A program made the translations under genes and the position numbers. This document shows, in pieces, positions 1 through 64,000 of a stretch of DNA of 64,000 nucleotides. The notes beneath the pieces were generated by a model. It had not been told where the DNA came from, did no database searches, and saw only the letters and a program-made list of their open reading frames with translations. The number at the start of each line of letters is the position of its first letter. Positions within the stretch are counted from its first letter, which is position 1. This DNA is from an uncultured Granulosicoccaceae bacterium (GTDB lineage: Bacteria; Pseudomonadota; Gammaproteobacteria; Granulosicoccales; Granulosicoccaceae). Where the stretch lies: positions 1 through 64,000 of the forward strand of contig CALAJN010000006.1 of NCBI GenBank assembly GCA_937922675.1, given 5' to 3'.

Positions 1-203
1 ACGCCAGTGGCACTGCCGGGTAGCTACGTTCGGACAGGATAAACGCTGAAAGCATCTAAGCGTGAAGCCCCTCCCAAGATGAATTCTCACTGGAGCCTTG
101 AGCTCCCTGAAGGGCCCTTGAAGACTACAAGGTTGATAGGCAAGGTGTGGAAGCTCAGCAATGAGTGAAGCTAACTTGTACTAATTGCCCGTGAGGCTTG
201 ACC
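1..203 (+). rRNA. 23S ribosomal RNA, 3' end (partial)
   Basis: The first 200 bases match the conserved 3' end of bacterial 23S rRNA. They include the stretch with ggacaggataaacgctgaaa, the segment gaagcccctcccaagatga, and the end sequence ctaattgcccgtgaggcttgacc that closes the terminal helix. The 5' part lies outside the window. The 3' boundary is placed by analogy with E. coli and is good to a few bases. A 126-base spacer without a tRNA leads to the 5S gene. Confidence 0.95.
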
Positions 204-329
204 ATATAACACCCGAGCGGTTTTGCTCGTTGTGTTGACTGGCTGCGAAGCTGGTCGTAACGATTGAAAGTACCGACTCTTCGAATTCGAAATGTGCGCT
301 GCTCGACGGGCGCGCGTTTCAACCAGTTA

Positions 330-446
330 TCCCGGCGGCCACAGCGTTTGGGCACCACCCGATCCCATCTCGAACTCGGAAGTGAAACCATTCAGCGCCG
401 ATGATAGTGTGGGGCTTCCCCATGTGAAAGTAGGTCACCGCCGGGT
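330..446 (+). rRNA. rrf: 5S ribosomal RNA
   Basis: This is a complete 5S gene of about 117 bases. The ends pair through cccggcgg (331-338) and ccgccggg (438-445), forming helix I. The inside carries the conserved cccatctcgaactcggaagtgaaac and gcgccgatgatagtgtgggg segments. It follows the 23S 3' end in the normal order 23S-5S and is followed at once by a strong terminator. The ends are good to one or two bases. Confidence 0.96.
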
Positions 447-484
447 TTTATTCCGCGCTCAACCGCAAGGATGAGCGCTCGCGA

Positions 485-514
485 AGGGCCACCTCTGTCG
501 AGGTGGCCCTTTTG
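485..514 (+). terminator. Rho-independent terminator of the rRNA operon
   Basis: A perfect 11-bp stem (485-495 with 500-510, agggccacctc / gaggtggccct) has a 4-base tgtc loop and runs into a T-rich tail (tttt then gcgtttt). It lies about 40 bases after 5S and closes the rRNA operon. Confidence 0.9.
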
Positions 515-549
515 CGTTTTGTGTTGTGAGTTTTGCCATGTTCGGGATA

Positions 550-1782
550 TCAATACGTCTGCTCGATGAACCGGTCCATCGTGATCATCAACTTGTCAAA
601 GTGTGGGTTGAATGATGACAGGGCGGCTGGTGCCGGGCGGGCGTCAGGCAACTTCGCCCAGACGGTATAAAAGACCTTGTCGGCTGCTTCGCAACGCAGT
701 GCGTCACCGAGGTGTCGACCATCGACAGTGCCACAGATGCGGTATTCCCCATCAATCCCGTAGTGAGGATTATCGGGGGCAATGTGAACAGAAGCGTGGC
801 TGAGGGCATCAACTCTGGGCTCGTTGAAACGACTGGGAATGCGTTCGACACGATTGTCCTTGATCTCTTGAGGCGGCTCGGAGTAGTACTCAAGGACCTG
901 TGCAGCGTGGCCATGGTCGAGTACAAATTCGCGATTGCGCTTCGGGGCGATTGTGGCGTCGTCAAGGCTCTGGACCAGTAGCCAGGGTTGCTTTACGCGC
1001 CGCATTTTGGCGAGCCTTTTTTGTAGCGCCCGACGTGATCTGACCAATTCGGCGATACCCTTTGTGGGCATTGCCTCGTAGCGGAGTGCATCTGCAGTCG
1101 GCCCTCGGTCTATCCAGGTGTGGAAGCGATGTAGATACGGAGTCAAACGAGCAAGGCGCCACTGACCAATTCCATAGGCCGGTGAGATGGCAACAATGGC
1201 GTCTACCGGGCTGTCCTCATCCAGTGCGACAGTTGTGCTGACAACAGCGCCGAGCGAGAAACCGACAAGCGTGATGTGTTCATGTTCGCGCGCGGCCTGT
1301 TTGACCAGATAACGGATGGTGTTTGTCCAGTCATCATGGTCGACGATCAATAAATCGCCCGCTCGCGTACCGTGACCTGGAAGTAGTACGGTGCGTGCAA
1401 TGTGACACCGAGACGCAAAGTAACGAGCCATGTCTCGCATTGCGTAGGCGGTATCTGATAACCCATGCACCAGCAAGACAATGCCGCGTACGGTTTCGCC
1501 ACACCCTGAAACTGGATCGAGTTGAACAGGTGCAGATCGGTCGAGCTCAATGTCTGCTTGCAGCGGGTCCAGGGGAAGGCGAGCGGTCTTCAGCCGTTGG
1601 CGTACCTCGTTGATGTAGTCTCCAAACGACTCGCCTTGTAGAGACTGCTGCACATCAAACCACCCGGCCGGCTGATAAATCTGGGGTGACGGCGCGGGCC
1701 CCGGCTGGGTGCTGGTGCAGCTGGCGGCTAGGGTACTCAGCAGCAAAACAGCACTAGCCGAGCGTTGCGAGTGCATTCTCAC
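550..1782 (-). CDS. Alpha/beta-hydrolase lipoprotein
   Basis: This 410-residue protein begins with a lipoprotein signal: a short basic N-terminus, a hydrophobic stretch and the lipobox LAASC with Cys22. It should therefore be exported and lipid-anchored. The rest is an alpha/beta-hydrolase of the monoacylglycerol-lipase/serine aminopeptidase type. An oxyanion-side motif VHGLSD lies at about 105-110, LPGHGTR at 134-140, and the nucleophile elbow GFSLG has Ser176. The acid is probably Asp274 or 275 and the base His329 or 333. The substrate cannot be told; a lipid or ester is likely for the fold. It is a lone minus-strand gene between the rRNA operon terminator and a divergent DUF533 gene. The unusual part is the lipid anchor on this normally cytosolic fold. 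Confidence 0.85.
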   Translation of the reverse strand: MRMHSQRSASAVLLLSTLAASCTSTQPGPAPSPQIYQPAGWFDVQQSLQGESFGDYINEVRQRLKTARLPLDPLQADIELDRSAPVQLDPVSGCGETVRGIVLLVHGLSDTAYAMRDMARYFASRCHIARTVLLPGHGTRAGDLLIVDHDDWTNTIRYLVKQAAREHEHITLVGFSLGAVVSTTVALDEDSPVDAIVAISPAYGIGQWRLARLTPYLHRFHTWIDRGPTADALRYEAMPTKGIAELVRSRRALQKRLAKMRRVKQPWLLVQSLDDATIAPKRNREFVLDHGHAAQVLEYYSEPPQEIKDNRVERIPSRFNEPRVDALSHASVHIAPDNPHYGIDGEYRICGTVDGRHLGDALRCEAADKVFYTVWAKLPDARPAPAALSSFNPHFDKLMITMDRFIEQTY

Positions 1783-2027
1783 GTGTCATTCGCAGACAAG
1801 TTGATAACAGACAGGCTGTTTACTTTCACACAATGCACCGTTAAGCGGCTTCATCAAGTGGACTAGACAGATGTCGCACACACAGGTTCCGGCACGCCGC
1901 CATGAGCTTGCAAGGTGTTGTGGCCGATCGTGTCGGCCTGTGCAAGAGCTCACAAAGCAATAACGGCCGCGGTACACTGGGCCACGCGCTGCCATCTGGC
2001 GGCTATCAATGGATTTGGAGAGAAGAG

Positions 2028-2777
2028 ATGAGTCTTGCGGGAACCCTTGCAAAAGTAGCAATCGGCATGGCAGTTGCCAAAGGTGTCAGTGGCATGGCAA
2101 AGCGTGGTACGTCTGGTGGCAGTGCTGGTGGTGGGGGCTTGGGTGGCGTACTCGGGGGCCTGCTGGGTGGGCAAACAAGCGGTGCTGGCGGTGCTGCTGG
2201 TGGCGGTCTGGGTGGCCTCGGGTCTCTGCTGGGCGGCGGTGCGGGTGCCTCGGCCGCCGGCGGAATGGCCGGTGGTCTTGGCGGTTTGTTGGAGCAAATC
2301 AGTGGTGGTGGTGCAGTGCCCTCTGGTGGTACGGCGACAGCTGCACCCAGCAATGGCAGCCTCGGAGACCTGCTCAATCGATCATTGCGTGAAGAGCCAT
2401 TGCCGGAGCCGGATACTGCGCAGGAAGCGATGGCCAAAGTGTTTATCCGTGCGATGATCAACGCTGCCAAATCGGACGGCAACATTGATCAGGCTGAGCA
2501 ACAAAAGATCGTCGGTCAACTCGGTGACGATGTCTCGGACGAGGAGCGTGAATTCGTGCTCGCCGAAATGCGCGCGCCGCTCGATGTCGACGCCTTTGTG
2601 CGCTCTGTGCCCGCTGGCTCCGAGAAGCAGGTGTACATGATGTCACTGATGGGTATCGAGCTTGATCAGCCGACCGAGGCAAAATACCTCGATCAACTGC
2701 GTCGCGCGATGAATGTTTCCGAGCAGGACGCCAACGCGATTCACAGCCATCTCGGCGCTCCCATTCTGTACAGCTGA
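2028..2777 (+). CDS. DUF533 (YebE-like) membrane-associated protein
   Basis: This 249-residue protein has three parts. A short hydrophobic N-terminus is followed by a very glycine-rich linker (about residues 25-110, runs such as GGLGGVLGGLLGG) and a helical C-terminal domain typical of DUF533/YebE. That domain contains AMAKVFIRAMINAAKSDGNI and a TerB-like acidic helix-turn DGNIDQAEQQKI. The ATG at 2028 is chosen because ggagagaag sits just upstream, and the frame before it looks non-coding. The family includes E. coli YebE, reported as Cpx/heat-shock linked and of unknown biochemical role. The gene stands alone, with 186 bases before the next one. Function remains unknown. Confidence 0.85.
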   Translation: MSLAGTLAKVAIGMAVAKGVSGMAKRGTSGGSAGGGGLGGVLGGLLGGQTSGAGGAAGGGLGGLGSLLGGGAGASAAGGMAGGLGGLLEQISGGGAVPSGGTATAAPSNGSLGDLLNRSLREEPLPEPDTAQEAMAKVFIRAMINAAKSDGNIDQAEQQKIVGQLGDDVSDEEREFVLAEMRAPLDVDAFVRSVPAGSEKQVYMMSLMGIELDQPTEAKYLDQLRRAMNVSEQDANAIHSHLGAPILYS

Positions 2778-2963
2778 GCCCTCCTCAGTGCGGTACGTCC
2801 TGGTTGGTGGGTGCTGGCGGTCAACGCAGCCCCGTCAGCCATGCTGTCCACTTATTGACGATGGCGTACTGCTGAGGTGTCTTCGCTGGTGTGTATGAAT
2901 ATTGCTGAGCGATAGCTGACAAGTGCGGTCCGTTACCGTGCTGCCCGCTATCGGAGAGGCGTC

Positions 2964-4481
2964 ATGGCGCATTTCTCGCCGGACATGGCTCTATATCCAG
3001 AATTGGCTGTGAGCTCGGCGCGTCGCTTGTGCGCCGGGCTGCTGGTCACCTTTGCTGCTGTAGTTGCCGTCGCTTGCGACGGTGGCGACACCCGAGCGCG
3101 TATAGATGACAGCCGCAACGCGCTTTTTGCGGACTCATCCCAAGGCACAACCTCGCTTGGCAATCACCGTACGACTGCCGCACTGACGTTGAGTAATCAG
3201 CTCGTCGGCACGTCAGCCGAGGGTGACGAGGCGGACCTGCGCGTCAGATGGCGCATGAATGACGCCGTTATCGCGGCTGTACGTGACGCTACTCGCGTGG
3301 TGGTAAAACTGGACACTGCCCCGGGCGAACAACACGTGCTGTTGCGTCAGTCCTTGGAGGACGGGGTCACCGAAGGCGAGCTGGATGTTGTGGTCCCGAC
3401 AACTGGCGACGTTGAAGCCATTACGGTTGGGTTGGAAGGCCTTGCGGAGGGTGTTGTCGACGACCTGCAGCATTACGCAACACTTGCACTCCCCAGGGTG
3501 CTGTCTGCCGAGGATACGCCACTGGAACACATCACTACGCTGCATGCGCATTTGGTACCGAACTCCTACCAAACAAGCATCGCGAACGGCCGACGCCTGC
3601 ATCGGTTTGCCGTTCGCGTAGAGGCCGACCTTGACGGATCAGCCCCGGCTTTGTCCAGCGACGCCGCTGCGCAAAACGCTGGTACGGTCTCTGTCACCGG
3701 GCTGGAAAAGGCCACATCGCAGCACTTTGTGGCATTTGAAGATGGGTTCAACGATCCGGAGTCCCCGGTGACTGCCGTCTACGAACAAGAGCCTGTAACG
3801 GTGTTTCTGGTCATGGATGTCTCCTCGAGCATCAGCCTTGCGGGTGCTGCTGACGATCTCCTGGATGCCGTTTCTGCAACCTTGTTGAACCTTGCTCCGG
3901 TGGCTCGCTTTGATTTGCGTGTGTTTGCCAGCGATGTGTTCGAGATCAACAGTCTCCGTGATCTGGTGTTTGATGACCTGACCGATTCAGGTACCGCGTT
4001 CTACCGGGCACTGGATACAGCACTGGATGATGCAGAGGCTGTGGCCGGAGATGTGGTTCTCATCGGGTTCACCGATGGACGAGACTTCGCCAGCCGCAAC
4101 TTCTACCCTGCCTTCCTGTCTCACGAACAGGTGCTCGAGTATGTACTGAATCGGCTCCACTACGTAGGGCAGGCCAGGCGAGCCCAGGCAGGCGCACGCT
4201 TCGAGTCGCACTTTGTGAGTCTCGGCAGCGATATTGACTCCATTGCACTGCAGCGGCTGGCTGAGGCCGGGCAGGGTTCCTACTTTGCCAGCTATACCAA
4301 TGACACGGTGAAAGACGCTTTTTCACATCTGACTCGCGGCGTACGCGGCCTGTATCAACTTGAGTACAGTTCACAACAACAGGCGGGTGATGCGCCTCTG
4401 GTGCTTCAGGTGCAGGCTAACGACGTGACATCAAACCCGGTTGAACTGCCAACGCGTGCCGGTCTGGCGCCTCCGGATTGA
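2964..4481 (+). CDS. Von Willebrand factor A domain lipoprotein
   Basis: This 505-residue protein has an N-terminal signal ending in a lipobox-like VAVAC (Cys38), so it is probably lipid-anchored in the envelope. A beta-rich region of unknown fold fills about 60-270. A VWA domain follows, from about 278 to 480: its metal-binding MIDAS motif DVSSS is at 285-289 and a later strand carries LIGFTDGRD. VWA domains bind partner proteins through a divalent metal. A gagaggcgtc sequence precedes the ATG. The downstream pqi operon begins 54 bases later on the same strand, so they might be co-transcribed. The partner is not known. A sequence-level alternative is a surface adhesin-like factor. Confidence 0.85.
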   Translation: MAHFSPDMALYPELAVSSARRLCAGLLVTFAAVVAVACDGGDTRARIDDSRNALFADSSQGTTSLGNHRTTAALTLSNQLVGTSAEGDEADLRVRWRMNDAVIAAVRDATRVVVKLDTAPGEQHVLLRQSLEDGVTEGELDVVVPTTGDVEAITVGLEGLAEGVVDDLQHYATLALPRVLSAEDTPLEHITTLHAHLVPNSYQTSIANGRRLHRFAVRVEADLDGSAPALSSDAAAQNAGTVSVTGLEKATSQHFVAFEDGFNDPESPVTAVYEQEPVTVFLVMDVSSSISLAGAADDLLDAVSATLLNLAPVARFDLRVFASDVFEINSLRDLVFDDLTDSGTAFYRALDTALDDAEAVAGDVVLIGFTDGRDFASRNFYPAFLSHEQVLEYVLNRLHYVGQARRAQAGARFESHFVSLGSDIDSIALQRLAEAGQGSYFASYTNDTVKDAFSHLTRGVRGLYQLEYSSQQQAGDAPLVLQVQANDVTSNPVELPTRAGLAPPD

Positions 4482-4535
4482 CCAGCGCACGCATCGCCCG
4501 CCGTTTGCTCAGCTTTCTCCGAATACCTTTGCGTC

Positions 4536-5162
4536 ATGCCCTCTGACAACCGCATAGCCTTTGATGACCTGGTGGCTTGCCAGGGCTGTGATGCCTTGCA
4601 TTATCGAGTGACACTCGATGTCGGTGAGCGGGCGCGCTGTGATCGCTGCAATGTGACCCTGCAGACGCGTAAAGAGCGCTCCATTGATCGGTCTCTTGCT
4701 GCTGTAATTGCTATTTTCATATTGCTTGTTCTAGCGTTTTTCCTGCCTTTCCTCGGGCTATATCGCGCCGGCGTTGAGAGCCGCATTTCGATTGTCGAGG
4801 CGACTATCGGCTTGTTCATGAGTGATTTCCGCTGGCTGGGCTTGAGTACTTTGCTGTTTCTTGTCTGCCTCCCCTTGTTGCGTCTGGTGTTGCTGGCCTA
4901 TCCGCTGTTGTCGATACGTCTCACACGAGTGCCAACCTCAGCACAGCGCTGCGCCTTCAGATGGTCGTTGTTGCTCACCCCTTGGGCCATGGCAGAAATA
5001 TTCATGGTTGGTGTGGCTGTGTCACTGGTCAAGATCGGTACCGTTGCGCGGCTCGACATCGGACTGGCCTTCTGGGTTTTGCTCGCAGTGATCGCCTTGT
5101 CCTCCTTTCTTGAATCAGCCTTGTGCCGTGACACGATCTGGGAAGCGCTGACGCCGCGATGA
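4536..5162 (+). CDS. PqiA family membrane protein, first half
   Basis: This 208-residue protein begins with a cytoplasmic zinc-ribbon-like pair (CQGC at 15-18, CDRC at 35-38) and then about four membrane helices, starting near residue 52. This is one PqiA domain. E. coli PqiA (about 417 residues) holds two such domains in one chain; here each is its own gene. PqiA is the inner-membrane part of the Pqi system that moves or links lipids across the envelope together with the MCE protein PqiB and lipoprotein PqiC. The stop overlaps the start of the next gene by 4 bases (ATGA), pointing to coupled translation and equal amounts of the two halves. Confidence 0.9.
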   Translation: MPSDNRIAFDDLVACQGCDALHYRVTLDVGERARCDRCNVTLQTRKERSIDRSLAAVIAIFILLVLAFFLPFLGLYRAGVESRISIVEATIGLFMSDFRWLGLSTLLFLVCLPLLRLVLLAYPLLSIRLTRVPTSAQRCAFRWSLLLTPWAMAEIFMVGVAVSLVKIGTVARLDIGLAFWVLLAVIALSSFLESALCRDTIWEALTPR

Positions 5163-5797
5163 GTAGCAAGCCAACGTCCATGTTGACAGCACGAAGGGCG
5201 GGTCTGGCACGATGCCCGGCCTGCGGCTGTCTGGATAGGCTCGAGTTGACGCGTTGTCGCCGCTGCGGTGGCAGGACATATTCAAGAATTCCCCACAGCT
5301 TGCAACGAACCTGGGCGATGTTGCTGGTAGGGATGCTGGCCTACGTGCCTGCCATGCTTGAGCCGGTCATGCTGACCCGCTCGTTTTCGGGTCCCACCAG
5401 TGACACGATCCTGAGCGGCGTACTGGCGCTTATCGATCAGGGAAGTATCGGCATCGCTGTCATCATCTTCGTAGCCAGTATCTGCATCCCGGCGATCAAA
5501 TTCGTTGTGATTGCCGGTCTGGCATCGAGTCTGCAATTTGATTGGAAGATGTCAGAACATACGCGCCATAATCTGCACCGCATAACTGAACTCATTGGCC
5601 GTTGGTCAATGATTGATGTGTTTGTGATCGCTATTTTGACGGCACTGATTCAACTCGGCAATTTCATGACGGTTACGCCTGGCCGCGGTATCAACGCCTT
5701 TGCGCTTTCAGTTGTGTTCACCATGCTGGCAGCAAGTTCGCTGGATCCGCGTCTGTTCTGGGATAAAAAGGCAGGTGCCACGCGTGCGCCCGGCTAG
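5159..5797 (+). CDS. PqiA family membrane protein, second half
   Basis: This 212-residue second PqiA-type protein also opens with a Cys4 zinc-ribbon pattern (CPAC at 19-22, CRRC at 33-36), followed by four predicted membrane segments. It corresponds to the C-terminal half of a fused PqiA. It overlaps the preceding half by 4 bases and the following pqiB by 14 bases, so all are one transcription and translation unit. The two proteins presumably pair in the membrane to rebuild the two-domain PqiA; this is inferred from gene order, not shown. Confidence 0.9.
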   Translation: MSSKPTSMLTARRAGLARCPACGCLDRLELTRCRRCGGRTYSRIPHSLQRTWAMLLVGMLAYVPAMLEPVMLTRSFSGPTSDTILSGVLALIDQGSIGIAVIIFVASICIPAIKFVVIAGLASSLQFDWKMSEHTRHNLHRITELIGRWSMIDVFVIAILTALIQLGNFMTVTPGRGINAFALSVVFTMLAASSLDPRLFWDKKAGATRAPG

Positions 5798-7442
5798 TCC
5801 AAAGCGAGAAAATGAGCGCAGCTTTACAAGCCGTGTGTCGTTTGCATGGTTGCTGCCTCTGGTCGCGATTGTCTGTGCAATAGGCTTGCTGTGGCAGAGT
5901 ATTGCTGAGCGCGGGCCGTTGGTGCGCATACAGTTTAACGACGCTGGTGGTGTCATTGCCGGGCAGACACGTATTCGTCGCAATGATGTTGACGTTGGCA
6001 CCGTTGAGGCTGTTCGGCTTGCGGACGATCTCAACTCGGTAATCATTGAGGCGCGCCTTGATCCTCTGGTCGCACCGTTTATCGACGCAGACACGCGCTT
6101 CTGGATAGTCAACGCGCGCGTCAACACCACAGAAATCTCCGGACTGTCAACCTTGTTGTCAGGTTCCTATATCGGTATCGATTGGGATGAGGTGGAAGGT
6201 GAGACGCAACGTGATTTCCTCGGGCTCGAAGAGCAACCACTAACACCGCGCGGCACTCCTGGTCGCAGGCTTACATTGACATCAGAGGAGGCCGGCTACG
6301 TTTACGTGGGTTCGCCAATCTTCTTTCGACAAATTGAGGTCGGGCGTGTTGAACGGCGCCGCTTGTCCAGCGATGCAACACAAGTGCTCTTTGACATCTT
6401 CATCGAGGAGCCCTACCACCGACACATCTATCCCGAGTCGCGCTTTTTTAGTGTCTCAGGTCTTGAGGGAAGCTTCGGTGCGGATGGAGTTTCAGTCAGA
6501 GTAGAGTCCATTTCCGCGTTTTTTACAGGTGGCGTGGGCTTCAGTAATCCAGCGCACGTCGATGATCTTGAGCCGATTGAGCGAGATGGCGCGCGTTTTC
6601 GCATGTATGACGGTCGTAAAGCGGCACTCGAGAGCATCTTTCAGGGCGAGGAAGATGAACGCTTTCGTTTTCAAGCTCGCTTTGAAGGCTCGGTCAAGGG
6701 CTTGAGACGTGATGCGCCGATAGAGTACAACGGTATTCGTATAGGCCGAGTTGCCGATGTGTCGATCATCATGCCCAACAATGCTGGAGATCCACCCGAG
6801 GCGGTTGCTACTCTGCAGTTGCAGCCGCGTCAATTGGGTTTTGACGCTGTCTCTATCGAGGCATTGACGGCAGGCCTTGATAATTTGATTGCTGGTGGGC
6901 TCCGGGTCCAGCTTGCTACCGGTAACTTGCTTACCGGCTCCTTGATTGTAAAGCTGGTTACCGACCGCTCGGCACCAGCAGCATCGCTTGACCGCGACGC
7001 AACTCCCTTTCCGGAGATTCCAACGACAGCCTCCGACATCGAGGCCGTTACCCGAGATGTCGGGCAACTGGTATCGCAACTCGCGAACCTTCCGCTTGAT
7101 GATTTGATCACCAATGCGACAGGTCTGTTTGTTGATCTGCGCACCTTGGTATCCTCACCGGAGGTCGGTGGTTTACCGGCAAGTCTTGCCGAGTCCCTGG
7201 ACTCTCTTGCGCGAACGGTTGCCGGGGTTGAGTCGGCGGTGACCGGATTGCCAGCCTTGGTGGAGGCCTTGACTGAAGCGTCGCGTAACGCAGATGATGT
7301 GCTGGAGGGTCTGTCTCCTGATTCGGAAATCTATATCGAGCTTTCCGCCACCGCGCGTGAGCTGCGAGCTGCAGCCAGTTCGATCGCTGATTTTGCTGAC
7401 CTGCTCGAGGAGAATCCGAATGCGGTATTCACAGGTCGATGA
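5784..7442 (+). CDS. pqiB: PqiB, MCE-domain protein
   Basis: This 552-residue protein has one N-terminal membrane helix (about 18-40) and then three MCE domains in tandem. They start near GPLVRIQFNDAGG, RLTLTSEEAGYVYVG and RFRFQARFEGSVKG. A long helical C-terminal region follows. E. coli PqiB (546 residues) has the same plan and forms stacked hexameric rings with a needle-like tube spanning the periplasm for lipid passage. The GTG at 5784 is chosen because it gives the family length and a short tail before the helix; it overlaps the end of the second pqiA. No ATG exists nearby in frame upstream except one deep inside pqiA. Confidence 0.92.
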   Translation: MRPASPKRENERSFTSRVSFAWLLPLVAIVCAIGLLWQSIAERGPLVRIQFNDAGGVIAGQTRIRRNDVDVGTVEAVRLADDLNSVIIEARLDPLVAPFIDADTRFWIVNARVNTTEISGLSTLLSGSYIGIDWDEVEGETQRDFLGLEEQPLTPRGTPGRRLTLTSEEAGYVYVGSPIFFRQIEVGRVERRRLSSDATQVLFDIFIEEPYHRHIYPESRFFSVSGLEGSFGADGVSVRVESISAFFTGGVGFSNPAHVDDLEPIERDGARFRMYDGRKAALESIFQGEEDERFRFQARFEGSVKGLRRDAPIEYNGIRIGRVADVSIIMPNNAGDPPEAVATLQLQPRQLGFDAVSIEALTAGLDNLIAGGLRVQLATGNLLTGSLIVKLVTDRSAPAASLDRDATPFPEIPTTASDIEAVTRDVGQLVSQLANLPLDDLITNATGLFVDLRTLVSSPEVGGLPASLAESLDSLARTVAGVESAVTGLPALVEALTEASRNADDVLEGLSPDSEIYIELSATARELRAAASSIADFADLLEENPNAVFTGR

Positions 7443-7458
7443 TGGCCAGAAAGGCACT

Positions 7459-8082
7459 ATGAAAACCTACGCGGCGCGGCCAGCTTCGACGATGTGCAAA
7501 GCGTTTATCTGCCCAGGCCTTGTATTTCTTGCGATGTCCTTGAGTGCCTGTGTGTCGGGTCCGCCGCCCACGCGATACCTGCTAGAGCCCCTTGCCACAA
7601 CGGCGATGGATACCAATACGACCGAGCTGGACGCCATCGGGCTTGCCACGCTTGTTGTACCGGGTTACGTCAAGGACAATTCAATTGCACGGCGAGGCAT
7701 CGGTGCAACCTTGGTATTTGACGAGAGCTCGCAGTGGGCAGAGGACCCGGATGTCTCGCTTACGCGAACGCTTGCCGAAAGCCTGCGTTTGCAAACTGGT
7801 GCAGACGTGCTGGTAGAGCCATTGCCACGTGGCTTTGAGCCGCACGTACGGGTTGAGGTCGTGCTTGATCGGCTTTTGGCCGAGTCTGGAGGTGTAGCGG
7901 ATATGTCTGGTCAGGTTCGCCTGATCAGTGGCGATGGCAGAGATCTGTTATCCGTGTTTCCCTTTCGTTTGCTGCAACGCGGTCGCAGCGATGGTTATGA
8001 CGGATTCTTTGACGCGATTGCAATCGGTATGGACGATCTGTCGCGCTTGATCGTCGCGGCGGTCAAGCCTCGGCCCTCCTGA
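7459..8082 (+). CDS. pqiC: PqiC-like outer-membrane lipoprotein
   Basis: This 207-residue protein has a signal peptide ending in the lipobox LSAC. It belongs to the ABC-transport auxiliary lipoprotein family (DUF330), which includes PqiC. Landmarks are the mature start with TRYLLEPL and the later RVEVVLDRLLAESGG. In E. coli PqiC docks PqiB to the outer membrane. The ATG at 7459 has aaagg just upstream; an in-frame ATG at 7420 would overlap pqiB and is less likely. It ends the four-gene pqi operon. Confidence 0.88.
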   Translation: MKTYAARPASTMCKAFICPGLVFLAMSLSACVSGPPPTRYLLEPLATTAMDTNTTELDAIGLATLVVPGYVKDNSIARRGIGATLVFDESSQWAEDPDVSLTRTLAESLRLQTGADVLVEPLPRGFEPHVRVEVVLDRLLAESGGVADMSGQVRLISGDGRDLLSVFPFRLLQRGRSDGYDGFFDAIAIGMDDLSRLIVAAVKPRPS

Positions 8083-8200
8083 TCGGCCGGCTTGGTCAAC
8101 GCCTGTCAACTCGTTGATCGTCTGGCGTCCTCGCTCGCTTTCGGTCACAGAATCGGGTGCCACCATGGCTCTCCATCGTACGGACAAGGTCTGGATCCGG

Positions 8201-8527
8201 TCAGTTTGGGCGAACGGGTGATTGTTCAGGAGTTGCCAGGTTTTCGGTTATCCATTGCGCCAGTAAGGTTTGCTCTGTAGCATTCAGGGCGTTCTCAGGG
8301 AAGCGATCCATCAAATGTGCTGTGAGGTCAGCCAGCGTCCGAGTCACGCACCGTTCGCGCGGTGCGATAGATTCCTTGAAGTCCGCCTCGGCCTCACTAG
8401 CAAGCTCTCGCCAATGGTCCAGCTCGCAGCGTGCCCGGCGCAGTTCGTCCCAACGCCGCGACCACGCGGTGGTGCCACCAGCCGAGCTCCTGCGTTGGCA
8501 GTCGCTGATAGCGACGGGACGTTTCAT
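8201..8527 (-). CDS. Small helical protein of unknown function
   Basis: This 108-residue reading frame has no recognised family. The middle (WDELRRARCELDHWRELASE) is charged, helical and probably coiled-coil. The end (LTAHLMDRFPENALNATE...) is also amphipathic. No signal peptide or membrane helix is seen. It sits alone on the minus strand, convergent with pqiC. The residue pattern looks like a true protein rather than a shadow, but only the sequence character supports it. Confidence 0.5.
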   Translation of the reverse strand: MKRPVAISDCQRRSSAGGTTAWSRRWDELRRARCELDHWRELASEAEADFKESIAPRERCVTRTLADLTAHLMDRFPENALNATEQTLLAQWITENLATPEQSPVRPN

Positions 8528-8726
8528 CCGCTCATGATACGCAGCAATCCTGTGTGGTGGTCCCGTGGCCGAGCGATGTCGGGATGCGCCAGCAGTGATT
8601 GCATGGCCAAGTGGCGTGCCGACTAACCCTGTGCTGCGCTTTTATTCCATGCTGTCATGCCCAGCTCCGAACGAGGCTTCTATGCTCATCAACCGCGGCG
8701 AGATGACCGTTGGCTTGGTGCTCTAG

Positions 8727-10136
8727 ATGTCGCATACGCCCTCAACAACAACCAGTGTCCTGAGCGATCGTATTGCTTGCGTTCGGGTGCTTTGCATCGT
8801 GGGCATGATTTACGTCCACGTGCCCGGGATAGCAGACACTGCCGCTGAACGCATTCTGGATGTAGCCGCGCCCTTTGCCAGTCTGCAGGCGTTTATTGTC
8901 GAGAGTTTTGGACGAGCCAGCGCAGCGCTGTTGAGCCTGCTGTCTGGCTGGCTGTGTGCGCTCAAGCTGACCGGTGGCTCGATTTCCTCAATGGCTCCTC
9001 GGGCTGACAAGGCTGTAGACGCTGCAGCCGCACTGGGCATGATCATGTCCCGGGTGCGTTCAACCATCGTACCGATGGTGTTTTGGGCCTTGCTTACCAT
9101 GGTTGTGTACGCGGTAGTAACGCTGTTCAGACCCACCTTTCTGCTGCTGGAGGGAGAAACCCTTGCAGTCACTTTTTGGCGCTACCTGAACACGATCCTG
9201 TTTTTGACAGAGGCGCCGCATGGTCCAACTCTGCACCTGTCTTTTCTGCGCGACTTGTTCGTTTGCTTCCTGCTCGCGCCTGTGTTGATTGCTGTGTTGA
9301 AACGACATGCTGTGCCGCTAGTGGTTGCAATTGGCATTGTGTACATTGCGGATGGGACAAGTGTGATCATCCTGCGCCCGCTGATCCTGTTCGCTTTTAC
9401 CCTGGGGCTGTGGGGGGCACTTCGAGGCGTCTCTCCAACTGCTCTGGATGGCACTACCGGGTGGTGGTTAGCACTTGCGTGCTTGAGTACCCTCGGTGTC
9501 TTGATAGCCAACGCGGGTCATCTGGACGCGCTCGACCGCTTGCTCGAGACCGTCGGTCTGGATTTGCGTGAAAGCGTGCTGTATCCGTTGGCGCGGCTGT
9601 TCGTCTCACTCAGTGTGTGGTGTGTCAGTGCGCATATCGTGCGCCAACCTGCAGGACAATTGCTGCGCCGGCAGATGCCTTGGCTCTTTGCCACTTTCTG
9701 TAGCCACTTCCTGGTGTTGAGTGTTCTGTACCACGGAGCGTGGCTGCCGTTGGCAGGATCTGCGGGTACCGGGCCTGTGTTCTTTCTGTGGTTCTTGTGT
9801 GCACCTGTGATCTCTCTGATCGTGGCCTATACCGCAGTGCGCCTGGTTCACCAATGGTTGCCTGAGTTGTCGCCGATCATGGGCTCACGGTTGGGTGGCG
9901 GGGGCGGTGGTTCCGGAGGTACTGGTGTGCCGACCGTTGCACTGCCTGCATCCAGTGCCAGCGCTGCGCAATCTGTCCGGGCAGTTGCCGGGGGGCTAGT
10001 CAAAGGCGCAGGTATTCGCGCTCCTGTAGCGCCCGTCTCGGCACGGGGTAGTGTCCCAGGACCAGGCGCATCCGCGACTTCATCGTCGCGTGATCGTGTG
10101 GCCTCGCGTAGAGACCCGGAAAAGGCACCTGTTTAG
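8727..10136 (+). CDS. Membrane acyltransferase (acyltransferase 3 family)
   Basis: This 469-residue protein has about ten hydrophobic segments. The first, RIACVRVLCIVGMIYVHVPG, resembles the family's opening helix with its conserved Arg and the His that serves in catalysis. Such proteins acetylate or succinylate glycans such as O-antigen, exopolysaccharide or periplasmic glucans; the acceptor cannot be told here. The last 80 residues after about 385 are different: a glycine run (GGGGGGSGG), then Ala/Ser/Pro-rich and finally basic sequence, probably a disordered cytoplasmic tail absent from most members. No glycan operon flanks it. Confidence 0.82.
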   Translation: MSHTPSTTTSVLSDRIACVRVLCIVGMIYVHVPGIADTAAERILDVAAPFASLQAFIVESFGRASAALLSLLSGWLCALKLTGGSISSMAPRADKAVDAAAALGMIMSRVRSTIVPMVFWALLTMVVYAVVTLFRPTFLLLEGETLAVTFWRYLNTILFLTEAPHGPTLHLSFLRDLFVCFLLAPVLIAVLKRHAVPLVVAIGIVYIADGTSVIILRPLILFAFTLGLWGALRGVSPTALDGTTGWWLALACLSTLGVLIANAGHLDALDRLLETVGLDLRESVLYPLARLFVSLSVWCVSAHIVRQPAGQLLRRQMPWLFATFCSHFLVLSVLYHGAWLPLAGSAGTGPVFFLWFLCAPVISLIVAYTAVRLVHQWLPELSPIMGSRLGGGGGGSGGTGVPTVALPASSASAAQSVRAVAGGLVKGAGIRAPVAPVSARGSVPGPGASATSSSRDRVASRRDPEKAPV

Positions 10137-10217
10137 CTGTATGCCACACGGTTTGCGCCGTGCCTTGCTCGACTCGGTTCCAGGCTGGCATCCAGGGTCA
10201 GCGTCCCGATAGTGCGG

Positions 10218-11594
10218 TCATGTTTGCAGTGGCACGGTGACGCGAGCCCGCAGGCCTCCTGAGTGGCTATTCTCCAGTTGCAGTGTGCCGCCGTGAGCTT
10301 CGGCCACCAGTCGCGCAAGGTTGAGTCCGAGGCCAACGCCACCCGTGTTGCGCGAGCGAGACGGATCGAGCCTTTCAAAAGGTTCAGTGACACGCTCAAG
10401 GTGTTCCCTTGCGATACCGGGGCCATCATCCTCAACGTCAAGAATGACCGCGCCACCCGCGACGCTTAGCTCAAGATGTACAGAGGAGTCGGTCTGATCG
10501 CCGGCTTGTTCTTGCTTGTGGCCCGGCGTGCCATGTGTGAAGGCATTGTCCACCAAGGTACGAACCAGCACCTGCAAGCGTGCGGCATCGCCGTTCACGA
10601 TCACCGGGTCCTCTGGTAAATTCAGACTCACGCTTGCGTTGTTTGCCAAAGCGACGGCACGCGCTGTCTTGTTCACAACATCAGCAAAATCCACAGGGTG
10701 TTTTACCAAGGCCGTATGCGCTTCACGCAGGCGCTCTGACTCCAACAGGCCATCGATCAGTTCACCCATTTCAACCAGATTGTGGCCGACGCGATCGCGA
10801 GCTGAGGATGCGGGTAGAAGTTCAATTGCCACACGCGCTCGTGTAAGCGGCGAGCGCAGTTCATGACTGACAGACAACAGCAGCTCGCGCTTGGTATCGA
10901 GCATCTGTTGCAAGCGAGCTGCCATGCCATCGATGCTGTTACCAAGGGTGGCTAGATCATCGCTACCGGTAACTCCGGTGCGGGCGTCAAGTTCTCCGTT
11001 GCTGATACGTGCGACTGTGTTTTTAATGGAATTAATGGGTCGCAATTGTTGCTTGATGATCCACCACCCGCCAAGCAGTGTCATTGCAACAGTAAACAAG
11101 GCAATGAGTAATTCATCTCTATCTCCAAAGCGACGTCTGCGCGGGTCAAGTGTGTAGATAACTGTCCAGTTTTCCTGGTCAACTCGTACGAGACGAGAAG
11201 GGCCACGGCGACCGATATACAAGCTGATTGCTTGATCCCCTGCCTGGCGTGCCAAACGCCGTGCAAGACGACCGTCAAGTGGCGAAAATCGCAGTGTGTT
11301 GATGTTTGTATACTGCTCACCGGTGGAGTGGACCAGTTGCTTGTCCTGAAACAGGGCAATATCGACGGGAACTGCAGCGGCGATGTCATTGGCACGTGCA
11401 GGGCTGGGGGGAGAGCCGAGGTCTTGGTGTACGTAAGTGACGTACTGCAACAAATGCGGTTGTATGTTGCGCTTCCACTGCCCGGACAGACCCTGACTGA
11501 ACAAGAGACCGAGTAACAGCAATACAACAATGGCAATAACACAGAAAATTGCCAGCAGGCGTAGCGTCAGCGAGCGTGCAAGCGGGTTGCTCAT
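10218..11594 (-). CDS. Sensor histidine kinase, CpxA-like
   Basis: This 458-residue sensor kinase has membrane helix 1 at about 12-33, a periplasmic sensor at 34-150 and helix 2 at about 161-180. HAMP follows at about 181-235. The phospho-acceptor box SVSHELRSPLTRA has His244, and an HATPase region carries the N box (VDNAFTHG), G1 (DDGPGIA) and G2 (GGVGLGL). Its start overlaps the stop of the response-regulator gene by one base. With the CpxP-like gene upstream on the same strand, this suggests a Cpx-type envelope stress sensor, though the sensor region itself is too variable to prove it. Confidence 0.9.
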   Translation of the reverse strand: MSNPLARSLTLRLLAIFCVIAIVVLLLLGLLFSQGLSGQWKRNIQPHLLQYVTYVHQDLGSPPSPARANDIAAAVPVDIALFQDKQLVHSTGEQYTNINTLRFSPLDGRLARRLARQAGDQAISLYIGRRGPSRLVRVDQENWTVIYTLDPRRRRFGDRDELLIALFTVAMTLLGGWWIIKQQLRPINSIKNTVARISNGELDARTGVTGSDDLATLGNSIDGMAARLQQMLDTKRELLLSVSHELRSPLTRARVAIELLPASSARDRVGHNLVEMGELIDGLLESERLREAHTALVKHPVDFADVVNKTARAVALANNASVSLNLPEDPVIVNGDAARLQVLVRTLVDNAFTHGTPGHKQEQAGDQTDSSVHLELSVAGGAVILDVEDDGPGIAREHLERVTEPFERLDPSRSRNTGGVGLGLNLARLVAEAHGGTLQLENSHSGGLRARVTVPLQT

Positions 11595-12277
11595 CAGCTT
11601 TGCGCGTCTGCGCGATCGACAAAGACATAGCCTGCACCGTGTGATGTACGGATCGAGGTCAGTGGTTTGAGTTTGGCGCGAACGCGACTGACCAGGATAT
11701 CTACAGAGCGCGTGAGCAGCTCCTGATCGGTGCCTTTGAGATGAGCGATGATTTCATCGCGAGAGAACACTCGGCCGGGCTCATCTGACAACAAGGCAAG
11801 CAAGTCAAACTCCATGGTTGTCAAACCGATGTCCTGGTTGTCGATGCGCACTTCGCGCCTGAGTCTATTGAGCTCAAGCGTGCCGAAGCGCTCGACGTCG
11901 GCCGCCGCAGGAGCACGAGCAGGGCGCTTGATATTGGCCAACACTCGAGCCACCAACTCACGTGGCTCAAATGGCTTGGGCATGTAGTCATCTGCGCCAA
12001 TCTCCAGGCCAACGACGCGGTCTGTCACATCTCCGCGGGCGCTGAGCATGATAATGGGAATATCACTGTTCTCACGCAGGCGACGGCACACATCAAACCC
12101 GTTCATGTCTGGAAGCATGACGTCCAGAATAACGGCTTCAAATTTGTGTGCTGCTACAGCTGCAAACCCCTCGGCCGGTGTCAAGGCACAGTGCAGCTTG
12201 ATGGAAAAGCCCGCCATGTATTCAGCTAGCACCTCGCCCAGCTGCGTGTCGTCATCGATGAGTAGAACAGGGTTCAT
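11594..12277 (-). CDS. OmpR-family response regulator, CpxR-like
   Basis: This 227-residue regulator has a receiver domain with the acidic pocket DDD at 8-10 and phospho-Asp52 in LDVMLPDMNG. The Lys sits in MPKPFEPREL. A winged-helix DNA-binding domain follows, with RVFSRDEIIAHLKG and the tail TSHGAGYVF. The ATG at 12277 puts the first acidic residues at the usual place; an ATG five codons upstream (12292) is possible. It is the partner of the adjoining kinase. The target genes probably include the CpxP-like gene, by analogy with Cpx. Confidence 0.9.
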   Translation of the reverse strand: MNPVLLIDDDTQLGEVLAEYMAGFSIKLHCALTPAEGFAAVAAHKFEAVILDVMLPDMNGFDVCRRLRENSDIPIIMLSARGDVTDRVVGLEIGADDYMPKPFEPRELVARVLANIKRPARAPAAADVERFGTLELNRLRREVRIDNQDIGLTTMEFDLLALLSDEPGRVFSRDEIIAHLKGTDQELLTRSVDILVSRVRAKLKPLTSIRTSHGAGYVFVDRADAQS

Positions 12278-12293
12278 ACGGCAAGCATACATT

Positions 12294-12329
12294 CGGACCG
12301 GCCTGGCGCTTTATGTGCAGACCGGTCCG
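12294..12329 (-). other. Inverted repeat between cpxP-like and cpxR-like genes
   Basis: The 8-base arms cggaccgg (12294-12301) and ccggtccg (12322-12329) pair perfectly around a 20-base loop. They lie in the short gap between the CpxP-like stop and the regulator start. No T-tract follows, so it is not a classic terminator. It could lower read-through or stabilise the upstream message. Confidence 0.45.
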
Positions 12330-12352
12330 GGTTCATCAGCTATTGCGCAAGA

Positions 12353-12781
12353 TCAGCGACGCCCGCGCTTGCCACCTCTTTCCAGAAGCTCGCGTACCTG
12401 CTCACGCTGCTCTGCACTTAGCCCGTCGTAGAACGCTGCGGCTGAAGCCACAAGCTCTGGCGCTGCTGCTCGCAAGGCATCTGCACGTGCTTCCAGGCTT
12501 GCCAGGACGGCTCCCTGATCCAGAGTATCACCCTCCAGGTGCTCCAGAATTTGCGTGCGTGGGCTCTCGTCTTTGCCCAGCAGGTTGTGTCGTGATTCCT
12601 TTACGGTATCCACGAAGGTAGTGAGCGCTGCGGATTGATTGTCGTCCAGAGACAATCGCGATGAGATGCGTTCGATCATTCTTCCGCCGTCATGCCCACC
12701 GCGAGCCGCAAGGGCTGCACCGCCCAGGGCAATTGAGCCTGCAGTGAGTACGACGACGATCCCTTTCTTGATATTGCTCAT
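12353..12781 (-). CDS. CpxP/Spy-like periplasmic protein
   Basis: This 142-residue protein has a signal peptide (NIKKGIVVVLTAGSIALGGAA, cleavage near ALAARG). The mature part is all-helical and charged, with a SLDDNQSAALTTFVD helix and an ending in LSAEQREQVRELLERGGKRG. This fits the Spy/CpxP (LTXXQ-like) chaperone/inhibitor group. The ATG at 12781 is preceded by agaggaat, so the longer reading frame upstream is rejected. It lies directly before the regulator and kinase genes on the same strand, which is the main reason to call the trio Cpx-like. Confidence 0.75.
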   Translation of the reverse strand: MSNIKKGIVVVLTAGSIALGGAALAARGGHDGGRMIERISSRLSLDDNQSAALTTFVDTVKESRHNLLGKDESPRTQILEHLEGDTLDQGAVLASLEARADALRAAAPELVASAAAFYDGLSAEQREQVRELLERGGKRGRR

Positions 12782-13037
12782 ATCCAGTATTCCTCTGTTG
12801 GTGTGAATGCCGCCTGGCACTGTGTACAAACGGCGTGCAAGGATTATCGGCGCGGGCACTGGCAAGTAGGTCTCGAGAGCGCGTCGGTTTGTATCAGGAT
12901 GTAACCGGACGATTCATGAATCGCTGTGACCGGCAGTGTATTTCTCGAGGGTTTGCCTTTCGTTTGCGCCGGAGTTGCGAGACCCGGCGCGTAGTCGCAC
13001 CATGGGTACTTGTTTCCTGCCACCACCCCAGAACCCT

Positions 13038-13706
13038 ATGAAGCCACCTGATACCGGCAAGACTTCTCAACCTGCGTTCGGTAGAGGGCGTATCGCCGTG
13101 CGCCAGCGTGAAGTGTTGTCTGACCAATGGGCCCGCCTGGAGCGGATCACCCTTGACTATGAGCGTGGCGACGGCAAGGTAGAAACTCAGGTACGTGAGA
13201 TCTATCACCGCGGCCACGGCGCAGCGGTGTTGCTATATGACGCAACACGGCGCTGCGTGGTGTTGGTGCGCCAGTTCAGACTCGCCGCCTGGGAGGTCGA
13301 GCAAGGGGCGCCATCCGCACACCAGAATCCGGGGTTTTTACTGGAAGTGCCAGCGGGTGTGGTCGAGCACGGTGATCCGGCCGAAACGGTACGTAACGAG
13401 GCTTGGGAAGAAGCGGGCATCCGAATCGGTACTCCCAGGTTTCTGTACAGCGGGTATGCCACGCCAGGCTCTGTAACCGAGCAGCTACATTATTTTGACG
13501 CACCTTATCAGGTGACGGATCGTCAGGGACCTGGTGGAGGCCTCGCAGAGGAGGGCGAGGATATCGAGGTGGTTGAGATGTCGATCGACGACGCATGGGC
13601 GCGAGTTGACTCGGGCGAGATTCGCGATGCCAAGACGATTATGCTGCTGCAACACGCCCTGCTTGATCCCCTCTCGCGATCCTTGCCTCGTGCGCGCGTT
13701 ACCTGA
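13038..13706 (+). CDS. nudK: Nudix hydrolase, NudK-like (GDP-mannose pyrophosphatase family)
   Basis: This 222-residue protein follows E. coli NudK almost end to end. Shared segments are EIYHRGHGAAVLLYD, VVLVRQFR and the Nudix box GVVEHGDPAETVRNEAWEEAG (about 107-127). GGG-EDIEVVEM and GEIRDAKTIMLLQ follow. The Nudix box has Asn-Glu in place of Arg-Glu and otherwise fits the NudK version. The family hydrolyses nucleotide sugars such as GDP-mannose. The start is uncertain: ATG 13038 fits NudK best, with ATG 13002 as an alternative. Confidence 0.85.
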   Translation: MKPPDTGKTSQPAFGRGRIAVRQREVLSDQWARLERITLDYERGDGKVETQVREIYHRGHGAAVLLYDATRRCVVLVRQFRLAAWEVEQGAPSAHQNPGFLLEVPAGVVEHGDPAETVRNEAWEEAGIRIGTPRFLYSGYATPGSVTEQLHYFDAPYQVTDRQGPGGGLAEEGEDIEVVEMSIDDAWARVDSGEIRDAKTIMLLQHALLDPLSRSLPRARVT

Positions 13707-13851
13707 TGACATCTTGGTTTCGGGTCCGCTGATCTACACTCCGGAGGTGCAACCAGCCGGTAATCCACAACTTTGTGCTGACAAGGACATAATGGGGATG
13801 GGGTTTCGATCAAAACCTGTCTACCTGTCGCATCTGTCGTCTGGAGCTCTG

Positions 13852-15801
13852 ATGTCAAATCGGTCGTCTCACCGTAAAGCTAGCCGTCTTATCCAAGTGG
13901 ACCAACAAAAGGCTGTCACGATATATGCGCTCCGCGCTGCCTGCGTGGCGGTGTGTCTGAGTATCGGTGGTAGTGCCTATGCCGCCGATGAGGTCACCAG
14001 CGTGCTCACCGAGTCTCGACCAGCCACGCCATTGCGTTATTCCGTGGGTGAACAAACCTACACGTGGGGAATGGGTGACAACGTGATAATGACCGGAGTT
14101 ATCGCCGGTGGTGAACGGTTTGACTACTCAGACTCTGTCACCCGTGTTGAGCTGCGTCGTGATGACATCGTCGGTGTGGCAAGCGGCAACCCTTGCGGAG
14201 TCATGGTTGAACGTCTTGATGACCAGGGCTTGTTGCTTGCAGCAGACTACCCAAGTGACGGGTCGGGCAATTGTGACATGGCCGAACTGCTCGCCAGCCG
14301 TATCTTTAACCGAGGTGTGCTGGATCTGTTCTCCAACGTGGCCCCTGATGCGAAGAACATCGAGCGTGCTGATTTTCTCTTTGACCATGGCGTGCTCGCC
14401 CCGCTCGATTCTGACGCCCTGGCGCAGGCGGGGCACGTCATTGGAGAAAAGCGTGGCAACAATGCAGTCAAGATCGCGGCCGTTCTGGAGCTTGATGTTT
14501 TTGGCCAGCCAGCCAGCTATGGGCCACTCGTACTGATTGGAGGCTCGGCCTGCCCCGGAACAGGCATCTGCTACGCAGCAGCAGGCGACGCACTGTCCTA
14601 TGCACTGTTTCAGAATGAGTTCCTGAGTCCTCAGGGCTATCCGACAGTTACCGAACTGTCCGACGAGCGTGACACCATGGCGTTCATCTCTGCTGAGGCG
14701 CTGGGGCTAGATGCCGGGCAGTTGTATTATGGATTTTCCTTGTTCGCTGATGATGTTGATAGCAGCGTTCACATCCTGACAGACCCCACAACTTTTCCGG
14801 ACGACACAGGCTTTGACAGCTTTGTCGCTGGCGACGGCGCGGACGTATACGGCGGCCTGGCGGGTTATTTCCTGGGCGACTCTCTCAACGTGGCATCAGG
14901 CAGGGTGTTCCTCGACAACGATGCGGACGGTTTTTTTGGGGAGTCTGATGCGGGCATCAGCGATATTGGAATAGTCATACATGCTGATAGCGACAACAAT
15001 GGCGTATTTGATCCGCTCGTTGATGAGGCACTGCATGAGTCGATCAACAGTGATCTTGCAGGTGTCTTTCAGCTCCCCGGCCTGGCCGATGGTAACTACT
15101 TTGTCGCCCTTGACGAGCAGGATGTCGATATTCCGGCTGGCTTGGTGATTGCTGATGATGCAAATACCGTTGCTGTCGTTATCGGAGCGAACGACGTCAG
15201 CAACATCAATTTTGCGTTTGCAAATGGGGCGGGTGGAGGCCTGGGTGGTACGGATGCCGGCGGTACGGATGCCGGTGGTACGGATGCCGGTGGTACGGAT
15301 GCCGACGGTACGAATGCCGCCACCGTGGCTGTGAGTGACACCTACGCCATCAATCAGGGCGAAACCCTGATAGCCGCGGTCCTTGACAATGATACCGACG
15401 CGAGTGGGCGCGGTTTGACACTCGTTTCCGTGAGCGAAACGCCCAACGCGTCTACAGAGGTCGTGGGCGAAACGGTTGTGTATACACCGGACTTCGGGTT
15501 TTACGGCGCCGAAACATTCAGGTACACGATTGAGGATGCTGATGGCACAGCCTCCAGTGGAACTGTCACCGTCAACGTTGAGCGCTTCAGTGATATTGAT
15601 ACCGACCTGATCAACGATTTTGATCAATGCGCCGAGACCGGTGTTGACTGCGACAGTCTGGGACTGGAAACCGGTGTTCACGGCTCAGGGCTTGGATCGT
15701 TGGCGTGGCAATCACTGGTACTGCTGGTTGCAGCCTTTGGTTTGATGGTGTCGCGTCGCCGCAGTACCCGATGGGTCAGCAGATCGGAGCTGCGTTCATG
15801 A
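13852..15801 (+). CDS. Large exported protein with SdrB-like and cadherin-like domains and sorting-like C-terminus
   Basis: This 649-residue protein has a long basic signal peptide ending near SAYAADEV. An N-terminal region of unknown fold (about 50-340) comes first. A prealbumin/SdrD-B-like domain (VFLDNDADGFFGESDAG..., about 350-455) and a GTDAG linker follow. Then comes a cadherin-like/Big_9-type domain (ending FRYTIEDADGTASSGTVTV). The last 35 residues are a small-residue motif (GSGLGSL), one membrane helix and an Arg cluster (SRRRS). This three-part end resembles CTERM sorting signals such as GlyGly-CTERM. A ggag lies before the ATG. The stop overlaps the start of the OmpA-like gene. Surface display is inferred. 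Confidence 0.8.
   Translation: MSNRSSHRKASRLIQVDQQKAVTIYALRAACVAVCLSIGGSAYAADEVTSVLTESRPATPLRYSVGEQTYTWGMGDNVIMTGVIAGGERFDYSDSVTRVELRRDDIVGVASGNPCGVMVERLDDQGLLLAADYPSDGSGNCDMAELLASRIFNRGVLDLFSNVAPDAKNIERADFLFDHGVLAPLDSDALAQAGHVIGEKRGNNAVKIAAVLELDVFGQPASYGPLVLIGGSACPGTGICYAAAGDALSYALFQNEFLSPQGYPTVTELSDERDTMAFISAEALGLDAGQLYYGFSLFADDVDSSVHILTDPTTFPDDTGFDSFVAGDGADVYGGLAGYFLGDSLNVASGRVFLDNDADGFFGESDAGISDIGIVIHADSDNNGVFDPLVDEALHESINSDLAGVFQLPGLADGNYFVALDEQDVDIPAGLVIADDANTVAVVIGANDVSNINFAFANGAGGGLGGTDAGGTDAGGTDAGGTDADGTNAATVAVSDTYAINQGETLIAAVLDNDTDASGRGLTLVSVSETPNASTEVVGETVVYTPDFGFYGAETFRYTIEDADGTASSGTVTVNVERFSDIDTDLINDFDQCAETGVDCDSLGLETGVHGSGLGSLAWQSLVLLVAAFGLMVSRRRSTRWVSRSELRS
15247..15321 (+). 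repeat. 15-bp in-frame tandem repeat encoding GTDAG
   Basis: There are five copies of ggtacggatgccggt-like units in frame. The first four differ by one or two bases; the fifth is more degenerate (GTNAA). They form a flexible linker between two beta domains of the exported protein. Copy number could vary by slippage. Confidence 0.9.
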
Positions 15802-16961
15802 GTCGTGTACGTAAACAATCGGCGCGAATTCCTTGCAAGACGTGCGTAGTACTAAGCCTTCTGGGTGTTGCCGGCGCTATTGCGCTTGCATCGGCTGACA
15901 CCTTGATCGACAGCACAGAACCGAAAGCGACCGTGCGTCAGATCATGCCTATCGATGATCGTGAGAACACAGGCGGCGGCGGGGCCGCGGCGGCCGACGG
16001 CGTGGACTTCTCCCGCCGCTTCTATTTTGGAGCAGGGGCTGGTCTGTCACGCATCGAGCCGATATCGCGAAGTGATGCCTTGAGCGTGGGTGACGAGTCT
16101 GATTCGGGTTTTCAAATTTTTGGTGGCTATGATCTGAATCGATGGCTGTCAGCCGAGGTGTACTTTGCCGATCTGGGTGCCGCCGAGATCGACTTCCTCG
16201 GAAGCCCCATCAGCGAGATCGACTATCAGGTCTACGGGATCAACGCCGTGGCCTATCTGCTCAACAGTCGCTCTGGTTTCGGGTTGAGTTCTGATCCCAA
16301 GCAAGGCTTATGGAAACGTGAAGGACTGTCCCTCTATGCAAAGGCAGGGATCGGTGGGCTATCCAACGACTCCACCGTGAACTTTGATCAGGACTACAAG
16401 GTGCACGTGACATTTGGAGCGGGTGTGGAATACGGTTTCTCCAATGGTCTGGCATTACGTGCAGACTTGACCAGTTTCGACAGCGATGCGCAATACGCCA
16501 GTCTTTCTATTCTGAAACGCTTTGGCACTGTCGCCGAGTCTTCTACGCTTGCCCGGCAACCTGAGACGGTAGTTACAGAGTCAGCCTCTGCTGCAGACCC
16601 GACGCCAATACAGCCTCAACCGCGAGCGGAGCCAGAGCTGGTGCTGACCAATCAGTTTGCGTTTGATGGGACTGCAATCACCTCTGACACACGCGCCGCG
16701 CTTGATGCGATCGTTCGCGAGGAGCGAGACTCTGATTCAATCTTGATTATTGACGGGCACACGGATTGGACAGGTTCTGAAGACTACAATCAGGGGCTCT
16801 CAGAGCGCCGGGCTGAGGCGGTTTTCGAGTATCTGGTCGAGCTCGGTTTTGACGCATCACGCCTCCGGGTTCAAGGCTATGGAGAGGACCGACCGATCAG
16901 CTCTAACGACAGTGCGGCGGGTCGCGCAGACAACCGTCGTACCGAAGTCTACAAGCGATGA
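15798..16961 (+). CDS. OmpA-family outer-membrane protein
   Basis: This 387-residue protein has a signal-anchor-like N-terminus (VLSLLGVAGAIALASAD) and an 8-strand barrel of the OmpA_membrane type (about 70-250, starting RRFYFGAGAGLSRIE). A Pro-rich linker (TPIQPQPRAEPE) leads to a C-terminal peptidoglycan-binding OmpA domain. That domain has IIDGHTDWTGSEDYNQGLS, ERRAEAVFEYL and the final NRRTE, including the Asp and Arg that grip diaminopimelate. ATG 15798 overlaps the TGA of the upstream exported-protein gene by 3 bases, so the two are translationally coupled. It should anchor the outer membrane to the wall. Confidence 0.9.
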   Translation: MSRVRKQSARIPCKTCVVLSLLGVAGAIALASADTLIDSTEPKATVRQIMPIDDRENTGGGGAAAADGVDFSRRFYFGAGAGLSRIEPISRSDALSVGDESDSGFQIFGGYDLNRWLSAEVYFADLGAAEIDFLGSPISEIDYQVYGINAVAYLLNSRSGFGLSSDPKQGLWKREGLSLYAKAGIGGLSNDSTVNFDQDYKVHVTFGAGVEYGFSNGLALRADLTSFDSDAQYASLSILKRFGTVAESSTLARQPETVVTESASAADPTPIQPQPRAEPELVLTNQFAFDGTAITSDTRAALDAIVREERDSDSILIIDGHTDWTGSEDYNQGLSERRAEAVFEYLVELGFDASRLRVQGYGEDRPISSNDSAAGRADNRRTEVYKR

Positions 16962-17036
16962 CTCGCAGCTCTGCTGAGGGTTGATGTTCGCGTTGCCTTG
17001 CAGGCTGTTTCTTCGGTCGCTATCTGACCGGTGGCC

Positions 17037-18077
17037 ATGGACTCCCTGACGCAAATGGCGCTCGGGGGCGCCGTGGCTCACGCCGTGATCGGACGTCGTA
17101 TCGGGCGCTCTGCCATTGTGCTCGGCATAGCACTTGGCACGCTGCCTGATCTGGACGTGCTGGTGCGCTACGCGGATGCCATCGATTCGTTCACCCGGCA
17201 TCGCGGATTCAGTCACTCCCTGTTTGTGTTGTCCCTGGCGAGTCTGCCCATCAGCGTCTTGTTGCGTCGACTACTTGATCGCGATGAACGGGCGAGCGGG
17301 GGGCTTTGGTTGCTCACCACCTGGTCGGTTTTGATCACCCATGCCTTGCTGGATAGCTTTACGAGCTACGGCACGCAATTGTTCTGGCCGTTACCGGTTC
17401 CTCCGGTCGGCATTGCCTCGATTTTTATCATCGATCCTCTTTACACCTTGCCGTTGCTCATCGGGTTGCTACTCGCTTGGCGTTGGCGTGGCCGACGAGG
17501 GCGACGGGCCAATGCGATCGGGCTCGTACTCGCGCAGGTGTGGTTGCTGAGCACCTTGTTGCTACAGAACGCGGCGAGGAGTGAAGCTGTGGCAGCCTTG
17601 CGCGATCAGTCGCTGGAGGTGCAGTCCATACGGGTGCTGCCATTCCCCATGGGCGTTCTTTGGCGCGTGGTAGCCATCGATGGTGATGACGTTCTCGAAG
17701 CCTGGCTTTCATTGATTGATGATCGCGAACAAGTCCGTTTTGTTCGTATCCCCAGAGACCTCGACCGATTGGGCGAACTGGCTGACTATCCTCCGGTCCA
17801 ACGTCTGCGTTGGTTTACGCAAGATTTTGTTTCAGTACGACGTATTGGTGATGTGGTCGTCATGACTGATCTGCGCATCGGTACTGCTGCCCAGCCGATC
17901 TTTTCCTTCGATGTCGCGCAGCACTCGGGGGCATTGCTTGAGTCCGGTCTGACGCGTGCGCGACAGCCTGATATTGCTCTGGACGATATGCTGTGGCTCC
18001 TGCGTGCGTTCACTGGTGCACGTGTCGAGCCACCATCCGCCTCCGTGCCGGGCCGACGCCTTGATCCGGTACGCTGA
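17037..18077 (+). CDS. YdjM-like metal-dependent membrane hydrolase (DUF457)
   Basis: This 346-residue membrane protein opens with MDSLTQMALGGAVAHAV and then LPDLDVLVRY and HRGFSHSL. These are the Asp and His residues conserved in the YdjM/DUF457 family of putative zinc-dependent membrane hydrolases. Four hydrophobic segments occupy residues 20-180. A soluble C-terminal domain of about 150 residues follows. The substrate is unknown for the family. ATG 17037 is taken; a GTG two codons earlier (17031) is possible. Confidence 0.82.
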   Translation: MDSLTQMALGGAVAHAVIGRRIGRSAIVLGIALGTLPDLDVLVRYADAIDSFTRHRGFSHSLFVLSLASLPISVLLRRLLDRDERASGGLWLLTTWSVLITHALLDSFTSYGTQLFWPLPVPPVGIASIFIIDPLYTLPLLIGLLLAWRWRGRRGRRANAIGLVLAQVWLLSTLLLQNAARSEAVAALRDQSLEVQSIRVLPFPMGVLWRVVAIDGDDVLEAWLSLIDDREQVRFVRIPRDLDRLGELADYPPVQRLRWFTQDFVSVRRIGDVVVMTDLRIGTAAQPIFSFDVAQHSGALLESGLTRARQPDIALDDMLWLLRAFTGARVEPPSASVPGRRLDPVR

Positions 18078-18120
18078 CTCAAAGCCCGACAAGGCCCGTC
18101 CCAAGGCTCTCTTCATCACC

Positions 18121-18597
18121 ATGATTACTGATCTTCTAAAACGTCTGAATGCAAGCCTGTCTGCAGGATCGGCAGCGGCGGATACCTCCGCAGGTATGGC
18201 TACCGATCTTGAGCGGGTAGCGGCGGTGCTGCTTGTGGAGGTTGCCCGTTCAGACCAGTCGATTGATCCGGTCGAACTCGACACCATCTCCGCTGCTATC
18301 GTCAGTGCATCCTCCTTATCTCGCGAGGAGGTCGATACGCTTGTACAAGAGGCTCTGGCTGATGCCGATGCGGCGATAAGCCTGCACGCACATCTGAAAC
18401 TTGTAAATGATCATCTTGATCCGTCGGCAAGAGCAAAGCTGGTTGAAAACATGTGGCGGGTAGCCCTTGCTGATGGTGATATCGATCGCTACGAAGAGCA
18501 TCGCATCCGCTCACTCAGCGACATGTTGTATGTGAAGCATCGCGACTTCATGCAGGCCAAGCATCGCGCATTGGAGGCTCATGCAAACTCGAGTTGA
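18121..18597 (+). CDS. TerB-like (tellurite-resistance family) protein
   Basis: This 158-residue all-helical soluble protein follows the TerB/DjlA-N pattern of two helical repeats with acidic metal-binding loops. The first reads VEVARSDQSIDPVELDTI and the second VALADGDIDRYEEHRI. No other ter gene is near, so it is probably one of the many stand-alone TerB-domain proteins rather than part of a tellurite operon. The start ATG at 18121 places the first helix properly. It may be co-transcribed with the YdjM-like gene 43 bases upstream. Confidence 0.85.
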   Translation: MITDLLKRLNASLSAGSAAADTSAGMATDLERVAAVLLVEVARSDQSIDPVELDTISAAIVSASSLSREEVDTLVQEALADADAAISLHAHLKLVNDHLDPSARAKLVENMWRVALADGDIDRYEEHRIRSLSDMLYVKHRDFMQAKHRALEAHANSS

Positions 18598-18654
18598 CCG
18601 ACGGCCACAGCCGGGTCGCAGGTTACACTTGAGAATCAGCCTCAGGAGAGCTCT

Positions 18655-19242
18655 ATGTTGTTGTTGATCGTTGGACTGATACTGTTCATTGGCATACATC
18701 TGAGCCGTATCCTCGCTGAGCAATGGCGAGAGCGTGTCCGTGCCGAACGTGGTGAAGTCGTGTGGAAGGGCCTGTATGCGCTGGTTTCATTACTAGGTCT
18801 TGTCTTGATCATCTATGGCTACGGGCAGGCGAGGCAAGCGCCTGTGTGGCTGTGGCATACCTCGAACATCCTGGTGGCAGTTGCGTGGCTACTAACCTTG
18901 ATTGCGTTTGTGTTGTTGGCGGCTTATGGCATTCCCAACAATCCGATACGGGCTGCCGTTGGGCACCCGATGGTGGTGGCTGTAAAACTCTGGGCATTTG
19001 CGCACCTTCTGGTCAACGGTAGCCTGGCTGATCTGGTGATGTTTGGCAGCTTCCTGTTCTGGGCCGTGTTTTTGTATGCGGCATCGCGCAGACGTGATCG
19101 TCGCGATGGCGTCAGCCGGACCTCGACAGGTGGTTTCGCCAGAACGGCTTTGGTGGTCGTGGTAGGCACTGCCGCCTGGGCTGTGTTTTCCATCTGGGCC
19201 CACAAGCTGTTGATCGGCGTATCTCCCATTCCGGTCACCTGA
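18655..19242 (+). CDS. NnrU family membrane protein
   Basis: This 195-residue protein has five to six membrane helices. The family signature is visible as IHLSRI near the start, GIPNNPIRAAVGHPM in the middle and KLWAFAHLLVNG after it. NnrU was named from nitric-oxide-linked gene clusters in Rhodobacter, and related proteins (isoprenoid-methyltransferase-like) occur widely. No denitrification gene lies nearby, so a link to NO is not supported here. A clear aggaga Shine-Dalgarno precedes the ATG. Confidence 0.9.
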   Translation: MLLLIVGLILFIGIHLSRILAEQWRERVRAERGEVVWKGLYALVSLLGLVLIIYGYGQARQAPVWLWHTSNILVAVAWLLTLIAFVLLAAYGIPNNPIRAAVGHPMVVAVKLWAFAHLLVNGSLADLVMFGSFLFWAVFLYAASRRRDRRDGVSRTSTGGFARTALVVVVGTAAWAVFSIWAHKLLIGVSPIPVT

Positions 19243-19320
19243 TCTTCCCTCGGCGCAACGGGCGGAGTTATTACACTGAGTACTCTCTGGGAGCATCGGG
19301 CGGGCGATACCCACTACAGC

Positions 19321-20022
19321 GTGCGCTCTCACGGGGCGTCTACTCGGCTGTACAGCAATGGTGTTTTTCACAGTCAATGGAACGAGACGCGCCCGTTTGC
19401 AGGTGGTGTCTGGGACTGCCTGAGCCTGCCATCGCTGTACAGAGACCAGGATGGCGTGAAGAGCGCTCTGCTACTCGGCGTCGGTGGCGGGGCAGTCATG
19501 CGGCAGTTGCAATACCTGGTGCCAAGCGCTGCTATGACCGGTGTTGAAATCGACGAGGTGCATCTTGATGTGGCACATCGTTGGTTTGGTGTAGAGAAAC
19601 ACACGCTGATCCATGCTGATGCCATCTCCTGGCTCTACTCGAGGCCCAGGAGCCAGCGCTACGATCTGGTCATCGACGATCTGTTCGGTCACGATCAGGG
19701 GGAGCCCATGCGAGCCGTCGCGTTGGATGATGAATGGGTGGCAGAGCTTGCCGCTGCGCTAACTGACAACGGGTTGCTGATTGTCAATGCCGTTGATGGC
19801 AGGGAGCTGCAGCGTGCTGTACCGGTGTTCCTCGCGGCGGGTTTTCGGTATGGACGCAGGTGGTCGCTACCTGCGTACCACAACGTCATTGGTGTGATGT
19901 CGCAATCGCCGTTGCACTCGCGCGAGTGGTCGCGGCGGCTTGACAGTCTGCTCTTGTCAGCGGCTACGCGTCGACAAGCACGTGCCTGTCGGCGTCAGGG
20001 TCTACGCGGTTTGGACGGGTGA
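19321..20022 (+). CDS. Spermidine-synthase-like SAM methyltransferase-fold protein
   Basis: This protein of at least 233 residues has a Rossmann SAM-binding core: GVGGGA at about 53-58, the acidic strand end GVEIDEVHL, and LVIDDLFGHDQG. These match the polyamine-synthase-like family. The usual tetraamine-site Asp residues are not clear, so real aminopropyl transfer is doubtful. The start is unsure. GTG at 19321 is the first standard start, but the same frame looks coding up to about 19276 (TLWEHRAGDTHYS), as in relatives. A non-standard CTG or ATT start is thus possible. Confidence 0.78.
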   Translation: MRSHGASTRLYSNGVFHSQWNETRPFAGGVWDCLSLPSLYRDQDGVKSALLLGVGGGAVMRQLQYLVPSAAMTGVEIDEVHLDVAHRWFGVEKHTLIHADAISWLYSRPRSQRYDLVIDDLFGHDQGEPMRAVALDDEWVAELAAALTDNGLLIVNAVDGRELQRAVPVFLAAGFRYGRRWSLPAYHNVIGVMSQSPLHSREWSRRLDSLLLSAATRRQARACRRQGLRGLDG

Positions 20023-20087
20023 TCTGAATGGCCAGATCCGAGCACCAACTCGACGGTCCCACTCAATGGTCCAGGTGGGTAAACACG

Positions 20088-21452
20088 TCAGAATCCAAAT
20101 GAGAGCTGTGCCCCTATGTGCCCTCTATTGATCCCTGCAAGGCGAGCTCCCACTTCCAGAGGGCCAAGCTTGACTCCCGCCGATACGGCTGCCACATCAT
20201 CATCACGGCCAAAATCAGTACTCAAGCCGCCCCGCAGGGCAAACGTGTCAGTGCCGTATTCAATGCCGAGTGCAATCGGTTGAGTATCGATGCCATCGAG
20301 TTCTGCGTTGTTTATGGCGACACTTGCGATGAGGCTCAGGCGCTCCCGCTGATGCAGTGCACCGATGATCAGTTGTGGTGTTGTCTCGAACTCGATGTCA
20401 GTCGTGGTCTTGATCGACTCGGGCACTACATTGCGTAACACAGCGGACAGGCGCAGTGGCAAGTTGGTCAACTGTGTTGATGCGCCCATGTCAAAGGTGA
20501 AACTGCTTTCTTCCACCTTGCTATCGTCGAACTGATCCTCGAAGGGCTCGCTTGTGTCGTCAAAGACCTCGCTTAGATTGGGCTGCAACCCATAGGCGGT
20601 CAAGCGCGAAAACTTCGGTGTTACTCCAAGATCAAGGGTAGTACCGGCAATCTCAACGCTCATGGCAAGGCTGACACCAAATTGAGCACGGACCATTGCG
20701 CTACCTTCACCGCTTGAGCTCAAGACGTCTTCGGGTTGTTCGATGTTCAGCTCGCCGTTCTCGATTTGAAAACGATCATTGTTTCTGACCTCCCCGAGTG
20801 TGATTTGATCATCACCTGCAATGGCCGTGAAATCCGCAACGTACTGGCGATCACCATCATCCACGTTGGCCACGCCCCTACCTGTGGCACGTGCTCCAAA
20901 GTGGATTGCGAAGGGTAGAGTGGTGGTGGTTACGGCAAGGCCTGCGTGAGCTTCGCTCAGCCCTGATGCGGGTGTGTCGTCAATATCGTCGAGCAGCCCG
21001 ATAGCATCGTTGGCAAGACCAGCAAGGCGTGCGGTTCCTGTCACACACGGCGTGTCATCGCTGGCTGTCAACACCGCTACCCCTGAACATTCTGGCGTCA
21101 CGTTGGAGCCTGAGACAGTGTTGATTTCTGCCTCAAGATCATCGACAAGATCACGGTTGCCATCGTCACGCAGGACATTGATCAGGTCGCCGTGATCACG
21201 CACATCTGCGGCTGTGCCCAGCAGAAAGTGTGCTGTGTCGCCGCGCCGTTTCATCGCGGCAAGTGAGGCGGGATTCTCGATGGCACCATTGACACCGATG
21301 CCAAAGGCAACCGCAGACCCGCCGAGCGCAATAGAGCGCGCATCGACCGCCTCAGCACTGGACGTAAGCATAGCGAGGCTCATGGCAGCCGCCAGCGAGC
21401 ATAGGGAAAATACGGCAGTGCTTGATTGATGCCGGTTGCAGGCCTTTCGCAT
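20088..21452 (-). CDS. TraF-like (TraF_2 family) outer-membrane protein
   Basis: This 454-residue protein has a signal peptide ending near SSAEAVDA. The mature start ARSIALGGSAVAFG is typical of proteins annotated as conjugal-transfer TraF (TraF_2). Despite the name these are beta-barrel-like outer-membrane proteins related to the FadL/PorV style. The last residue is Phe (HIGAQLSFGF), the usual end of a protein assembled by the Bam complex. Alternating strands fill the C-terminal half. No conjugation gene is near, so a transfer role is not suggested. It is convergent with the methyltransferase gene. Confidence 0.82.
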   Translation of the reverse strand: MRKACNRHQSSTAVFSLCSLAAAMSLAMLTSSAEAVDARSIALGGSAVAFGIGVNGAIENPASLAAMKRRGDTAHFLLGTAADVRDHGDLINVLRDDGNRDLVDDLEAEINTVSGSNVTPECSGVAVLTASDDTPCVTGTARLAGLANDAIGLLDDIDDTPASGLSEAHAGLAVTTTTLPFAIHFGARATGRGVANVDDGDRQYVADFTAIAGDDQITLGEVRNNDRFQIENGELNIEQPEDVLSSSGEGSAMVRAQFGVSLAMSVEIAGTTLDLGVTPKFSRLTAYGLQPNLSEVFDDTSEPFEDQFDDSKVEESSFTFDMGASTQLTNLPLRLSAVLRNVVPESIKTTTDIEFETTPQLIIGALHQRERLSLIASVAINNAELDGIDTQPIALGIEYGTDTFALRGGLSTDFGRDDDVAAVSAGVKLGPLEVGARLAGINRGHIGAQLSFGF

Positions 21453-21607
21453 GAGCTACCTCTGTATGCGCTGGTAATTGTGGTAACGCCTAGTGCAGTT
21501 GCCGTGCCGAAGTCGCTGCCGTTGCTGCAGCATATTACCTACATCGGGCCACGGAACCTGCAACATGGGTGCCGGCAGCGACTATGGCTGAGGCACACCC
21601 CTGTGTC

Positions 21608-22156
21608 ATGATCCAGAGCCCCTTGACTGAGATACATACCATTGTGGCTCGACTGAGTACTCGATCTTTCGACGACCTTGAGCAGGCAACGCAGGAGGCC
21701 TTGGCGCCAATAGTGGCCCGTGGTCCGCTGGCTAATGTATGGCTCGAGTTCGCGAGTAGCGAACCGGCTCTGCGCGCCTATCTTGCGATGGAGAACGCGC
21801 TGGATACAGGCACGCTAGCTCCCTCGGAGATAGAAGCGATCAAACTCAGAGTAAGTACATTGAACAGCTGTGCATTTTGTGTCGCCATACACCGCAAGAA
21901 AGCGCGTGCCGCCGGGCTTTCCAGTCAGGCGATTAAAGCTTCTCAAGAAGGTGAGCCCACAGGCGACGAGCGCATCGACGCGATGCTTGCCATCGTGACT
22001 GGTTTTTTCAGCGCACCGGGCAAGACACCGGATGCATTGGTTTCGAGGGCCCGTGTTGCCGGAATAGATGATGCGGCCCTGATGGATCTGGCGATGGCTG
22101 TGTCTGCCATCTTCTTCACTAACATAGCCAATCATCTCAACGATACTCAGGCATAA
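21608..22156 (+). CDS. Carboxymuconolactone decarboxylase / AhpD-like protein
   Basis: This 182-residue helical protein carries the AhpD-type redox site: LNSCAFCVAIHRKKA, with Cys88-x-x-Cys91 and His95. Such proteins act as peroxidase partners or alkylhydroperoxidases. The order of the second half (GDERIDAMLAIVTGFF...ITNIANHLND style) fits the family. The start is not certain: ATG 21608 gives normal length but has no clear ribosome site. ATG 21584 is also possible. It is convergent with the FAD oxidoreductase gene, only 5 bases away. Confidence 0.85.
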   Translation: MIQSPLTEIHTIVARLSTRSFDDLEQATQEALAPIVARGPLANVWLEFASSEPALRAYLAMENALDTGTLAPSEIEAIKLRVSTLNSCAFCVAIHRKKARAAGLSSQAIKASQEGEPTGDERIDAMLAIVTGFFSAPGKTPDALVSRARVAGIDDAALMDLAMAVSAIFFTNIANHLNDTQA

Positions 22157-22161
22157 GCGAG

Positions 22162-23532
22162 CTATGTTCGGAGGGGCTTGCTTGCGTATCGACTCAAGCG
22201 AAAGGGTGAGGGGTCGACCGCGGGTCTGTTGCCTGTGGCGAGATCCGCCGCCATGGCGCCACCGCCAGGACCAATCCCGAAGCCGTGGCCCGAAAAACCA
22301 CTGGCGACGACAAGTCCGGGTAAGCCGCGCACCGCATCGATCACGGGGCGCTCGTCTGGCATGGTGTCAATCAAACCGGCCCAACGTTCAGAGACGGGGA
22401 TCTCTGCCAAGGCAGGAAAGCGACGGCGTGCTGTGGCAAGTGCCTGGCCGAGTAGTGGAAGGTCGGGCTCAGGGCTCATGCAGCGCATGGCTTCAAAGGG
22501 GCTCGGCTCATCCTCTGCCCAGCGCTGGTAGCCGAGGGGGCCGAAAAAATCACGCCCGACGCTCAGTGACAGGATGCGCCAGTTGTTGCGGATCAGCGGT
22601 ACAAACTCGGACAGGTAGCGCAAGGCCGCAGGCACAAGGTCCAGGTGGGCAGCTCCTGCGCGGGCAATCGTGTACCCGCCGTCGAGCCGAGGGCGTAGTG
22701 AGGCGCCCTCCGTGCCGAAGGCACCAGGGCCAATTGAAGGGCCTGGCGCGGTGCGCATGACCGAGGCGCGCACAGCGAGTTGCGGAAATCCTACGCCCTC
22801 GTTTTCCAGTAGCACTCGCGACCAGATGCCACCCGCCAGGATCACTGAATTGGCGCGTACAGGCCCTGCGTCGGTGGCGAGCCCGCATACCCGGCCCGCC
22901 GTGCGCAGCAGTGTGCGTACAGCGACGCCTTCAGCGATGTGTGCGCCCTCGCGCTCCGCCATCGCGGCGAGCGCCGGTACGGCAAGTGAAGGTTCGGCAC
23001 GCGCGTCGTCCGCTATGCGCACGGCACCGAAAAACCTGTGATCGCTGCGGCCGAGTAGCCTGTCTGTAGCTGCACCATCGAGAACGACAGCATCACTTGC
23101 ATACTGACCAGCAGTGCGTAACCAATGAGTGCGCCGATTGAACTCGGATTCTGTCTCTGCCAGGTAGGTAATCCCGTGCTCGCGAAAGCCGATATCAGTG
23201 CCAACGCGGTGTGCCCAGGCCCGCCAGAGCTCCAGGCTCTCCTGCATCAACGGCAGCTCAGCAGGGTCGCGACCGAGTCGCCTGATCCAGCCCCAGTTGC
23301 GCGATGACTGCTCACACGCGACTCGACCTTTCTCGCACAGAACAATCGAGTGACCGCGTTCGGCCAGCGTCAATGCGGCAGCAACGCCGACCACTCCGCC
23401 ACCGATAATAGCGACGTCGCAAGCCTCGGGGAGAGCGCGGCCAGCTGAATCAAAGCCTGTGGCGTCGCCCTTGCGGTTGTTCGTGCCAGCAGGCTTTTGC
23501 CCCTGAGAGAGGCGTTTTGTGAAGTGGCTCAT
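22162..23532 (-). CDS. FAD-dependent amine/amino-acid oxidoreductase (DAO family)
   Basis: This 456-residue protein has a Rossmann FAD-binding site VAIIGGGVVGVAAALTLAER (GGGVVG at 44-49) and EK about 20 residues later. RNWGWIRRLGRDP, which follows, is a motif of glycine/D-amino-acid oxidase relatives. The second FAD strand near the end reads GLVVASGFSGHGFG. The first 35 residues are an unusual basic extension. The substrate is likely a secondary amine or amino acid. ATG 23532 is chosen over an upstream ATG because the longer frame reads into the divergent transpeptidase promoter region. Confidence 0.85.
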   Translation of the reverse strand: MSHFTKRLSQGQKPAGTNNRKGDATGFDSAGRALPEACDVAIIGGGVVGVAAALTLAERGHSIVLCEKGRVACEQSSRNWGWIRRLGRDPAELPLMQESLELWRAWAHRVGTDIGFREHGITYLAETESEFNRRTHWLRTAGQYASDAVVLDGAATDRLLGRSDHRFFGAVRIADDARAEPSLAVPALAAMAEREGAHIAEGVAVRTLLRTAGRVCGLATDAGPVRANSVILAGGIWSRVLLENEGVGFPQLAVRASVMRTAPGPSIGPGAFGTEGASLRPRLDGGYTIARAGAAHLDLVPAALRYLSEFVPLIRNNWRILSLSVGRDFFGPLGYQRWAEDEPSPFEAMRCMSPEPDLPLLGQALATARRRFPALAEIPVSERWAGLIDTMPDERPVIDAVRGLPGLVVASGFSGHGFGIGPGGGAMAADLATGNRPAVDPSPFRLSRYASKPLRT

Positions 23533-23672
23533 GTTCGTCAAGTATGCCGTTTCGGCCTGATCAATTTTCGGCCGGGTTGGCATCTGTGGCGTATGTCTCG
23601 CTTTGCACATTACATTTGTGTCAGAGCGTTTCTGCCCCGAATCGGGGCGTGTTTGCTGCAGTGAATTCGGCT

Positions 23673-25121
23673 ATGAAAATGTCCCGTCTCTTGCTGAATC
23701 GCCCAGGGCGTGTGTGGATCGCGACCATCCTTGTCGCCGTTGTCTTTGTGCCCGTTGCAAAGGCTTCCGATCTGACCCGCGATCTGCAGGCATTGGCAGA
23801 GGTTCTCGAGGTCCCTGAGCCGTCGGAGGTCAATGCGGCTTTGTTGCGCCAAGCGCAGAACTTGCGACAAGGGGATTTTGTGCGCAGTCTGTACAAGCAG
23901 CGCCAGGGGGTGGCAATCTGGACAGATCCGGCCATGATCCTCAGTCTGCGAGCAGCCCTGGAGTCGAGCACGGCGGATGGTTTGCTCGTCGATGAGCTGC
24001 GCCCGCGCGGTTTTCATGATCCGCTGAGTCCAGATGCCCGGCTATCGGTGGCGCAGCGTGAAATCCTTCTGACCGATACGCTTGTCGCCTTGGGTGACCG
24101 CTTGGCCAATGGCCGTGCGGATCCGCGTGGTCTGGCTCCGCGAGACGATGATCCCATTGCATGGAGACATGCCGAGCCCCAGGTGATGGGTGCGCTATCG
24201 CAACGTTTGGATCAGGGTGATATCGCTGGCCTGGTGGCCGATATGCGACCTGATACGGATTTGTACCTGCGTTTGCGTTCAGCCCTTGCAACTGAGCTTG
24301 AAAGAGCGAGGGACCCCGCTCTGATCGACACTTTGCGCGTCAATATCGAGCGCGCTCGCTGGTTTGCCCGTGCGGTCGGTGATGTTGACCGTATTGAAGT
24401 CAATATCCCCGCCTACACCTCGACGTTGTATCTCGACGATGAGCCTGTCTGGCAGGAGCGAGTCATTGTTGGCAAGCCTGATCGAAGAACTCCCGTGTTT
24501 GTCAGCTTGATGGATCATGTTGTGCTCGATCCGACCTGGACGGTGCCTCGCAGCATTATCGAGGATCGTCTGTATGAACAAGCCATCTCTGACCCCTTGG
24601 GGTTTTCAAATCGGGGCTTTCAGCTTCGCGATGTTGAGGGACGGTGGTACGATCCTGTCGACATCGAGTGGGAACGATACCGCGCTGAGTCGCTCCCGTA
24701 TGACGTGGTGCAAATGCCAGGGAGCAATAATGCACTTGGGCGGGTCAAGTTCATGTTTGACAACCCGTATTCTGTATACCTTCACGATACGCCATCCCGA
24801 GGCTTGTTTGACAGGGAAGAACGTGCGTTGAGTCATGGGTGTGTACGGGTTGAGGACCCCGATGCATTGGCACGTATTATTCTGAGCCGTCGTGCTGATC
24901 TGGACGCGCAAGCGATCGCAGAGCTCTATGCGGACGCGGACAATATACCGATTGATTTGACGGCGCCCTTGCCCGTCGCCTTGTTGTACTGGACTATCGA
25001 TGTGGACGAGCAAGGCAACTATGTCTATTTCGATGACATCTACTCACGAGATGCGGAGGTGCTCAAGGCCTTGAATGAGGTGCCGCGTCAACGACCCGTC
25101 AGGTCGGCAATGCTTCCGTGA
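23673..25121 (+). CDS. L,D-transpeptidase, YcbB/LdtD type
   Basis: This 482-residue protein has an N-terminal membrane/signal segment (about 13-31). A helical peptidoglycan-related region (about 35-230) precedes the YkuD catalytic domain (about 240-430), whose active site SHGCVR has Cys400. The order and length fit LdtD/YcbB, which makes 3-3 crosslinks in peptidoglycan. Unlike most YcbB proteins, no clear PG_binding_1 repeat is visible. The ATG at 23673 places the signal peptide at the start. It is divergent from the FAD gene and convergent with the GTPase gene 8 bases after its stop. Confidence 0.9.
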   Translation: MKMSRLLLNRPGRVWIATILVAVVFVPVAKASDLTRDLQALAEVLEVPEPSEVNAALLRQAQNLRQGDFVRSLYKQRQGVAIWTDPAMILSLRAALESSTADGLLVDELRPRGFHDPLSPDARLSVAQREILLTDTLVALGDRLANGRADPRGLAPRDDDPIAWRHAEPQVMGALSQRLDQGDIAGLVADMRPDTDLYLRLRSALATELERARDPALIDTLRVNIERARWFARAVGDVDRIEVNIPAYTSTLYLDDEPVWQERVIVGKPDRRTPVFVSLMDHVVLDPTWTVPRSIIEDRLYEQAISDPLGFSNRGFQLRDVEGRWYDPVDIEWERYRAESLPYDVVQMPGSNNALGRVKFMFDNPYSVYLHDTPSRGLFDREERALSHGCVRVEDPDALARIILSRRADLDAQAIAELYADADNIPIDLTAPLPVALLYWTIDVDEQGNYVYFDDIYSRDAEVLKALNEVPRQRPVRSAMLP

Positions 25122-25128
25122 CATGGGG

Positions 25129-26724
25129 TCAGGCTCTGTCCGCATACAGTTTTGCGAGGCCTAGGGCAAGGTTCTTCGATTGAGTCAGTCGTTTGCGCCA
25201 GCCACCCCTTTGGCCCTGATAGTCCATGCGCCGTCGGTTGAGCTGAACGAGCAGTGCGTCTTCTGCAACGATGCCTATAGCCGCTACAAGGGTGTCGAGG
25301 TTGTAGGTAGCTGGAGAATCCAGGCGAACCGGTATGGCTGGCACTGTGGTGTCAAGACCGATACCGGATTGGACTGATACCAACGCCTTTGCAATAGTGT
25401 TGGCTTTCTTCTCATGTGCTGAGCGTCTCCGTTCAGGCGACATTGCCGGTTGCCCGGTCAGCCGGTAGGGCGGCGACCATTCACTACGTGGGGCCAGCTG
25501 ATCCACGTGACTCAATACCATGATAGCCGGAGGTAGACGCCGTTCCGGTGCGGCTGACTCGTAATCCATCAGAGCTGCATGCAGCTGGGTATCCGGTTCG
25601 CGCCCGGGTTGATTGGCTTTTGCCACCCACAGCACCAGGTCGGCGTTCTTCACGGCATCGAGCACCTGCTCCTGTGCGGCACTTGTGCTGTCTATTCCAG
25701 GTGTATCAACAAGGCGTAGGGGTGGTAGGCCCTCGATGTTCAGGGCGTGCACTGTGAGTCGGTCTGTTGTTGGCAGCACATCCACCTCGGCTACCAGCTC
25801 TTCAATCAGGGCATTGACCAGTGAGGACTTTCCGGCACCGGGTTGTCCTACGATCACAACACGAATGGGCTCCGGCGGTTCTGGTTGTCGTATGTCGTCG
25901 TCGCGTGCCGTCTGACTTCGATACTGCTTTAAATCACTGTCTGATGCCTGCAAGTATCCTGCGTACAGGTCAATCGCAACCTGTGCCACCTCCTGCAATA
26001 ACAGGCGTACAAGGTCGCGGCGCAATGCGGTGTTCACTTGTGACAGCACGCGCCCTGTAAACTGCTCTCTGACTTCACTTATCATGGCTGTCAACGGATT
26101 GACCAGGCGAGCGCCGCGCCGCACTCTATTGATCCACGTTGCTCCACGCTCTATCCTCAATCGCTGCTGTGCAATGCCTAGCAGACTTGCGACCGTTATA
26201 CGATCGGCAAAGGGGATGTGCGAGAGTACCAGCGCGCGGTATCGTTCACTCGCCACCGATAGCATCAGCAGGCCTTCGGGCAGCGTAAAGACCAGCTCCA
26301 CATTGCGGCGCTCACCCTTGTAGTGTTGAGCGACGAGCTGGATAACATCCAAAGCATGCTGGCGCAGCAAGTTCGGATCAAGTGAGCTATCTGCATTGGC
26401 ATCGATCAGCTTGCATGCCTGTTTGAAGACCGCGATGTCATGTTCAGCCCAGGTCTTGCGCGGTGTGAGTGTGTCGGGTAGTTCCTGGCCTTCGCTGTGT
26501 ATCTCTTCTTGCACACGCGACTTGATGCGTCGCTGCAAGAGCATCAGCGCTATCCAGGCGAGCAGGGTGATTCCAAGCCACACCAGCAGCAGAGGGATCA
26601 GCCAGCCTTCGCGCCATGACCAGACAAGACCTGCAACGGCAAGTCCTGCCATTGGGAGCGCCCCTATGACCAGCAGGCACCAGATCAGACTGAATGCGGA
26701 GTGTCGCAGCTTGAACAGATTCAC
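25129..26724 (-). CDS. Membrane-anchored dynamin/Era-like GTPase
   Basis: This 531-residue protein has two N-terminal membrane helices (about 11-36 and 41-63). A helical region follows to about 275, and then a TRAFAC GTPase domain: P-loop GQPGAGKSS at 293-301, DTPG at about 345 and a G4-like SHVD. The final part is basic. Such proteins are grouped with 50S-ribosome-binding GTPases by similarity, but the membrane anchor suggests an envelope role. The start overlaps the stop of the next minus-strand GTPase gene by 4 bases (ATGA), so the two are made together. Confidence 0.82.
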   Translation of the reverse strand: MNLFKLRHSAFSLIWCLLVIGALPMAGLAVAGLVWSWREGWLIPLLLVWLGITLLAWIALMLLQRRIKSRVQEEIHSEGQELPDTLTPRKTWAEHDIAVFKQACKLIDANADSSLDPNLLRQHALDVIQLVAQHYKGERRNVELVFTLPEGLLMLSVASERYRALVLSHIPFADRITVASLLGIAQQRLRIERGATWINRVRRGARLVNPLTAMISEVREQFTGRVLSQVNTALRRDLVRLLLQEVAQVAIDLYAGYLQASDSDLKQYRSQTARDDDIRQPEPPEPIRVVIVGQPGAGKSSLVNALIEELVAEVDVLPTTDRLTVHALNIEGLPPLRLVDTPGIDSTSAAQEQVLDAVKNADLVLWVAKANQPGREPDTQLHAALMDYESAAPERRLPPAIMVLSHVDQLAPRSEWSPPYRLTGQPAMSPERRRSAHEKKANTIAKALVSVQSGIGLDTTVPAIPVRLDSPATYNLDTLVAAIGIVAEDALLVQLNRRRMDYQGQRGGWRKRLTQSKNLALGLAKLYADRA

Positions 26725-27884
26725 TGGTGATCTCGTGTGTGCAGTTCATCAAAGGCCTGCTTGAAGGCCTCCTGCAATGTAGCTCGATCTGTGTCGACGC
26801 CGACGCTTTTGCGGTAGAGGTACAAGCAGGCGGCGCGCCCGAGTGCATAGGTGCTGGCAAAACTGATCCCTGCTGCGGCAGCAGCTCCCGCGGTTTGGCC
26901 GTAGCCCGGAATGAGCTTGGCCGCCTGACGACCGATGAATGACATGCCATAGCGATACAGGAAACTGGTGCCCAGTACAGCCAGAAAGTCACGTGCCGCC
27001 TGACGATCCCATGTGTGCTCGTAGCGTGCGGCCAAGGTATGCAGCAGCTTGCCCTGAATCCCGGGTACGCCAACCAGGCCAACTCCAGGGAACACATCGA
27101 CGGCTGCGGCAGCAGAGGCATAGCCAAGCACTTCGCGCCGATTGAGTAAAAACGCGGCATGCTCGCTGTCATGCGCGTCGCGCGTCGCCAGTGCGACTTC
27201 AAGCTCTGGCACCAGCGCAATTATCCCGGCGCTCAGTGCTGTCAGACCGGTATCGTCATCGGGGTCGTCCTGTGGCAGGAAGTCGATGCGGATTTGCGGA
27301 ATATCGCGCCCCAGCGCTGTCCGCACCTGCGTGGCATTGAAGTCGATGGCACGCTGCCGGTGTGCCGGGTCAGAGATCATGTGCAGGGCAGAATGCAGAT
27401 GCAGCGCGGGTAGTGCCCCGGGTTGACGTGCAAGTCTTGCAAGGGCCTGGCACAGGACAGCCTGTGAGGTGTCGTCCACGCGTGTTAACACCAGCAAGGC
27501 ATGGCTCGTGTGCTGGCAGGCAGCCAGATCCTCCTGCGGGTCGTAGCCGGACTCACCCAGACCGCGTGTATCGAGAAAGCGCATAACCGGCGCCTGTCTC
27601 GGGTGATTGTAGAAATGTGAGGTGCGAGTGCAGGGCTCGAAGCCGTTGCCAATCTCGGCGCGAGAATCGCCCGTGAGGCGTTGGATGACCGAACTTTTGC
27701 CGGCGCCCGTTTTGCCCAGCAGCCACAGTACGGGCACGTCTGTGCGGTGCTGTGCAAGCGCCGCTTCAAGTCTGGGGTGTGCGCGCGGGTTGACCAGGTC
27801 GTCCGTCCAGCGCCGCCAACGCGCGCGCGGCTTGCGGTCGTCGCCTGTGTTCATGGTCTGAGTCGGTTCATTGTCGCTGCTCAA
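26721..27884 (-). CDS. GTPase with C-terminal membrane domain (DUF697-like)
   Basis: This 387-residue protein has a GTPase domain near the N-terminus (P-loop LGKTGAGKSS at 56-65, switch II DTRGLGE). It ends in a hydrophobic C-terminal domain (LGYASAAAAVDVFPGVGLVG and onward, IPGYGQTAGAAAAAGISFA) resembling DUF697. It overlaps and precedes the other membrane GTPase gene, making a two-gene operon. Two related GTPases made from one message may form a heteromer; this is inference. The family's cellular role is unknown. Confidence 0.82.
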   Translation of the reverse strand: MSSDNEPTQTMNTGDDRKPRARWRRWTDDLVNPRAHPRLEAALAQHRTDVPVLWLLGKTGAGKSSVIQRLTGDSRAEIGNGFEPCTRTSHFYNHPRQAPVMRFLDTRGLGESGYDPQEDLAACQHTSHALLVLTRVDDTSQAVLCQALARLARQPGALPALHLHSALHMISDPAHRQRAIDFNATQVRTALGRDIPQIRIDFLPQDDPDDDTGLTALSAGIIALVPELEVALATRDAHDSEHAAFLLNRREVLGYASAAAAVDVFPGVGLVGVPGIQGKLLHTLAARYEHTWDRQAARDFLAVLGTSFLYRYGMSFIGRQAAKLIPGYGQTAGAAAAAGISFASTYALGRAACLYLYRKSVGVDTDRATLQEAFKQAFDELHTRDHQ

Positions 27885-27964
27885 CGTATACTGCGGCGGC
27901 GTTGTACACGGTGTGGCGCGACGTCGGGTTTCTGGCTCTTCAATTTAACAACTGAACTCGGTAG

Positions 27965-29941
27965 ATGGCAGAAGACTCTACAACAGCCACTGACGACGTC
28001 TCCCTTGAAAACAGGGGAGGGATCTTTGCGCCCTTGCTCGCCTGGTTCGAGCGCCGCGTCAAGCCATTCCCCGAAGAGCCACCGACACGCCCGCCGGACA
28101 AGCTGCTGCCCTTCTTGTGGCACTACGCTCGCACAGTGTGGCCTTGGCTGATGTTGATGTCTGCACTGACTGTTGTCGTGTCTGTGCTTGAGGTCATGCT
28201 GTTCGCTTTCCTTGGCAATCTGATCGATTGGCTGGGCACACGAGAGCCTGCTGAGGTATTCAGTGAGGATGCCTCGATGTTGGTCTGGATGGGCGTGGTA
28301 ATTCTCATCGCCTTGCCGCTAGCAGTGTTTTTGCAGTCAACAGTGCTGCACCAGACTGTCCTTGGCAATTTTGTCATGACGATTCGATGGAAAGCGCATC
28401 GATGGATGCTGGGCCAGAGTTACGGCTTCTATCAGGACGAGTTTGCCGGCCGTGTAGCCACGCGCGTGATGCAGAGCTCGCTTGCCGCGCGTGACGTCAT
28501 CATGAAGGTGCTGGATGTCCTTGTGTACGTCGGCGTCTACTTCGTTGGCTCTCTGGTGCTGGTGGCAAGCTTCAGCGTCTGGATGGCCTTGCCCTTCATC
28601 GTGTGGTTGATTGCCTACACCGTGATGTTGCGCTATTTCATGCCGCAGCTGAAGGCCTTGTCGCGCAAACAGGCGAACGCGCGATCGGTCATGACAGGTC
28701 GTGTGGTCGATAGTTACACCAACATCATGACCGTCAAGTTGTTTGCGCACGCCGGGCATGAGGCAGGGTATGCACGCGACAGCATGGATGGGTTTCTGCG
28801 CACGGTTTATCCACAGATGCGTCTGGTGACATTGTTGCAATCCAGCCTGAGTTTCATCAACGGCATGCTGCTGTTCACGGTTGCGGCAGCCGGGCTGTGG
28901 CTATGGTCTCGCGGCATGGTCACCGTTGGTGCCATTGCGGTGGGTGTTGGCTTGGTGCTTCGTCTACAAGGTATTGCTCACTGGATCATGTGGGAGTTGT
29001 CCGGGCTGTTCGAGAGTGTTGGTGTGGTCTACGACGGTATGGCGATGTTGTCCAGAGCCCGAGCCGTACAGGATGTTGAGCAGGCCGCCGAGCTTGCCGT
29101 GCCAAGTGGCGCTATCCGATTTGATTCAGTCTCGTTTGACTACGGGCGCTTGCCACGCGGTATTGCTACCGCCAACTCGGAGGATGAGAGGGGCACGTCT
29201 GATGAGCGCCCGGCTGTGATCAGTGAGTTATCGCTGACTATTCGCGGTGGAGAAAAGATCGGTCTTGTCGGGCGCTCTGGTGCGGGCAAGACCACACTCA
29301 CCAACCTGATTCTGCGGCTGTATGACGTTGAGTCGGGGCAGATTACGGTCGATGAGCAGAATGTTGCCGAAGTCTCTCAGGAATCACTTCGACGACATGT
29401 TGGCGTGGTCACCCAGGACTCCTCATTGTTGCACCGATCTGTGTTCGAGAATATTGCCTACGGCCGGCGTGGTGCGTCAGAAGAAGATGTTATCGCGGCG
29501 GCAAGGCGCGCCAGCGCCTGGGACTTTATCCAGAGTCTTGAGGATGCTGACGGCAGAAAAGGGCTTGAGGCTCATGTCGGTGAGCGTGGTGTGAAGCTCT
29601 CCGGTGGGCAACGCCAGCGCATCTCGATTGCGCGAATGTTCCTGAAAGATGCGCCGATTCTGGTGCTCGATGAGGCCACCAGTGCTCTGGATTCTGAAGT
29701 GGAGGCTGTGATTCAGGAAAATCTTGATGCACTCATGCACGGCAAGACCGTCATCGCCATCGCGCACCGGCTATCGACCATAGCTGCGATGGATCGGCTG
29801 ATCGTCATGGATGCCGGGGCGATTGTGGAGGAGGGCACACACGCCGAACTCAGTGCGGGCAATGGGCTGTATGCTGAGTTGTGGGCCCGCCAGTCAGGTG
29901 GGTTTCTGGAATCTGCAAAACCTGGACTTGCAGCGGGTTGA
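27965..29941 (+). CDS. ABC exporter, fused permease-ATPase (MsbA-like)
   Basis: This 658-residue protein has a six-helix transmembrane domain (about 50-350) and then a nucleotide-binding domain. The domain has Walker A GRSGAGKTT, signature LSGGQRQRISIARM, Walker B ILVLDEAT and the H-loop IAHRLSTI. The order TMD-NBD is that of lipid or drug exporters. An insertion of about 20 acidic residues (ATANSEDERGTSDERPA) interrupts the start of the ATPase domain. The substrate is unknown. It is divergent from the GTPase operon across 80 bases. Confidence 0.9.
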   Translation: MAEDSTTATDDVSLENRGGIFAPLLAWFERRVKPFPEEPPTRPPDKLLPFLWHYARTVWPWLMLMSALTVVVSVLEVMLFAFLGNLIDWLGTREPAEVFSEDASMLVWMGVVILIALPLAVFLQSTVLHQTVLGNFVMTIRWKAHRWMLGQSYGFYQDEFAGRVATRVMQSSLAARDVIMKVLDVLVYVGVYFVGSLVLVASFSVWMALPFIVWLIAYTVMLRYFMPQLKALSRKQANARSVMTGRVVDSYTNIMTVKLFAHAGHEAGYARDSMDGFLRTVYPQMRLVTLLQSSLSFINGMLLFTVAAAGLWLWSRGMVTVGAIAVGVGLVLRLQGIAHWIMWELSGLFESVGVVYDGMAMLSRARAVQDVEQAAELAVPSGAIRFDSVSFDYGRLPRGIATANSEDERGTSDERPAVISELSLTIRGGEKIGLVGRSGAGKTTLTNLILRLYDVESGQITVDEQNVAEVSQESLRRHVGVVTQDSSLLHRSVFENIAYGRRGASEEDVIAAARRASAWDFIQSLEDADGRKGLEAHVGERGVKLSGGQRQRISIARMFLKDAPILVLDEATSALDSEVEAVIQENLDALMHGKTVIAIAHRLSTIAAMDRLIVMDAGAIVEEGTHAELSAGNGLYAELWARQSGGFLESAKPGLAAG

Positions 29942-29977
29942 CTCTGCTGTGCCCGACATCTCAGAATTGTGAAGTTG

Positions 29978-30006
29978 TTGATACAAGAGAGTTGCCTGTG
30001 TAGTGT
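29978..30006 (+). promoter_or_regulatory. Candidate sigma-70 promoter for the first sugar-uptake operon
   Basis: TTGATA (29978-29983) and TAGTGT (30001-30006) are spaced by 17 bases, 37 bases before the binding-protein ATG. The -10 box matches consensus at 4 of 6. A small inverted repeat (TTGT/ACAA) overlaps the -35 and could be an operator half. Confidence 0.45.
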
Positions 30007-30042
30007 CCTGGCAAGCAAATACCAATTGGAGAGCAGACAGTC

Positions 30043-31302
30043 ATGAAATTCAATCAAACCTTGGTCGCTTCGGCGATAGCGCTATCAGCGGGAGGTGCCT
30101 TTGCCCTTGCCAGCAGCAACGCGATCGCCGATTGCGCCATATCCGTGGACACCGCCGAGATCAGTGTTCTGGGCAACGAGTTTCCTGCCATACAGGCGAT
30201 CGTCGGGGCCGCAGAAGGCTGTTCAACCGATGGTGTGACCTTTGCCAGCAACCTGACCAAGGAGCATCGGGAGATCCAGGTTGCCGCGCTGACGGCAGAC
30301 CCGTCTGAGTACACTGTCGCTGTTGTTGCCAACAGCACCTTGGTGACATTGATGAACGACGGTCTGGTGCGCCCACTGAATGCACTTATTGATGAGCATG
30401 CACCGGACCTGCCTGACAATCTCAAGATCACCGTCGGTGATGACGTCATGGCTATCGCCTTCATGGCCAATGCTCAACACCTGATGTACCGCCAGGACAT
30501 CCTCGAGCAGGCAGGCGTTGAGGTGCCAACCTCCTATGAAGAGGTGCTGGCGGCTGCTGCAGCCATCAAGGAGGCTGGCCTGATCGAGTATCCCTTGACC
30601 GGTACCTACAAGAGTGGTTGGAACCTGGCTGAAGAGTTTGTAAACATGCTCATGGGCTTTGGTGGTGACATGTTCATGGACGGTAGTGCCGAGCCAAACC
30701 TCGACTCTGATGAAGCCAAGGCAGCGCTTGCGATGATGAAGTCGCTCACCGAATTCATGAACCCGGACTTCCTGACCTTTGATTCCACCATCGCGGCAGC
30801 CGAGTTTGAGCAAGGTAAAGCGGCAATGATGAACATGTGGGGTTCGCGTGCGGGTAGCGTCCTTGACGACGAAGGTGCGGCTGAAGGTGTGGTCGAGAAT
30901 ATCGGCTTTGCATCTGCACCGACCGTCGGCGGCGGTGATGTGCCTGCGTCCACGCTCTGGTGGGACGGGTTCACTATCGCGACCAACACCTCTGACGAAA
31001 ATGCAGTGGCAAGCTTTCAGGCCATGGTCAGCAGCGTCAGTGACGAGGTGGCCAACGCCAATGCAGATGCCGCTGTGTGGTTGATGGCGGGTTACGAGCC
31101 GACGCAGGCTGCTGAAGGTGTATTGGCAACCGCCAGCGCCGGAGCACAGCCCTATCCAATGCTGCCCTACATCGGTCTGATGCACACGGCTCTGGGTAAT
31201 GAGCTGGTGGAGTTCCTGCAGGGATCCGAGTCAGCAGAACAGGCGCTGGCGGACACAGAGGCTGCCTACCGTGCTGCCGCTGAAGAAGCGGGGTTCCTGT
31301 AA
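30043..31302 (+). CDS. ABC sugar-binding periplasmic protein
   Basis: This 419-residue protein has a signal peptide (cleaved near SSNAIADCA) and the two-lobe fold of family-1 sugar-binding proteins. Visible landmarks are the N-lobe EFPAIQAIVGAAEG, the hinge motif LMYRQDILEQAGVEVPTSYEEVL, and the C-lobe FEQGKAAMMNMWGSRAG. Nearby genes are permeases of the MalF/MalG type. Two Cys residues lie near the mature N-terminus and can form a disulphide. The ligand is unknown; an oligosaccharide or glycoside fits the neighbourhood. A ttggaga ribosome site precedes the ATG. Confidence 0.9.
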   Translation: MKFNQTLVASAIALSAGGAFALASSNAIADCAISVDTAEISVLGNEFPAIQAIVGAAEGCSTDGVTFASNLTKEHREIQVAALTADPSEYTVAVVANSTLVTLMNDGLVRPLNALIDEHAPDLPDNLKITVGDDVMAIAFMANAQHLMYRQDILEQAGVEVPTSYEEVLAAAAAIKEAGLIEYPLTGTYKSGWNLAEEFVNMLMGFGGDMFMDGSAEPNLDSDEAKAALAMMKSLTEFMNPDFLTFDSTIAAAEFEQGKAAMMNMWGSRAGSVLDDEGAAEGVVENIGFASAPTVGGGDVPASTLWWDGFTIATNTSDENAVASFQAMVSSVSDEVANANADAAVWLMAGYEPTQAAEGVLATASAGAQPYPMLPYIGLMHTALGNELVEFLQGSESAEQALADTEAAYRAAAEEAGFL

Positions 31303-31316
31303 CCGGTTGGGCCTCT

Positions 31317-31351
31317 GAGGCAGCGCGCGAGTTCGCGCTTCGCGCTGTCTC
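31317..31351 (+). terminator. Intercistronic hairpin between binding-protein and permease genes
   Basis: The arms gaggcagcgcg (31317-31327) and cgcgctgtctc (31341-31351) form an 11-bp stem with one G-U pair and a 13-base loop. No T-tract follows, so it is more likely a transcript-stabilising or partial-stop hairpin than a full terminator. It lies between the binding-protein stop and the first permease start. Confidence 0.6.
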
Positions 31352-31372
31352 GGTCTCCATTGGAAGCACCTC

Positions 31373-32395
31373 ATGCCGCACCGCACCTTCTGGTTGTTTA
31401 TCGCACCGTCCGGCATTGCGATGTTGTTGTTTATTGCGCTACCAATCGTATCGGTGATAGTGCAGTCGCTGCACATCGAAAACGAGAAGGTGCTCATCGT
31501 CAGCGAGAGCTGTGGTCCTTTCGGGTGCAAGGAGACCACCCGTGTTGATGAGGAGGCCTCGGCGGCGCTGAACGCCGAGCGACCACTCGGTCGCTTCAAT
31601 GGCATCGGCACCTACACCAATCGCAACCACCTGGCCTTCGAGGAGGTTTCCGCGGCCTGGAGTGGGCGCAGTAGTTTTGCTGATTTTGTCGATGGCGTGA
31701 TGAACCTGCCGTTCTACAAGGCGCTGGTATTCACGCTGACCTACACCTTTGTCTCCACGCCGTTTGTGCTTGCCCTCGGGTTTACTCTGGCACTGGCTGT
31801 CAACTCCTTGCACCGTTGGTTGAAGGGAGTCGTGATCTTTGCGACCTTGCTGCCGTTCATCATCACGCCATTGATTGGTTCTCTGGTGCTGTTCTGGATG
31901 ATTGATGCAGATGGCATCATCGGCAAGACGCTGCAGTTCATCTTTGATAACCCCGAGTTGTCACTGAAGGCATCGCCTGCGCTCACCTGGATTACCATCA
32001 TTACCTATGGCATCTGGCACTCAACGCCATTTGCCTTCATTGTGTTCTACGCCGGTCTTCAGACCGTGCCGGGCGAGACCCTGGAATCAGCGATGATCGA
32101 TGGAGCCTCGCGTTGGGAGCGCACACGCTACGTCGTGATTCCCTATCTCGCACCACTGGTCGTCTTTGTGTGCCTGATCCACCTGATGGATGCGTTTCGG
32201 GTGTTTGAGCCGATAGTGGGCTTCAATGCCTCGGCCAACGCCACATCCTTGTCATGGATCATCTACAACGATCTGTCGCAGGAGGTTCAGTTGTTTGGCT
32301 CTGCAGGCGCCACATCGGTGCTGACCATTATTGGGGTGATGATTCTGCTCGCCCCTGTGGTCTGGCTCACCTGGCGCGACTACCGAAGTGCATGA
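31373..32395 (+). CDS. ABC sugar permease, MalF-like
   Basis: This 340-residue protein has about six membrane helices and the cytoplasmic EAA-type loop ESAMIDGASRWERTRYVVIP that docks the ATPase. An extra periplasmic segment of about 75 residues between helices 1 and 2 carries CGPFGC, which could form a disulphide. It is cotranscribed with the next permease and follows the binding-protein gene by 70 bases, of which a hairpin takes half. Confidence 0.92.
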   Translation: MPHRTFWLFIAPSGIAMLLFIALPIVSVIVQSLHIENEKVLIVSESCGPFGCKETTRVDEEASAALNAERPLGRFNGIGTYTNRNHLAFEEVSAAWSGRSSFADFVDGVMNLPFYKALVFTLTYTFVSTPFVLALGFTLALAVNSLHRWLKGVVIFATLLPFIITPLIGSLVLFWMIDADGIIGKTLQFIFDNPELSLKASPALTWITIITYGIWHSTPFAFIVFYAGLQTVPGETLESAMIDGASRWERTRYVVIPYLAPLVVFVCLIHLMDAFRVFEPIVGFNASANATSLSWIIYNDLSQEVQLFGSAGATSVLTIIGVMILLAPVVWLTWRDYRSA

Positions 32396-32410
32396 CAAGG
32401 TTGGCTACGC

Positions 32411-33298
32411 ATGAGTCATGAGTCGGCAACACAGCATCGCTCCACGCCACTGCTGATCGCCACCAGCGCGTTTATCTTCATCTGGCTGATCGTTGCAGCC
32501 TTTCCCTTTTTCTGGACGATGTGGGGCTCGTTCAAGATTCAGGCGGATTTTTTCTCCAAGTCCGACTGGAGCAATGCGGTCACCGGCGTTAACACCACTG
32601 CGCGTTATGGCCATGCGTTTACTGGCGTAGCCTATGAAGGCGCCTGGGTGCAGCAGGACTTCTGGCGTGCCGCTGTCAATTCACTCATAGTCACCGTGTC
32701 GGTGGTTGTAATTTCGCTGACCTTCGGCACTCTCGGCGGCTATGCCTTGGCGCGCTCAACCGCCAGGTATGCCTTTGCCTTGTTGATCGTTGCGCTGATC
32801 TTTCGTGCCATGCCGCACATCACGCTGGTGTCCGGTTATCTGCTGCCGTTCTTCAAATTGAATATCTGGGGTTATCTACCCACCGCCATCATCGTGCTGG
32901 TGGCGATCAATCAGCCGTTTACCTTGTGGATGCTGCGTTCGTTTTTCATGAACGTGCCGCGCGAACTTGATGAGAGTGCGCTGGTGGACGGATGCACGCG
33001 AGGGCAGGCATTCTGTTACGTGATCATGCCCGTGATGTGGCCAGGTGTGATTACCACCGGGCTGTTCAGTTTTTTGCTCGCGTATAACGATTTTGCCGTG
33101 ACCGCCACCATCCTCAATCAGCACAACCAGACCATGGTGCCGAAGATCGCAAGTTTTCTGGGCACCACCCAGACCGAGGGCAACGTCATGTTTGCGGTTG
33201 CGTCGGTAGTCAGTGCGACCGCACCGCTGTTTGTGCTGGTGTTGGTGTTTCAGCGAAATATCGTCAGTGGGCTGACAGCAGGCGCAGTGAAAGGTTGA
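32411..33298 (+). CDS. ABC sugar permease, MalG-like
   Basis: This 295-residue protein has six membrane helices. The EAA loop is DESALVDGCTRGQAFCYVIMP, and the ending GLTAGAVKG is normal for MalG relatives. Its start is 15 bases after the MalF-like stop. Together they make one import channel; no ATPase gene follows in this operon. The only sugar ATPase of the window (36627-37715) probably serves it too. Confidence 0.92.
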   Translation: MSHESATQHRSTPLLIATSAFIFIWLIVAAFPFFWTMWGSFKIQADFFSKSDWSNAVTGVNTTARYGHAFTGVAYEGAWVQQDFWRAAVNSLIVTVSVVVISLTFGTLGGYALARSTARYAFALLIVALIFRAMPHITLVSGYLLPFFKLNIWGYLPTAIIVLVAINQPFTLWMLRSFFMNVPRELDESALVDGCTRGQAFCYVIMPVMWPGVITTGLFSFLLAYNDFAVTATILNQHNQTMVPKIASFLGTTQTEGNVMFAVASVVSATAPLFVLVLVFQRNIVSGLTAGAVKG

Positions 33299-33359
33299 GA
33301 CGTTGAGTGTTGAGTGCGTGCCTCGGCGGTCCGAAAAATGGTCCAACGTGCAGTGGCAC

Positions 33360-33388
33360 TTGACGAGTATTTGTTCATGCCGTAAATT
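33360..33388 (+). promoter_or_regulatory. Sigma-70-type promoter for the second sugar-uptake operon
   Basis: TTGACG (33360-33365), a 17-base spacer and TAAATT (33383-33388) make a good sigma-70 match, about 120 bases before the ATG of the second binding-protein gene. The long leader leaves room for an operator. Confidence 0.65.
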
Positions 33389-33508
33389 AATCGGGTGTGT
33401 CGAGTATGACCTAGTCTTGTGACCAAGTTTCCGAGTACGGTGGCAGTGTAGAAGCCGCTCGGACATACGTCCTGCAGCTCCGCACACATAACCCTTGGAG
33501 ATCGAGAC

Positions 33509-34747
33509 ATGAATCTAAAAACAACCTTTTCAGTCGCCGCTGTTGTGGCGGCTTCGTGTGCCGCTGGCGGCGCTCAGGCAACTGAGCTTGAAGTGACACA
33601 CTGGTGGACGTCAGGTGGTGAGGCTGCGGCAGCAGCTGAGCTCGCCAAGGCTTTCAACGCCACAGGTAACACCTGGGTCGACGGCGCTATTGCAGGCTCC
33701 GGCGGTGTCGCTCGTCCGATTATTGTCAGCCGCATCATCGGTGGCGACCCCATGGGCGCTACTCAGTTGAATCACGGGCGTCAGGCCGAAGAGCTTATCG
33801 AGGCAGGCCTGTTGCAGGATCTGACAGAAGTAGCAGAAGCCGAAGGTTGGGCAGATTTTGTCAATCCGACTAGCCTGCTTGATTCTTGTACGCTGGACGG
33901 CAAGATCTACTGCGTGCCGGTCAATATTCACTCCTGGGAGTGGATGTGGCTCAGTCACCAGGCTTTTGAAGATGCAGGCGTTGATGTGCCCGCAGACTGG
34001 AATGAATTTGTTGCGGCCGCACCCGCCTTGCAAGAAGCTGGCAAAGTGCCGCTCGCCATGGGTGGGCAGGGTTGGCAGCAAAACGGCGCTTTTGGCGTCT
34101 TGACTTACGCCATCGGTGGCGTCGACTTGTGGAGCCAGATCAACGCTGACAAGGATGCAGAGGCAGCTGCGGGGCCCGAGATGGGCAAAATATTCGAAGC
34201 CGCTGCAGCAGCGCGCGAACTTGCCAAGGATTCAAATGTACAAGACTGGAACCAGGCCACCAATCTGGTAATCACCGGGCAAGCCGGTGCGCAGATTATG
34301 GGTGACTGGGCGCAAGGTGAATTTCAGGTAGCAGGTCAGGTAGCGGGAGAGGACTACACCTGCTTGCCGGGCTTGGGTCTCAATGAGATCATTTCAACCG
34401 GAGGCGATGCCTTCTACTTCCCCAAGCTGGATGATCCGGCGAAGACTGAGGCACAGCTCAAACTTGCATCAACGATGATCTCGAAGCAGGTTCAGGTCGC
34501 TTTCAACTTGAAAAAGGGTTCGCTTCCTGTTCGTGGTGATATCGATCTTTCCGCTGCCAATGACTGCATGAAAAAGGGTCTGGAGATCCTTGCCGCTGGC
34601 GGCATCGTGCCGACAGGCGACAACGTACTGACCGCTGACACTACCGGCCAAATGGAAGATCTGCAGACCGAGTTCTGGTCGGATCTTTCGATGACTGCGG
34701 AAGAAGCGCAAGCTCGCTACGCGGACATTATCTCGGACGCTGACTGA
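33509..34747 (+). CDS. ABC sugar-binding periplasmic protein, GtsA/glucose-mannose type
   Basis: This 412-residue protein has a signal peptide (cleaved near GGAQATELEV). The mature beginning LEVTHWWTSGGEAAA is typical of the glucose/mannose-binding GtsA group. The middle VPVNIHSWEWMWLSHQAFEDAG and DGAIAGSGGVARPIIVSRI fit the same family. The permeases behind it are of the matching kind. A cttggagatcg ribosome site precedes the ATG. Ligand specificity is not determinable here; glucose or mannose is only the best family guess. Confidence 0.9.
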   Translation: MNLKTTFSVAAVVAASCAAGGAQATELEVTHWWTSGGEAAAAAELAKAFNATGNTWVDGAIAGSGGVARPIIVSRIIGGDPMGATQLNHGRQAEELIEAGLLQDLTEVAEAEGWADFVNPTSLLDSCTLDGKIYCVPVNIHSWEWMWLSHQAFEDAGVDVPADWNEFVAAAPALQEAGKVPLAMGGQGWQQNGAFGVLTYAIGGVDLWSQINADKDAEAAAGPEMGKIFEAAAAARELAKDSNVQDWNQATNLVITGQAGAQIMGDWAQGEFQVAGQVAGEDYTCLPGLGLNEIISTGGDAFYFPKLDDPAKTEAQLKLASTMISKQVQVAFNLKKGSLPVRGDIDLSAANDCMKKGLEILAAGGIVPTGDNVLTADTTGQMEDLQTEFWSDLSMTAEEAQARYADIISDAD

Positions 34748-34758
34748 CTTTCCGTGCA

Positions 34759-34789
34759 GACCTGCCACTTGCTGGCTGAGTGGCAGGTC
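34759..34789 (+). terminator. Intercistronic hairpin between binding-protein and permease genes
   Basis: A perfect 11-bp stem (gacctgccact / agtggcaggtc, 34759-34769 with 34779-34789) has a 9-base loop. It starts 12 bases after the binding-protein stop and ends 11 bases before the chosen permease start. No T-tract is present, as for the similar hairpin of the first sugar operon. Confidence 0.7.
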
Positions 34790-34800
34790 CTGGCGGACTT

Positions 34801-35718
34801 ATGAATCATCAAATTACTCATAAAGGCGCTCAGGGCCGACGGCCCTTTCGCCCGCTACGCAATCTGAATGCGAAGATCGCTGCTATCCCGATGATCCTGA
34901 CCGCCATGGTCGTGTTCGTCGGTGGCACGATCTGGACGGTGGTGTACTCCTTTACCAACTCTCGTTTGCTTCCGAGAGAACAATTTGTTGGCCTAAAGCA
35001 GTACGAGCGCTTGTGGGGCACCAGCCGCTGGCAGGTGTCCATCGAGAATTTGCTTATATTCGGTGTGTGTTCCCTTGTGCTGTCTCTTGTGATCGGCTTT
35101 GTTCTTGCGGCACTCCTTGATCAGAAGATTCGCTTTGAAGATACTTTCCGCACCATATTTCTCTATCCGTTTGCCATGTCCTTCATTGTCACGGGCTTGG
35201 TCTGGCAATGGATTCTCAACCCACGGCTCGGGGTGCAGAATGTAGTGCGCGATCTTGGATGGGATAGCTTTGTCTTCGATCCACTGAACAACGCTGACAT
35301 TGCGATCTACGGCATCCTGATCGCTGCCATCTGGCAAGGCACAGGCTTCATCATGTGTCTGATGCTCGCAGGTCTGCGCGGCATCGACGAGGACATCTGG
35401 AAGGCCGCGCGTGTCGACGGTATTCCTGCATGGAAAACCTACATCTTCATTGTGATCCCCATGATGCGCCCGGTGTTTATCACAACGCTGGTCATTATTG
35501 CGGCAGGTATCGTCAAGGTGTATGACCTGGTCGTCGCGCAAACCAGCGGTGGCCCCGGTATAGCTTCCGAGGTGCCCGCCAAGTACGTTTACGAAAAAAT
35601 GTTTCAGTCGCAGAATCTGGCACAGGGGTTTGCCGCATCGACCATGATGTTACTGGCGGTTCTTATTGTGCTCATTCCATGGGCCTATCTTGAGTTTGGA
35701 GGCAGGCGTCGTGACTGA
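34801..35718 (+). CDS. ABC sugar permease, GtsB-like
   Basis: This 305-residue protein has six membrane helices, the first after a basic cytoplasmic tail. The EAA loop is DEDIWKAARVDGIPAWKTYIFIVIP. The start ATG 34801 lies right behind the hairpin; an in-frame GTG at 34780 would lie inside the hairpin and is less likely. The stop overlaps the start of the next permease gene. Confidence 0.9.
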   Translation: MNHQITHKGAQGRRPFRPLRNLNAKIAAIPMILTAMVVFVGGTIWTVVYSFTNSRLLPREQFVGLKQYERLWGTSRWQVSIENLLIFGVCSLVLSLVIGFVLAALLDQKIRFEDTFRTIFLYPFAMSFIVTGLVWQWILNPRLGVQNVVRDLGWDSFVFDPLNNADIAIYGILIAAIWQGTGFIMCLMLAGLRGIDEDIWKAARVDGIPAWKTYIFIVIPMMRPVFITTLVIIAAGIVKVYDLVVAQTSGGPGIASEVPAKYVYEKMFQSQNLAQGFAASTMMLLAVLIVLIPWAYLEFGGRRRD

Positions 35719-36616
35719 ATCAGTCGCCCCAGTAGGGCGTGGGCCGAATGGCCCAAAGCCGCGTCGCGTGTTTTCGCGTCGTAATATCTTTCTCTATGGC
35801 ATCCTCGGACTGGTTGCCTGCTACTACGCCTTGCCCTTGTACGTGATGGTTGTGACCTCATTGAAGGGCATGCCTGAAATACGCATGGGCAACATTTTTT
35901 CACCTCCGGTTGAGGTGACTTTTCAGCCTTGGGTCAAGGCCTGGGCCGAGGCTTGCACCGGGCTCAATTGTGATGGACTGAGTCGCGGTTTCTGGAATTC
36001 GGTGATGATCACGGTGCCGTCTGTTGTGTTATCCATTGCCATTGCATCGGTCAATGGTTATGCATTGGCTAACTGGCGTTTCAAGGGCGCGAATGTGTTC
36101 TTCACCATTCTGATCTTTGGTGCGTTCATCCCCTATCAGGTGATGATCTATCCTCTGGTCATCATCCTGCGTGAGATGGGCTTGTACGGCTCGTTCTGGG
36201 GACTGGTGCTAGTGCACAGCGTGTTTGGCATGCCTATTCTCACGCTTTTGTTTCGTAACTATTTTTCCAGCTTGCCCGAGGAGCTGTTCAAGGCCGCGCG
36301 TGTAGATGGTGCAGGCTTCTGGGGGATCTTTCTGAAGATCATGTTGCCAATGAGTGTGCCTATTTTCGTGGTGGCGATGATTCTGCAGATCACCGGCATC
36401 TGGAATGATTTCCTTTTTGGTGTGATCTACACCAAGCCTGCCAATTACCCGATGACAGTTCAGCTCAATAACATCGTGAATTCAGTTCAAGGCGTGAAGG
36501 AGTACAACGTCAATATGGCGGCTACGATGATTACGGCCTTGGTGCCGTTGACTGTCTATTTTATATCCGGGCGTTTGTTCGTCCGTGGAATCGCCGCTGG
36601 CGCGGTCAAGGGTTAG
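35711..36616 (+). CDS. ABC sugar permease, GtsC-like
   Basis: This 301-residue protein begins with GTG at 35711, preceded by ggagg 8 bases upstream. The GTG overlaps the GtsB-like stop. The EAA loop is PEELFKAARVDGAGFWGIF, and the tail VRGIAAGAVKG is shared with MalG relatives. Six membrane helices are seen. The second permease is completed by the ATPase gene 10 bases downstream. Confidence 0.9.
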   Translation: MTESVAPVGRGPNGPKPRRVFSRRNIFLYGILGLVACYYALPLYVMVVTSLKGMPEIRMGNIFSPPVEVTFQPWVKAWAEACTGLNCDGLSRGFWNSVMITVPSVVLSIAIASVNGYALANWRFKGANVFFTILIFGAFIPYQVMIYPLVIILREMGLYGSFWGLVLVHSVFGMPILTLLFRNYFSSLPEELFKAARVDGAGFWGIFLKIMLPMSVPIFVVAMILQITGIWNDFLFGVIYTKPANYPMTVQLNNIVNSVQGVKEYNVNMAATMITALVPLTVYFISGRLFVRGIAAGAVKG

Positions 36617-36626
36617 TTGGTAGCGT

Positions 36627-37715
36627 ATGAACCAGACCACATCTTCGGTATCCATTCGCGGCCTGGACCTGCACTTTGGAAGTGTCAAGGTACTCACAGA
36701 CCTTGATATAGAGATCGGTGAAGGCGAGTTTCTCGTTTTGTTGGGTTCATCCGGCTGCGGCAAGTCGACCTTGCTTAACTGCATCGCGGGCCTGTTGGAC
36801 GTCTCGGGGGGTGAGATCCACATCAAGGGGCGAAACGTCACTTGGGATGAGCCCAAGGATCGTGGTATCGGCATGGTGTTCCAATCCTATGCGTTGTACC
36901 CACAGATGACCGTGCGTGGCAATTTGTCCTTTGGCTTGAAGCAGGCCAAGGTTGCCAAGTCCGAGATAGAGTCTCGCGTGAAGCGGGCTGCTGAGGTGCT
37001 GCAGATCGAGGCCTTGTTGGAGCGCAAGCCTGCACAGCTCTCTGGTGGGCAGCGACAACGCGTGGCTATTGGTCGTGCACTGGTGCGTGATGTGGATGTG
37101 TTCTTGTTCGATGAGCCCTTGTCCAATCTTGATGCAAAGTTGCGTGCCAGTCTACGCGTAGAAATCAAGCGGCTGCATCAGCAATTGCACAACACCATGA
37201 TCTATGTGACACACGATCAGATTGAGGCGATGACGCTCGCTGACCGGATTGCCATCATGAAGGACGGCGCAGTTCAACAACTCGGCACTCCGCACGAGAT
37301 CTATAGCTCTCCAGTCAATCGCTATGTGGCCGCGTTTATCGGTTCTCCGAGCATGAATTTCTTCTCAGGCTCGCTGAGCGGAGATAATTTTGTTTCCGAT
37401 ACCATGACCCTGTCGATGGACCGTTATGCCTTTGATGGCACCGGTCGGCAAAACGGCAGGGTAGAACTCGGTGTTCGCCCCGAGCATGTTGCCTGTGATG
37501 AGGCCGCTCGTGACATGCCGTTTCAGGTCGAGGTGGATGTGGATGTGGTTGAGCCTATGGGCTCGGACACTCAAGTCTGGGGATCACTCCAGGGTGAGGA
37601 GTTTCGGTTTCGGGTCGACGGACAGAGCACCCTCAAGACTGGGGACAAGGTGCTTGTCGGCATCGACCCTGCGAGAACCTGCCTGTTTGATATGACTACT
37701 GAGTTGCGGCTGTAA
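36627..37715 (+). CDS. ABC sugar-import ATPase, MalK/UgpC-like
   Basis: This 362-residue protein has Walker A GSSGCGKST, signature LSGGQRQRVAIGRALVRD and Walker B VFLFDEPLSNLDAKLR. A C-terminal TOBE/OB regulatory domain from about 235 contains GVRPEHV. It is cotranscribed with the second permease set. Because the first set lacks its own ATPase, this protein could energise both, as MsmK and MalK-type ATPases are known to do in other bacteria; this is inferred from gene content. Confidence 0.92.
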   Translation: MNQTTSSVSIRGLDLHFGSVKVLTDLDIEIGEGEFLVLLGSSGCGKSTLLNCIAGLLDVSGGEIHIKGRNVTWDEPKDRGIGMVFQSYALYPQMTVRGNLSFGLKQAKVAKSEIESRVKRAAEVLQIEALLERKPAQLSGGQRQRVAIGRALVRDVDVFLFDEPLSNLDAKLRASLRVEIKRLHQQLHNTMIYVTHDQIEAMTLADRIAIMKDGAVQQLGTPHEIYSSPVNRYVAAFIGSPSMNFFSGSLSGDNFVSDTMTLSMDRYAFDGTGRQNGRVELGVRPEHVACDEAARDMPFQVEVDVDVVEPMGSDTQVWGSLQGEEFRFRVDGQSTLKTGDKVLVGIDPARTCLFDMTTELRL

Positions 37716-37763
37716 CTTCGCGCAGCACGGTCATGGCTCGATGACAAGAGGGCCAGGCCTGGA

Positions 37764-38141
37764 TCAAGCCGAAAGTGGAAGCCAGCGGCAGTAGCGCGAC
37801 GCTTCGTCTGTCACTGCGATGAGCATTGCGCCGCTCTCGGTGATGACAGAATCGATGACCGAATGCGCATTCGGGTTATTCGACCCCAATTGTCTCAACT
37901 GATCCATGATGGAGTGGGCACAGCAGTAATATTCGTCACCGTCTTGTTCGGTGTGCCAGTCTTTTGAGCCACTCAGGGAACGGTAGCGGCAGCTTGTACC
38001 GTCGAACTCGATTTCATCAACGAGTATCTTGTCGGCACCACCGTCGCGCATCAGGACGCCCTCTACACGTGTGGCTCGTGATGGGCTGCGGCCAAGCAGG
38101 CGAGGCTTGAGACTGTTCGGGTTCTTGATACGGATGGACAT
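37764..38141 (-). CDS. Conserved-looking hypothetical protein
   Basis: This 125-residue protein is of unknown function. It has no signal peptide or membrane segment. Cys residues occur as YYCCAH and RYCRW, and the middle is acidic (DKILVDEIEFDG). It lies on the minus strand at the end of the sugar operon. The reading frame has the residue mix of a real protein, but no family is recognised. Confidence 0.55.
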   Translation of the reverse strand: MSIRIKNPNSLKPRLLGRSPSRATRVEGVLMRDGGADKILVDEIEFDGTSCRYRSLSGSKDWHTEQDGDEYYCCAHSIMDQLRQLGSNNPNAHSVIDSVITESGAMLIAVTDEASRYCRWLPLSA

Positions 38142-38317
38142 GATCGCTGGCTGCGTTGAAAGTCTGGTCTATTCAACGATAGAAGTGGGTCTGAGTCCTG
38201 CACCAAAGGTGGTGCAATTCTGACGAATAGTGACATTCTTGGGCGATGCGTCGGGACGTTATCCAGTGCCTTGTCGTTGCAAGGTAGCCATGGTGTCCGA
38301 GCGGTTTCGGTGCGGAG

Positions 38318-38536
38318 TCAGCTTGCCGCGCGCACATGTTCGATCAACTCGCGCCCAAAGCCGTTGTCACCTCGCAAGTTTTCGCGACGCTTGTAGGCGC
38401 GCAGCGCAACCATGGTGCGCGCGCCGGGTATGCCATCGATCGGTCCATCATAGAGTCCGGCGTGTTGTAGTGCTTCCTGTACCAGTAACACGTCCGCTGT
38501 TGAGGCGATCGGTGAGCCTCGATGATTGCGCGTCAT
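38318..38536 (-). CDS. Small peptidoglycan-binding-like (PGB_1) protein
   Basis: This 72-residue protein is almost entirely one PG_binding_1-like repeat: VQEALQHAGLYDGPIDGIPG, then ARTMVALRAYKRRE. No signal peptide is seen, so export is unproven. Such a repeat usually occurs as part of a longer hydrolase or transpeptidase. It stands alone here on the minus strand, divergent from guanine deaminase, and the surroundings do not contain the rest of a larger enzyme. Confidence 0.7.
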   Translation of the reverse strand: MTRNHRGSPIASTADVLLVQEALQHAGLYDGPIDGIPGARTMVALRAYKRRENLRGDNGFGRELIEHVRAAS

Positions 38537-38762
38537 ATCAGGTCTCAGGGTGTCAGTCTCAGGGTAGGAGTCAGGCAGCGCTCGAGAAGTACTCGGTGGA
38601 CGGTGTTCTGGAGGCCACGCTGTGGCTCGGGCGGTGCACGATAGGCGAATCAGTCATGGAGGTACGCTGTTGTCGAGCCATCGGCATACGATACCGGACC
38701 TTGGAGTCTCGTCCTGGGCTATCGTGTGTGGACGATCACGAACGGCTCGGGGTGCAGTAAAG

Positions 38763-40139
38763 GTGTCTTCTGATAACAAGGCTGGCGTTGGACAGGTTTT
38801 TAGCGCGACCTGTTTGCACGCGCCGCGTCGCGACGTGCTGGAGGTCATGGATGACGTCGTGATTCATGTAGGCGAGGACGGGTTCATCCGTGAGGTGCTT
38901 GATCCCGGAGCGCCTGGTCGGGACGCATTGGTTGATGCGGCTCGCCAAGCTGGCAGCCTCAGTGTGATTCGATCGCCTCGATTCTTGATACCCGGCTTGG
39001 TTGATCTTCATATTCATGCACCACAATGGCCGCAGTTGGGCAAGGCCTTGCATCTCCCGTTAGAGGACTGGTTACAGCAAGCCACCTTTCCTCTGGAGAG
39101 CCGCTATTCGGACGTGGTCTTTGCCACCGCAACTTATCGCTCGCTGGTGTCAACCTTGCTCGCCAACGGCACCACTACGGCGGTCTACTTCGCCACACTG
39201 CATGATGAATCAACGCGTGTGCTGGCAGACATCTGTATAGAGCTGGGGCAACGGGCGCTGGTAGGTAGAGTCGCGATGGACCACCCCGGTGAGTGCCCCG
39301 ACTTCTACCGTGATGAATCCTCCGATGCTGCGGTGCGAGGTACTGATGATTTAATCGCCTACCTTGCGCGTGTCGGCAAAGGCCGGGTACTGCCGGCCAT
39401 AACACCGCGTTTCATTCCCAGTTGCACCGATGAGTTACTGGCAGGGTTGGGCGAACTTGCCGCACAACACGGTTGCCACATCCAGACGCATTGTTCTGAG
39501 AGCGACTGGGAGCATGATCATGTACTCGCGCGTATGGGTCGAAGTGACGCAGAGGCTCTGCATGAGTTTGGTCTCGTAGGGCGTCACTCCGTGTTGGCTC
39601 ACGCCAATCTGCTTGGAGATAGCGATATGGACCTGATCAAGCAACAAGGGGCAGGGGTTGCGCATTGTCCACTCTCCAATATCTATTTCTCAAGTGCGGT
39701 TTTCCCATTGCGACGTGCGCTCGAGAAGGGGTTGCACGTCGGTCTTGGCACCGATATTTCCGGTGGCCCCAGCGCCTCGATGTTCGAGACCTGCAAGCAT
39801 ACGGTGCACTCGGCACGCATGCTGGAACTCGGTGTGAATGCGCGCTTGTCGGCGGATGAGCGCGGTGTGCCGAACAGCCGTATCGATTTTATTGAAGCCT
39901 TTCACCTGGCAACCGCCGGAGGGGCTGTGGTACTCGATTTGCCAGTGGGGCGTTTTGAGCCAGGCTACCGTTTTGATGCTGTGCAGATCGACCCCGATGC
40001 GGTTGATGGGGGCATCCTGCGTTTCGATGGCCTGGATAGCACGGAAGATCTGCTGCAGAAGACCATCTATGGAGCGACACGGTCAAATATTGCGGCAGTC
40101 TGGGTAGACGGACAGGCAGTAGCCGAGCGTGCAGATTGA
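38763..40139 (+). CDS. guaD: Guanine deaminase
   Basis: This 458-residue amidohydrolase has the zinc-binding HIH (83-85) in IPGLVDLHIHAPQWPQ, then HCSESDWEHDH and the later GTDISGGPS strand. These fit guanine deaminase, which turns guanine into xanthine and ammonia. The start is a GTG at 38763, since no ATG exists nearby in frame. Purine breakdown genes do not flank it, and its place inside the sugar island is unexplained. A TIM-barrel isomerase gene follows after a 112-base gap. Confidence 0.88.
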   Translation: MSSDNKAGVGQVFSATCLHAPRRDVLEVMDDVVIHVGEDGFIREVLDPGAPGRDALVDAARQAGSLSVIRSPRFLIPGLVDLHIHAPQWPQLGKALHLPLEDWLQQATFPLESRYSDVVFATATYRSLVSTLLANGTTTAVYFATLHDESTRVLADICIELGQRALVGRVAMDHPGECPDFYRDESSDAAVRGTDDLIAYLARVGKGRVLPAITPRFIPSCTDELLAGLGELAAQHGCHIQTHCSESDWEHDHVLARMGRSDAEALHEFGLVGRHSVLAHANLLGDSDMDLIKQQGAGVAHCPLSNIYFSSAVFPLRRALEKGLHVGLGTDISGGPSASMFETCKHTVHSARMLELGVNARLSADERGVPNSRIDFIEAFHLATAGGAVVLDLPVGRFEPGYRFDAVQIDPDAVDGGILRFDGLDSTEDLLQKTIYGATRSNIAAVWVDGQAVAERAD

Positions 40140-40251
40140 TACAGGCGTCGGTTTGATAGAGTAACGTCGCCAAGGTCAGGAGGCTCTGGTATCCGCGTAT
40201 AGTTTTGCCGAGTTGCCAACGACCTGCCCACGTCACTCAAGCGATCAAGCG

Positions 40252-41010
40252 ATGCGAATTTCCTATCAGCTGTACAGCGCCAGAAATCACGGCCCGCTGG
40301 ATACGACTCTTGCCGAGCTGCGTGCCATCGGCTTTCGTCGGGTAGAGGGGTATGGAGGCTTGTTTGCCGATGTCGATGCGCTTGAACGAGCGCTTGACCA
40401 GCACGAGCTCAACATGCCGAGCGCTCATATGGGGCTCGATCTATTGGAATCGGAGCCCGACAAGGCCATCGCGATTGCTCGGCAATTGGGTATTGACAGT
40501 GTGTTCGCACCACACCTGGAAGAGAAAGACCGTCCGGTCGACGCGGCAGGCTGGCGAGCGCTGGCTGCACGCCTGGCCGCTGTTGGCAAACGCTTGTCCG
40601 ACGCGCACATCGTGTTTGGCTGGCACAACCATGATTTTGAGCTTATCGAGACAGCCGACGGGGCAGTACCGCTGACAGAGATCCTCGAACATGCGCCAGA
40701 CATTTACTGGCAGGCAGACCTCGCCTGGGTACAACGTGCCGGAGCAGACGCACAAGCCGTACTGGGCGCCCATCTGGGTCAACTCGCCTCGGTACACGTC
40801 AAGGACATCGCGCCCGCAGGTGAGTGTGTGGATGAGGACGGCTGGGCAGATCCGGGTGAAGGTGTCATGGACTGGAGCGTCTTGCTCGCATTGGCCAGTC
40901 AGAGTGAACGGGATGTCTTCTATGTGGCTGAGCATGACAATCCTTCAGATGCGGCGCGATTTGCACAACGTGCGTTTGCCTTTTTCGAGATGAAAGGGGC
41001 CGCTGTATGA
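40252..41010 (+). CDS. Sugar isomerase/epimerase, xylose-isomerase-like TIM barrel
   Basis: This 252-residue protein is of the AP-endonuclease-2 / xylose-isomerase-like group. It has the strand GWHNHDFELIE with its His and Glu metal ligands, then WQADLAWVQRAGAD and SVHVKDIAP. These enzymes isomerise or epimerise sugars or their keto forms using a divalent metal. Its stop overlaps the next start by 4 bases, so it is coupled with the Gfo/Idh/MocA dehydrogenase. This pairing is common in inositol and sugar-oxidation pathways. Confidence 0.88.
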   Translation: MRISYQLYSARNHGPLDTTLAELRAIGFRRVEGYGGLFADVDALERALDQHELNMPSAHMGLDLLESEPDKAIAIARQLGIDSVFAPHLEEKDRPVDAAGWRALAARLAAVGKRLSDAHIVFGWHNHDFELIETADGAVPLTEILEHAPDIYWQADLAWVQRAGADAQAVLGAHLGQLASVHVKDIAPAGECVDEDGWADPGEGVMDWSVLLALASQSERDVFYVAEHDNPSDAARFAQRAFAFFEMKGAAV

Positions 41011-42152
41011 CACGTCTTGGTGTGGGGATTGTGGGTTGCGGCAATATCTCGACTGCGTATTGTGAGCTGGCGCCGATGTACCGCTCAATAGAGATGCGGG
41101 CCTGTGCTGATCTTGATTCGGACATTGCTGCGGCGCGCGCCGCAGAATTCGGATTGACTGCCTGTACAGTTGATGAGGTCATGGCCCGGGATGACATCGA
41201 CATTGTGCTTAATTTGACGGTGCCAGCGGCTCATTCCGAGATCTCGCTTCGCGCTATCGCTGCAGGTAAGCACGTCTATTCAGAAAAGCCCTTCGTGTTG
41301 AGTGTAGATGAGGGGCTTGCCTTGAAGCTTCGCGCCAAGGAACGCGGGCTGCGTGTGGGCTCGGCCCCGGATACCTTTCTCGGTGGCAGCCATCAGCACG
41401 TACGGTCGCTGGTTGACACAGGCTCTATCGGCAAGGTGCTCAGTGCTACAGCACATGTAATGAGTCGTGGCATGGAGCACTGGCATCCCAATCCGGATTT
41501 TTTCTACCAGCCGGGCGGGGGGCCAGTACTTGATGTAGGCCCTTACTACATCACCAATCTGATACAACTGATAGGCCCGGTTGCACGCGTGCAAGCGGTT
41601 TGCACCACCCCGTTTTCAGAGCGCGAAGTGACCGCGGAAGAGCGGCGTGTTGATCGAGTGCCTGTTGGTACGCCAACGACTGTGCACGCCTTGCTTGAAT
41701 TTGTCAGTGGCGCTGTAGCCACCCTGGGTACCAGCTGGGATGTACACAGACATACGCAGCCTTTCATGGAATTACACGGTGAAACTGGCAGCGTTTCTCT
41801 CCCGGACCCCAACTTCTTCAGTGGCGATGTGTCGCTATGGCGCTCCGCGGAAGAGCCAGACTCACTTGAGGCGTTTTCGCACCCCTTTGGCGTCACCAAT
41901 TTTGAAGACAACAACGGCGTACCGCGTGCAAACTACCGTGCGGCAGGCCTTGCGGACATGGCAATGGCTATCCAGGAGAACCGTGCACACCGTTGCAATG
42001 ATGCACTGGCCTTGCATGCGGTAGATGTCATGACATCGATACTTGCAGCAGGTGAGTCCGGAGCACCGATTGAGCTCTCCACCACGTGTGATCGCCCGGA
42101 GGCCTTGTCCGCGAAGCAAGCGCAAGCCTTGCTGGTTGAGGCATCAGCGTAG
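41007..42152 (+). CDS. Gfo/Idh/MocA family NAD(P)-dependent sugar dehydrogenase
   Basis: This 381-residue protein has an N-terminal Rossmann fold (GVGIVGCGNISTAY), the EKP motif (VYSEKPF) that helps catalysis, and the family C-terminal domain. EKP is a hallmark of this group, which oxidises sugars or inositol. It overlaps the upstream isomerase gene (ATGA). The stop TAG is only a few bases before the first GH43 remnant, so they were probably once in one operon. Confidence 0.92.
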   Translation: MTRLGVGIVGCGNISTAYCELAPMYRSIEMRACADLDSDIAAARAAEFGLTACTVDEVMARDDIDIVLNLTVPAAHSEISLRAIAAGKHVYSEKPFVLSVDEGLALKLRAKERGLRVGSAPDTFLGGSHQHVRSLVDTGSIGKVLSATAHVMSRGMEHWHPNPDFFYQPGGGPVLDVGPYYITNLIQLIGPVARVQAVCTTPFSEREVTAEERRVDRVPVGTPTTVHALLEFVSGAVATLGTSWDVHRHTQPFMELHGETGSVSLPDPNFFSGDVSLWRSAEEPDSLEAFSHPFGVTNFEDNNGVPRANYRAAGLADMAMAIQENRAHRCNDALALHAVDVMTSILAAGESGAPIELSTTCDRPEALSAKQAQALLVEASA

Positions 42153-42154
42153 AT

Positions 42155-42545
42155 GTGATCACCAACCCGATTCTGCCCGGATTCCTGTGGTGTGTGGGCG
42201 CCGTGCCTCAGTCATGCTGACGGGCGTTTCTGGTTGATGTACACCGACGTGAAACGCTATGACGGCAACTTCAAGGACGCCCACAACTATCTGGTGAGCA
42301 CCACCGATATCGCGGGGCAGTGGTCGGAACCTGTATACCTTAACAGCAGCGGCTTTGATCCCTCCTTGTTCCACGAGAATGGTCGTCAGTGTTTGGTCAA
42401 TCTGCTCTGGAATCACCGAGCAGGCGCTCCCGGACATGAGGATTCCAGGAGCTGCTTTGGGGGCATCGTATTGCAGGAGTTCGACGAGGCCGCCGGTTGC
42501 TTGATCGGTGAGTCCCGATTCAGTTATGCGCCAGCCAAGGCTTAA
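42155..42545 (+). pseudogene. GH43 glycosidase remnant (deleted and frame-shifted)
   Basis: From GTG 42155 the frame reads VITNPILPGF, the conserved start of GH43 beta-xylosidases such as XynB. It then breaks. About 42189 onward a different frame reads GVWAPCLSHADGRFWLMYTDVK, which in the family lies some 60-70 residues later. The reading then follows the family (SGFDPSLFHENG, FGGIVLQEFDE) and stops at 42545 after about 118 residues. The catalytic half is missing. The join between frames looks like an internal deletion that also shifts the frame. The gene is dead; the frame from 42192 alone would be a 117-residue fragment. Confidence 0.85.
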
Positions 42546-42826
42546 CTCTTCTGGCGCGATACCCAGCTGACATGGCGTTGAACAGCGTCATCTTGTTGCA
42601 AGGCTTCAAGCGTATTCAGACGCTTGGCCAAGGTCATTTCGTCGTGCAGTTTGTGCAGTCCGCTATGACAACGACGACAGATATCAATACCTGCATTGAG
42701 TTGCTCGCGTGAATAGTCACGGCGAAAGCGTGGGCGACGGTGCATCTTGCGCGGTATCAGGTGGTGGAAAGTGAGGGCTGTGATGCGATCACACAAAGCG
42801 CAAGAGCCGTGTTTGAGCCGCGCCAT
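42542..42826 (-). CDS. Small HNH-type endonuclease-like protein
   Basis: This 94-residue protein has a Cys4 zinc site (CALC at 9-12, CRRC at 50-53) and the HNH pattern: HH at 21-22, Asn44 in LNAGIDIC, and His54/His58. It is thus a stand-alone HNH domain. Function could be a DNA or nicking enzyme, or a binding role; no restriction or phage partner is seen. Its stop overlaps the end of the GH43 remnant on the other strand, and it is divergent from the AlkA-like gene over 33 bases. Confidence 0.82.
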   Translation of the reverse strand: MARLKHGSCALCDRITALTFHHLIPRKMHRRPRFRRDYSREQLNAGIDICRRCHSGLHKLHDEMTLAKRLNTLEALQQDDAVQRHVSWVSRQKS

Positions 42827-42859
42827 CAGGCGTGTGTCGTCGCTGTAGAGTGTGCTGCC

Positions 42860-43489
42860 ATGAGCGCTATCTCATCACTTGACCGGCGATCGCTCGATGC
42901 AGCGATCAAGGTACTTGCCAAACGTGATCGCGTGTTGGCTGATCTGAGCCAGCGCTGGGGTGCTCCGCCGTTGTGGCGGCGCACTGCGTCCTTTCGGACC
43001 CTGGTGCATATTGTCATGGAGCAAAAGATTTCGCTGGCCAGTGCGCGTGCTGTGATGCAGCGCATTGAAGCATTGTGCCAGCCATTCACGCCCCAACGCT
43101 TTGTTGCTGTTGATCCTTCGGCTTTCCGCGATGCCGGTGCAAGCTTCGCCAAGATCGACTATTGTCGTTCCATTGCCATGGCAATGCTCGAAAAACGTCT
43201 CGTATTGAGTTCGCTTGACGCGATGGAGGATGCTGAGGTCATTGATGTGCTGACTGCTGTACGAGGTATTGGTCCATGGACGGCGGGTGTGTATCTGACC
43301 ATGGCTCTGTGTCGTGCGGATGCCTGGGCGAGCGGTGATCGAGCCTTGGCCGTGAGTGTGGCCGAGAGCTGGCAACTCGACGCGGTACCCGACTATCCTT
43401 CGCTGGATGCGTGGGCTGAGGCATGGCGGCCTTATCGGGGTGCCGCTTCGCGATTGCTGTGGCATGCCTATTTGTCGCGTCGCGCCTGA
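42860..43489 (+). CDS. AlkA-like DNA-3-methyladenine glycosylase
   Basis: This 209-residue HhH-GPD protein carries EQKISLASA and the helix-hairpin-helix VRGIGPWTAGVYLTMAL. The catalytic Asp lies in WASGDRALA (Asp160). It lacks the iron-sulphur Cys cluster of the endonuclease-III branch, which fits AlkA, an enzyme that removes alkylated purines. It lacks the first N-terminal domain of E. coli AlkA. ATG 42860 gives the usual first helix. Confidence 0.88.
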   Translation: MSAISSLDRRSLDAAIKVLAKRDRVLADLSQRWGAPPLWRRTASFRTLVHIVMEQKISLASARAVMQRIEALCQPFTPQRFVAVDPSAFRDAGASFAKIDYCRSIAMAMLEKRLVLSSLDAMEDAEVIDVLTAVRGIGPWTAGVYLTMALCRADAWASGDRALAVSVAESWQLDAVPDYPSLDAWAEAWRPYRGAASRLLWHAYLSRRA

Positions 43490-43646
43490 GTACCCCACGG
43501 GACCGGAGTTGCGATTGAAGTGAACGCGTCATGAATCTCATGTCCATCGTCCCATTGAAGTAGGTGGTGATATCGTTGTTACGAGTATCGTGGAGCCTGG
43601 TTCAGATGCTCAACACACCGCGATCACATTGGGAGAGGCATTGGCA

Positions 43647-44936
43647 ATGAGCTCACAAGAACAAGGCGCTTACCATAAATTTCGGGTAGCACATGCTGAC
43701 GCTCCGAGTGGCTGCCCGGTTGATCATGAATTTACAACCTTTGACCGGGAATACCTGAAAAACCCTTACGACAGGCTTGCTCGCATCAGGGCTGAGCACC
43801 CGGTTTTCTACTCCGAAAAGCTTGGCTATCTTGTGGTGACACGCATGGAAGATGTGCAGGAAATATTCAGGGACCACGAGCAGTTCTCCTCAGAGAATGT
43901 GCAGGATCCGGTGTTTCCTATCTGTGCCAATGCGTCTGCTGTGTTGGGCGTTGAGGATTTCAACCCGGTTGCCGTCATGTCCAATCGGCAACAACCTGAC
44001 CACACGCGAATCAAGAAATACACCAGTGCCGCGTTCTCTGGTCGACGGATGAAGTTGCTGGAGCCTTACATCAAAAAGCGTAGCCAAGAGCTGATAGACG
44101 CGATGCTCGATGCAGGCGGGCCAGTCGATTTTGTGAGTGCCTTTGGGCACCCGCTGCCTGGTCAGATCATCTTTCGCTTTTTGGGCTTTGATGAAAGTGA
44201 TGATGCGCAGCTGATTCGATGGACCGCCAACAGGATGGCCTTTACCTGGGGAAAGCCTAATGACAGTGAACAGGTGGAGATTGCGGAAAACATGCTGCGC
44301 TATTGGCGCTATTGTCGTAGACATGTGGCGCATCGCGTTGATCACCGCGCTGATGATCTGACCTCCGAGCTACTGGCCGCACACGATGCCGATCCAGAGC
44401 AACTCACCTACAGGGAAGTTGAGTCCATCATCTATGGTCTCTCATTCGCAGGTCACGAGATTGTCAGTAACTTCATGAGCAATGCCTTGTTGTGTCTTCT
44501 ACCACGACGCGATGACTGGTCTGCAATATCCAAGGATCCAACATTGATTGCCAATGCGCTGGAGGAAGTGCTGCGCTTTGAGTCACCGCAAACCAGTTGG
44601 CGCAGGATCACACGCAAGGAATCCAGCATTGGTGGTATCCACATCCCTGTGGGTACGCCGGTCTTTCTAAGCCTTGCAGCTGCCAACCGACAGCCAGAGC
44701 TGTTTCACTCTCCGAATTCGTTTGACATCAAACGGGAGAACGCTCGCAAGCACATATCATTTGGTCTTGGCATTCATTTTTGCCTTGGAGCACGACTTGC
44801 TCGTATGGAGGCTGCCATAGCGCTTGAGACGCTCGCCACACGCATACCCGATTTACGCTTGGTCGATGATCAGGATCTGAGCTACTCAGCCAATATCACG
44901 TTTCGTGGTCCTGAGGCCCTGATGGTTGACTGGTAG
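43647..44936 (+). CDS. Cytochrome P450
   Basis: This 429-residue soluble P450 has the heme-binding motif FGLGIHFCLGARLARME with ligand Cys379. The ExxR motif lies in LEEVLRFESPQ. The I-helix reads SFAGHEIVSN: the usual acid-Thr pair of AGx(D/E)T is Glu-Ile here, so the Thr that normally helps break oxygen is missing. It is preceded by gggagagg before ATG 43647. No redox partner (ferredoxin or reductase) lies next to it. The substrate is unknown. The missing Thr may point to another reaction type such as peroxide use. Confidence 0.9.
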   Translation: MSSQEQGAYHKFRVAHADAPSGCPVDHEFTTFDREYLKNPYDRLARIRAEHPVFYSEKLGYLVVTRMEDVQEIFRDHEQFSSENVQDPVFPICANASAVLGVEDFNPVAVMSNRQQPDHTRIKKYTSAAFSGRRMKLLEPYIKKRSQELIDAMLDAGGPVDFVSAFGHPLPGQIIFRFLGFDESDDAQLIRWTANRMAFTWGKPNDSEQVEIAENMLRYWRYCRRHVAHRVDHRADDLTSELLAAHDADPEQLTYREVESIIYGLSFAGHEIVSNFMSNALLCLLPRRDDWSAISKDPTLIANALEEVLRFESPQTSWRRITRKESSIGGIHIPVGTPVFLSLAAANRQPELFHSPNSFDIKRENARKHISFGLGIHFCLGARLARMEAAIALETLATRIPDLRLVDDQDLSYSANITFRGPEALMVDW

Positions 44937-44950
44937 GTTGTACAACATCT

Positions 44951-47900
44951 CTACACGGGAATCACTTGCGGCATCTGCACAATATTGATTCCGGGGACCC
45001 GATTCTTTGCAAGCTCCAGCAGGTGTTCATGGTGGGTGAACAAGATAGCCTGGCCGACGGTTCCAATTTGTGCACATAACTCGAGTGCGGCGGATGCGCG
45101 CGTGTCATCGAAGGTCTCCATGATGTCGTCCAGAATCATGGGGAGCGGGCCTGGATCGCGAGCAAAGCTGCGATAGCCCGCCAGTCGCAGCGCAAAATAC
45201 AGTTGACCCATGGTGCCGGTCGACATGTTCTCGACTGCCACCTGCCCCCCATCTTCCTCAACACCCACCAGCTTGTCGGCGCCGGTTTCACTCCAGACAG
45301 TGATTCGCTTCCATGCGGGTGCTGTCATGGAAACAAAGTCACTCTCGACGTCACGTAGCATTTCACTACGACGTTCCTCAGCGAGGTCGCGCAGGGCAGA
45401 GCGTGCGAGTTGAACACCGAGGCCGGCGACCAGTGCCTCTCGCGCCTGGGTGTACAGCTCTTCTTGCAGCGTTGCGCGTTCAGTGATCAGGTCACTACGC
45501 TCCTCCGCCCTCAAGGCTGTGTCATACGTGCGTCTGGCTGTTGTAAGCTCGTTGAGTGCCTGGTCTCTTGACTGTTTTGCATCGTCAATTTCAACCTCCA
45601 GTTCGGCCATGCGTGTGTCGCTTGGCAGGCGTGACAGTTCAGTTTCAAACAAGCTCCTGTCGACGCCTTCATGTGCCCTGTCGCGTGCTCGCTCTGCATC
45701 GCGTTGCTTGAGGCGCATGCTATCTCGCTTGACCAGTAACGCGACTCGCTGCTTGGGGGTGAGTTCAGAAGTGAGGTGGTCAACTTGGCCGCTAAAGCAC
45801 TGAGTCAGCCTGGAATTGGCCTGTGCAATCGCGGTCTCGCAGCTAGCCACTTCTTGTGTAAGCTTGTGTAAACGCTCCTTGGCGTTCATGCGTTCGCGAG
45901 TTGCACGGGCCGAAGCGGCTACACGCTCTCGCGCTGAATTGATCACGGAGGTAGCATCCATATCGGCTGTAGTCTGCAGCTCTCCTGTCAGGGCTGACAG
46001 GCGTTGGGCGCTGTCTCCGATAGCTTCAATTGCTGCAGCGGACTGCGCGATCAGGGTCTTGGTGTGTTGCTGACTTTTGTACAGTTCAGGCAGGCTGGAC
46101 AAAACAGGTAGAGATGATTTCAGACTCCGTAAGGAGCGATCCGGCAATGGGAGGCTCGCGGCTACAGCGTCCAAAGCCATTTGTGCTGCGGTGTGTATGG
46201 CTTGAGCTTCTTGTAGATCACTATCGAGTTCGGCTTTTTTGGTCTTTGTCGTCAGCCAATCGCGCCATCGTTTCTGGTCACTTTTCTGCGATGCAAGCAA
46301 GCGTCGGACATGAGTCTCGACCTCAGCATCGGCACCGACTATGCCTACCTCATTGGCTGAATGAAGCAAAACCGCTTTTGCATTGGATTGTTGCTCTACT
46401 GCAGTGGTCAGTGCAGTGCGTGCATTGCTCAGTTCAGCATCACTGAGTGCAGCATTGCTCAAAGCGCCAAGACGAGAGGAAAATGATGAGGCTGGATCAG
46501 TTGCTTGTAAACCCAGAGCAAGTGCAAGGGCCATGCAGTGGTCCTCCAACTGATCAAATGCGGTCTGAGAAATTTGGACACGGCTGGCCGTTGTTGCGCA
46601 GTGTGATTGCTTTTTGCCCACTTCGTTTGTGACTGTGGCGAGCCTTTGTCGTGCTTCAGCACCGTCCAGGTAATGAGCTCGTGCTGCATCATCGGCATAC
46701 ATGGCAGTCTCAAAAACTGAAGCAGATTCGCTATCGAAGTTTCTCTTGTGCTCATTCCATGCTGCATCGCGCTGTCGGCGCGTTGCTTCGGTTTGCTCAA
46801 GGCTTGTTGCCTCTGGTGCGTCTGTCAACAGGGTGAGTGCTGACTGAGCTTCTGCCAGTTCGTCAAGTTGGGTCTGGTGTGTCTGTTTGGCTGCCTTCAG
46901 TTCAGCTGCATTCCTGTTCCAGTCTCGAGCAGCCTTCTCGACTGTTTCCTGAGGTGGCAAGCCCTGATAGACAAGTTCCTTCCAATTTCCCGGCAGGCCG
47001 GAGACATGGATGGTATGAGCGTCAGAGGTTTTGCGGAGACTTTCTTCATATCGCGATAGGTCAGCGTGGCGGTCCCAGGCATCTAGTGCAGCTTGTAGTG
47101 CAGTCAGATCCTTCGGCTCTGTCGGCGCATCATCAGAATTGACCTCCAGCAGACTGAACTTCTCTTGCGCCACATGGAGCGCGCTGGCCGTTGCTTCACA
47201 GGATTCAATCGCTTGTCTGAGGGCTTTCAATTCTTCCGGTGTCAAAACAAGCGCCGTGGCCGAGGCGCTCGTTAAATCGAGAGAAGTCAGCGCCGCATCG
47301 ATTTCGGCATTGATCTCGCTCAGAGTCGCCTCGTTGTACTTTAGATCTGCCCGCGCGGTAGCGGCACGACTCGTTACAGGCGCGTTGTCGATAGTCAGCG
47401 AGTCGAGTTGACTCAATTCGGTACTCAGGCTATCGGCGATCGCGTCCTTGGGGTGGGTCTCGATCGTTTGTTGGCATTGCTTGATGTCGCCCTTGAGGAT
47501 ACTCAGGCGCTTGGTTTCGCTCTCGATAGCCTGAAGCGCCGCGGCGACGATTTCCGGTGTTTCATCAGTCAGAGTTGGACCCTCTGGGTAGTTTGCAAGC
47601 TCCTCGTCGAGTTGTTGAATCTTTCTTGTGAGTTCATGGTGAACCTGCGCCTTTTGAGCAGCCGCTTTGCGATTGATCGTTTCAGAGAACCTCTTGTCAG
47701 CGATGCTGAAGTTTTCTTCCGATTCCTTGACGCGTTTGTTCAGCTTTCTCTCACGCGTTGCCGTGACTCTGGAATCGTTCAAAGCCTTGTTGATTTCTCC
47801 AAGGCGTTTTTTCGCTCTGGTCAATGTCGTATTGCGAGCACTTCTCTTGTGAAAGTGATCAGCACGTTCTGACAATACGTTCAGTGCTCCAGACATGCCT

Positions 47901-48379
47901 GTGATTCCCGATAGACCTGCGTGCAAGAGTTTCCCCAGGTCACCCTCAGCCCCGGCGATCTTTTTTCCACCATCGCGAAGCTCTGCATCATTAAGAGAAA
48001 AACGCTCTTGGTAAGTTTGTTGGGTCATACCGTGCAGGGCGCTGGTGAGCGTGGCTTCAGGGAAGGGGTTTCCTTTCAGATCAGTCAAGGATTCCTTGGT
48101 CTTGCTACTGCGCCGCAGCACAATATCGCCTTGATTGGGCAGCTCAAGCTCTGCACCGACTAACAGATTTGCTCGGCCAAATCGAAAAGCGTAGGGGTGG
48201 TCTCTTTTTTTCATCCCGAAAAGCAGCTCAAGGAAGGCAGTGAATGCCGTCGATTTGCCTGCCTCGTTTGGCCCGTAGACAATGCTTACATCAGGCACTC
48301 CCTCGTCCGGTCGCCGGAACATGAGTTCCTGGTTATCAAAGCGACCGTAGCGAAGCAGATCAAGTCGGTTGAGTCTCAT
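44951..48379 (-). CDS. SbcC/YhaN-like SMC-type ATPase
   Basis: This 1142-residue protein has an N-terminal Walker A YGPNEAGKSTAF (36-43) and a long coiled-coil. The C-terminal ABC head carries NMSTGTMGQLYFALRLAG and the Walker B LPMILDDIMETFDD. No zinc-hook CxxC is seen in the coiled-coil middle, which fits the YhaN branch rather than SbcC or Rad50. With the nuclease gene overlapping at its start it should form an SbcCD-type complex that handles DNA ends or hairpins. Confidence 0.88.
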   Translation of the reverse strand: MRLNRLDLLRYGRFDNQELMFRRPDEGVPDVSIVYGPNEAGKSTAFTAFLELLFGMKKRDHPYAFRFGRANLLVGAELELPNQGDIVLRRSSKTKESLTDLKGNPFPEATLTSALHGMTQQTYQERFSLNDAELRDGGKKIAGAEGDLGKLLHAGLSGITGMSGALNVLSERADHFHKRSARNTTLTRAKKRLGEINKALNDSRVTATRERKLNKRVKESEENFSIADKRFSETINRKAAAQKAQVHHELTRKIQQLDEELANYPEGPTLTDETPEIVAAALQAIESETKRLSILKGDIKQCQQTIETHPKDAIADSLSTELSQLDSLTIDNAPVTSRAATARADLKYNEATLSEINAEIDAALTSLDLTSASATALVLTPEELKALRQAIESCEATASALHVAQEKFSLLEVNSDDAPTEPKDLTALQAALDAWDRHADLSRYEESLRKTSDAHTIHVSGLPGNWKELVYQGLPPQETVEKAARDWNRNAAELKAAKQTHQTQLDELAEAQSALTLLTDAPEATSLEQTEATRRQRDAAWNEHKRNFDSESASVFETAMYADDAARAHYLDGAEARQRLATVTNEVGKKQSHCATTASRVQISQTAFDQLEDHCMALALALGLQATDPASSFSSRLGALSNAALSDAELSNARTALTTAVEQQSNAKAVLLHSANEVGIVGADAEVETHVRRLLASQKSDQKRWRDWLTTKTKKAELDSDLQEAQAIHTAAQMALDAVAASLPLPDRSLRSLKSSLPVLSSLPELYKSQQHTKTLIAQSAAAIEAIGDSAQRLSALTGELQTTADMDATSVINSARERVAASARATRERMNAKERLHKLTQEVASCETAIAQANSRLTQCFSGQVDHLTSELTPKQRVALLVKRDSMRLKQRDAERARDRAHEGVDRSLFETELSRLPSDTRMAELEVEIDDAKQSRDQALNELTTARRTYDTALRAEERSDLITERATLQEELYTQAREALVAGLGVQLARSALRDLAEERRSEMLRDVESDFVSMTAPAWKRITVWSETGADKLVGVEEDGGQVAVENMSTGTMGQLYFALRLAGYRSFARDPGPLPMILDDIMETFDDTRASAALELCAQIGTVGQAILFTHHEHLLELAKNRVPGINIVQMPQVIPV

Positions 48380-49575
48380 GATGCATGGCCTTCTTGCACC
48401 GTCGCCGATACCTCGTTGACTGCTTCTTCGAGAAGTTCACTCAGTAACTCATCAGACCCCTTGCTCGCTGTGCCAAGAAAGGCTTTCTTGACGTCTGTCG
48501 GTAACGCATCGAGTAACTGGTTCATTGACTCGGAGGCGCGTTGGCGTGCGCCGGGCGATGACAACTGCATGCGCATCAGGCGAGCCAGATCATCAGCCTC
48601 TTCGCTTGTGTCAGTAGTGGGTTTCAGGGTTATCACCTTGTCAAGAAACACGCCCTGGACGGTTTCGAGAATCTCGGTCGCAAGCCCACGAAGTACTTCT
48701 CTCGTGTACGTTCTGCTAGTTACTAGAAGTCGTATGGCGACATCCTGATCATCGACTTGCTTTTCTCTCATGGCAGACGAGAGTCTCTGATAGACCTCGG
48801 CCTGATCCTCACAGTCACTCAAGTTCACATGGCATTCGGTGAAGGTCAGCCCGCCTACCTTGATCTGCTTAGAGGTAGTAGTGCCATCGTCAATGCAAAC
48901 CAGATTGACGAATCCACCATGCTGTTCACCGATGTGGCGTGGCTGCGGGATACCAGGCATCACTATTAACGTGGAGTCGTTCTTGTGCTCGATAGGTGCA
49001 TGAATATGACCAAGGCACCACACATCGTAGCCATGTGCCAGCAGATCCTTTGACGAGCAGGGCGCATAGGGGTCGTGCCCTGGTGCGTTGTCCAGGGCGG
49101 TATGCATCAAGCCCACATTGAACACGCCAGGGATGGCCTCAGGGTAGTTGGGGAGCAGACTTTTCTGCTTGTGTTTCTCGTCAAAGGAGATGCCATGAAA
49201 GGCGATATCCCCGATGTGCACTGTCGGTTGTTTGATATCCAGGAGATGGATGTGTTCACCCAGTTTGCCGCGGGCTGTGTGGTCAAGCAAGGCGTCGTGG
49301 TTGCCGCGAATCAGCACTGTGGGTACGCCTTCGCTGGCGGCGCGTGCCAGTTGGCTGATCAAAAACGTGCTTGACCTTACGTCCGGGTCGCTGGTGTCAA
49401 AAATATCCCCAGCCAACACCAGTGCGTCCACTTGCTCTTCAATGGCGAGGTCAACAATACGTACAAAGGTGTCACGAGTGGCACTCTTGAGCCGGCTGCC
49501 AAGCTCGTTGTTGCGCAAGGCAATCGAGCGTATCGGCGATCCGATATGAATATCTGCTGAGATCAGTAAGCGCAT
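48376..49575 (-). CDS. SbcD/YhaO-like metallophosphoesterase nuclease
   Basis: This 399-residue protein has the five metal-binding phosphoesterase motifs in order. They are SADIHIGS (Asp8, His10), LVLAGDIFD, VLIRGNHDALL, LMHTAL and CLGHIHAP. A C-terminal part follows that contacts the ATPase partner. Its stop overlaps the start of the SMC-like gene by 4 bases (ATGA), so the two subunits are made together. The YhaO group is close to SbcD/Mre11. Confidence 0.9.
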   Translation of the reverse strand: MRLLISADIHIGSPIRSIALRNNELGSRLKSATRDTFVRIVDLAIEEQVDALVLAGDIFDTSDPDVRSSTFLISQLARAASEGVPTVLIRGNHDALLDHTARGKLGEHIHLLDIKQPTVHIGDIAFHGISFDEKHKQKSLLPNYPEAIPGVFNVGLMHTALDNAPGHDPYAPCSSKDLLAHGYDVWCLGHIHAPIEHKNDSTLIVMPGIPQPRHIGEQHGGFVNLVCIDDGTTTSKQIKVGGLTFTECHVNLSDCEDQAEVYQRLSSAMREKQVDDQDVAIRLLVTSRTYTREVLRGLATEILETVQGVFLDKVITLKPTTDTSEEADDLARLMRMQLSSPGARQRASESMNQLLDALPTDVKKAFLGTASKGSDELLSELLEEAVNEVSATVQEGHAS

Positions 49576-49658
49576 GTCTAGCTAAAAACGTGACTACCGG
49601 GATAGTCGAGCTGGGTAAAAGAATGAATACGTGGCGGCGGGTCTGGTCGTGATATACC

Positions 49659-50537
49659 TCAGTCAAAGCCGCTTTTGCTCAAACCTTTCTGAATTTCATA
49701 GATGGATATCGGGACATCCGCCTGCGGCTGAGGTATACGAATGGGAATGTCTTTCAGGCGAGGGCTGATAGTGGGTTCACCGCACAGCATGCGCGTGTTG
49801 TAGTCCTCGATGCCATCCCACCGCGTCAATGAGCCGCTGATGGGAAACGCATCCGCTGCCATCATCTCGTAGAACAGTACTCGGCGCGATCGCGCTGACG
49901 TATTCCGCGCCGATCCATGCACCAGCCGGCCGTGGTGTATCGACAAAGATCCAGAGGGTCCGGTGAGTTCGACCGCATCTTCAGGATTGAGCCCAACACG
50001 CTGTGGCAGGAAGGCACCTGCGAATACACCATCCGCATGGTGATCGTACACAGGCCCCTTGTGGCTGCCGGGGTACACCATCAGCGGCCCGTTTTCGCTT
50101 GCCATGTCATCGATGAGAACACCGATGGCGAGTATGTCGTCATTGGTGTGTGGGTAGAAGGCGTAGTCCTGATGCCATTCAACGACCGCACCATTCTCTG
50201 CTGACTTCATATTGAGTTTGGTTGTATGCAGACGCAGGTCAGGGCCGATAAGGTCCCTGGCTGGAGCCAGAATGTAATCGGAATACATCAACTCGCGCAC
50301 GCAGTCGCTTATTGTGTGTGGCAACCTGATTCGCCGGATGCGAGGCTGCTCGGCCGAGTGGTGTTCCTCAAGCTCCAGGCGTTCATTTGATGCACTCATC
50401 AGACGGGACTCCTCCTCGAATCGGCGGATGTCCTCTCTCAAATCCTCAATGACCTCGGTGGGCAGATGGCTTTCAAGCAGCAGATAACCTTGTGCCTGGT
50501 AGGAGGCGATTTGCTCTGTGGTGAGAACCTCTGACAT
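49659..50537 (-). CDS. Phytanoyl-CoA dioxygenase (PhyH) family oxygenase
   Basis: This 292-residue non-heme Fe(II)/2-oxoglutarate enzyme has the facial triad visible: His122-x-Asp124 in EWHQDYAF and the distal His207 in RLVHGSARN. An Arg near 215-219 binds 2-oxoglutarate. These enzymes hydroxylate lipids or small molecules. It is followed by the YhaO/YhaN pair on the same strand at a distance of 83 bases, so shared transcription is possible but not needed. Confidence 0.88.
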   Translation of the reverse strand: MSEVLTTEQIASYQAQGYLLLESHLPTEVIEDLREDIRRFEEESRLMSASNERLELEEHHSAEQPRIRRIRLPHTISDCVRELMYSDYILAPARDLIGPDLRLHTTKLNMKSAENGAVVEWHQDYAFYPHTNDDILAIGVLIDDMASENGPLMVYPGSHKGPVYDHHADGVFAGAFLPQRVGLNPEDAVELTGPSGSLSIHHGRLVHGSARNTSARSRRVLFYEMMAADAFPISGSLTRWDGIEDYNTRMLCGEPTISPRLKDIPIRIPQPQADVPISIYEIQKGLSKSGFD

Positions 50538-50668
50538 GGGCTGGTTTACTCCGTTACAGGTTTGAGACGGCTGTGCCAGCCTACACCGCGAGCTACGCGG
50601 TGCGTTGCAACAGTGCGGTAAAGACGAGCCTCCCTGACGCGTTCATGGCCATCGACAACACTTTTCCC

Positions 50669-50696
50669 TTGATTCGCACAGACACAAACCTATATG
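50669..50696 (+). promoter_or_regulatory. Candidate sigma-70 promoter before HbpS/GlcG-like gene
   Basis: TTGATT (50669-50674), a 16-base spacer and TATATG (50691-50696), with the gene's ATG about 50 bases downstream. The -10 matches 4 of 6. Confidence 0.4.
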
Positions 50697-50746
50697 TTGA
50701 ACCGGGTATCGACACCTGACTGCCACTCCGGACCGCAAGCAACGCC

Positions 50747-51178
50747 ATGCAACTCACGCTCGCACAAGCCAAAGACATCATTCGAATCGCCCTCGAAGAA
50801 CAGGCAAAGCGTAACTTCAAGCCCATGGCGGTTGTCGTGTTGGGTGCTGGAGGCACAATCAAGGCCAGTGAAAGTCAGGATGGCACCAGTGCGCTGCGCC
50901 CCAAGGTGGCTCATGGAAAGGCGTTTGGTGCCTTTTCACTTGGGCTTGGCTCGCGCGCGCTGTTTGAGCGAGCCAAGCTTGAACCCTTTTTCATTCAGGC
51001 CATGAACAGTCTCTGTAATGGCGCGTTGGTGCCGGTTCCGGGAGGTGTGCTGATCCGTTCAACAGACGGGCAGTTGCTGGGGGCTGTCGGAATTACCGGT
51101 GACACATCTGACAACGATGAGTTGTGCTGCGTTGCTGGTATTGAAGGGGTCGGGCTCATCGCCGACACCGGTGCCTGA
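50747..51178 (+). CDS. HbpS/GlcG-like (DUF336) protein
   Basis: This 143-residue cytosolic protein of the GlcG/HbpS group begins TLAQAKDIIRIALEEQAKR, with FKPMAVVVLGAGG and VPVPGGVLIRS after it, and ends GIEGVGLIADTG. Family members form octamers, bind heme in Streptomyces (HbpS), or sit in glycolate clusters (GlcG); neither context is present here. An overlapping frame at 51099-51320 carries a membrane-anchor-like end, described under findings. Confidence 0.88.
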   Translation: MQLTLAQAKDIIRIALEEQAKRNFKPMAVVVLGAGGTIKASESQDGTSALRPKVAHGKAFGAFSLGLGSRALFERAKLEPFFIQAMNSLCNGALVPVPGGVLIRSTDGQLLGAVGITGDTSDNDELCCVAGIEGVGLIADTGA

Positions 51179-51316
51179 CACCGGCAAACCGAGCACGACA
51201 GATGCTGGCGAAACACGCTGGGTCGCCTTTGGATCCTCTTTCGTGCCCCTGGGGACAGGCTTGATTTTACTGGCAGGCGCTATGACTCTGCTCGCGGCCA
51301 GAGTCTTGCGAAAAAT

Positions 51317-53740
51317 CTAGCTTTGATCGGCCAAGTTGGTAGCGAGCACGGTATCGATATGGTCGGTGAACCGATCGGCTGGCACAAAACCAACTACTCT
51401 GGCCGCCGGTATTTCGTTGCCTGCGGAATCGAAAAACACGATTGCGGGGGGCGCGAACAGGCGAAATCGGTCGAGTAGGGCCTTGTCGATTTCATCGTTT
51501 TCTGTCACATCTGCCTGTACCAGTATCACGCCGCCCAGACTGTTTTGCACCTGCATGTCGGTGAAGGTGAAATGTTCCATCTCCTTGCAGCTGACGCACC
51601 AGTCAGCATAGAAATCCAGCATGACTGGACGGCCCTTTGCGCTCGCAGCTGCAACAACCCGATCCAGATCCTCGGTGGATTTGATCTGCTGAAACACCAG
51701 ACCTGATTGCTCTTTTTGAGTGGCACTGGACGCTGAGCCGCCTGAGTAGACTGCCAGTGGCTGAGTCAGGCTTGATCCGCCGGCAAAAGCACCCATCAGT
51801 ACCGCCACGCCATAGACAAGCACTGCAATTCCGGCACCTTTGGCGGTGCGTGCCCAGCCGTTGGTACTGGCCTCAAGTCTGTCTGTAGCGCCTAGCCAGA
51901 TACCCGTGCCGAGCGCCAACAAACCGACGAGCAGGGCGGTCGCTTGTGCAGGAATGAAGCGCGATAGCATCCAGATAGCCATGCCAAGCATCAACATGCC
52001 GAAGCCCTGCTTGACACGCTCCATCCAAGCGCCGGCCTTCGGGACCAGTGTGGCGGCTGATGTGCCGATCAACAAAAGCGGTGCGCCCATACCAAGCCCG
52101 AGTGCAAACAAGGCCGCGCCACCGACCCAGGCGTCACCCGTGTCGGCGATGTACAGCAGTGCGCCTGCAAGCGGTGCGGTGACGCAGGGACCAACGATCA
52201 GCGTTGAGAGAAAGCCCATTGTGACGACGCTTCTATAACCGCCGCCACGTTGCGCGTTGGATGCCTCAGTCAGCCGTGACTGGATAGCGCGTGGCATCTG
52301 AAACTCAAACAAGCCAAACATTGCCAGTGCAAACACCACAAACAGCGCTGCGAACAAGGTCAACACGATCGGGTCTTGCAACCAGATCTGTACGTTCTTT
52401 CCTGACAATGCCACCAACACACCGGCAACGGCATAGGTCGACGCCATGACAAGGACATACACAAGTGACAGGCGGAATGCACGGCCACTGCCGATGCCAC
52501 TACCGTCTTCATTGCGCTGACCAACGATCAAGGTCGACAGGATCGGGATCATGGGTAGCACGCACGGCGTGAACGCGAGAAATACACCAAGACCGAAGAA
52601 GGTCGCGACCGATAGCCACAGGCTGGCGCTGGCTAACAAACCGGACAAACGGTCGTGCTCGGATACCAGGGTGTTGCCCGCTGTAGCGCCGCTACTGCCC
52701 CCGGTAGAGGTGGACACGAGAGTTGCGGCAACACCGGGCGGCTCTCCAACGGAATCGATCGCAAACGGCACATCGACCGTTGACGGAGGAAAGCACACCC
52801 CGATGTCGGCGCAGCCCTGATAAGCCACTGTCAACTTGCCGGTGTCGCCGAGCTCCAGGCTACCATCGAGAGCAAGGATGGCCCTGGCGTCAACACGGTT
52901 CACCGCAACGTCCCCAAAGAACTCGTCGTATTCCATTACGCCTTCGCTGCGCTCCAGTATCTGCAGCGATGCGCCGTCGGCGGAGAGGTGATAACTCAGC
53001 TTGTCCCTGTATAAATAGTAGCCATCCTCGATCGCCCAGAGCAGCTCGATCTGTGTTGTGCTGGCCGAGACGATCATCGGCATGTAGGCCTCTTCGGGGC
53101 GCAGCAACTCTTCGGACGCGGAATCGCCAAACAAGCCACCGGATTCAGTGCCGAAGGCTGAGGCGCTGGCGCTCCCTGCAAAGAGACTGCTGTTGCCGAT
53201 TATCGCTGTGGTGCCAGTCAGATTTTCAGGAGGCGGGGCCGCCATGGTTGTAGTCGATGCCTGCAGGAGTACATCGCGCGCGACCGTTGTCGGCGGGTAA
53301 CACACACCAATGTCTGCGCAGCCCTGATAGGTGATGGTGAGGGTTGCAGGCGTCGCAACAGGCACTGCAGCTCGTGGTTTGGCCGTCATGACGGTGGCGC
53401 CACGATAGACCGCAGACTCGCCAAAAAAGGCGTCAACCTCGGTCAGGGCCTCGGGGAAATCGGTCGGTTCAAGCTCAAGCTTTGTGTCTCCCGCGTCGAG
53501 AGACAGGGAGGTCTTGTCCCTGTACAAGTAGTACCCGGACTCGATATGCCAATTGACCACCACTCGGCCATCGGCCGAAAAAGACACCGCGGGAACATAG
53601 GCTTCGGTAGGCGGCAGCGGGTCGGTGTCACCAAAGCTCATGCCCTGAGCCAGGGCGAGGGTAGGCAGCAGCATGCTGAGCATGAGCGCGGCAGCGCTTC
53701 GGACGGCTTTCAGCATTGGAATGGAGCGATAAAAAGTCAT
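51317..53740 (-). CDS. dsbD: Thiol:disulphide interchange protein DsbD with doubled N-domain
   Basis: This 807-residue protein has a signal peptide and then two copies of the DsbD alpha (N-terminal) domain. Each carries the reactive pair in YQGCADIGVCYPP and YQGCADIGVCFPP. About eight membrane helices and a C-terminal thioredoxin with the CVSC site (FYADWCVSCKEMEHF) follow. E. coli DsbD has only one alpha domain (about 565 residues). DsbD carries electrons from cytosolic thioredoxin to the periplasm. ATG 53740 is taken; ATG 53716 (MLKAV) is an equal candidate. The two alpha domains are clearly related but not identical. Confidence 0.92.
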   Translation of the reverse strand: MTFYRSIPMLKAVRSAAALMLSMLLPTLALAQGMSFGDTDPLPPTEAYVPAVSFSADGRVVVNWHIESGYYLYRDKTSLSLDAGDTKLELEPTDFPEALTEVDAFFGESAVYRGATVMTAKPRAAVPVATPATLTITYQGCADIGVCYPPTTVARDVLLQASTTTMAAPPPENLTGTTAIIGNSSLFAGSASASAFGTESGGLFGDSASEELLRPEEAYMPMIVSASTTQIELLWAIEDGYYLYRDKLSYHLSADGASLQILERSEGVMEYDEFFGDVAVNRVDARAILALDGSLELGDTGKLTVAYQGCADIGVCFPPSTVDVPFAIDSVGEPPGVAATLVSTSTGGSSGATAGNTLVSEHDRLSGLLASASLWLSVATFFGLGVFLAFTPCVLPMIPILSTLIVGQRNEDGSGIGSGRAFRLSLVYVLVMASTYAVAGVLVALSGKNVQIWLQDPIVLTLFAALFVVFALAMFGLFEFQMPRAIQSRLTEASNAQRGGGYRSVVTMGFLSTLIVGPCVTAPLAGALLYIADTGDAWVGGAALFALGLGMGAPLLLIGTSAATLVPKAGAWMERVKQGFGMLMLGMAIWMLSRFIPAQATALLVGLLALGTGIWLGATDRLEASTNGWARTAKGAGIAVLVYGVAVLMGAFAGGSSLTQPLAVYSGGSASSATQKEQSGLVFQQIKSTEDLDRVVAAASAKGRPVMLDFYADWCVSCKEMEHFTFTDMQVQNSLGGVILVQADVTENDEIDKALLDRFRLFAPPAIVFFDSAGNEIPAARVVGFVPADRFTDHIDTVLATNLADQS

Positions 53741-53870
53741 GGCGACAGCTGGGAATGTGGCGCGCACGGCAGGTGGGATGCACCACATGCCTTGTCAGAC
53801 GGCCTGCTCGTCGATACGTTCCTCACGAAACCTGTATTTTTCGGGCTCTACCGGATTCCTTTCACAGCGC

Positions 53871-54392
53871 ATGCCGATTATCTTCCTTTTATTTGTGCTG
53901 GTCCCGATAATCGAGATCGCACTGTTCATCCAGGTCGGCGGACTGCTCGGTTTGGTACCTACCCTGTTTATAGTAATAGCGACAGCCGCTTTGGGCACCT
54001 GGTTGTTACGCCACGAGGGTCTGAGTACCCTGCAGCGCGCTCGTTCGCGTCTTGATGCGGGGGAGTTGCCTGCCACGCAACTGGTAGAGGGCATGATTAT
54101 CATGGTGGGTGGGGCTCTGCTGTTGACGCCAGGGTTCATGACCGATGCGGTCGGGTTGTTCTGTCTGATTCCGCCGAGTAGACGCTGGCTGGCGACCGAC
54201 CTTGGCGACCGGCTCCAGGTGGCAGCACTCAATGGGACGGCGGGCAGCATCGGTGGCAGGCCAGCGCCCGGCGGCGTCGAGCACCCTGATGCCGGCAGAT
54301 TTGGCCAGTCGCAGGCTCACAGGCGCTCTGCAGGCGATGCCGACGGGGAAGTCATTGAGGGGGAGTGGCAGCAGGTTGATCGAGAGCCCTGA
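53871..54392 (+). CDS. fxsA: FxsA family inner-membrane protein
   Basis: This 173-residue protein starts with MPIIFLLFVLVPIIEIALF, the conserved first helix of FxsA, and has about four hydrophobic segments (to about 105). A Gly-rich soluble tail ends acidic (EVIEGEWQQVDREP). In E. coli FxsA suppresses exclusion of phage T7 by F plasmid when overproduced. The start ATG 53871 is favoured over an upstream frame because it gives the conserved start. It is divergent from dsbD and lies before groESL, a neighbourhood common in Gammaproteobacteria. Confidence 0.85.
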   Translation: MPIIFLLFVLVPIIEIALFIQVGGLLGLVPTLFIVIATAALGTWLLRHEGLSTLQRARSRLDAGELPATQLVEGMIIMVGGALLLTPGFMTDAVGLFCLIPPSRRWLATDLGDRLQVAALNGTAGSIGGRPAPGGVEHPDAGRFGQSQAHRRSAGDADGEVIEGEWQQVDREP

Positions 54393-54430
54393 GTTCTGAT
54401 CCGAGTTCGACCTGGGATGGGCTCGGAGAC

Positions 54431-54483
54431 CGGCCCGTAGATCGGCCCGTAAATCGGCCCGTAGATCGGCCCGTAGATCGGCC
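54431..54483 (+). repeat. 12-bp tandem repeat between fxsA and groES
   Basis: There are four full copies and a partial one of cggcccgtagat (one copy has aaat). The unit contains GATC at each junction. It lies about 70-120 bases before the groES -35 box and codes for nothing convincing. It may vary in copy number. Confidence 0.85.
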
Positions 54484-54553
54484 TTTGGGCACAGGCATGG
54501 TGCGCCTCTCTCTCGACAGTAACCACAAAGTCATCGGATGCGCCTCCCGGGCC

Positions 54554-54581
54554 TTGAAATCCTGAGCGAGATCCTTAAAAT
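54554..54581 (+). promoter_or_regulatory. groESL promoter (sigma-70, with heat-shock-like -35)
   Basis: TTGAAA (54554-54559), a 16-base spacer and TAAAAT (54576-54581) match sigma-70 well. The extended CTTGAAA also fits the -35 of sigma-32, but the sigma-32 -10 is not clear. The CIRCE element starts at the last base of the -10, a normal place for HrcA to block initiation. Confidence 0.75.
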
Positions 54582-54607
54582 TAGCACTCGTTGGCGGCGA
54601 GTGCTAG
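54581..54607 (+). promoter_or_regulatory. CIRCE operator (HrcA site) of groESL
   Basis: TTAGCACTC (54581-54589), nine bases and GAGTGCTAG (54599-54607) match the CIRCE consensus TTAGCACTC-N9-GAGTGCTAA at all but the last base. CIRCE is bound by the repressor HrcA, which is relieved on heat shock. No hrcA gene lies in this window. Confidence 0.95.
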
Positions 54608-54709
54608 TAGTGACTCCGCAGCCTGCGGGCCGCCTTGCCCGGAGCAGCTCCCGGCCAACGGCCCAAATCCACTTTCCAGTCCACCTTCTAGTTTTGGAGA
54701 CGTACCTGT

Positions 54710-54997
54710 ATGAACATTCGTCCGTTGCATGACCGCGTGGTCGTCAAGCGTATGGAAGAAGAGCGCACCAGCGCTGGCGGCATTGTGATTCCCGATTCTG
54801 CCACCGAAAAGCCGGTTCGTGGCGAGGTTATCTCGGTTGGCAAGGGCAAGATCGCTGAAAACGGTGATGTACGTCCGCTCGACGTCAAGGCTGGCGATCA
54901 AGTGCTGTTTGGCAAGTATTCCGGCACCGAAATCAAGATCGATGGCGAAGAAGTTCTCGTGATGCGCGAGGACGACATCATGGGTGTGTTCGAGTAA
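54710..54997 (+). CDS. groES: Co-chaperonin GroES
   Basis: This 95-residue protein is full length. It starts [14 protein letters not shown] and contains the mobile loop [19 protein letters not shown]. It also has the conserved GEVISVGKG and [18 protein letters not shown]. It caps the GroEL chamber. It is first in the groESL operon behind a CIRCE element. The 107-base gap to groEL contains alternative short stems (gactgcg/cgcagtc, gcggac/gtccgc). Confidence 0.98.
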
Positions 54998-55023
54998 ACC
55001 ACGACTCACCACCCGGTTTTTGA

Positions 55024-56751
<1,728 letters not shown>

Positions 56752-56774
56752 TGTAAGTCACATTTTGTGACCCC

Positions 56775-56798
56775 GCTGGCCACAGGGATGTGGCCAGC
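56775..56798 (+). terminator. Hairpin after groEL
   Basis: The stem gctggccaca / tgtggccagc (56775-56784 with 56789-56798) has a 4-base loop. No T-tract follows, so it is a weak stop or a message-protecting hairpin ahead of the stronger terminator 30 bases on. Confidence 0.6.
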
Positions 56799-56828
56799 TC
56801 ACTCCGCGCTCTGCTGACCGTGTGCAAG

Positions 56829-56850
56829 CCCCCGCCAGTCGGGGGTTTTT
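56829..56850 (+). terminator. Rho-independent terminator of groESL
   Basis: The stem cccccg (56829-56834) pairs with cggggg (56840-56845), with a 5-base loop and five T (56846-56850). It closes the groESL unit about 78 bases after the stop. Confidence 0.88.
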
Positions 56851-56919
56851 CGTTTCCAGAACAAGGCTTCAGCCGTTACGACTTGCGCCGATACCTGTGA
56901 TGTAAAGGGCCAGGTGCCC

Positions 56920-59064
56920 ATGCTTGCAGTCGCGCCACGGAAGCGAAACTTGTCGAACGAAGCCTCTAAAATGCCGGTGTATCAGTCGCAGACCGCGCGA
57001 ACGGTCGCGATGACCGTGTTCGGCGCGTTGTTTTGCATGCAGATCGCGGTGTTCCTGCCGGGAGTGTTTGGGCGTTATGTGGCCGCTGGTGAGTCCATTG
57101 AACTTGCCGAGGCCGCACGTCTTGAGACAGCCTTGCGGTATGCAGGTCCGGCCACCGCCAGTGCCGCGCCCGAGTCTCTCTTGACCGAAGCACTGGTCAG
57201 CCTGGAGTTGACGCGACCGGACGGCAGTGTCCTGCTCTCCGTGGATGCTAGAGAGCCACAAGGCGAATTCGATATAACCGAAGGCACAGGTCCCGGGCGA
57301 CCAGTCAACCTTCGCCTCACTACACTCGAAGGGCCGATGGTCGCCCATGGCTGGGTCTCTCTGCATGAGCAGCGATCAACTGCCTGGCGTGAGGCCATGG
57401 TCTCATCCCTGGTCGCCTTGTTGGTCAGTCTGATCGGCTCGGCGGCAGCCTTGATGGCAGTTTCCCGCCATTTTTTGACACCGCTTGCGCGTCTTGTCGA
57501 TACGCTTCGCACGGGGCGTGAAGCCTCCGCTGAGGGATTGCCACATCGTGTCGAGCTGGATACCACCCAGGATTTGCACCTGTTGGCAGATGAGTTCAAT
57601 CAACTGGTTGACGCTCAGAAAAAGACGTCGCGGCAGGTCAAGGTCAAGCAGCAGTATCTTGAATTTGCAGCTCATCACGACCCCTTGACGCATCTGCCCA
57701 ATCGTTTGATGTTCGAAGACACCTTGAAGTCAACCGTCAAGCAGGCCGTTGCCGAGAGGCTGCAGTTTGCTGTCTTCCTGGTTGATCTTGACAACTTCAA
57801 GTTCTTCAATGACCAATACGGTCACTTGATCGGCGACAAGATGGTTGCCGAGGTTGGTAATCGTCTCAAGACCATGGTGCGTGATGTCGATTTGGTTGCA
57901 CGGCTTGATGGCGATGAGTTTGTTGTCATCCAGAGAGATGTGCCGGACCGGGAGGCCGCCACCGCAGTTGCCGAGAGGTTGATGAAAGTGGCTACGGCTC
58001 CCTACGAGTATCGGGGTTTTACCTTGAAGGCCGCGGTATCTGTGGGCATCAGCTGCTTTCCACTCGATGTTCATGAGGGGCAGGACGAGGAGCTACTGGG
58101 CGAAGAAATTGTTAACAATGCAGCTGTGGCACTTCAGGAGGCCAAGGGGGCTGGCAAGAATCAGGCGCAGCTATTCAATGACTCGATGCGTAGTCGTCTG
58201 ACGGCGCGTATTCGGCTCGAACAAGATCTCAAGATTGCCATCGCTGAGGAGCAGTTCGAGGTTTGGTTTCAGCCCAAGATCAATATCAAGACGCGCCAGG
58301 TCACAGGCGCCGAGGCTCTCGTTCGCTGGCGTCACCCGGTCAACGGGTTTATCTCACCTGAAGTCTTTGTGCCGGTTGCCGAGGAGGCAGGGCTGATCAT
58401 AGAGCTGGGTGAGTGGATACTGCGAACCGCGTGCCGCCAAACGCACGAATTGCAGGAGCTTGGTTACCCCGGTTTAAACGTGGCGGTCAATATTTCGGCA
58501 GTGCAATTCACTGATGGGAACTTGCTGCCCATGGTCAGACGAGCTCTTGACGACACATCGCTAGCGCCCTCGTTCCTTGAGCTGGAGATCACCGAGAGTG
58601 CCGTGATGCACGACCCGGAAGAGGTCATACGTTCGTTACATGAGTTGTCGCGCTTCGGAATGTGCCTGGCTATTGATGACTTTGGCACCGGATATTCATC
58701 GCTGGCGTACCTCAAGCGCTTTCCGGTTGATACGCTGAAAATCGATCGCGCTTTCATCACTGATATTTCAAGTGACAACGACGATGTCGCTATTGTCGAA
58801 GCGGTACTTGGTCTTGGTAATCACTTCAACATGAAGGTGGTTGCCGAAGGCGTAGAGGATGAGGATCAGCTGCAGTTTCTCAAGGACCAGGGCTGCGACA
58901 TCGCGCAAGGCTTTTATATCTCAAAGCCGATGGCATTCAAGGAGTACACTGAGTGGTTGCAACGTTGGCCGCATGGGGTTGTTCCGCTGGCTGCCAGTAA
59001 CAAATCAGAAGGCGCAACCGTGCTACCGATAGCAGAGCACGTGGCACGTCGAGCACAGCGCTAG
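56920..59064 (+). CDS. GGDEF-EAL cyclic-di-GMP enzyme, membrane-bound
   Basis: This 714-residue protein has two membrane helices (about 30-50 and 160-185) around a periplasmic region and a HAMP-like linker. The GGDEF domain shows DGDEF (ARLDGDEFVVI) and an inhibitory I-site RDVD five residues before it. The EAL domain carries EALVRWRHP, ELEITESAV and AIDDFGTGYSSLAYLKRFP. Both domains keep the residues usually needed for making and breaking cyclic-di-GMP, so either activity is possible. The start is unsure: ATG 56920, GTG 56914 or ATG 56971. Confidence 0.88.
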   Translation: MLAVAPRKRNLSNEASKMPVYQSQTARTVAMTVFGALFCMQIAVFLPGVFGRYVAAGESIELAEAARLETALRYAGPATASAAPESLLTEALVSLELTRPDGSVLLSVDAREPQGEFDITEGTGPGRPVNLRLTTLEGPMVAHGWVSLHEQRSTAWREAMVSSLVALLVSLIGSAAALMAVSRHFLTPLARLVDTLRTGREASAEGLPHRVELDTTQDLHLLADEFNQLVDAQKKTSRQVKVKQQYLEFAAHHDPLTHLPNRLMFEDTLKSTVKQAVAERLQFAVFLVDLDNFKFFNDQYGHLIGDKMVAEVGNRLKTMVRDVDLVARLDGDEFVVIQRDVPDREAATAVAERLMKVATAPYEYRGFTLKAAVSVGISCFPLDVHEGQDEELLGEEIVNNAAVALQEAKGAGKNQAQLFNDSMRSRLTARIRLEQDLKIAIAEEQFEVWFQPKINIKTRQVTGAEALVRWRHPVNGFISPEVFVPVAEEAGLIIELGEWILRTACRQTHELQELGYPGLNVAVNISAVQFTDGNLLPMVRRALDDTSLAPSFLELEITESAVMHDPEEVIRSLHELSRFGMCLAIDDFGTGYSSLAYLKRFPVDTLKIDRAFITDISSDNDDVAIVEAVLGLGNHFNMKVVAEGVEDEDQLQFLKDQGCDIAQGFYISKPMAFKEYTEWLQRWPHGVVPLAASNKSEGATVLPIAEHVARRAQR

Positions 59065-59167
59065 GAAGCGCCAGGAGTGGCTTGGCTATAGGAAGGTTGT
59101 AGTCACGCAGTTACGCACCTGAACTCTGTCATGCTCTACGGCCACCCATCCGGTCGTTAATGTGTTC

Positions 59168-59941
59168 ATGTCGGTTTGGTCCACGTTGCAGTATTGGCAA
59201 CTTGCCTTGTTGGCGCTGCTGTTTGTGTGGAGCGGATTTGTGCGCTCCGGCCTTGGGTTTGGCGGTGCGGCTCTGGCATTGCCAATGATGCTGCTCGTTG
59301 TCGATGATCCCATCCTGTTTCTGCCGGCTCTCGGGTTGCATTTGCTGGTGTTCTCCTCGCTGACGGTGGCCACACGTCTTGCGCACGTAGACCTCGCTTA
59401 TCTCGGGCGCTTGTGTGTGTGGTTGGCGATTCCGGTTGCGGCGGGTCTGATGGGCTTGCTCAGTTTTCCACCTAGTGTGTTGTCGCTGCTCGTGTATCTG
59501 ACGACCCTGGTTTATGGCGTACTCTATGTGCTCGGTCGGCTATTCCAGAGCCGATCGACGACAAGCGATGTATTCCTTCTTGGGCTCGGTGGGTATGTCA
59601 GCGGTATGTCGTTGACCGGGGCGCCCCTGATCGTCGCCGTCGCGGCGCGTGGTATGGAGCCTGCCAAGGTTCGAGACACGCTGTTTGTGCTTTGGATGAT
59701 ACTGGTACTCGTCAAGCTCGCAACGTTTGTGGCGGCCGATGTCGATCTACAATGGCAGCTGGCACTGGTTACACTGCCGCTCTCGGCTCTCGGTCACATG
59801 TGGGGCCTGCGCCTGCATTCGCGGATTCTGGCGGGCGGGCAGGGTAGCGTTCATCGTGTCATCGGTGCTGCACTCTGCTCGGTTTCGTTGATCGGAATCT
59901 GGTCGATAGCGCCGACGGTCTTCGGATTGCTCTTCGATTGA
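59168..59941 (+). CDS. TauE/SafE family sulfite/small-anion exporter-like permease
   Basis: This 257-residue protein has about eight hydrophobic segments. It has the two related half motifs of the TSUP family: SGLGFGGAALALPMMLLVVDD in the first half and GYVSGMSLTGAPLIVAVAARG in the second. TauE/SafE proteins carry sulfite, sulfoacetate or similar anions. The substrate is not known here, and no sulphur gene is nearby. ATG 59168 is taken over a GTG at 59162. Confidence 0.88.
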   Translation: MSVWSTLQYWQLALLALLFVWSGFVRSGLGFGGAALALPMMLLVVDDPILFLPALGLHLLVFSSLTVATRLAHVDLAYLGRLCVWLAIPVAAGLMGLLSFPPSVLSLLVYLTTLVYGVLYVLGRLFQSRSTTSDVFLLGLGGYVSGMSLTGAPLIVAVAARGMEPAKVRDTLFVLWMILVLVKLATFVAADVDLQWQLALVTLPLSALGHMWGLRLHSRILAGGQGSVHRVIGAALCSVSLIGIWSIAPTVFGLLFD

Positions 59942-60051
59942 GCAAGCCACTGAGTAGCTGGCTGAGTATTCGGTCAGAGAAGCAGGCTTGAGGTGGGCGG
60001 TTTGGTACACTTGGAGGGCTTCGGGGCCCGTAGTCCCCAATTGGAGAGTCC

Positions 60052-60675
60052 ATGAGTGCTTTGAATGTTTCGCCGACCCTCGATACGGTGCGCGGCGGGA
60101 ATACCTTGTTTGATGTCGTCTTACCCGCTGCGGGTGATCGAGCGCGTCTTGCCCGTAACATCGTTGCCGTCATTGCTGGCAGTCTGCTGTTGACCGCTTC
60201 AGCAAAGCTTGCGATCCCCTTCTGGCCCGTACCCGTGACCCTCCAGACCTTGGTCGTCCTGTGTCTCGGCATGGTGTTGGGTCCGAGGCTTGGGGCTACC
60301 GCTGTTCTGGCCTATCTGGCCCAGGGCGCTGCCGGCTTGCCGGTGTTTGCCGGGACGCCCGAAAAGGGCATTGGTATCGCTTACATGGTCGGCCCGACGG
60401 GCGGTTATTTGTTCGGCTTCATTGTGGCCGCCTTTGTTGTGGGTTGGCTGGCTGAGCGACGCTGGGATCGGCATGTCGTCGGGACCGTAGCTGCAATGGT
60501 GATCGGCACGGTACTGATCTACTCCTTCGGGCTTGCGTGGTTGGGTCAGGTTGTTGGCTGGGACAAGCCAGTGCTGGACTTCGGCCTCAAGCCATTCATT
60601 CTTGGCGATATTGCCAAGATCGTCATCGCCGCAGCACTCTTGCCGGCGCTCTGGCGCTTGTGTGGCAAACGCTGA
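60052..60675 (+). CDS. bioY: Biotin transporter BioY
   Basis: This 207-residue membrane protein is of the ECF-transporter S-component type. It has the family motif VGPTGGYLFGFIVAAFVVGW, the preceding AGLPVFAG, and six hydrophobic stretches. It binds and imports biotin. No bioM or bioN is near, so it may work alone or with a shared energising module; both are known. A ttggagagtcc ribosome site precedes the ATG. Confidence 0.92.
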   Translation: MSALNVSPTLDTVRGGNTLFDVVLPAAGDRARLARNIVAVIAGSLLLTASAKLAIPFWPVPVTLQTLVVLCLGMVLGPRLGATAVLAYLAQGAAGLPVFAGTPEKGIGIAYMVGPTGGYLFGFIVAAFVVGWLAERRWDRHVVGTVAAMVIGTVLIYSFGLAWLGQVVGWDKPVLDFGLKPFILGDIAKIVIAAALLPALWRLCGKR

Positions 60676-60714
60676 CAGGTTGCTGGATTGTTTAACTCAA
60701 TAGCGCGCCGGCCA

Positions 60715-61464
60715 ATGTCTCGGCAATCTGTGACTCGACGTCACCGGGCTCTCGCCAGCGTCGTATTGACGTCGGCTTTAACGATCGGCTGTGCCGGCGT
60801 TACGGTCCAGGATGTCAGTAATGCCCTCGGCAGCGAGGGCGTAGCCTCCGCATCGGGCCTGACCTCTGGAGAGGTTGTCCGCGGCCTGAAAGAGGCTCTG
60901 ACCAAGGGCTCTTCGGCTGTCGTGTCACAGCTTGGCCAGGCAAACGGTTTCAGCGATGATCCCGTGGCTCGAATCCCGCTTCCGGACTCGCTGCAGAAGG
61001 CATCCGACTTCGCTAGCAAAGTCGGGCTGGGTTCCTATTTTGATGACCTCGAAGCGAGGTTGAACGAGGCGGCAGAACAAGCCACTCCCAAGGCCAAGGC
61101 ATTGTTCGTCGGTGCGGTTACCCGCATGAGCTTTGATGACGCCACGGGCATTCTGGCTGGCGAAGACGACGCTGCAACTCAATATTTTCGTGAACAGACC
61201 GGCGACGATCTCAGCGCCGAGATGAGCCCGATTGTTGAGGATGCACTTGCGCAGGTAGGCGCGGTGTCCAGTTTCAATGCGTTGGTGGACAGAGTCCGGC
61301 AGGTACCGCTTGCCCCGCAAATCGATGCTGATCTGACTGGCTACGTCACCGAAAAGGCGAAGGACGGGATCTTTCACTATCTTGCCGAGGAAGAGAAGGC
61401 AATTCGTGAAAATCCACTTGCACGTACGTCCGAGATCCTGCAAAAGGTTTTTGGTAACCAGTGA
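60715..61464 (+). CDS. DUF4197 lipoprotein
   Basis: This 249-residue protein has a lipoprotein-type signal ending in TIGC. The DUF4197 body is all-helical, with LKEALTKGSSAVVSQLGQAN and IPLPDSLQKASDFASKVG. The next helix is LNEAAEQATPKAKALFVGAV. The family is unknown in function. The ATG at 60715 is chosen because the codon before it is preceded only by a weak TTG. It lies between bioY and fabA on the same strand. Confidence 0.87.
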   Translation: MSRQSVTRRHRALASVVLTSALTIGCAGVTVQDVSNALGSEGVASASGLTSGEVVRGLKEALTKGSSAVVSQLGQANGFSDDPVARIPLPDSLQKASDFASKVGLGSYFDDLEARLNEAAEQATPKAKALFVGAVTRMSFDDATGILAGEDDAATQYFREQTGDDLSAEMSPIVEDALAQVGAVSSFNALVDRVRQVPLAPQIDADLTGYVTEKAKDGIFHYLAEEEKAIRENPLARTSEILQKVFGNQ

Positions 61465-61471
61465 TTAGAAT

Positions 61472-62047
61472 GTGCCCCTGCGCAGGACTCAGCCACTCGT
61501 GACACTTCCCGTTGTGCCACCGCCTGCATCCCTTAGGGAGCGGCACTCGTTTGGTCGCGATGAATTGCTTGCCTGCGGTCGCGGAGAACTCTTTGGCGAG
61601 GGCAATGCTCGACTGCCCCTGCCTAACATGCTCATGTTCGATCGTATAACAACGATCAATGCGGACGGTGGCGAGCATGGCAAGGGTGAGGTTGTCGCTG
61701 AACTGGACGTCACGCCTGAGCTTTGGTTTTTCGATTGCCATTTTCAATCCGACCCTGTCATGCCGGGTTGCCTCGGGCTTGATGCCCTGTGGCAACTGGT
61801 TGGGTTCTTTCTGGGCTGGAAGGGCAATCCTGGTCGCGGGCGAGCGCTGGGTGCCGGCGAGGTCAAGTTCACCGGGCAGGTCTTGCCAGAGGCATCGTTG
61901 GTTACTTATCGGCTGGATATTCGTCGGTTGATAGAGCGCAAATTGGTTATGGGCATTGCCGACGGGCGTATGTTGGTCGACGGCAAGGAAATCTACGTGG
62001 CAAACGATCTTCGAGTCGGTTTGTTCACCGCTACAGACGGCTTCTGA
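61472..62047 (+). CDS. fabA: 3-hydroxydecanoyl-ACP dehydratase/isomerase FabA
   Basis: This 191-residue protein matches E. coli FabA over its length. [12 protein letters not shown] is followed by [20 protein letters not shown] with catalytic His90 and Asp104, then [13 protein letters not shown]. It makes and isomerises the cis double bond for unsaturated fatty acids. The first 25 residues are a Pro-rich extension over the E. coli start; a GTG at 61499 would shorten it. The gene is directly upstream of fabB, its working partner. Confidence 0.95.
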
Positions 62048-62052
62048 ACGCC

Positions 62053-63264
62053 ATGCGACGTGCAGTCATCACGGGTATCGGTATCGCATCGTGTCTGGGC
62101 AATGACAAGGCTTCGGTGACGGAGGCCTTGCGTTCCGGTACCTCGGGTATCACACGACGCGAGGAGTACGCCGACGTTGGCATGCGCAGTCATGTCGCAG
62201 CGCGTCCGGTGGTTGACTTCAAGGAGGCCATAGATCGCAAGCAGCTGCGATTCATGGGAGATGCTGCCGCCTACGCCTATATCGCGATGCGCGATTGCAT
62301 AGCCGATGCGGGCCTCGAGGATGCAGAAGTCTCCAACTTCCGCACCGGTATCATCGCAGGCTCTGGCGGAGGTTCGACGCTCAATCAGGTAGAGGCAGCC
62401 GATGTCTTGCGCGCCAAGGGCATTCGCCGGGTGGGGCCCTACCGGGTGACCTCGACCATGGCCAGCACAGTCTCTGCGTGTCTCGCCACACCATTCAAAA
62501 TCAAGGGCGTCAACTATTCGATCGCCTCTGCGTGCTCAACCAGCGCTCACTGCATCGGCAATGCGGTCGAACTGATTCAGTTGGGTAAGCAGGATCGAGT
62601 GTTCGCCGGTGGTGGTGAAGAAGAACACTGGACTCTGTCCTGCTTGTTTGATGCGATGGGGGCCTTGTCAACAAAATACAACGATGACCCCGCTCGCGCC
62701 TCGCGCACCTATGATGCCAATCGCGATGGATTTGTGATCGCTGGTGGTGGTGGCATGGTCGTTATCGAGGAGCTTGAAGTAGCCAAGGCGCGCGGTGCTC
62801 GCATCTACGCTGAGGTTGTCGGATACGGTGCCACCTCCGATGGATATGACATGGTCGCTCCTTCTGGTGAGGGTGCCACGCGTTGTATGCAGCAGGCGAT
62901 GCAGAGTGTGGATAGCTCGATTGACTACATCAATGCGCACGGCACCAGCACACCAGCAGGAGACATCACCGAGCTTGAGGCGGTCGGCCGAGCCTTCCCT
63001 GACGGCGTGCCACCGATTGCGTCTACCAAGTCGCTGACCGGCCACAGTCTCGGCGCTGCAGGTGTGCAAGAGGCAATCTACGCACTTCTGATGCAAGAAG
63101 CGGGATTCATCGCAGCTTCGGCAAATATCGAAACGCTCGATGAAGCTGCACAAAACTATCCCGTGGTGACCGAGCGTCGCGACGGGGTGACGCTGGATAC
63201 TGTCATGTCCAACAGCTTTGGTTTCGGTGGAACCAATGCGTCACTGGTCATGCGCCGACTTTAG
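62053..63264 (+). CDS. fabB: 3-oxoacyl-ACP synthase I FabB
   Basis: This 403-residue condensing enzyme has the active-site Cys161 in [12 protein letters not shown], His296 in NAHGTST, and Lys326 with His331 in [11 protein letters not shown]. It extends the cis-3 acyl chains made by FabA. Its start is 5 bases after the fabA stop. This fabA-fabB pair is standard for organisms that make unsaturated fatty acids anaerobically. Confidence 0.96.
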
Positions 63265-63267
63265 TGG

Positions 63268-64000
63268 TTACAGCAATGGGGGCTCGTCGAGTGCGCCGCA
63301 TTGTTCCTTGAGGCTCAGGATGTGCTCATCCCAGAAGCGCGCGGTATCAAAGAACGGAAAGGCACGCGGGAACGCGGGGTCTTCCCAGCGCCTCGCTATC
63401 CACGCGGCGTAACTGACCAGGCGCAGCGCGCGCAGTGGCTCGATCAGTTCCAGCTCGCGGCGATCAAAGGCTCGATGCGTCTCGTAGCCTTGTAGAATGT
63501 CGGCAAGTCGCGCCGAGGCATACGCCTGATCACCAGACAGGAACATCCATAGATCCTGTATGGCTGGGCCGCTGGCGGTGTCGTCCAGATCAAGAACCCA
63601 CGGCGCGTCCTGACCCCACAGCAGATTGCCAGGATGCATGTCGCCGTGTAGCGACAGCCATTCAACATCGCAGCGCTGGATAACGCTGTCGACGCGTTCG
63701 ACAAGTTCCGAGGCGATGTCTTCATAGGCCTCGTATACCTCGTCAGGCAGGTGCTCGGAGTCCAGCAAATAGTCGATGGCATCGAAACCGAGTCGTAGCG
63801 CCTCGATTTCTGGTCGGTGTTCAAAGACGACCTGCTCGCCGACTTGATGCAGGCAGGCAACGGTTCTGCCGATCGCAGCAAGATCGCGAGGATCGTCCAG
63901 CTCTGGTGCTCTGCCGCTGACCTTTGGAAACAGGCAGAAGCGATATGGTCCTGTTGTATGTAGCGTGCAGCCGTGAAGGTCAGGTAGTGGCGCCACAACT
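63268..64000 (-). CDS. srkA: SrkA (YihE)-like protein kinase, 3' part
   Basis: The 3' part of the gene, about 244 residues, is present; the start is beyond the window edge. The catalytic loop is LSLHGDMHPGNLLW, and the metal site is VLDLDDTASGP, as in SrkA/YihE and aminoglycoside-phosphotransferase-like kinases. The E. coli protein has about 328 residues, so some 80 N-terminal residues are missing here. SrkA is a stress-response Ser/Thr kinase linked to the Cpx system and to countering MazEF-triggered death. The stop lies 3 bases from the fabB stop, convergent. Confidence 0.85.
   Translation of the reverse strand, partial: VVAPLPDLHGCTLHTTGPYRFCLFPKVSGRAPELDDPRDLAAIGRTVACLHQVGEQVVFEHRPEIEALRLGFDAIDYLLDSEHLPDEVYEAYEDIASELVERVDSVIQRCDVEWLSLHGDMHPGNLLWGQDAPWVLDLDDTASGPAIQDLWMFLSGDQAYASARLADILQGYETHRAFDRRELELIEPLRALRLVSYAAWIARRWEDPAFPRAFPFFDTARFWDEHILSLKEQCGALDEPPLL

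Follow-up and report, generated by a model that had tools for sequence, protein, structure and literature searches.

Remnant of a GH43 beta-xylosidase gene at the end of a sugar-uptake operon in an uncultured Granulosicoccaceae bacterium

Introduction

Bacterial pseudogenes can arise by deletions between short repeats. The locus reported here joins such a case to two described enzymes. The first is 1YRZ of Bacillus halodurans, which the account in PMC12432433 places in subfamily 11 of GH43; the same source describes the GH43 catalytic triad as a base Asp, a modulator Asp and an acid Glu. The second is AtOGE of Agrobacterium tumefaciens (8BVK), described in PMC10628242 as a Mn2+ enzyme that carries out beta-elimination of 3-keto-O-glucosides, with H132, D163, H189 and E233 as Mn2+ ligands and H134 as the catalytic residue. 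Among the papers that our searches on the operon and on Granulosicoccus glycoside hydrolases listed, no title or abstract beginning described a GH43 gene paired with an AtOGE-like gene, and our literature search returned no paper on a Granulosicoccus xylosidase.

We analysed a window (the whole stretch of DNA studied) of 64,000 nucleotides, positions 1 to 64,000 of contig CALAJN010000006.1 of the uncultured Granulosicoccaceae assembly GCA_937922675.1. At positions 42155-42545 of this window lies what remains of a subfamily-11-type GH43 beta-xylosidase gene. We compared it above all with a genome of the same genus, an uncultured Granulosicoccaceae MAG (G003; our locus L028 is the same contig), hereafter called the sister. 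We put the probability that the window copy is a dead gene, a pseudogene whose orthologue stands intact at the matching place in the sister, at about 0.94.

Results

The core of the operon spans 33509-42152 and encodes a binding protein, two permeases, a UgpC-type ATPase, a TIM-barrel protein and an oxidoreductase. The genes of this region are as follows.

33509..34747, plus strand: sugar-binding protein of the core ABC transporter (PF01547; solved relatives)
34780..36616, plus strand: permease genes 34780-35718 and 35666-36616 of the core ABC transporter; position and inspection by eye gave the second its name
36627..37715, plus strand: UgpC/MalK-type ATPase of the core ABC transporter (NF008653, 439 bits, cut-off 432)
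38766..40139, plus strand: guanine deaminase gene between the transporter and TIM-barrel genes (TIGR02967, 414 bits, cut-off 375.4)
40252..41010, plus strand: intact xylose-isomerase-like TIM barrel, a homologue of AtOGE (8BVK) (phmmer E=2.7e-41; PF01261)
41007..42152, plus strand: intact Gfo/Idh/MocA oxidoreductase, 381 aa (solved matches; 74% to the sister protein)

The best solved matches of the binding protein are 5xpj and 5dvf, entries named 'binding protein component of ABC sugar transporter', which we take to be glucose-binding. Further solved matches are a glucose-binding protein (2b3b, 111 bits) and a xylo-oligosaccharide-binding protein (3zkk, 49 bits). The guanine deaminase gene and a small minus-strand gene are inserted within the core in the window and the sister alike, and tblastn found no match to the deaminase in the other relatives' operon loci compared.

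Several further features of the neighbourhood distinguish the two genomes. A GlgC-like gene (ADP-glucose pyrophosphorylase-like, by eye) lies between the guanine deaminase and TIM-barrel genes of the sister (L028 2347-3729), and the window has none there. Upstream of the core transporter, at 30043-33298, the window carries a second sugar-binding protein and two permease-like genes, with no ATPase gene of their own. A tblastn search for these three genes in the corresponding 17 kb of the sister (L134) gave no match, and they would have been either gained in the window lineage or lost in that of the sister. For the TIM-barrel gene at 40252-41010, Tajima tests with two of four outgroups indicated a higher rate in the window lineage than in that of the sister (chi-square 4.2 and 6.5; usual threshold 3.84).

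The remnant follows the oxidoreductase directly. An earlier sequence-only reading had proposed that a decayed GH43 gene ends an otherwise intact transporter, TIM-barrel and oxidoreductase cluster, and that two GH43 pieces adjoin here in different frames. Both proposals held: translation and a PF04616 match (E=8.1e-20) place the pieces where that reading had put them.

42155..42220, plus strand: original GH43 start (GTG, VITNPILPGF), leading into the wrong frame and to TGA after 21 codons (translation; sister)
42176..42184, plus strand: junction of deletion 1, CCCGGATTC (comparison with the sister edges)
42180..42512, plus strand: kept GH43 segment, sister residues 67-178 minus one codon, with the equivalent of Asp126 (PF04616; sister alignment)
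42513..42545, plus strand: C-terminal end SRFSYAPAKA (ten codons) and stop, with the junction of deletion 2 at about 42512/42513 (sister comparison)

From GTG 42155 the reading frame gives VITNPILPGF and then out-of-frame residues up to the TGA at 42218-42220, so that translation from the original start yields a product of 21 residues. A separate frame carries the segment DSCGVWAPC... and reads DSCGVWAPCLSHADG... from 42180. Within that frame an ORF of 117 aa opens at GTG 42192. PF04616 matches it over residues 2-108 with 71.8 bits (cut-off 32.2), at profile positions 68-166 of 288, which is far beyond chance. It is also the sole PF04616 match that a profile search found in the 3.63-Mb genome, and the sister GH43 protein, used as a query, likewise found a single match there.

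The sister has the gene whole. Its GH43 copy of 564 codons (L028 5791-7485) lies directly 3' of the oxidoreductase, with matching neighbours on both sides. The comparison with relatives that the sequence-only reading had called for thus gave an intact gene at the same place, and this gene starts at the NPILPGF end rather than at the equivalent of 42192. Its start residues equal those of the window but for one. The segment at 42180..42512 is 71-73% identical between the two. The sister protein ends in DVSRFSYAPANA followed by the stop; its last ten residues, SRFSYAPANA, correspond to SRFSYAPAKA in the window, and the stop codon is at the same position in both. Further 3', both genomes have a small minus-strand gene, a DNA-glycosylase-like gene and a DsbD-like gene, and only the window has additional genes (P450-like, SbcC/SbcD-like) between the latter two. 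The names DNA glycosylase, DsbD, P450, SbcC/SbcD and GlgC, like those of the second permease and of the Gfo-type gene in locus L160, were given by eye.

The closest solved relatives of the sister protein are GH43 beta-xylosidases, with 1yrz at the top (519 bits). We assign the gene to subfamily 11 by this best solved match. By eye, the sister protein has no leader before its GH43 domain, and the ancestral enzyme was probably intracellular. The last gene of the cluster once coded for a subfamily-11-like beta-xylosidase, a type of enzyme that frees xylose from short xylo-oligosaccharides.

Two deletions separate the window copy from that of the sister. Deletion 1 removes 173 bp near the start of the gene and shifts the frame. 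Deletion 2 removes 1,128 bp further on and is in frame. Between them the window copy lacks one codon. The nine bases at the first junction, CCCGGATTC, can be read in two ways, as the left edge (Pro-Gly-Phe, PGF) or as the right edge (Pro-Asp-Ser, PDS). Compared with the sister, 7 of 9 bases agree at the left edge and 8 of 9 at the right, and the mismatches fall at third codon positions. Because the junction fits both sister edges, a deletion between two short repeats is likely. At the second junction, any common bases are too few to resolve. After the two lineages parted, the window copy lost the 173 bp, probably, as the junction suggests, through slippage or recombination between two repeats of at most 9 bp, and its frame shifts after ten codons; it also lost the 1,128 bp further on.

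The deletions remove what the enzyme needs. In sister numbering the triad consists of D13 (base), D126 (modulator) and E192 (acid), and it is invariant in 87 of the 87 homologues examined, a set in which some genomes are counted twice; 97 loci were offered, and ORF extraction missed ten of them, mostly through reading one strand. D13 and E192 lie inside the two deletions, and the window keeps one residue of the three, the equivalent of D126. Since the catalytic base and acid are gone, no working xylosidase is possible. The sequence-only reading took the catalytic half to be absent, but the gene has not been simply truncated: there are two deletions, and the C-terminus and stop, which that reading missed, are kept at 42513-42545. 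What is left of the subfamily-11 propeller and C-terminal beta-sandwich is 111 codons of a propeller segment and the last ten codons.

The loss appears to be recent. Against the sister, the kept segment has a dN/dS of 0.10 (dN 0.17, dS 1.7), and other genes have 0.02-0.13 in the four of six for which it was computable; dS was not computable for the oxidoreductase and TIM-barrel genes. Tajima relative-rate tests on the remnant with four outgroups were not significant (chi-square at most 1.67). Neither analysis gave a significant sign of relaxed selection in the remnant, and for this reason divergence suggests that the loss is recent relative to the split from the sister. Conserved positions suggest weak signs of decay. 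Of 69 columns with at least 90% conservation, 7 are altered in the window, slightly beyond the 0-6 counted in the 87 homologues, two of which reach 5 and 6.

How often do relatives carry the gene? An oxidoreductase in one piece, at 48% identity or more, is present in 22 of the 36 family genomes searched, the window genome included. In the 21 others, GH43 lies directly after the oxidoreductase in 8 and elsewhere in 2; in the remaining 11 a genome-wide search found none of this kind. Several family genomes are incomplete (63-100%), so that single absences may be gaps; for G030, where the contig ends about 650 bp after the oxidoreductase, absence comes from the genome search alone. G001 falls outside the 21, its oxidoreductase being in two pieces. 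A wider set of 48 family genomes has an apparently intact GH43 in 18, adjoining the oxidoreductase in 15 of these.

The distribution is scattered over the oxidoreductase tree. Presence of GH43 requires 7 changes, 6 of them forced by well-supported branches; absence, taken as the label, requires 6, with 5 forced. This tree has 34 rows (the window and 33 others), six of 39 loci having lacked a long enough oxidoreductase, and 'present' means anywhere in the genome: in G026 and G032 the GH43 gene is not beside the oxidoreductase copy used. At one locus (G015) a GH2-type gene directly follows the oxidoreductase, and G010 and G013 carry GH43 in between; gene identities in G015 and G010 come from a Pfam search. 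Because presence and absence vary in this way over the family genomes and the tree, we conclude that GH43 is an optional member of the cluster that comes and goes while the core stays.

Among the 48 family genomes, the window genome and G065 have remnants. A permissive tblastn search of 12 loci, the 11 operon loci without GH43 and the G065 region, found a convincing GH43 remnant in G065 only: about 35 C-terminal residues (L149 8310-8414, G065:C106) in a different gene context, probably an independent decay. Since the search found no trace elsewhere, the other absences could be clean losses or states that precede a gain.

We collected 327 GH43 loci from GTDB genomes. Of the best 80 (L028-L107, the sister included, some on contigs that end near the gene), whose record titles name mostly rhizobia, 58 have both a TIM-barrel and an oxidoreductase gene close by, at 40% identity or more.

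Discussion

The disrupted gene itself is well explained by ordinary gene decay. Why its loss was tolerated is a separate question. The sequence-only reading held that the island lost its hydrolase while its uptake genes remain, which implied that it has no means to cut its sugars. This GH43 copy is indeed lost; however, the gene is optional in the operon, being absent in 11 of 21 genomes, and an AtOGE-like TIM barrel and a GH3 beta-xylosidase-like protein may be alternatives. The effect of the loss is thus probably smaller than that wording implied. We propose that the loss was probably tolerated, GH43 being optional and the genome having other candidate ways to split such sugars: the GH3 protein and, possibly, an oxidation-elimination pair that adjoins the remnant.

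The adjoining pair gives rise to one account, which we regard as possible but somewhat doubtful. In this account the oxidoreductase and the AtOGE-like enzyme would cleave the imported glycoside, and the hydrolase would be non-essential to the cluster. The cluster might split glycosides without a hydrolase because its TIM barrel is homologous to a 3-keto-O-glycoside beta-eliminase, and it has equivalents of all four Mn2+ ligands and of the catalytic H134. The core may handle glucosides or similar compounds by oxidation and elimination. Among solved structures, the oxidoreductase matches DgpA proteins best (72 and 65 bits). Moreover, at G000:C9 the window genome has another TIM barrel, which is 65% identical to one that comes after the oxidoreductase in the relative G006 and lies beside a gene that by eye is of the Gfo type, a pair like that of G006; and the cluster occurs without GH43 in the 11 genomes counted above. 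However, the DgpA lead is narrow (72 bits over residues 1-183, against 65 for other oxidoreductases), and the matches of the oxidoreductase to curated families all fall far below cut-off. The frequent company of GH43 and the pair, in those 58 of the best 80 of 327 loci, argues for a joint role rather than an alternative one.

A second tentative account looks beyond the operon. A GH3 beta-xylosidase gained by the lineage could have made GH43 redundant and allowed it to decay. The window genome has a single GH3 match (G000:C10:412035-414452), whose best solved match is 'Beta-xylosidase' 7zb3 (638 bits; the next best unrelated entry has 414). The genome also has GH10 matches at two places and a xylose isomerase gene, near which lie genes for a sugar kinase and a sugar-binding protein; no GH39 match was found in it. 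At E<=1e-100 this GH3 was detected in 4 of the 48 family genomes; all four lack an intact GH43, and the sister, where GH43 is intact, gave no GH3 match at that threshold. The mutual exclusion is not significant across the 48 genomes, however: zero overlap is expected by chance with P=0.14, and 26 of the 48 have neither gene. Gain of GH3 in the window lineage and its loss in the sister are both compatible with the data. Furthermore, several activities are known among the GH3 enzymes treated in PMC6887791.

A broader scheme would join these observations: a widespread sugar operon in which GH43 and the redox and beta-elimination pair act on the same glycosides, GH43 being lost repeatedly where the eliminase suffices, with the window catching a recent loss. 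We consider this scheme unlikely as a whole.

Two other explanations question whether a gene has died at all. The genome might hold an intact GH43 from which the assembler dropped two pieces, both lesions being deletions and one lying at a short repeat; this is very improbable, since there are two lesions (173 and 1,128 bp), the first of which has a repeat of no more than nine bases, the missing pieces have no match elsewhere in the genome, the kept part is also altered at highly conserved positions, and the contig, of 206,141 bases, belongs to a 20-contig assembly rated 100% complete. It is no more credible that the 117-aa ORF survives as a small protein that has taken on a different function, such as sugar binding: it is open, deletion 2 preserves its frame and its dN/dS resembles that of the flanking genes, but it is only part of a five-bladed propeller (fold as described in PMC12432433), its conserved positions are altered, no ribosome-binding-like sequence was seen by eye before 42192, and a low dN/dS is expected under a recent loss because most divergence then predates the loss.

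Death of the GH43 gene through two deletions remains our reading of the locus. As a pseudogene it is ordinary, and it is of some use as a well-flanked and seemingly recent loss. In the operon around it, found in rhizobia too, a GH43 xylosidase stands together with an AtOGE-like TIM barrel and a Gfo/Idh oxidoreductase; genomes in which GH43 is naturally present, absent or decayed are material with which to test which of the two routes does the work.

The locus can be set beside three known systems. With bacterial pseudogenes born by deletion it shares a frameshift, a short direct repeat at one junction and an intact orthologue in a relative, and nothing notable differs. With 1YRZ-type enzymes of GH43 subfamily 11 the likeness is divided between the two genomes. 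The sister gene aligns with B. halodurans 1YRZ over nearly its full length (519 bits, as above) and has the D/D/E triad, whereas the window segment matches the middle part of such enzymes; the base and the acid have gone, together with the whole C-terminal domain except its last ten residues.

The likeness to AtOGE is close in the enzyme and looser in the operon. Over 243 aligned residues, the window TIM barrel has identical equivalents of E39, H66, H132, H134, D163, H189 and E233, and Gln in place of E161 (read from the alignment). The AtOGE operon described in PMC10628242 comprises the flavoenzyme GlycDH, an additional oxidoreductase and two isomerase-like genes; the window operon has one oxidoreductase and one isomerase-like gene, and adds an ABC transporter.
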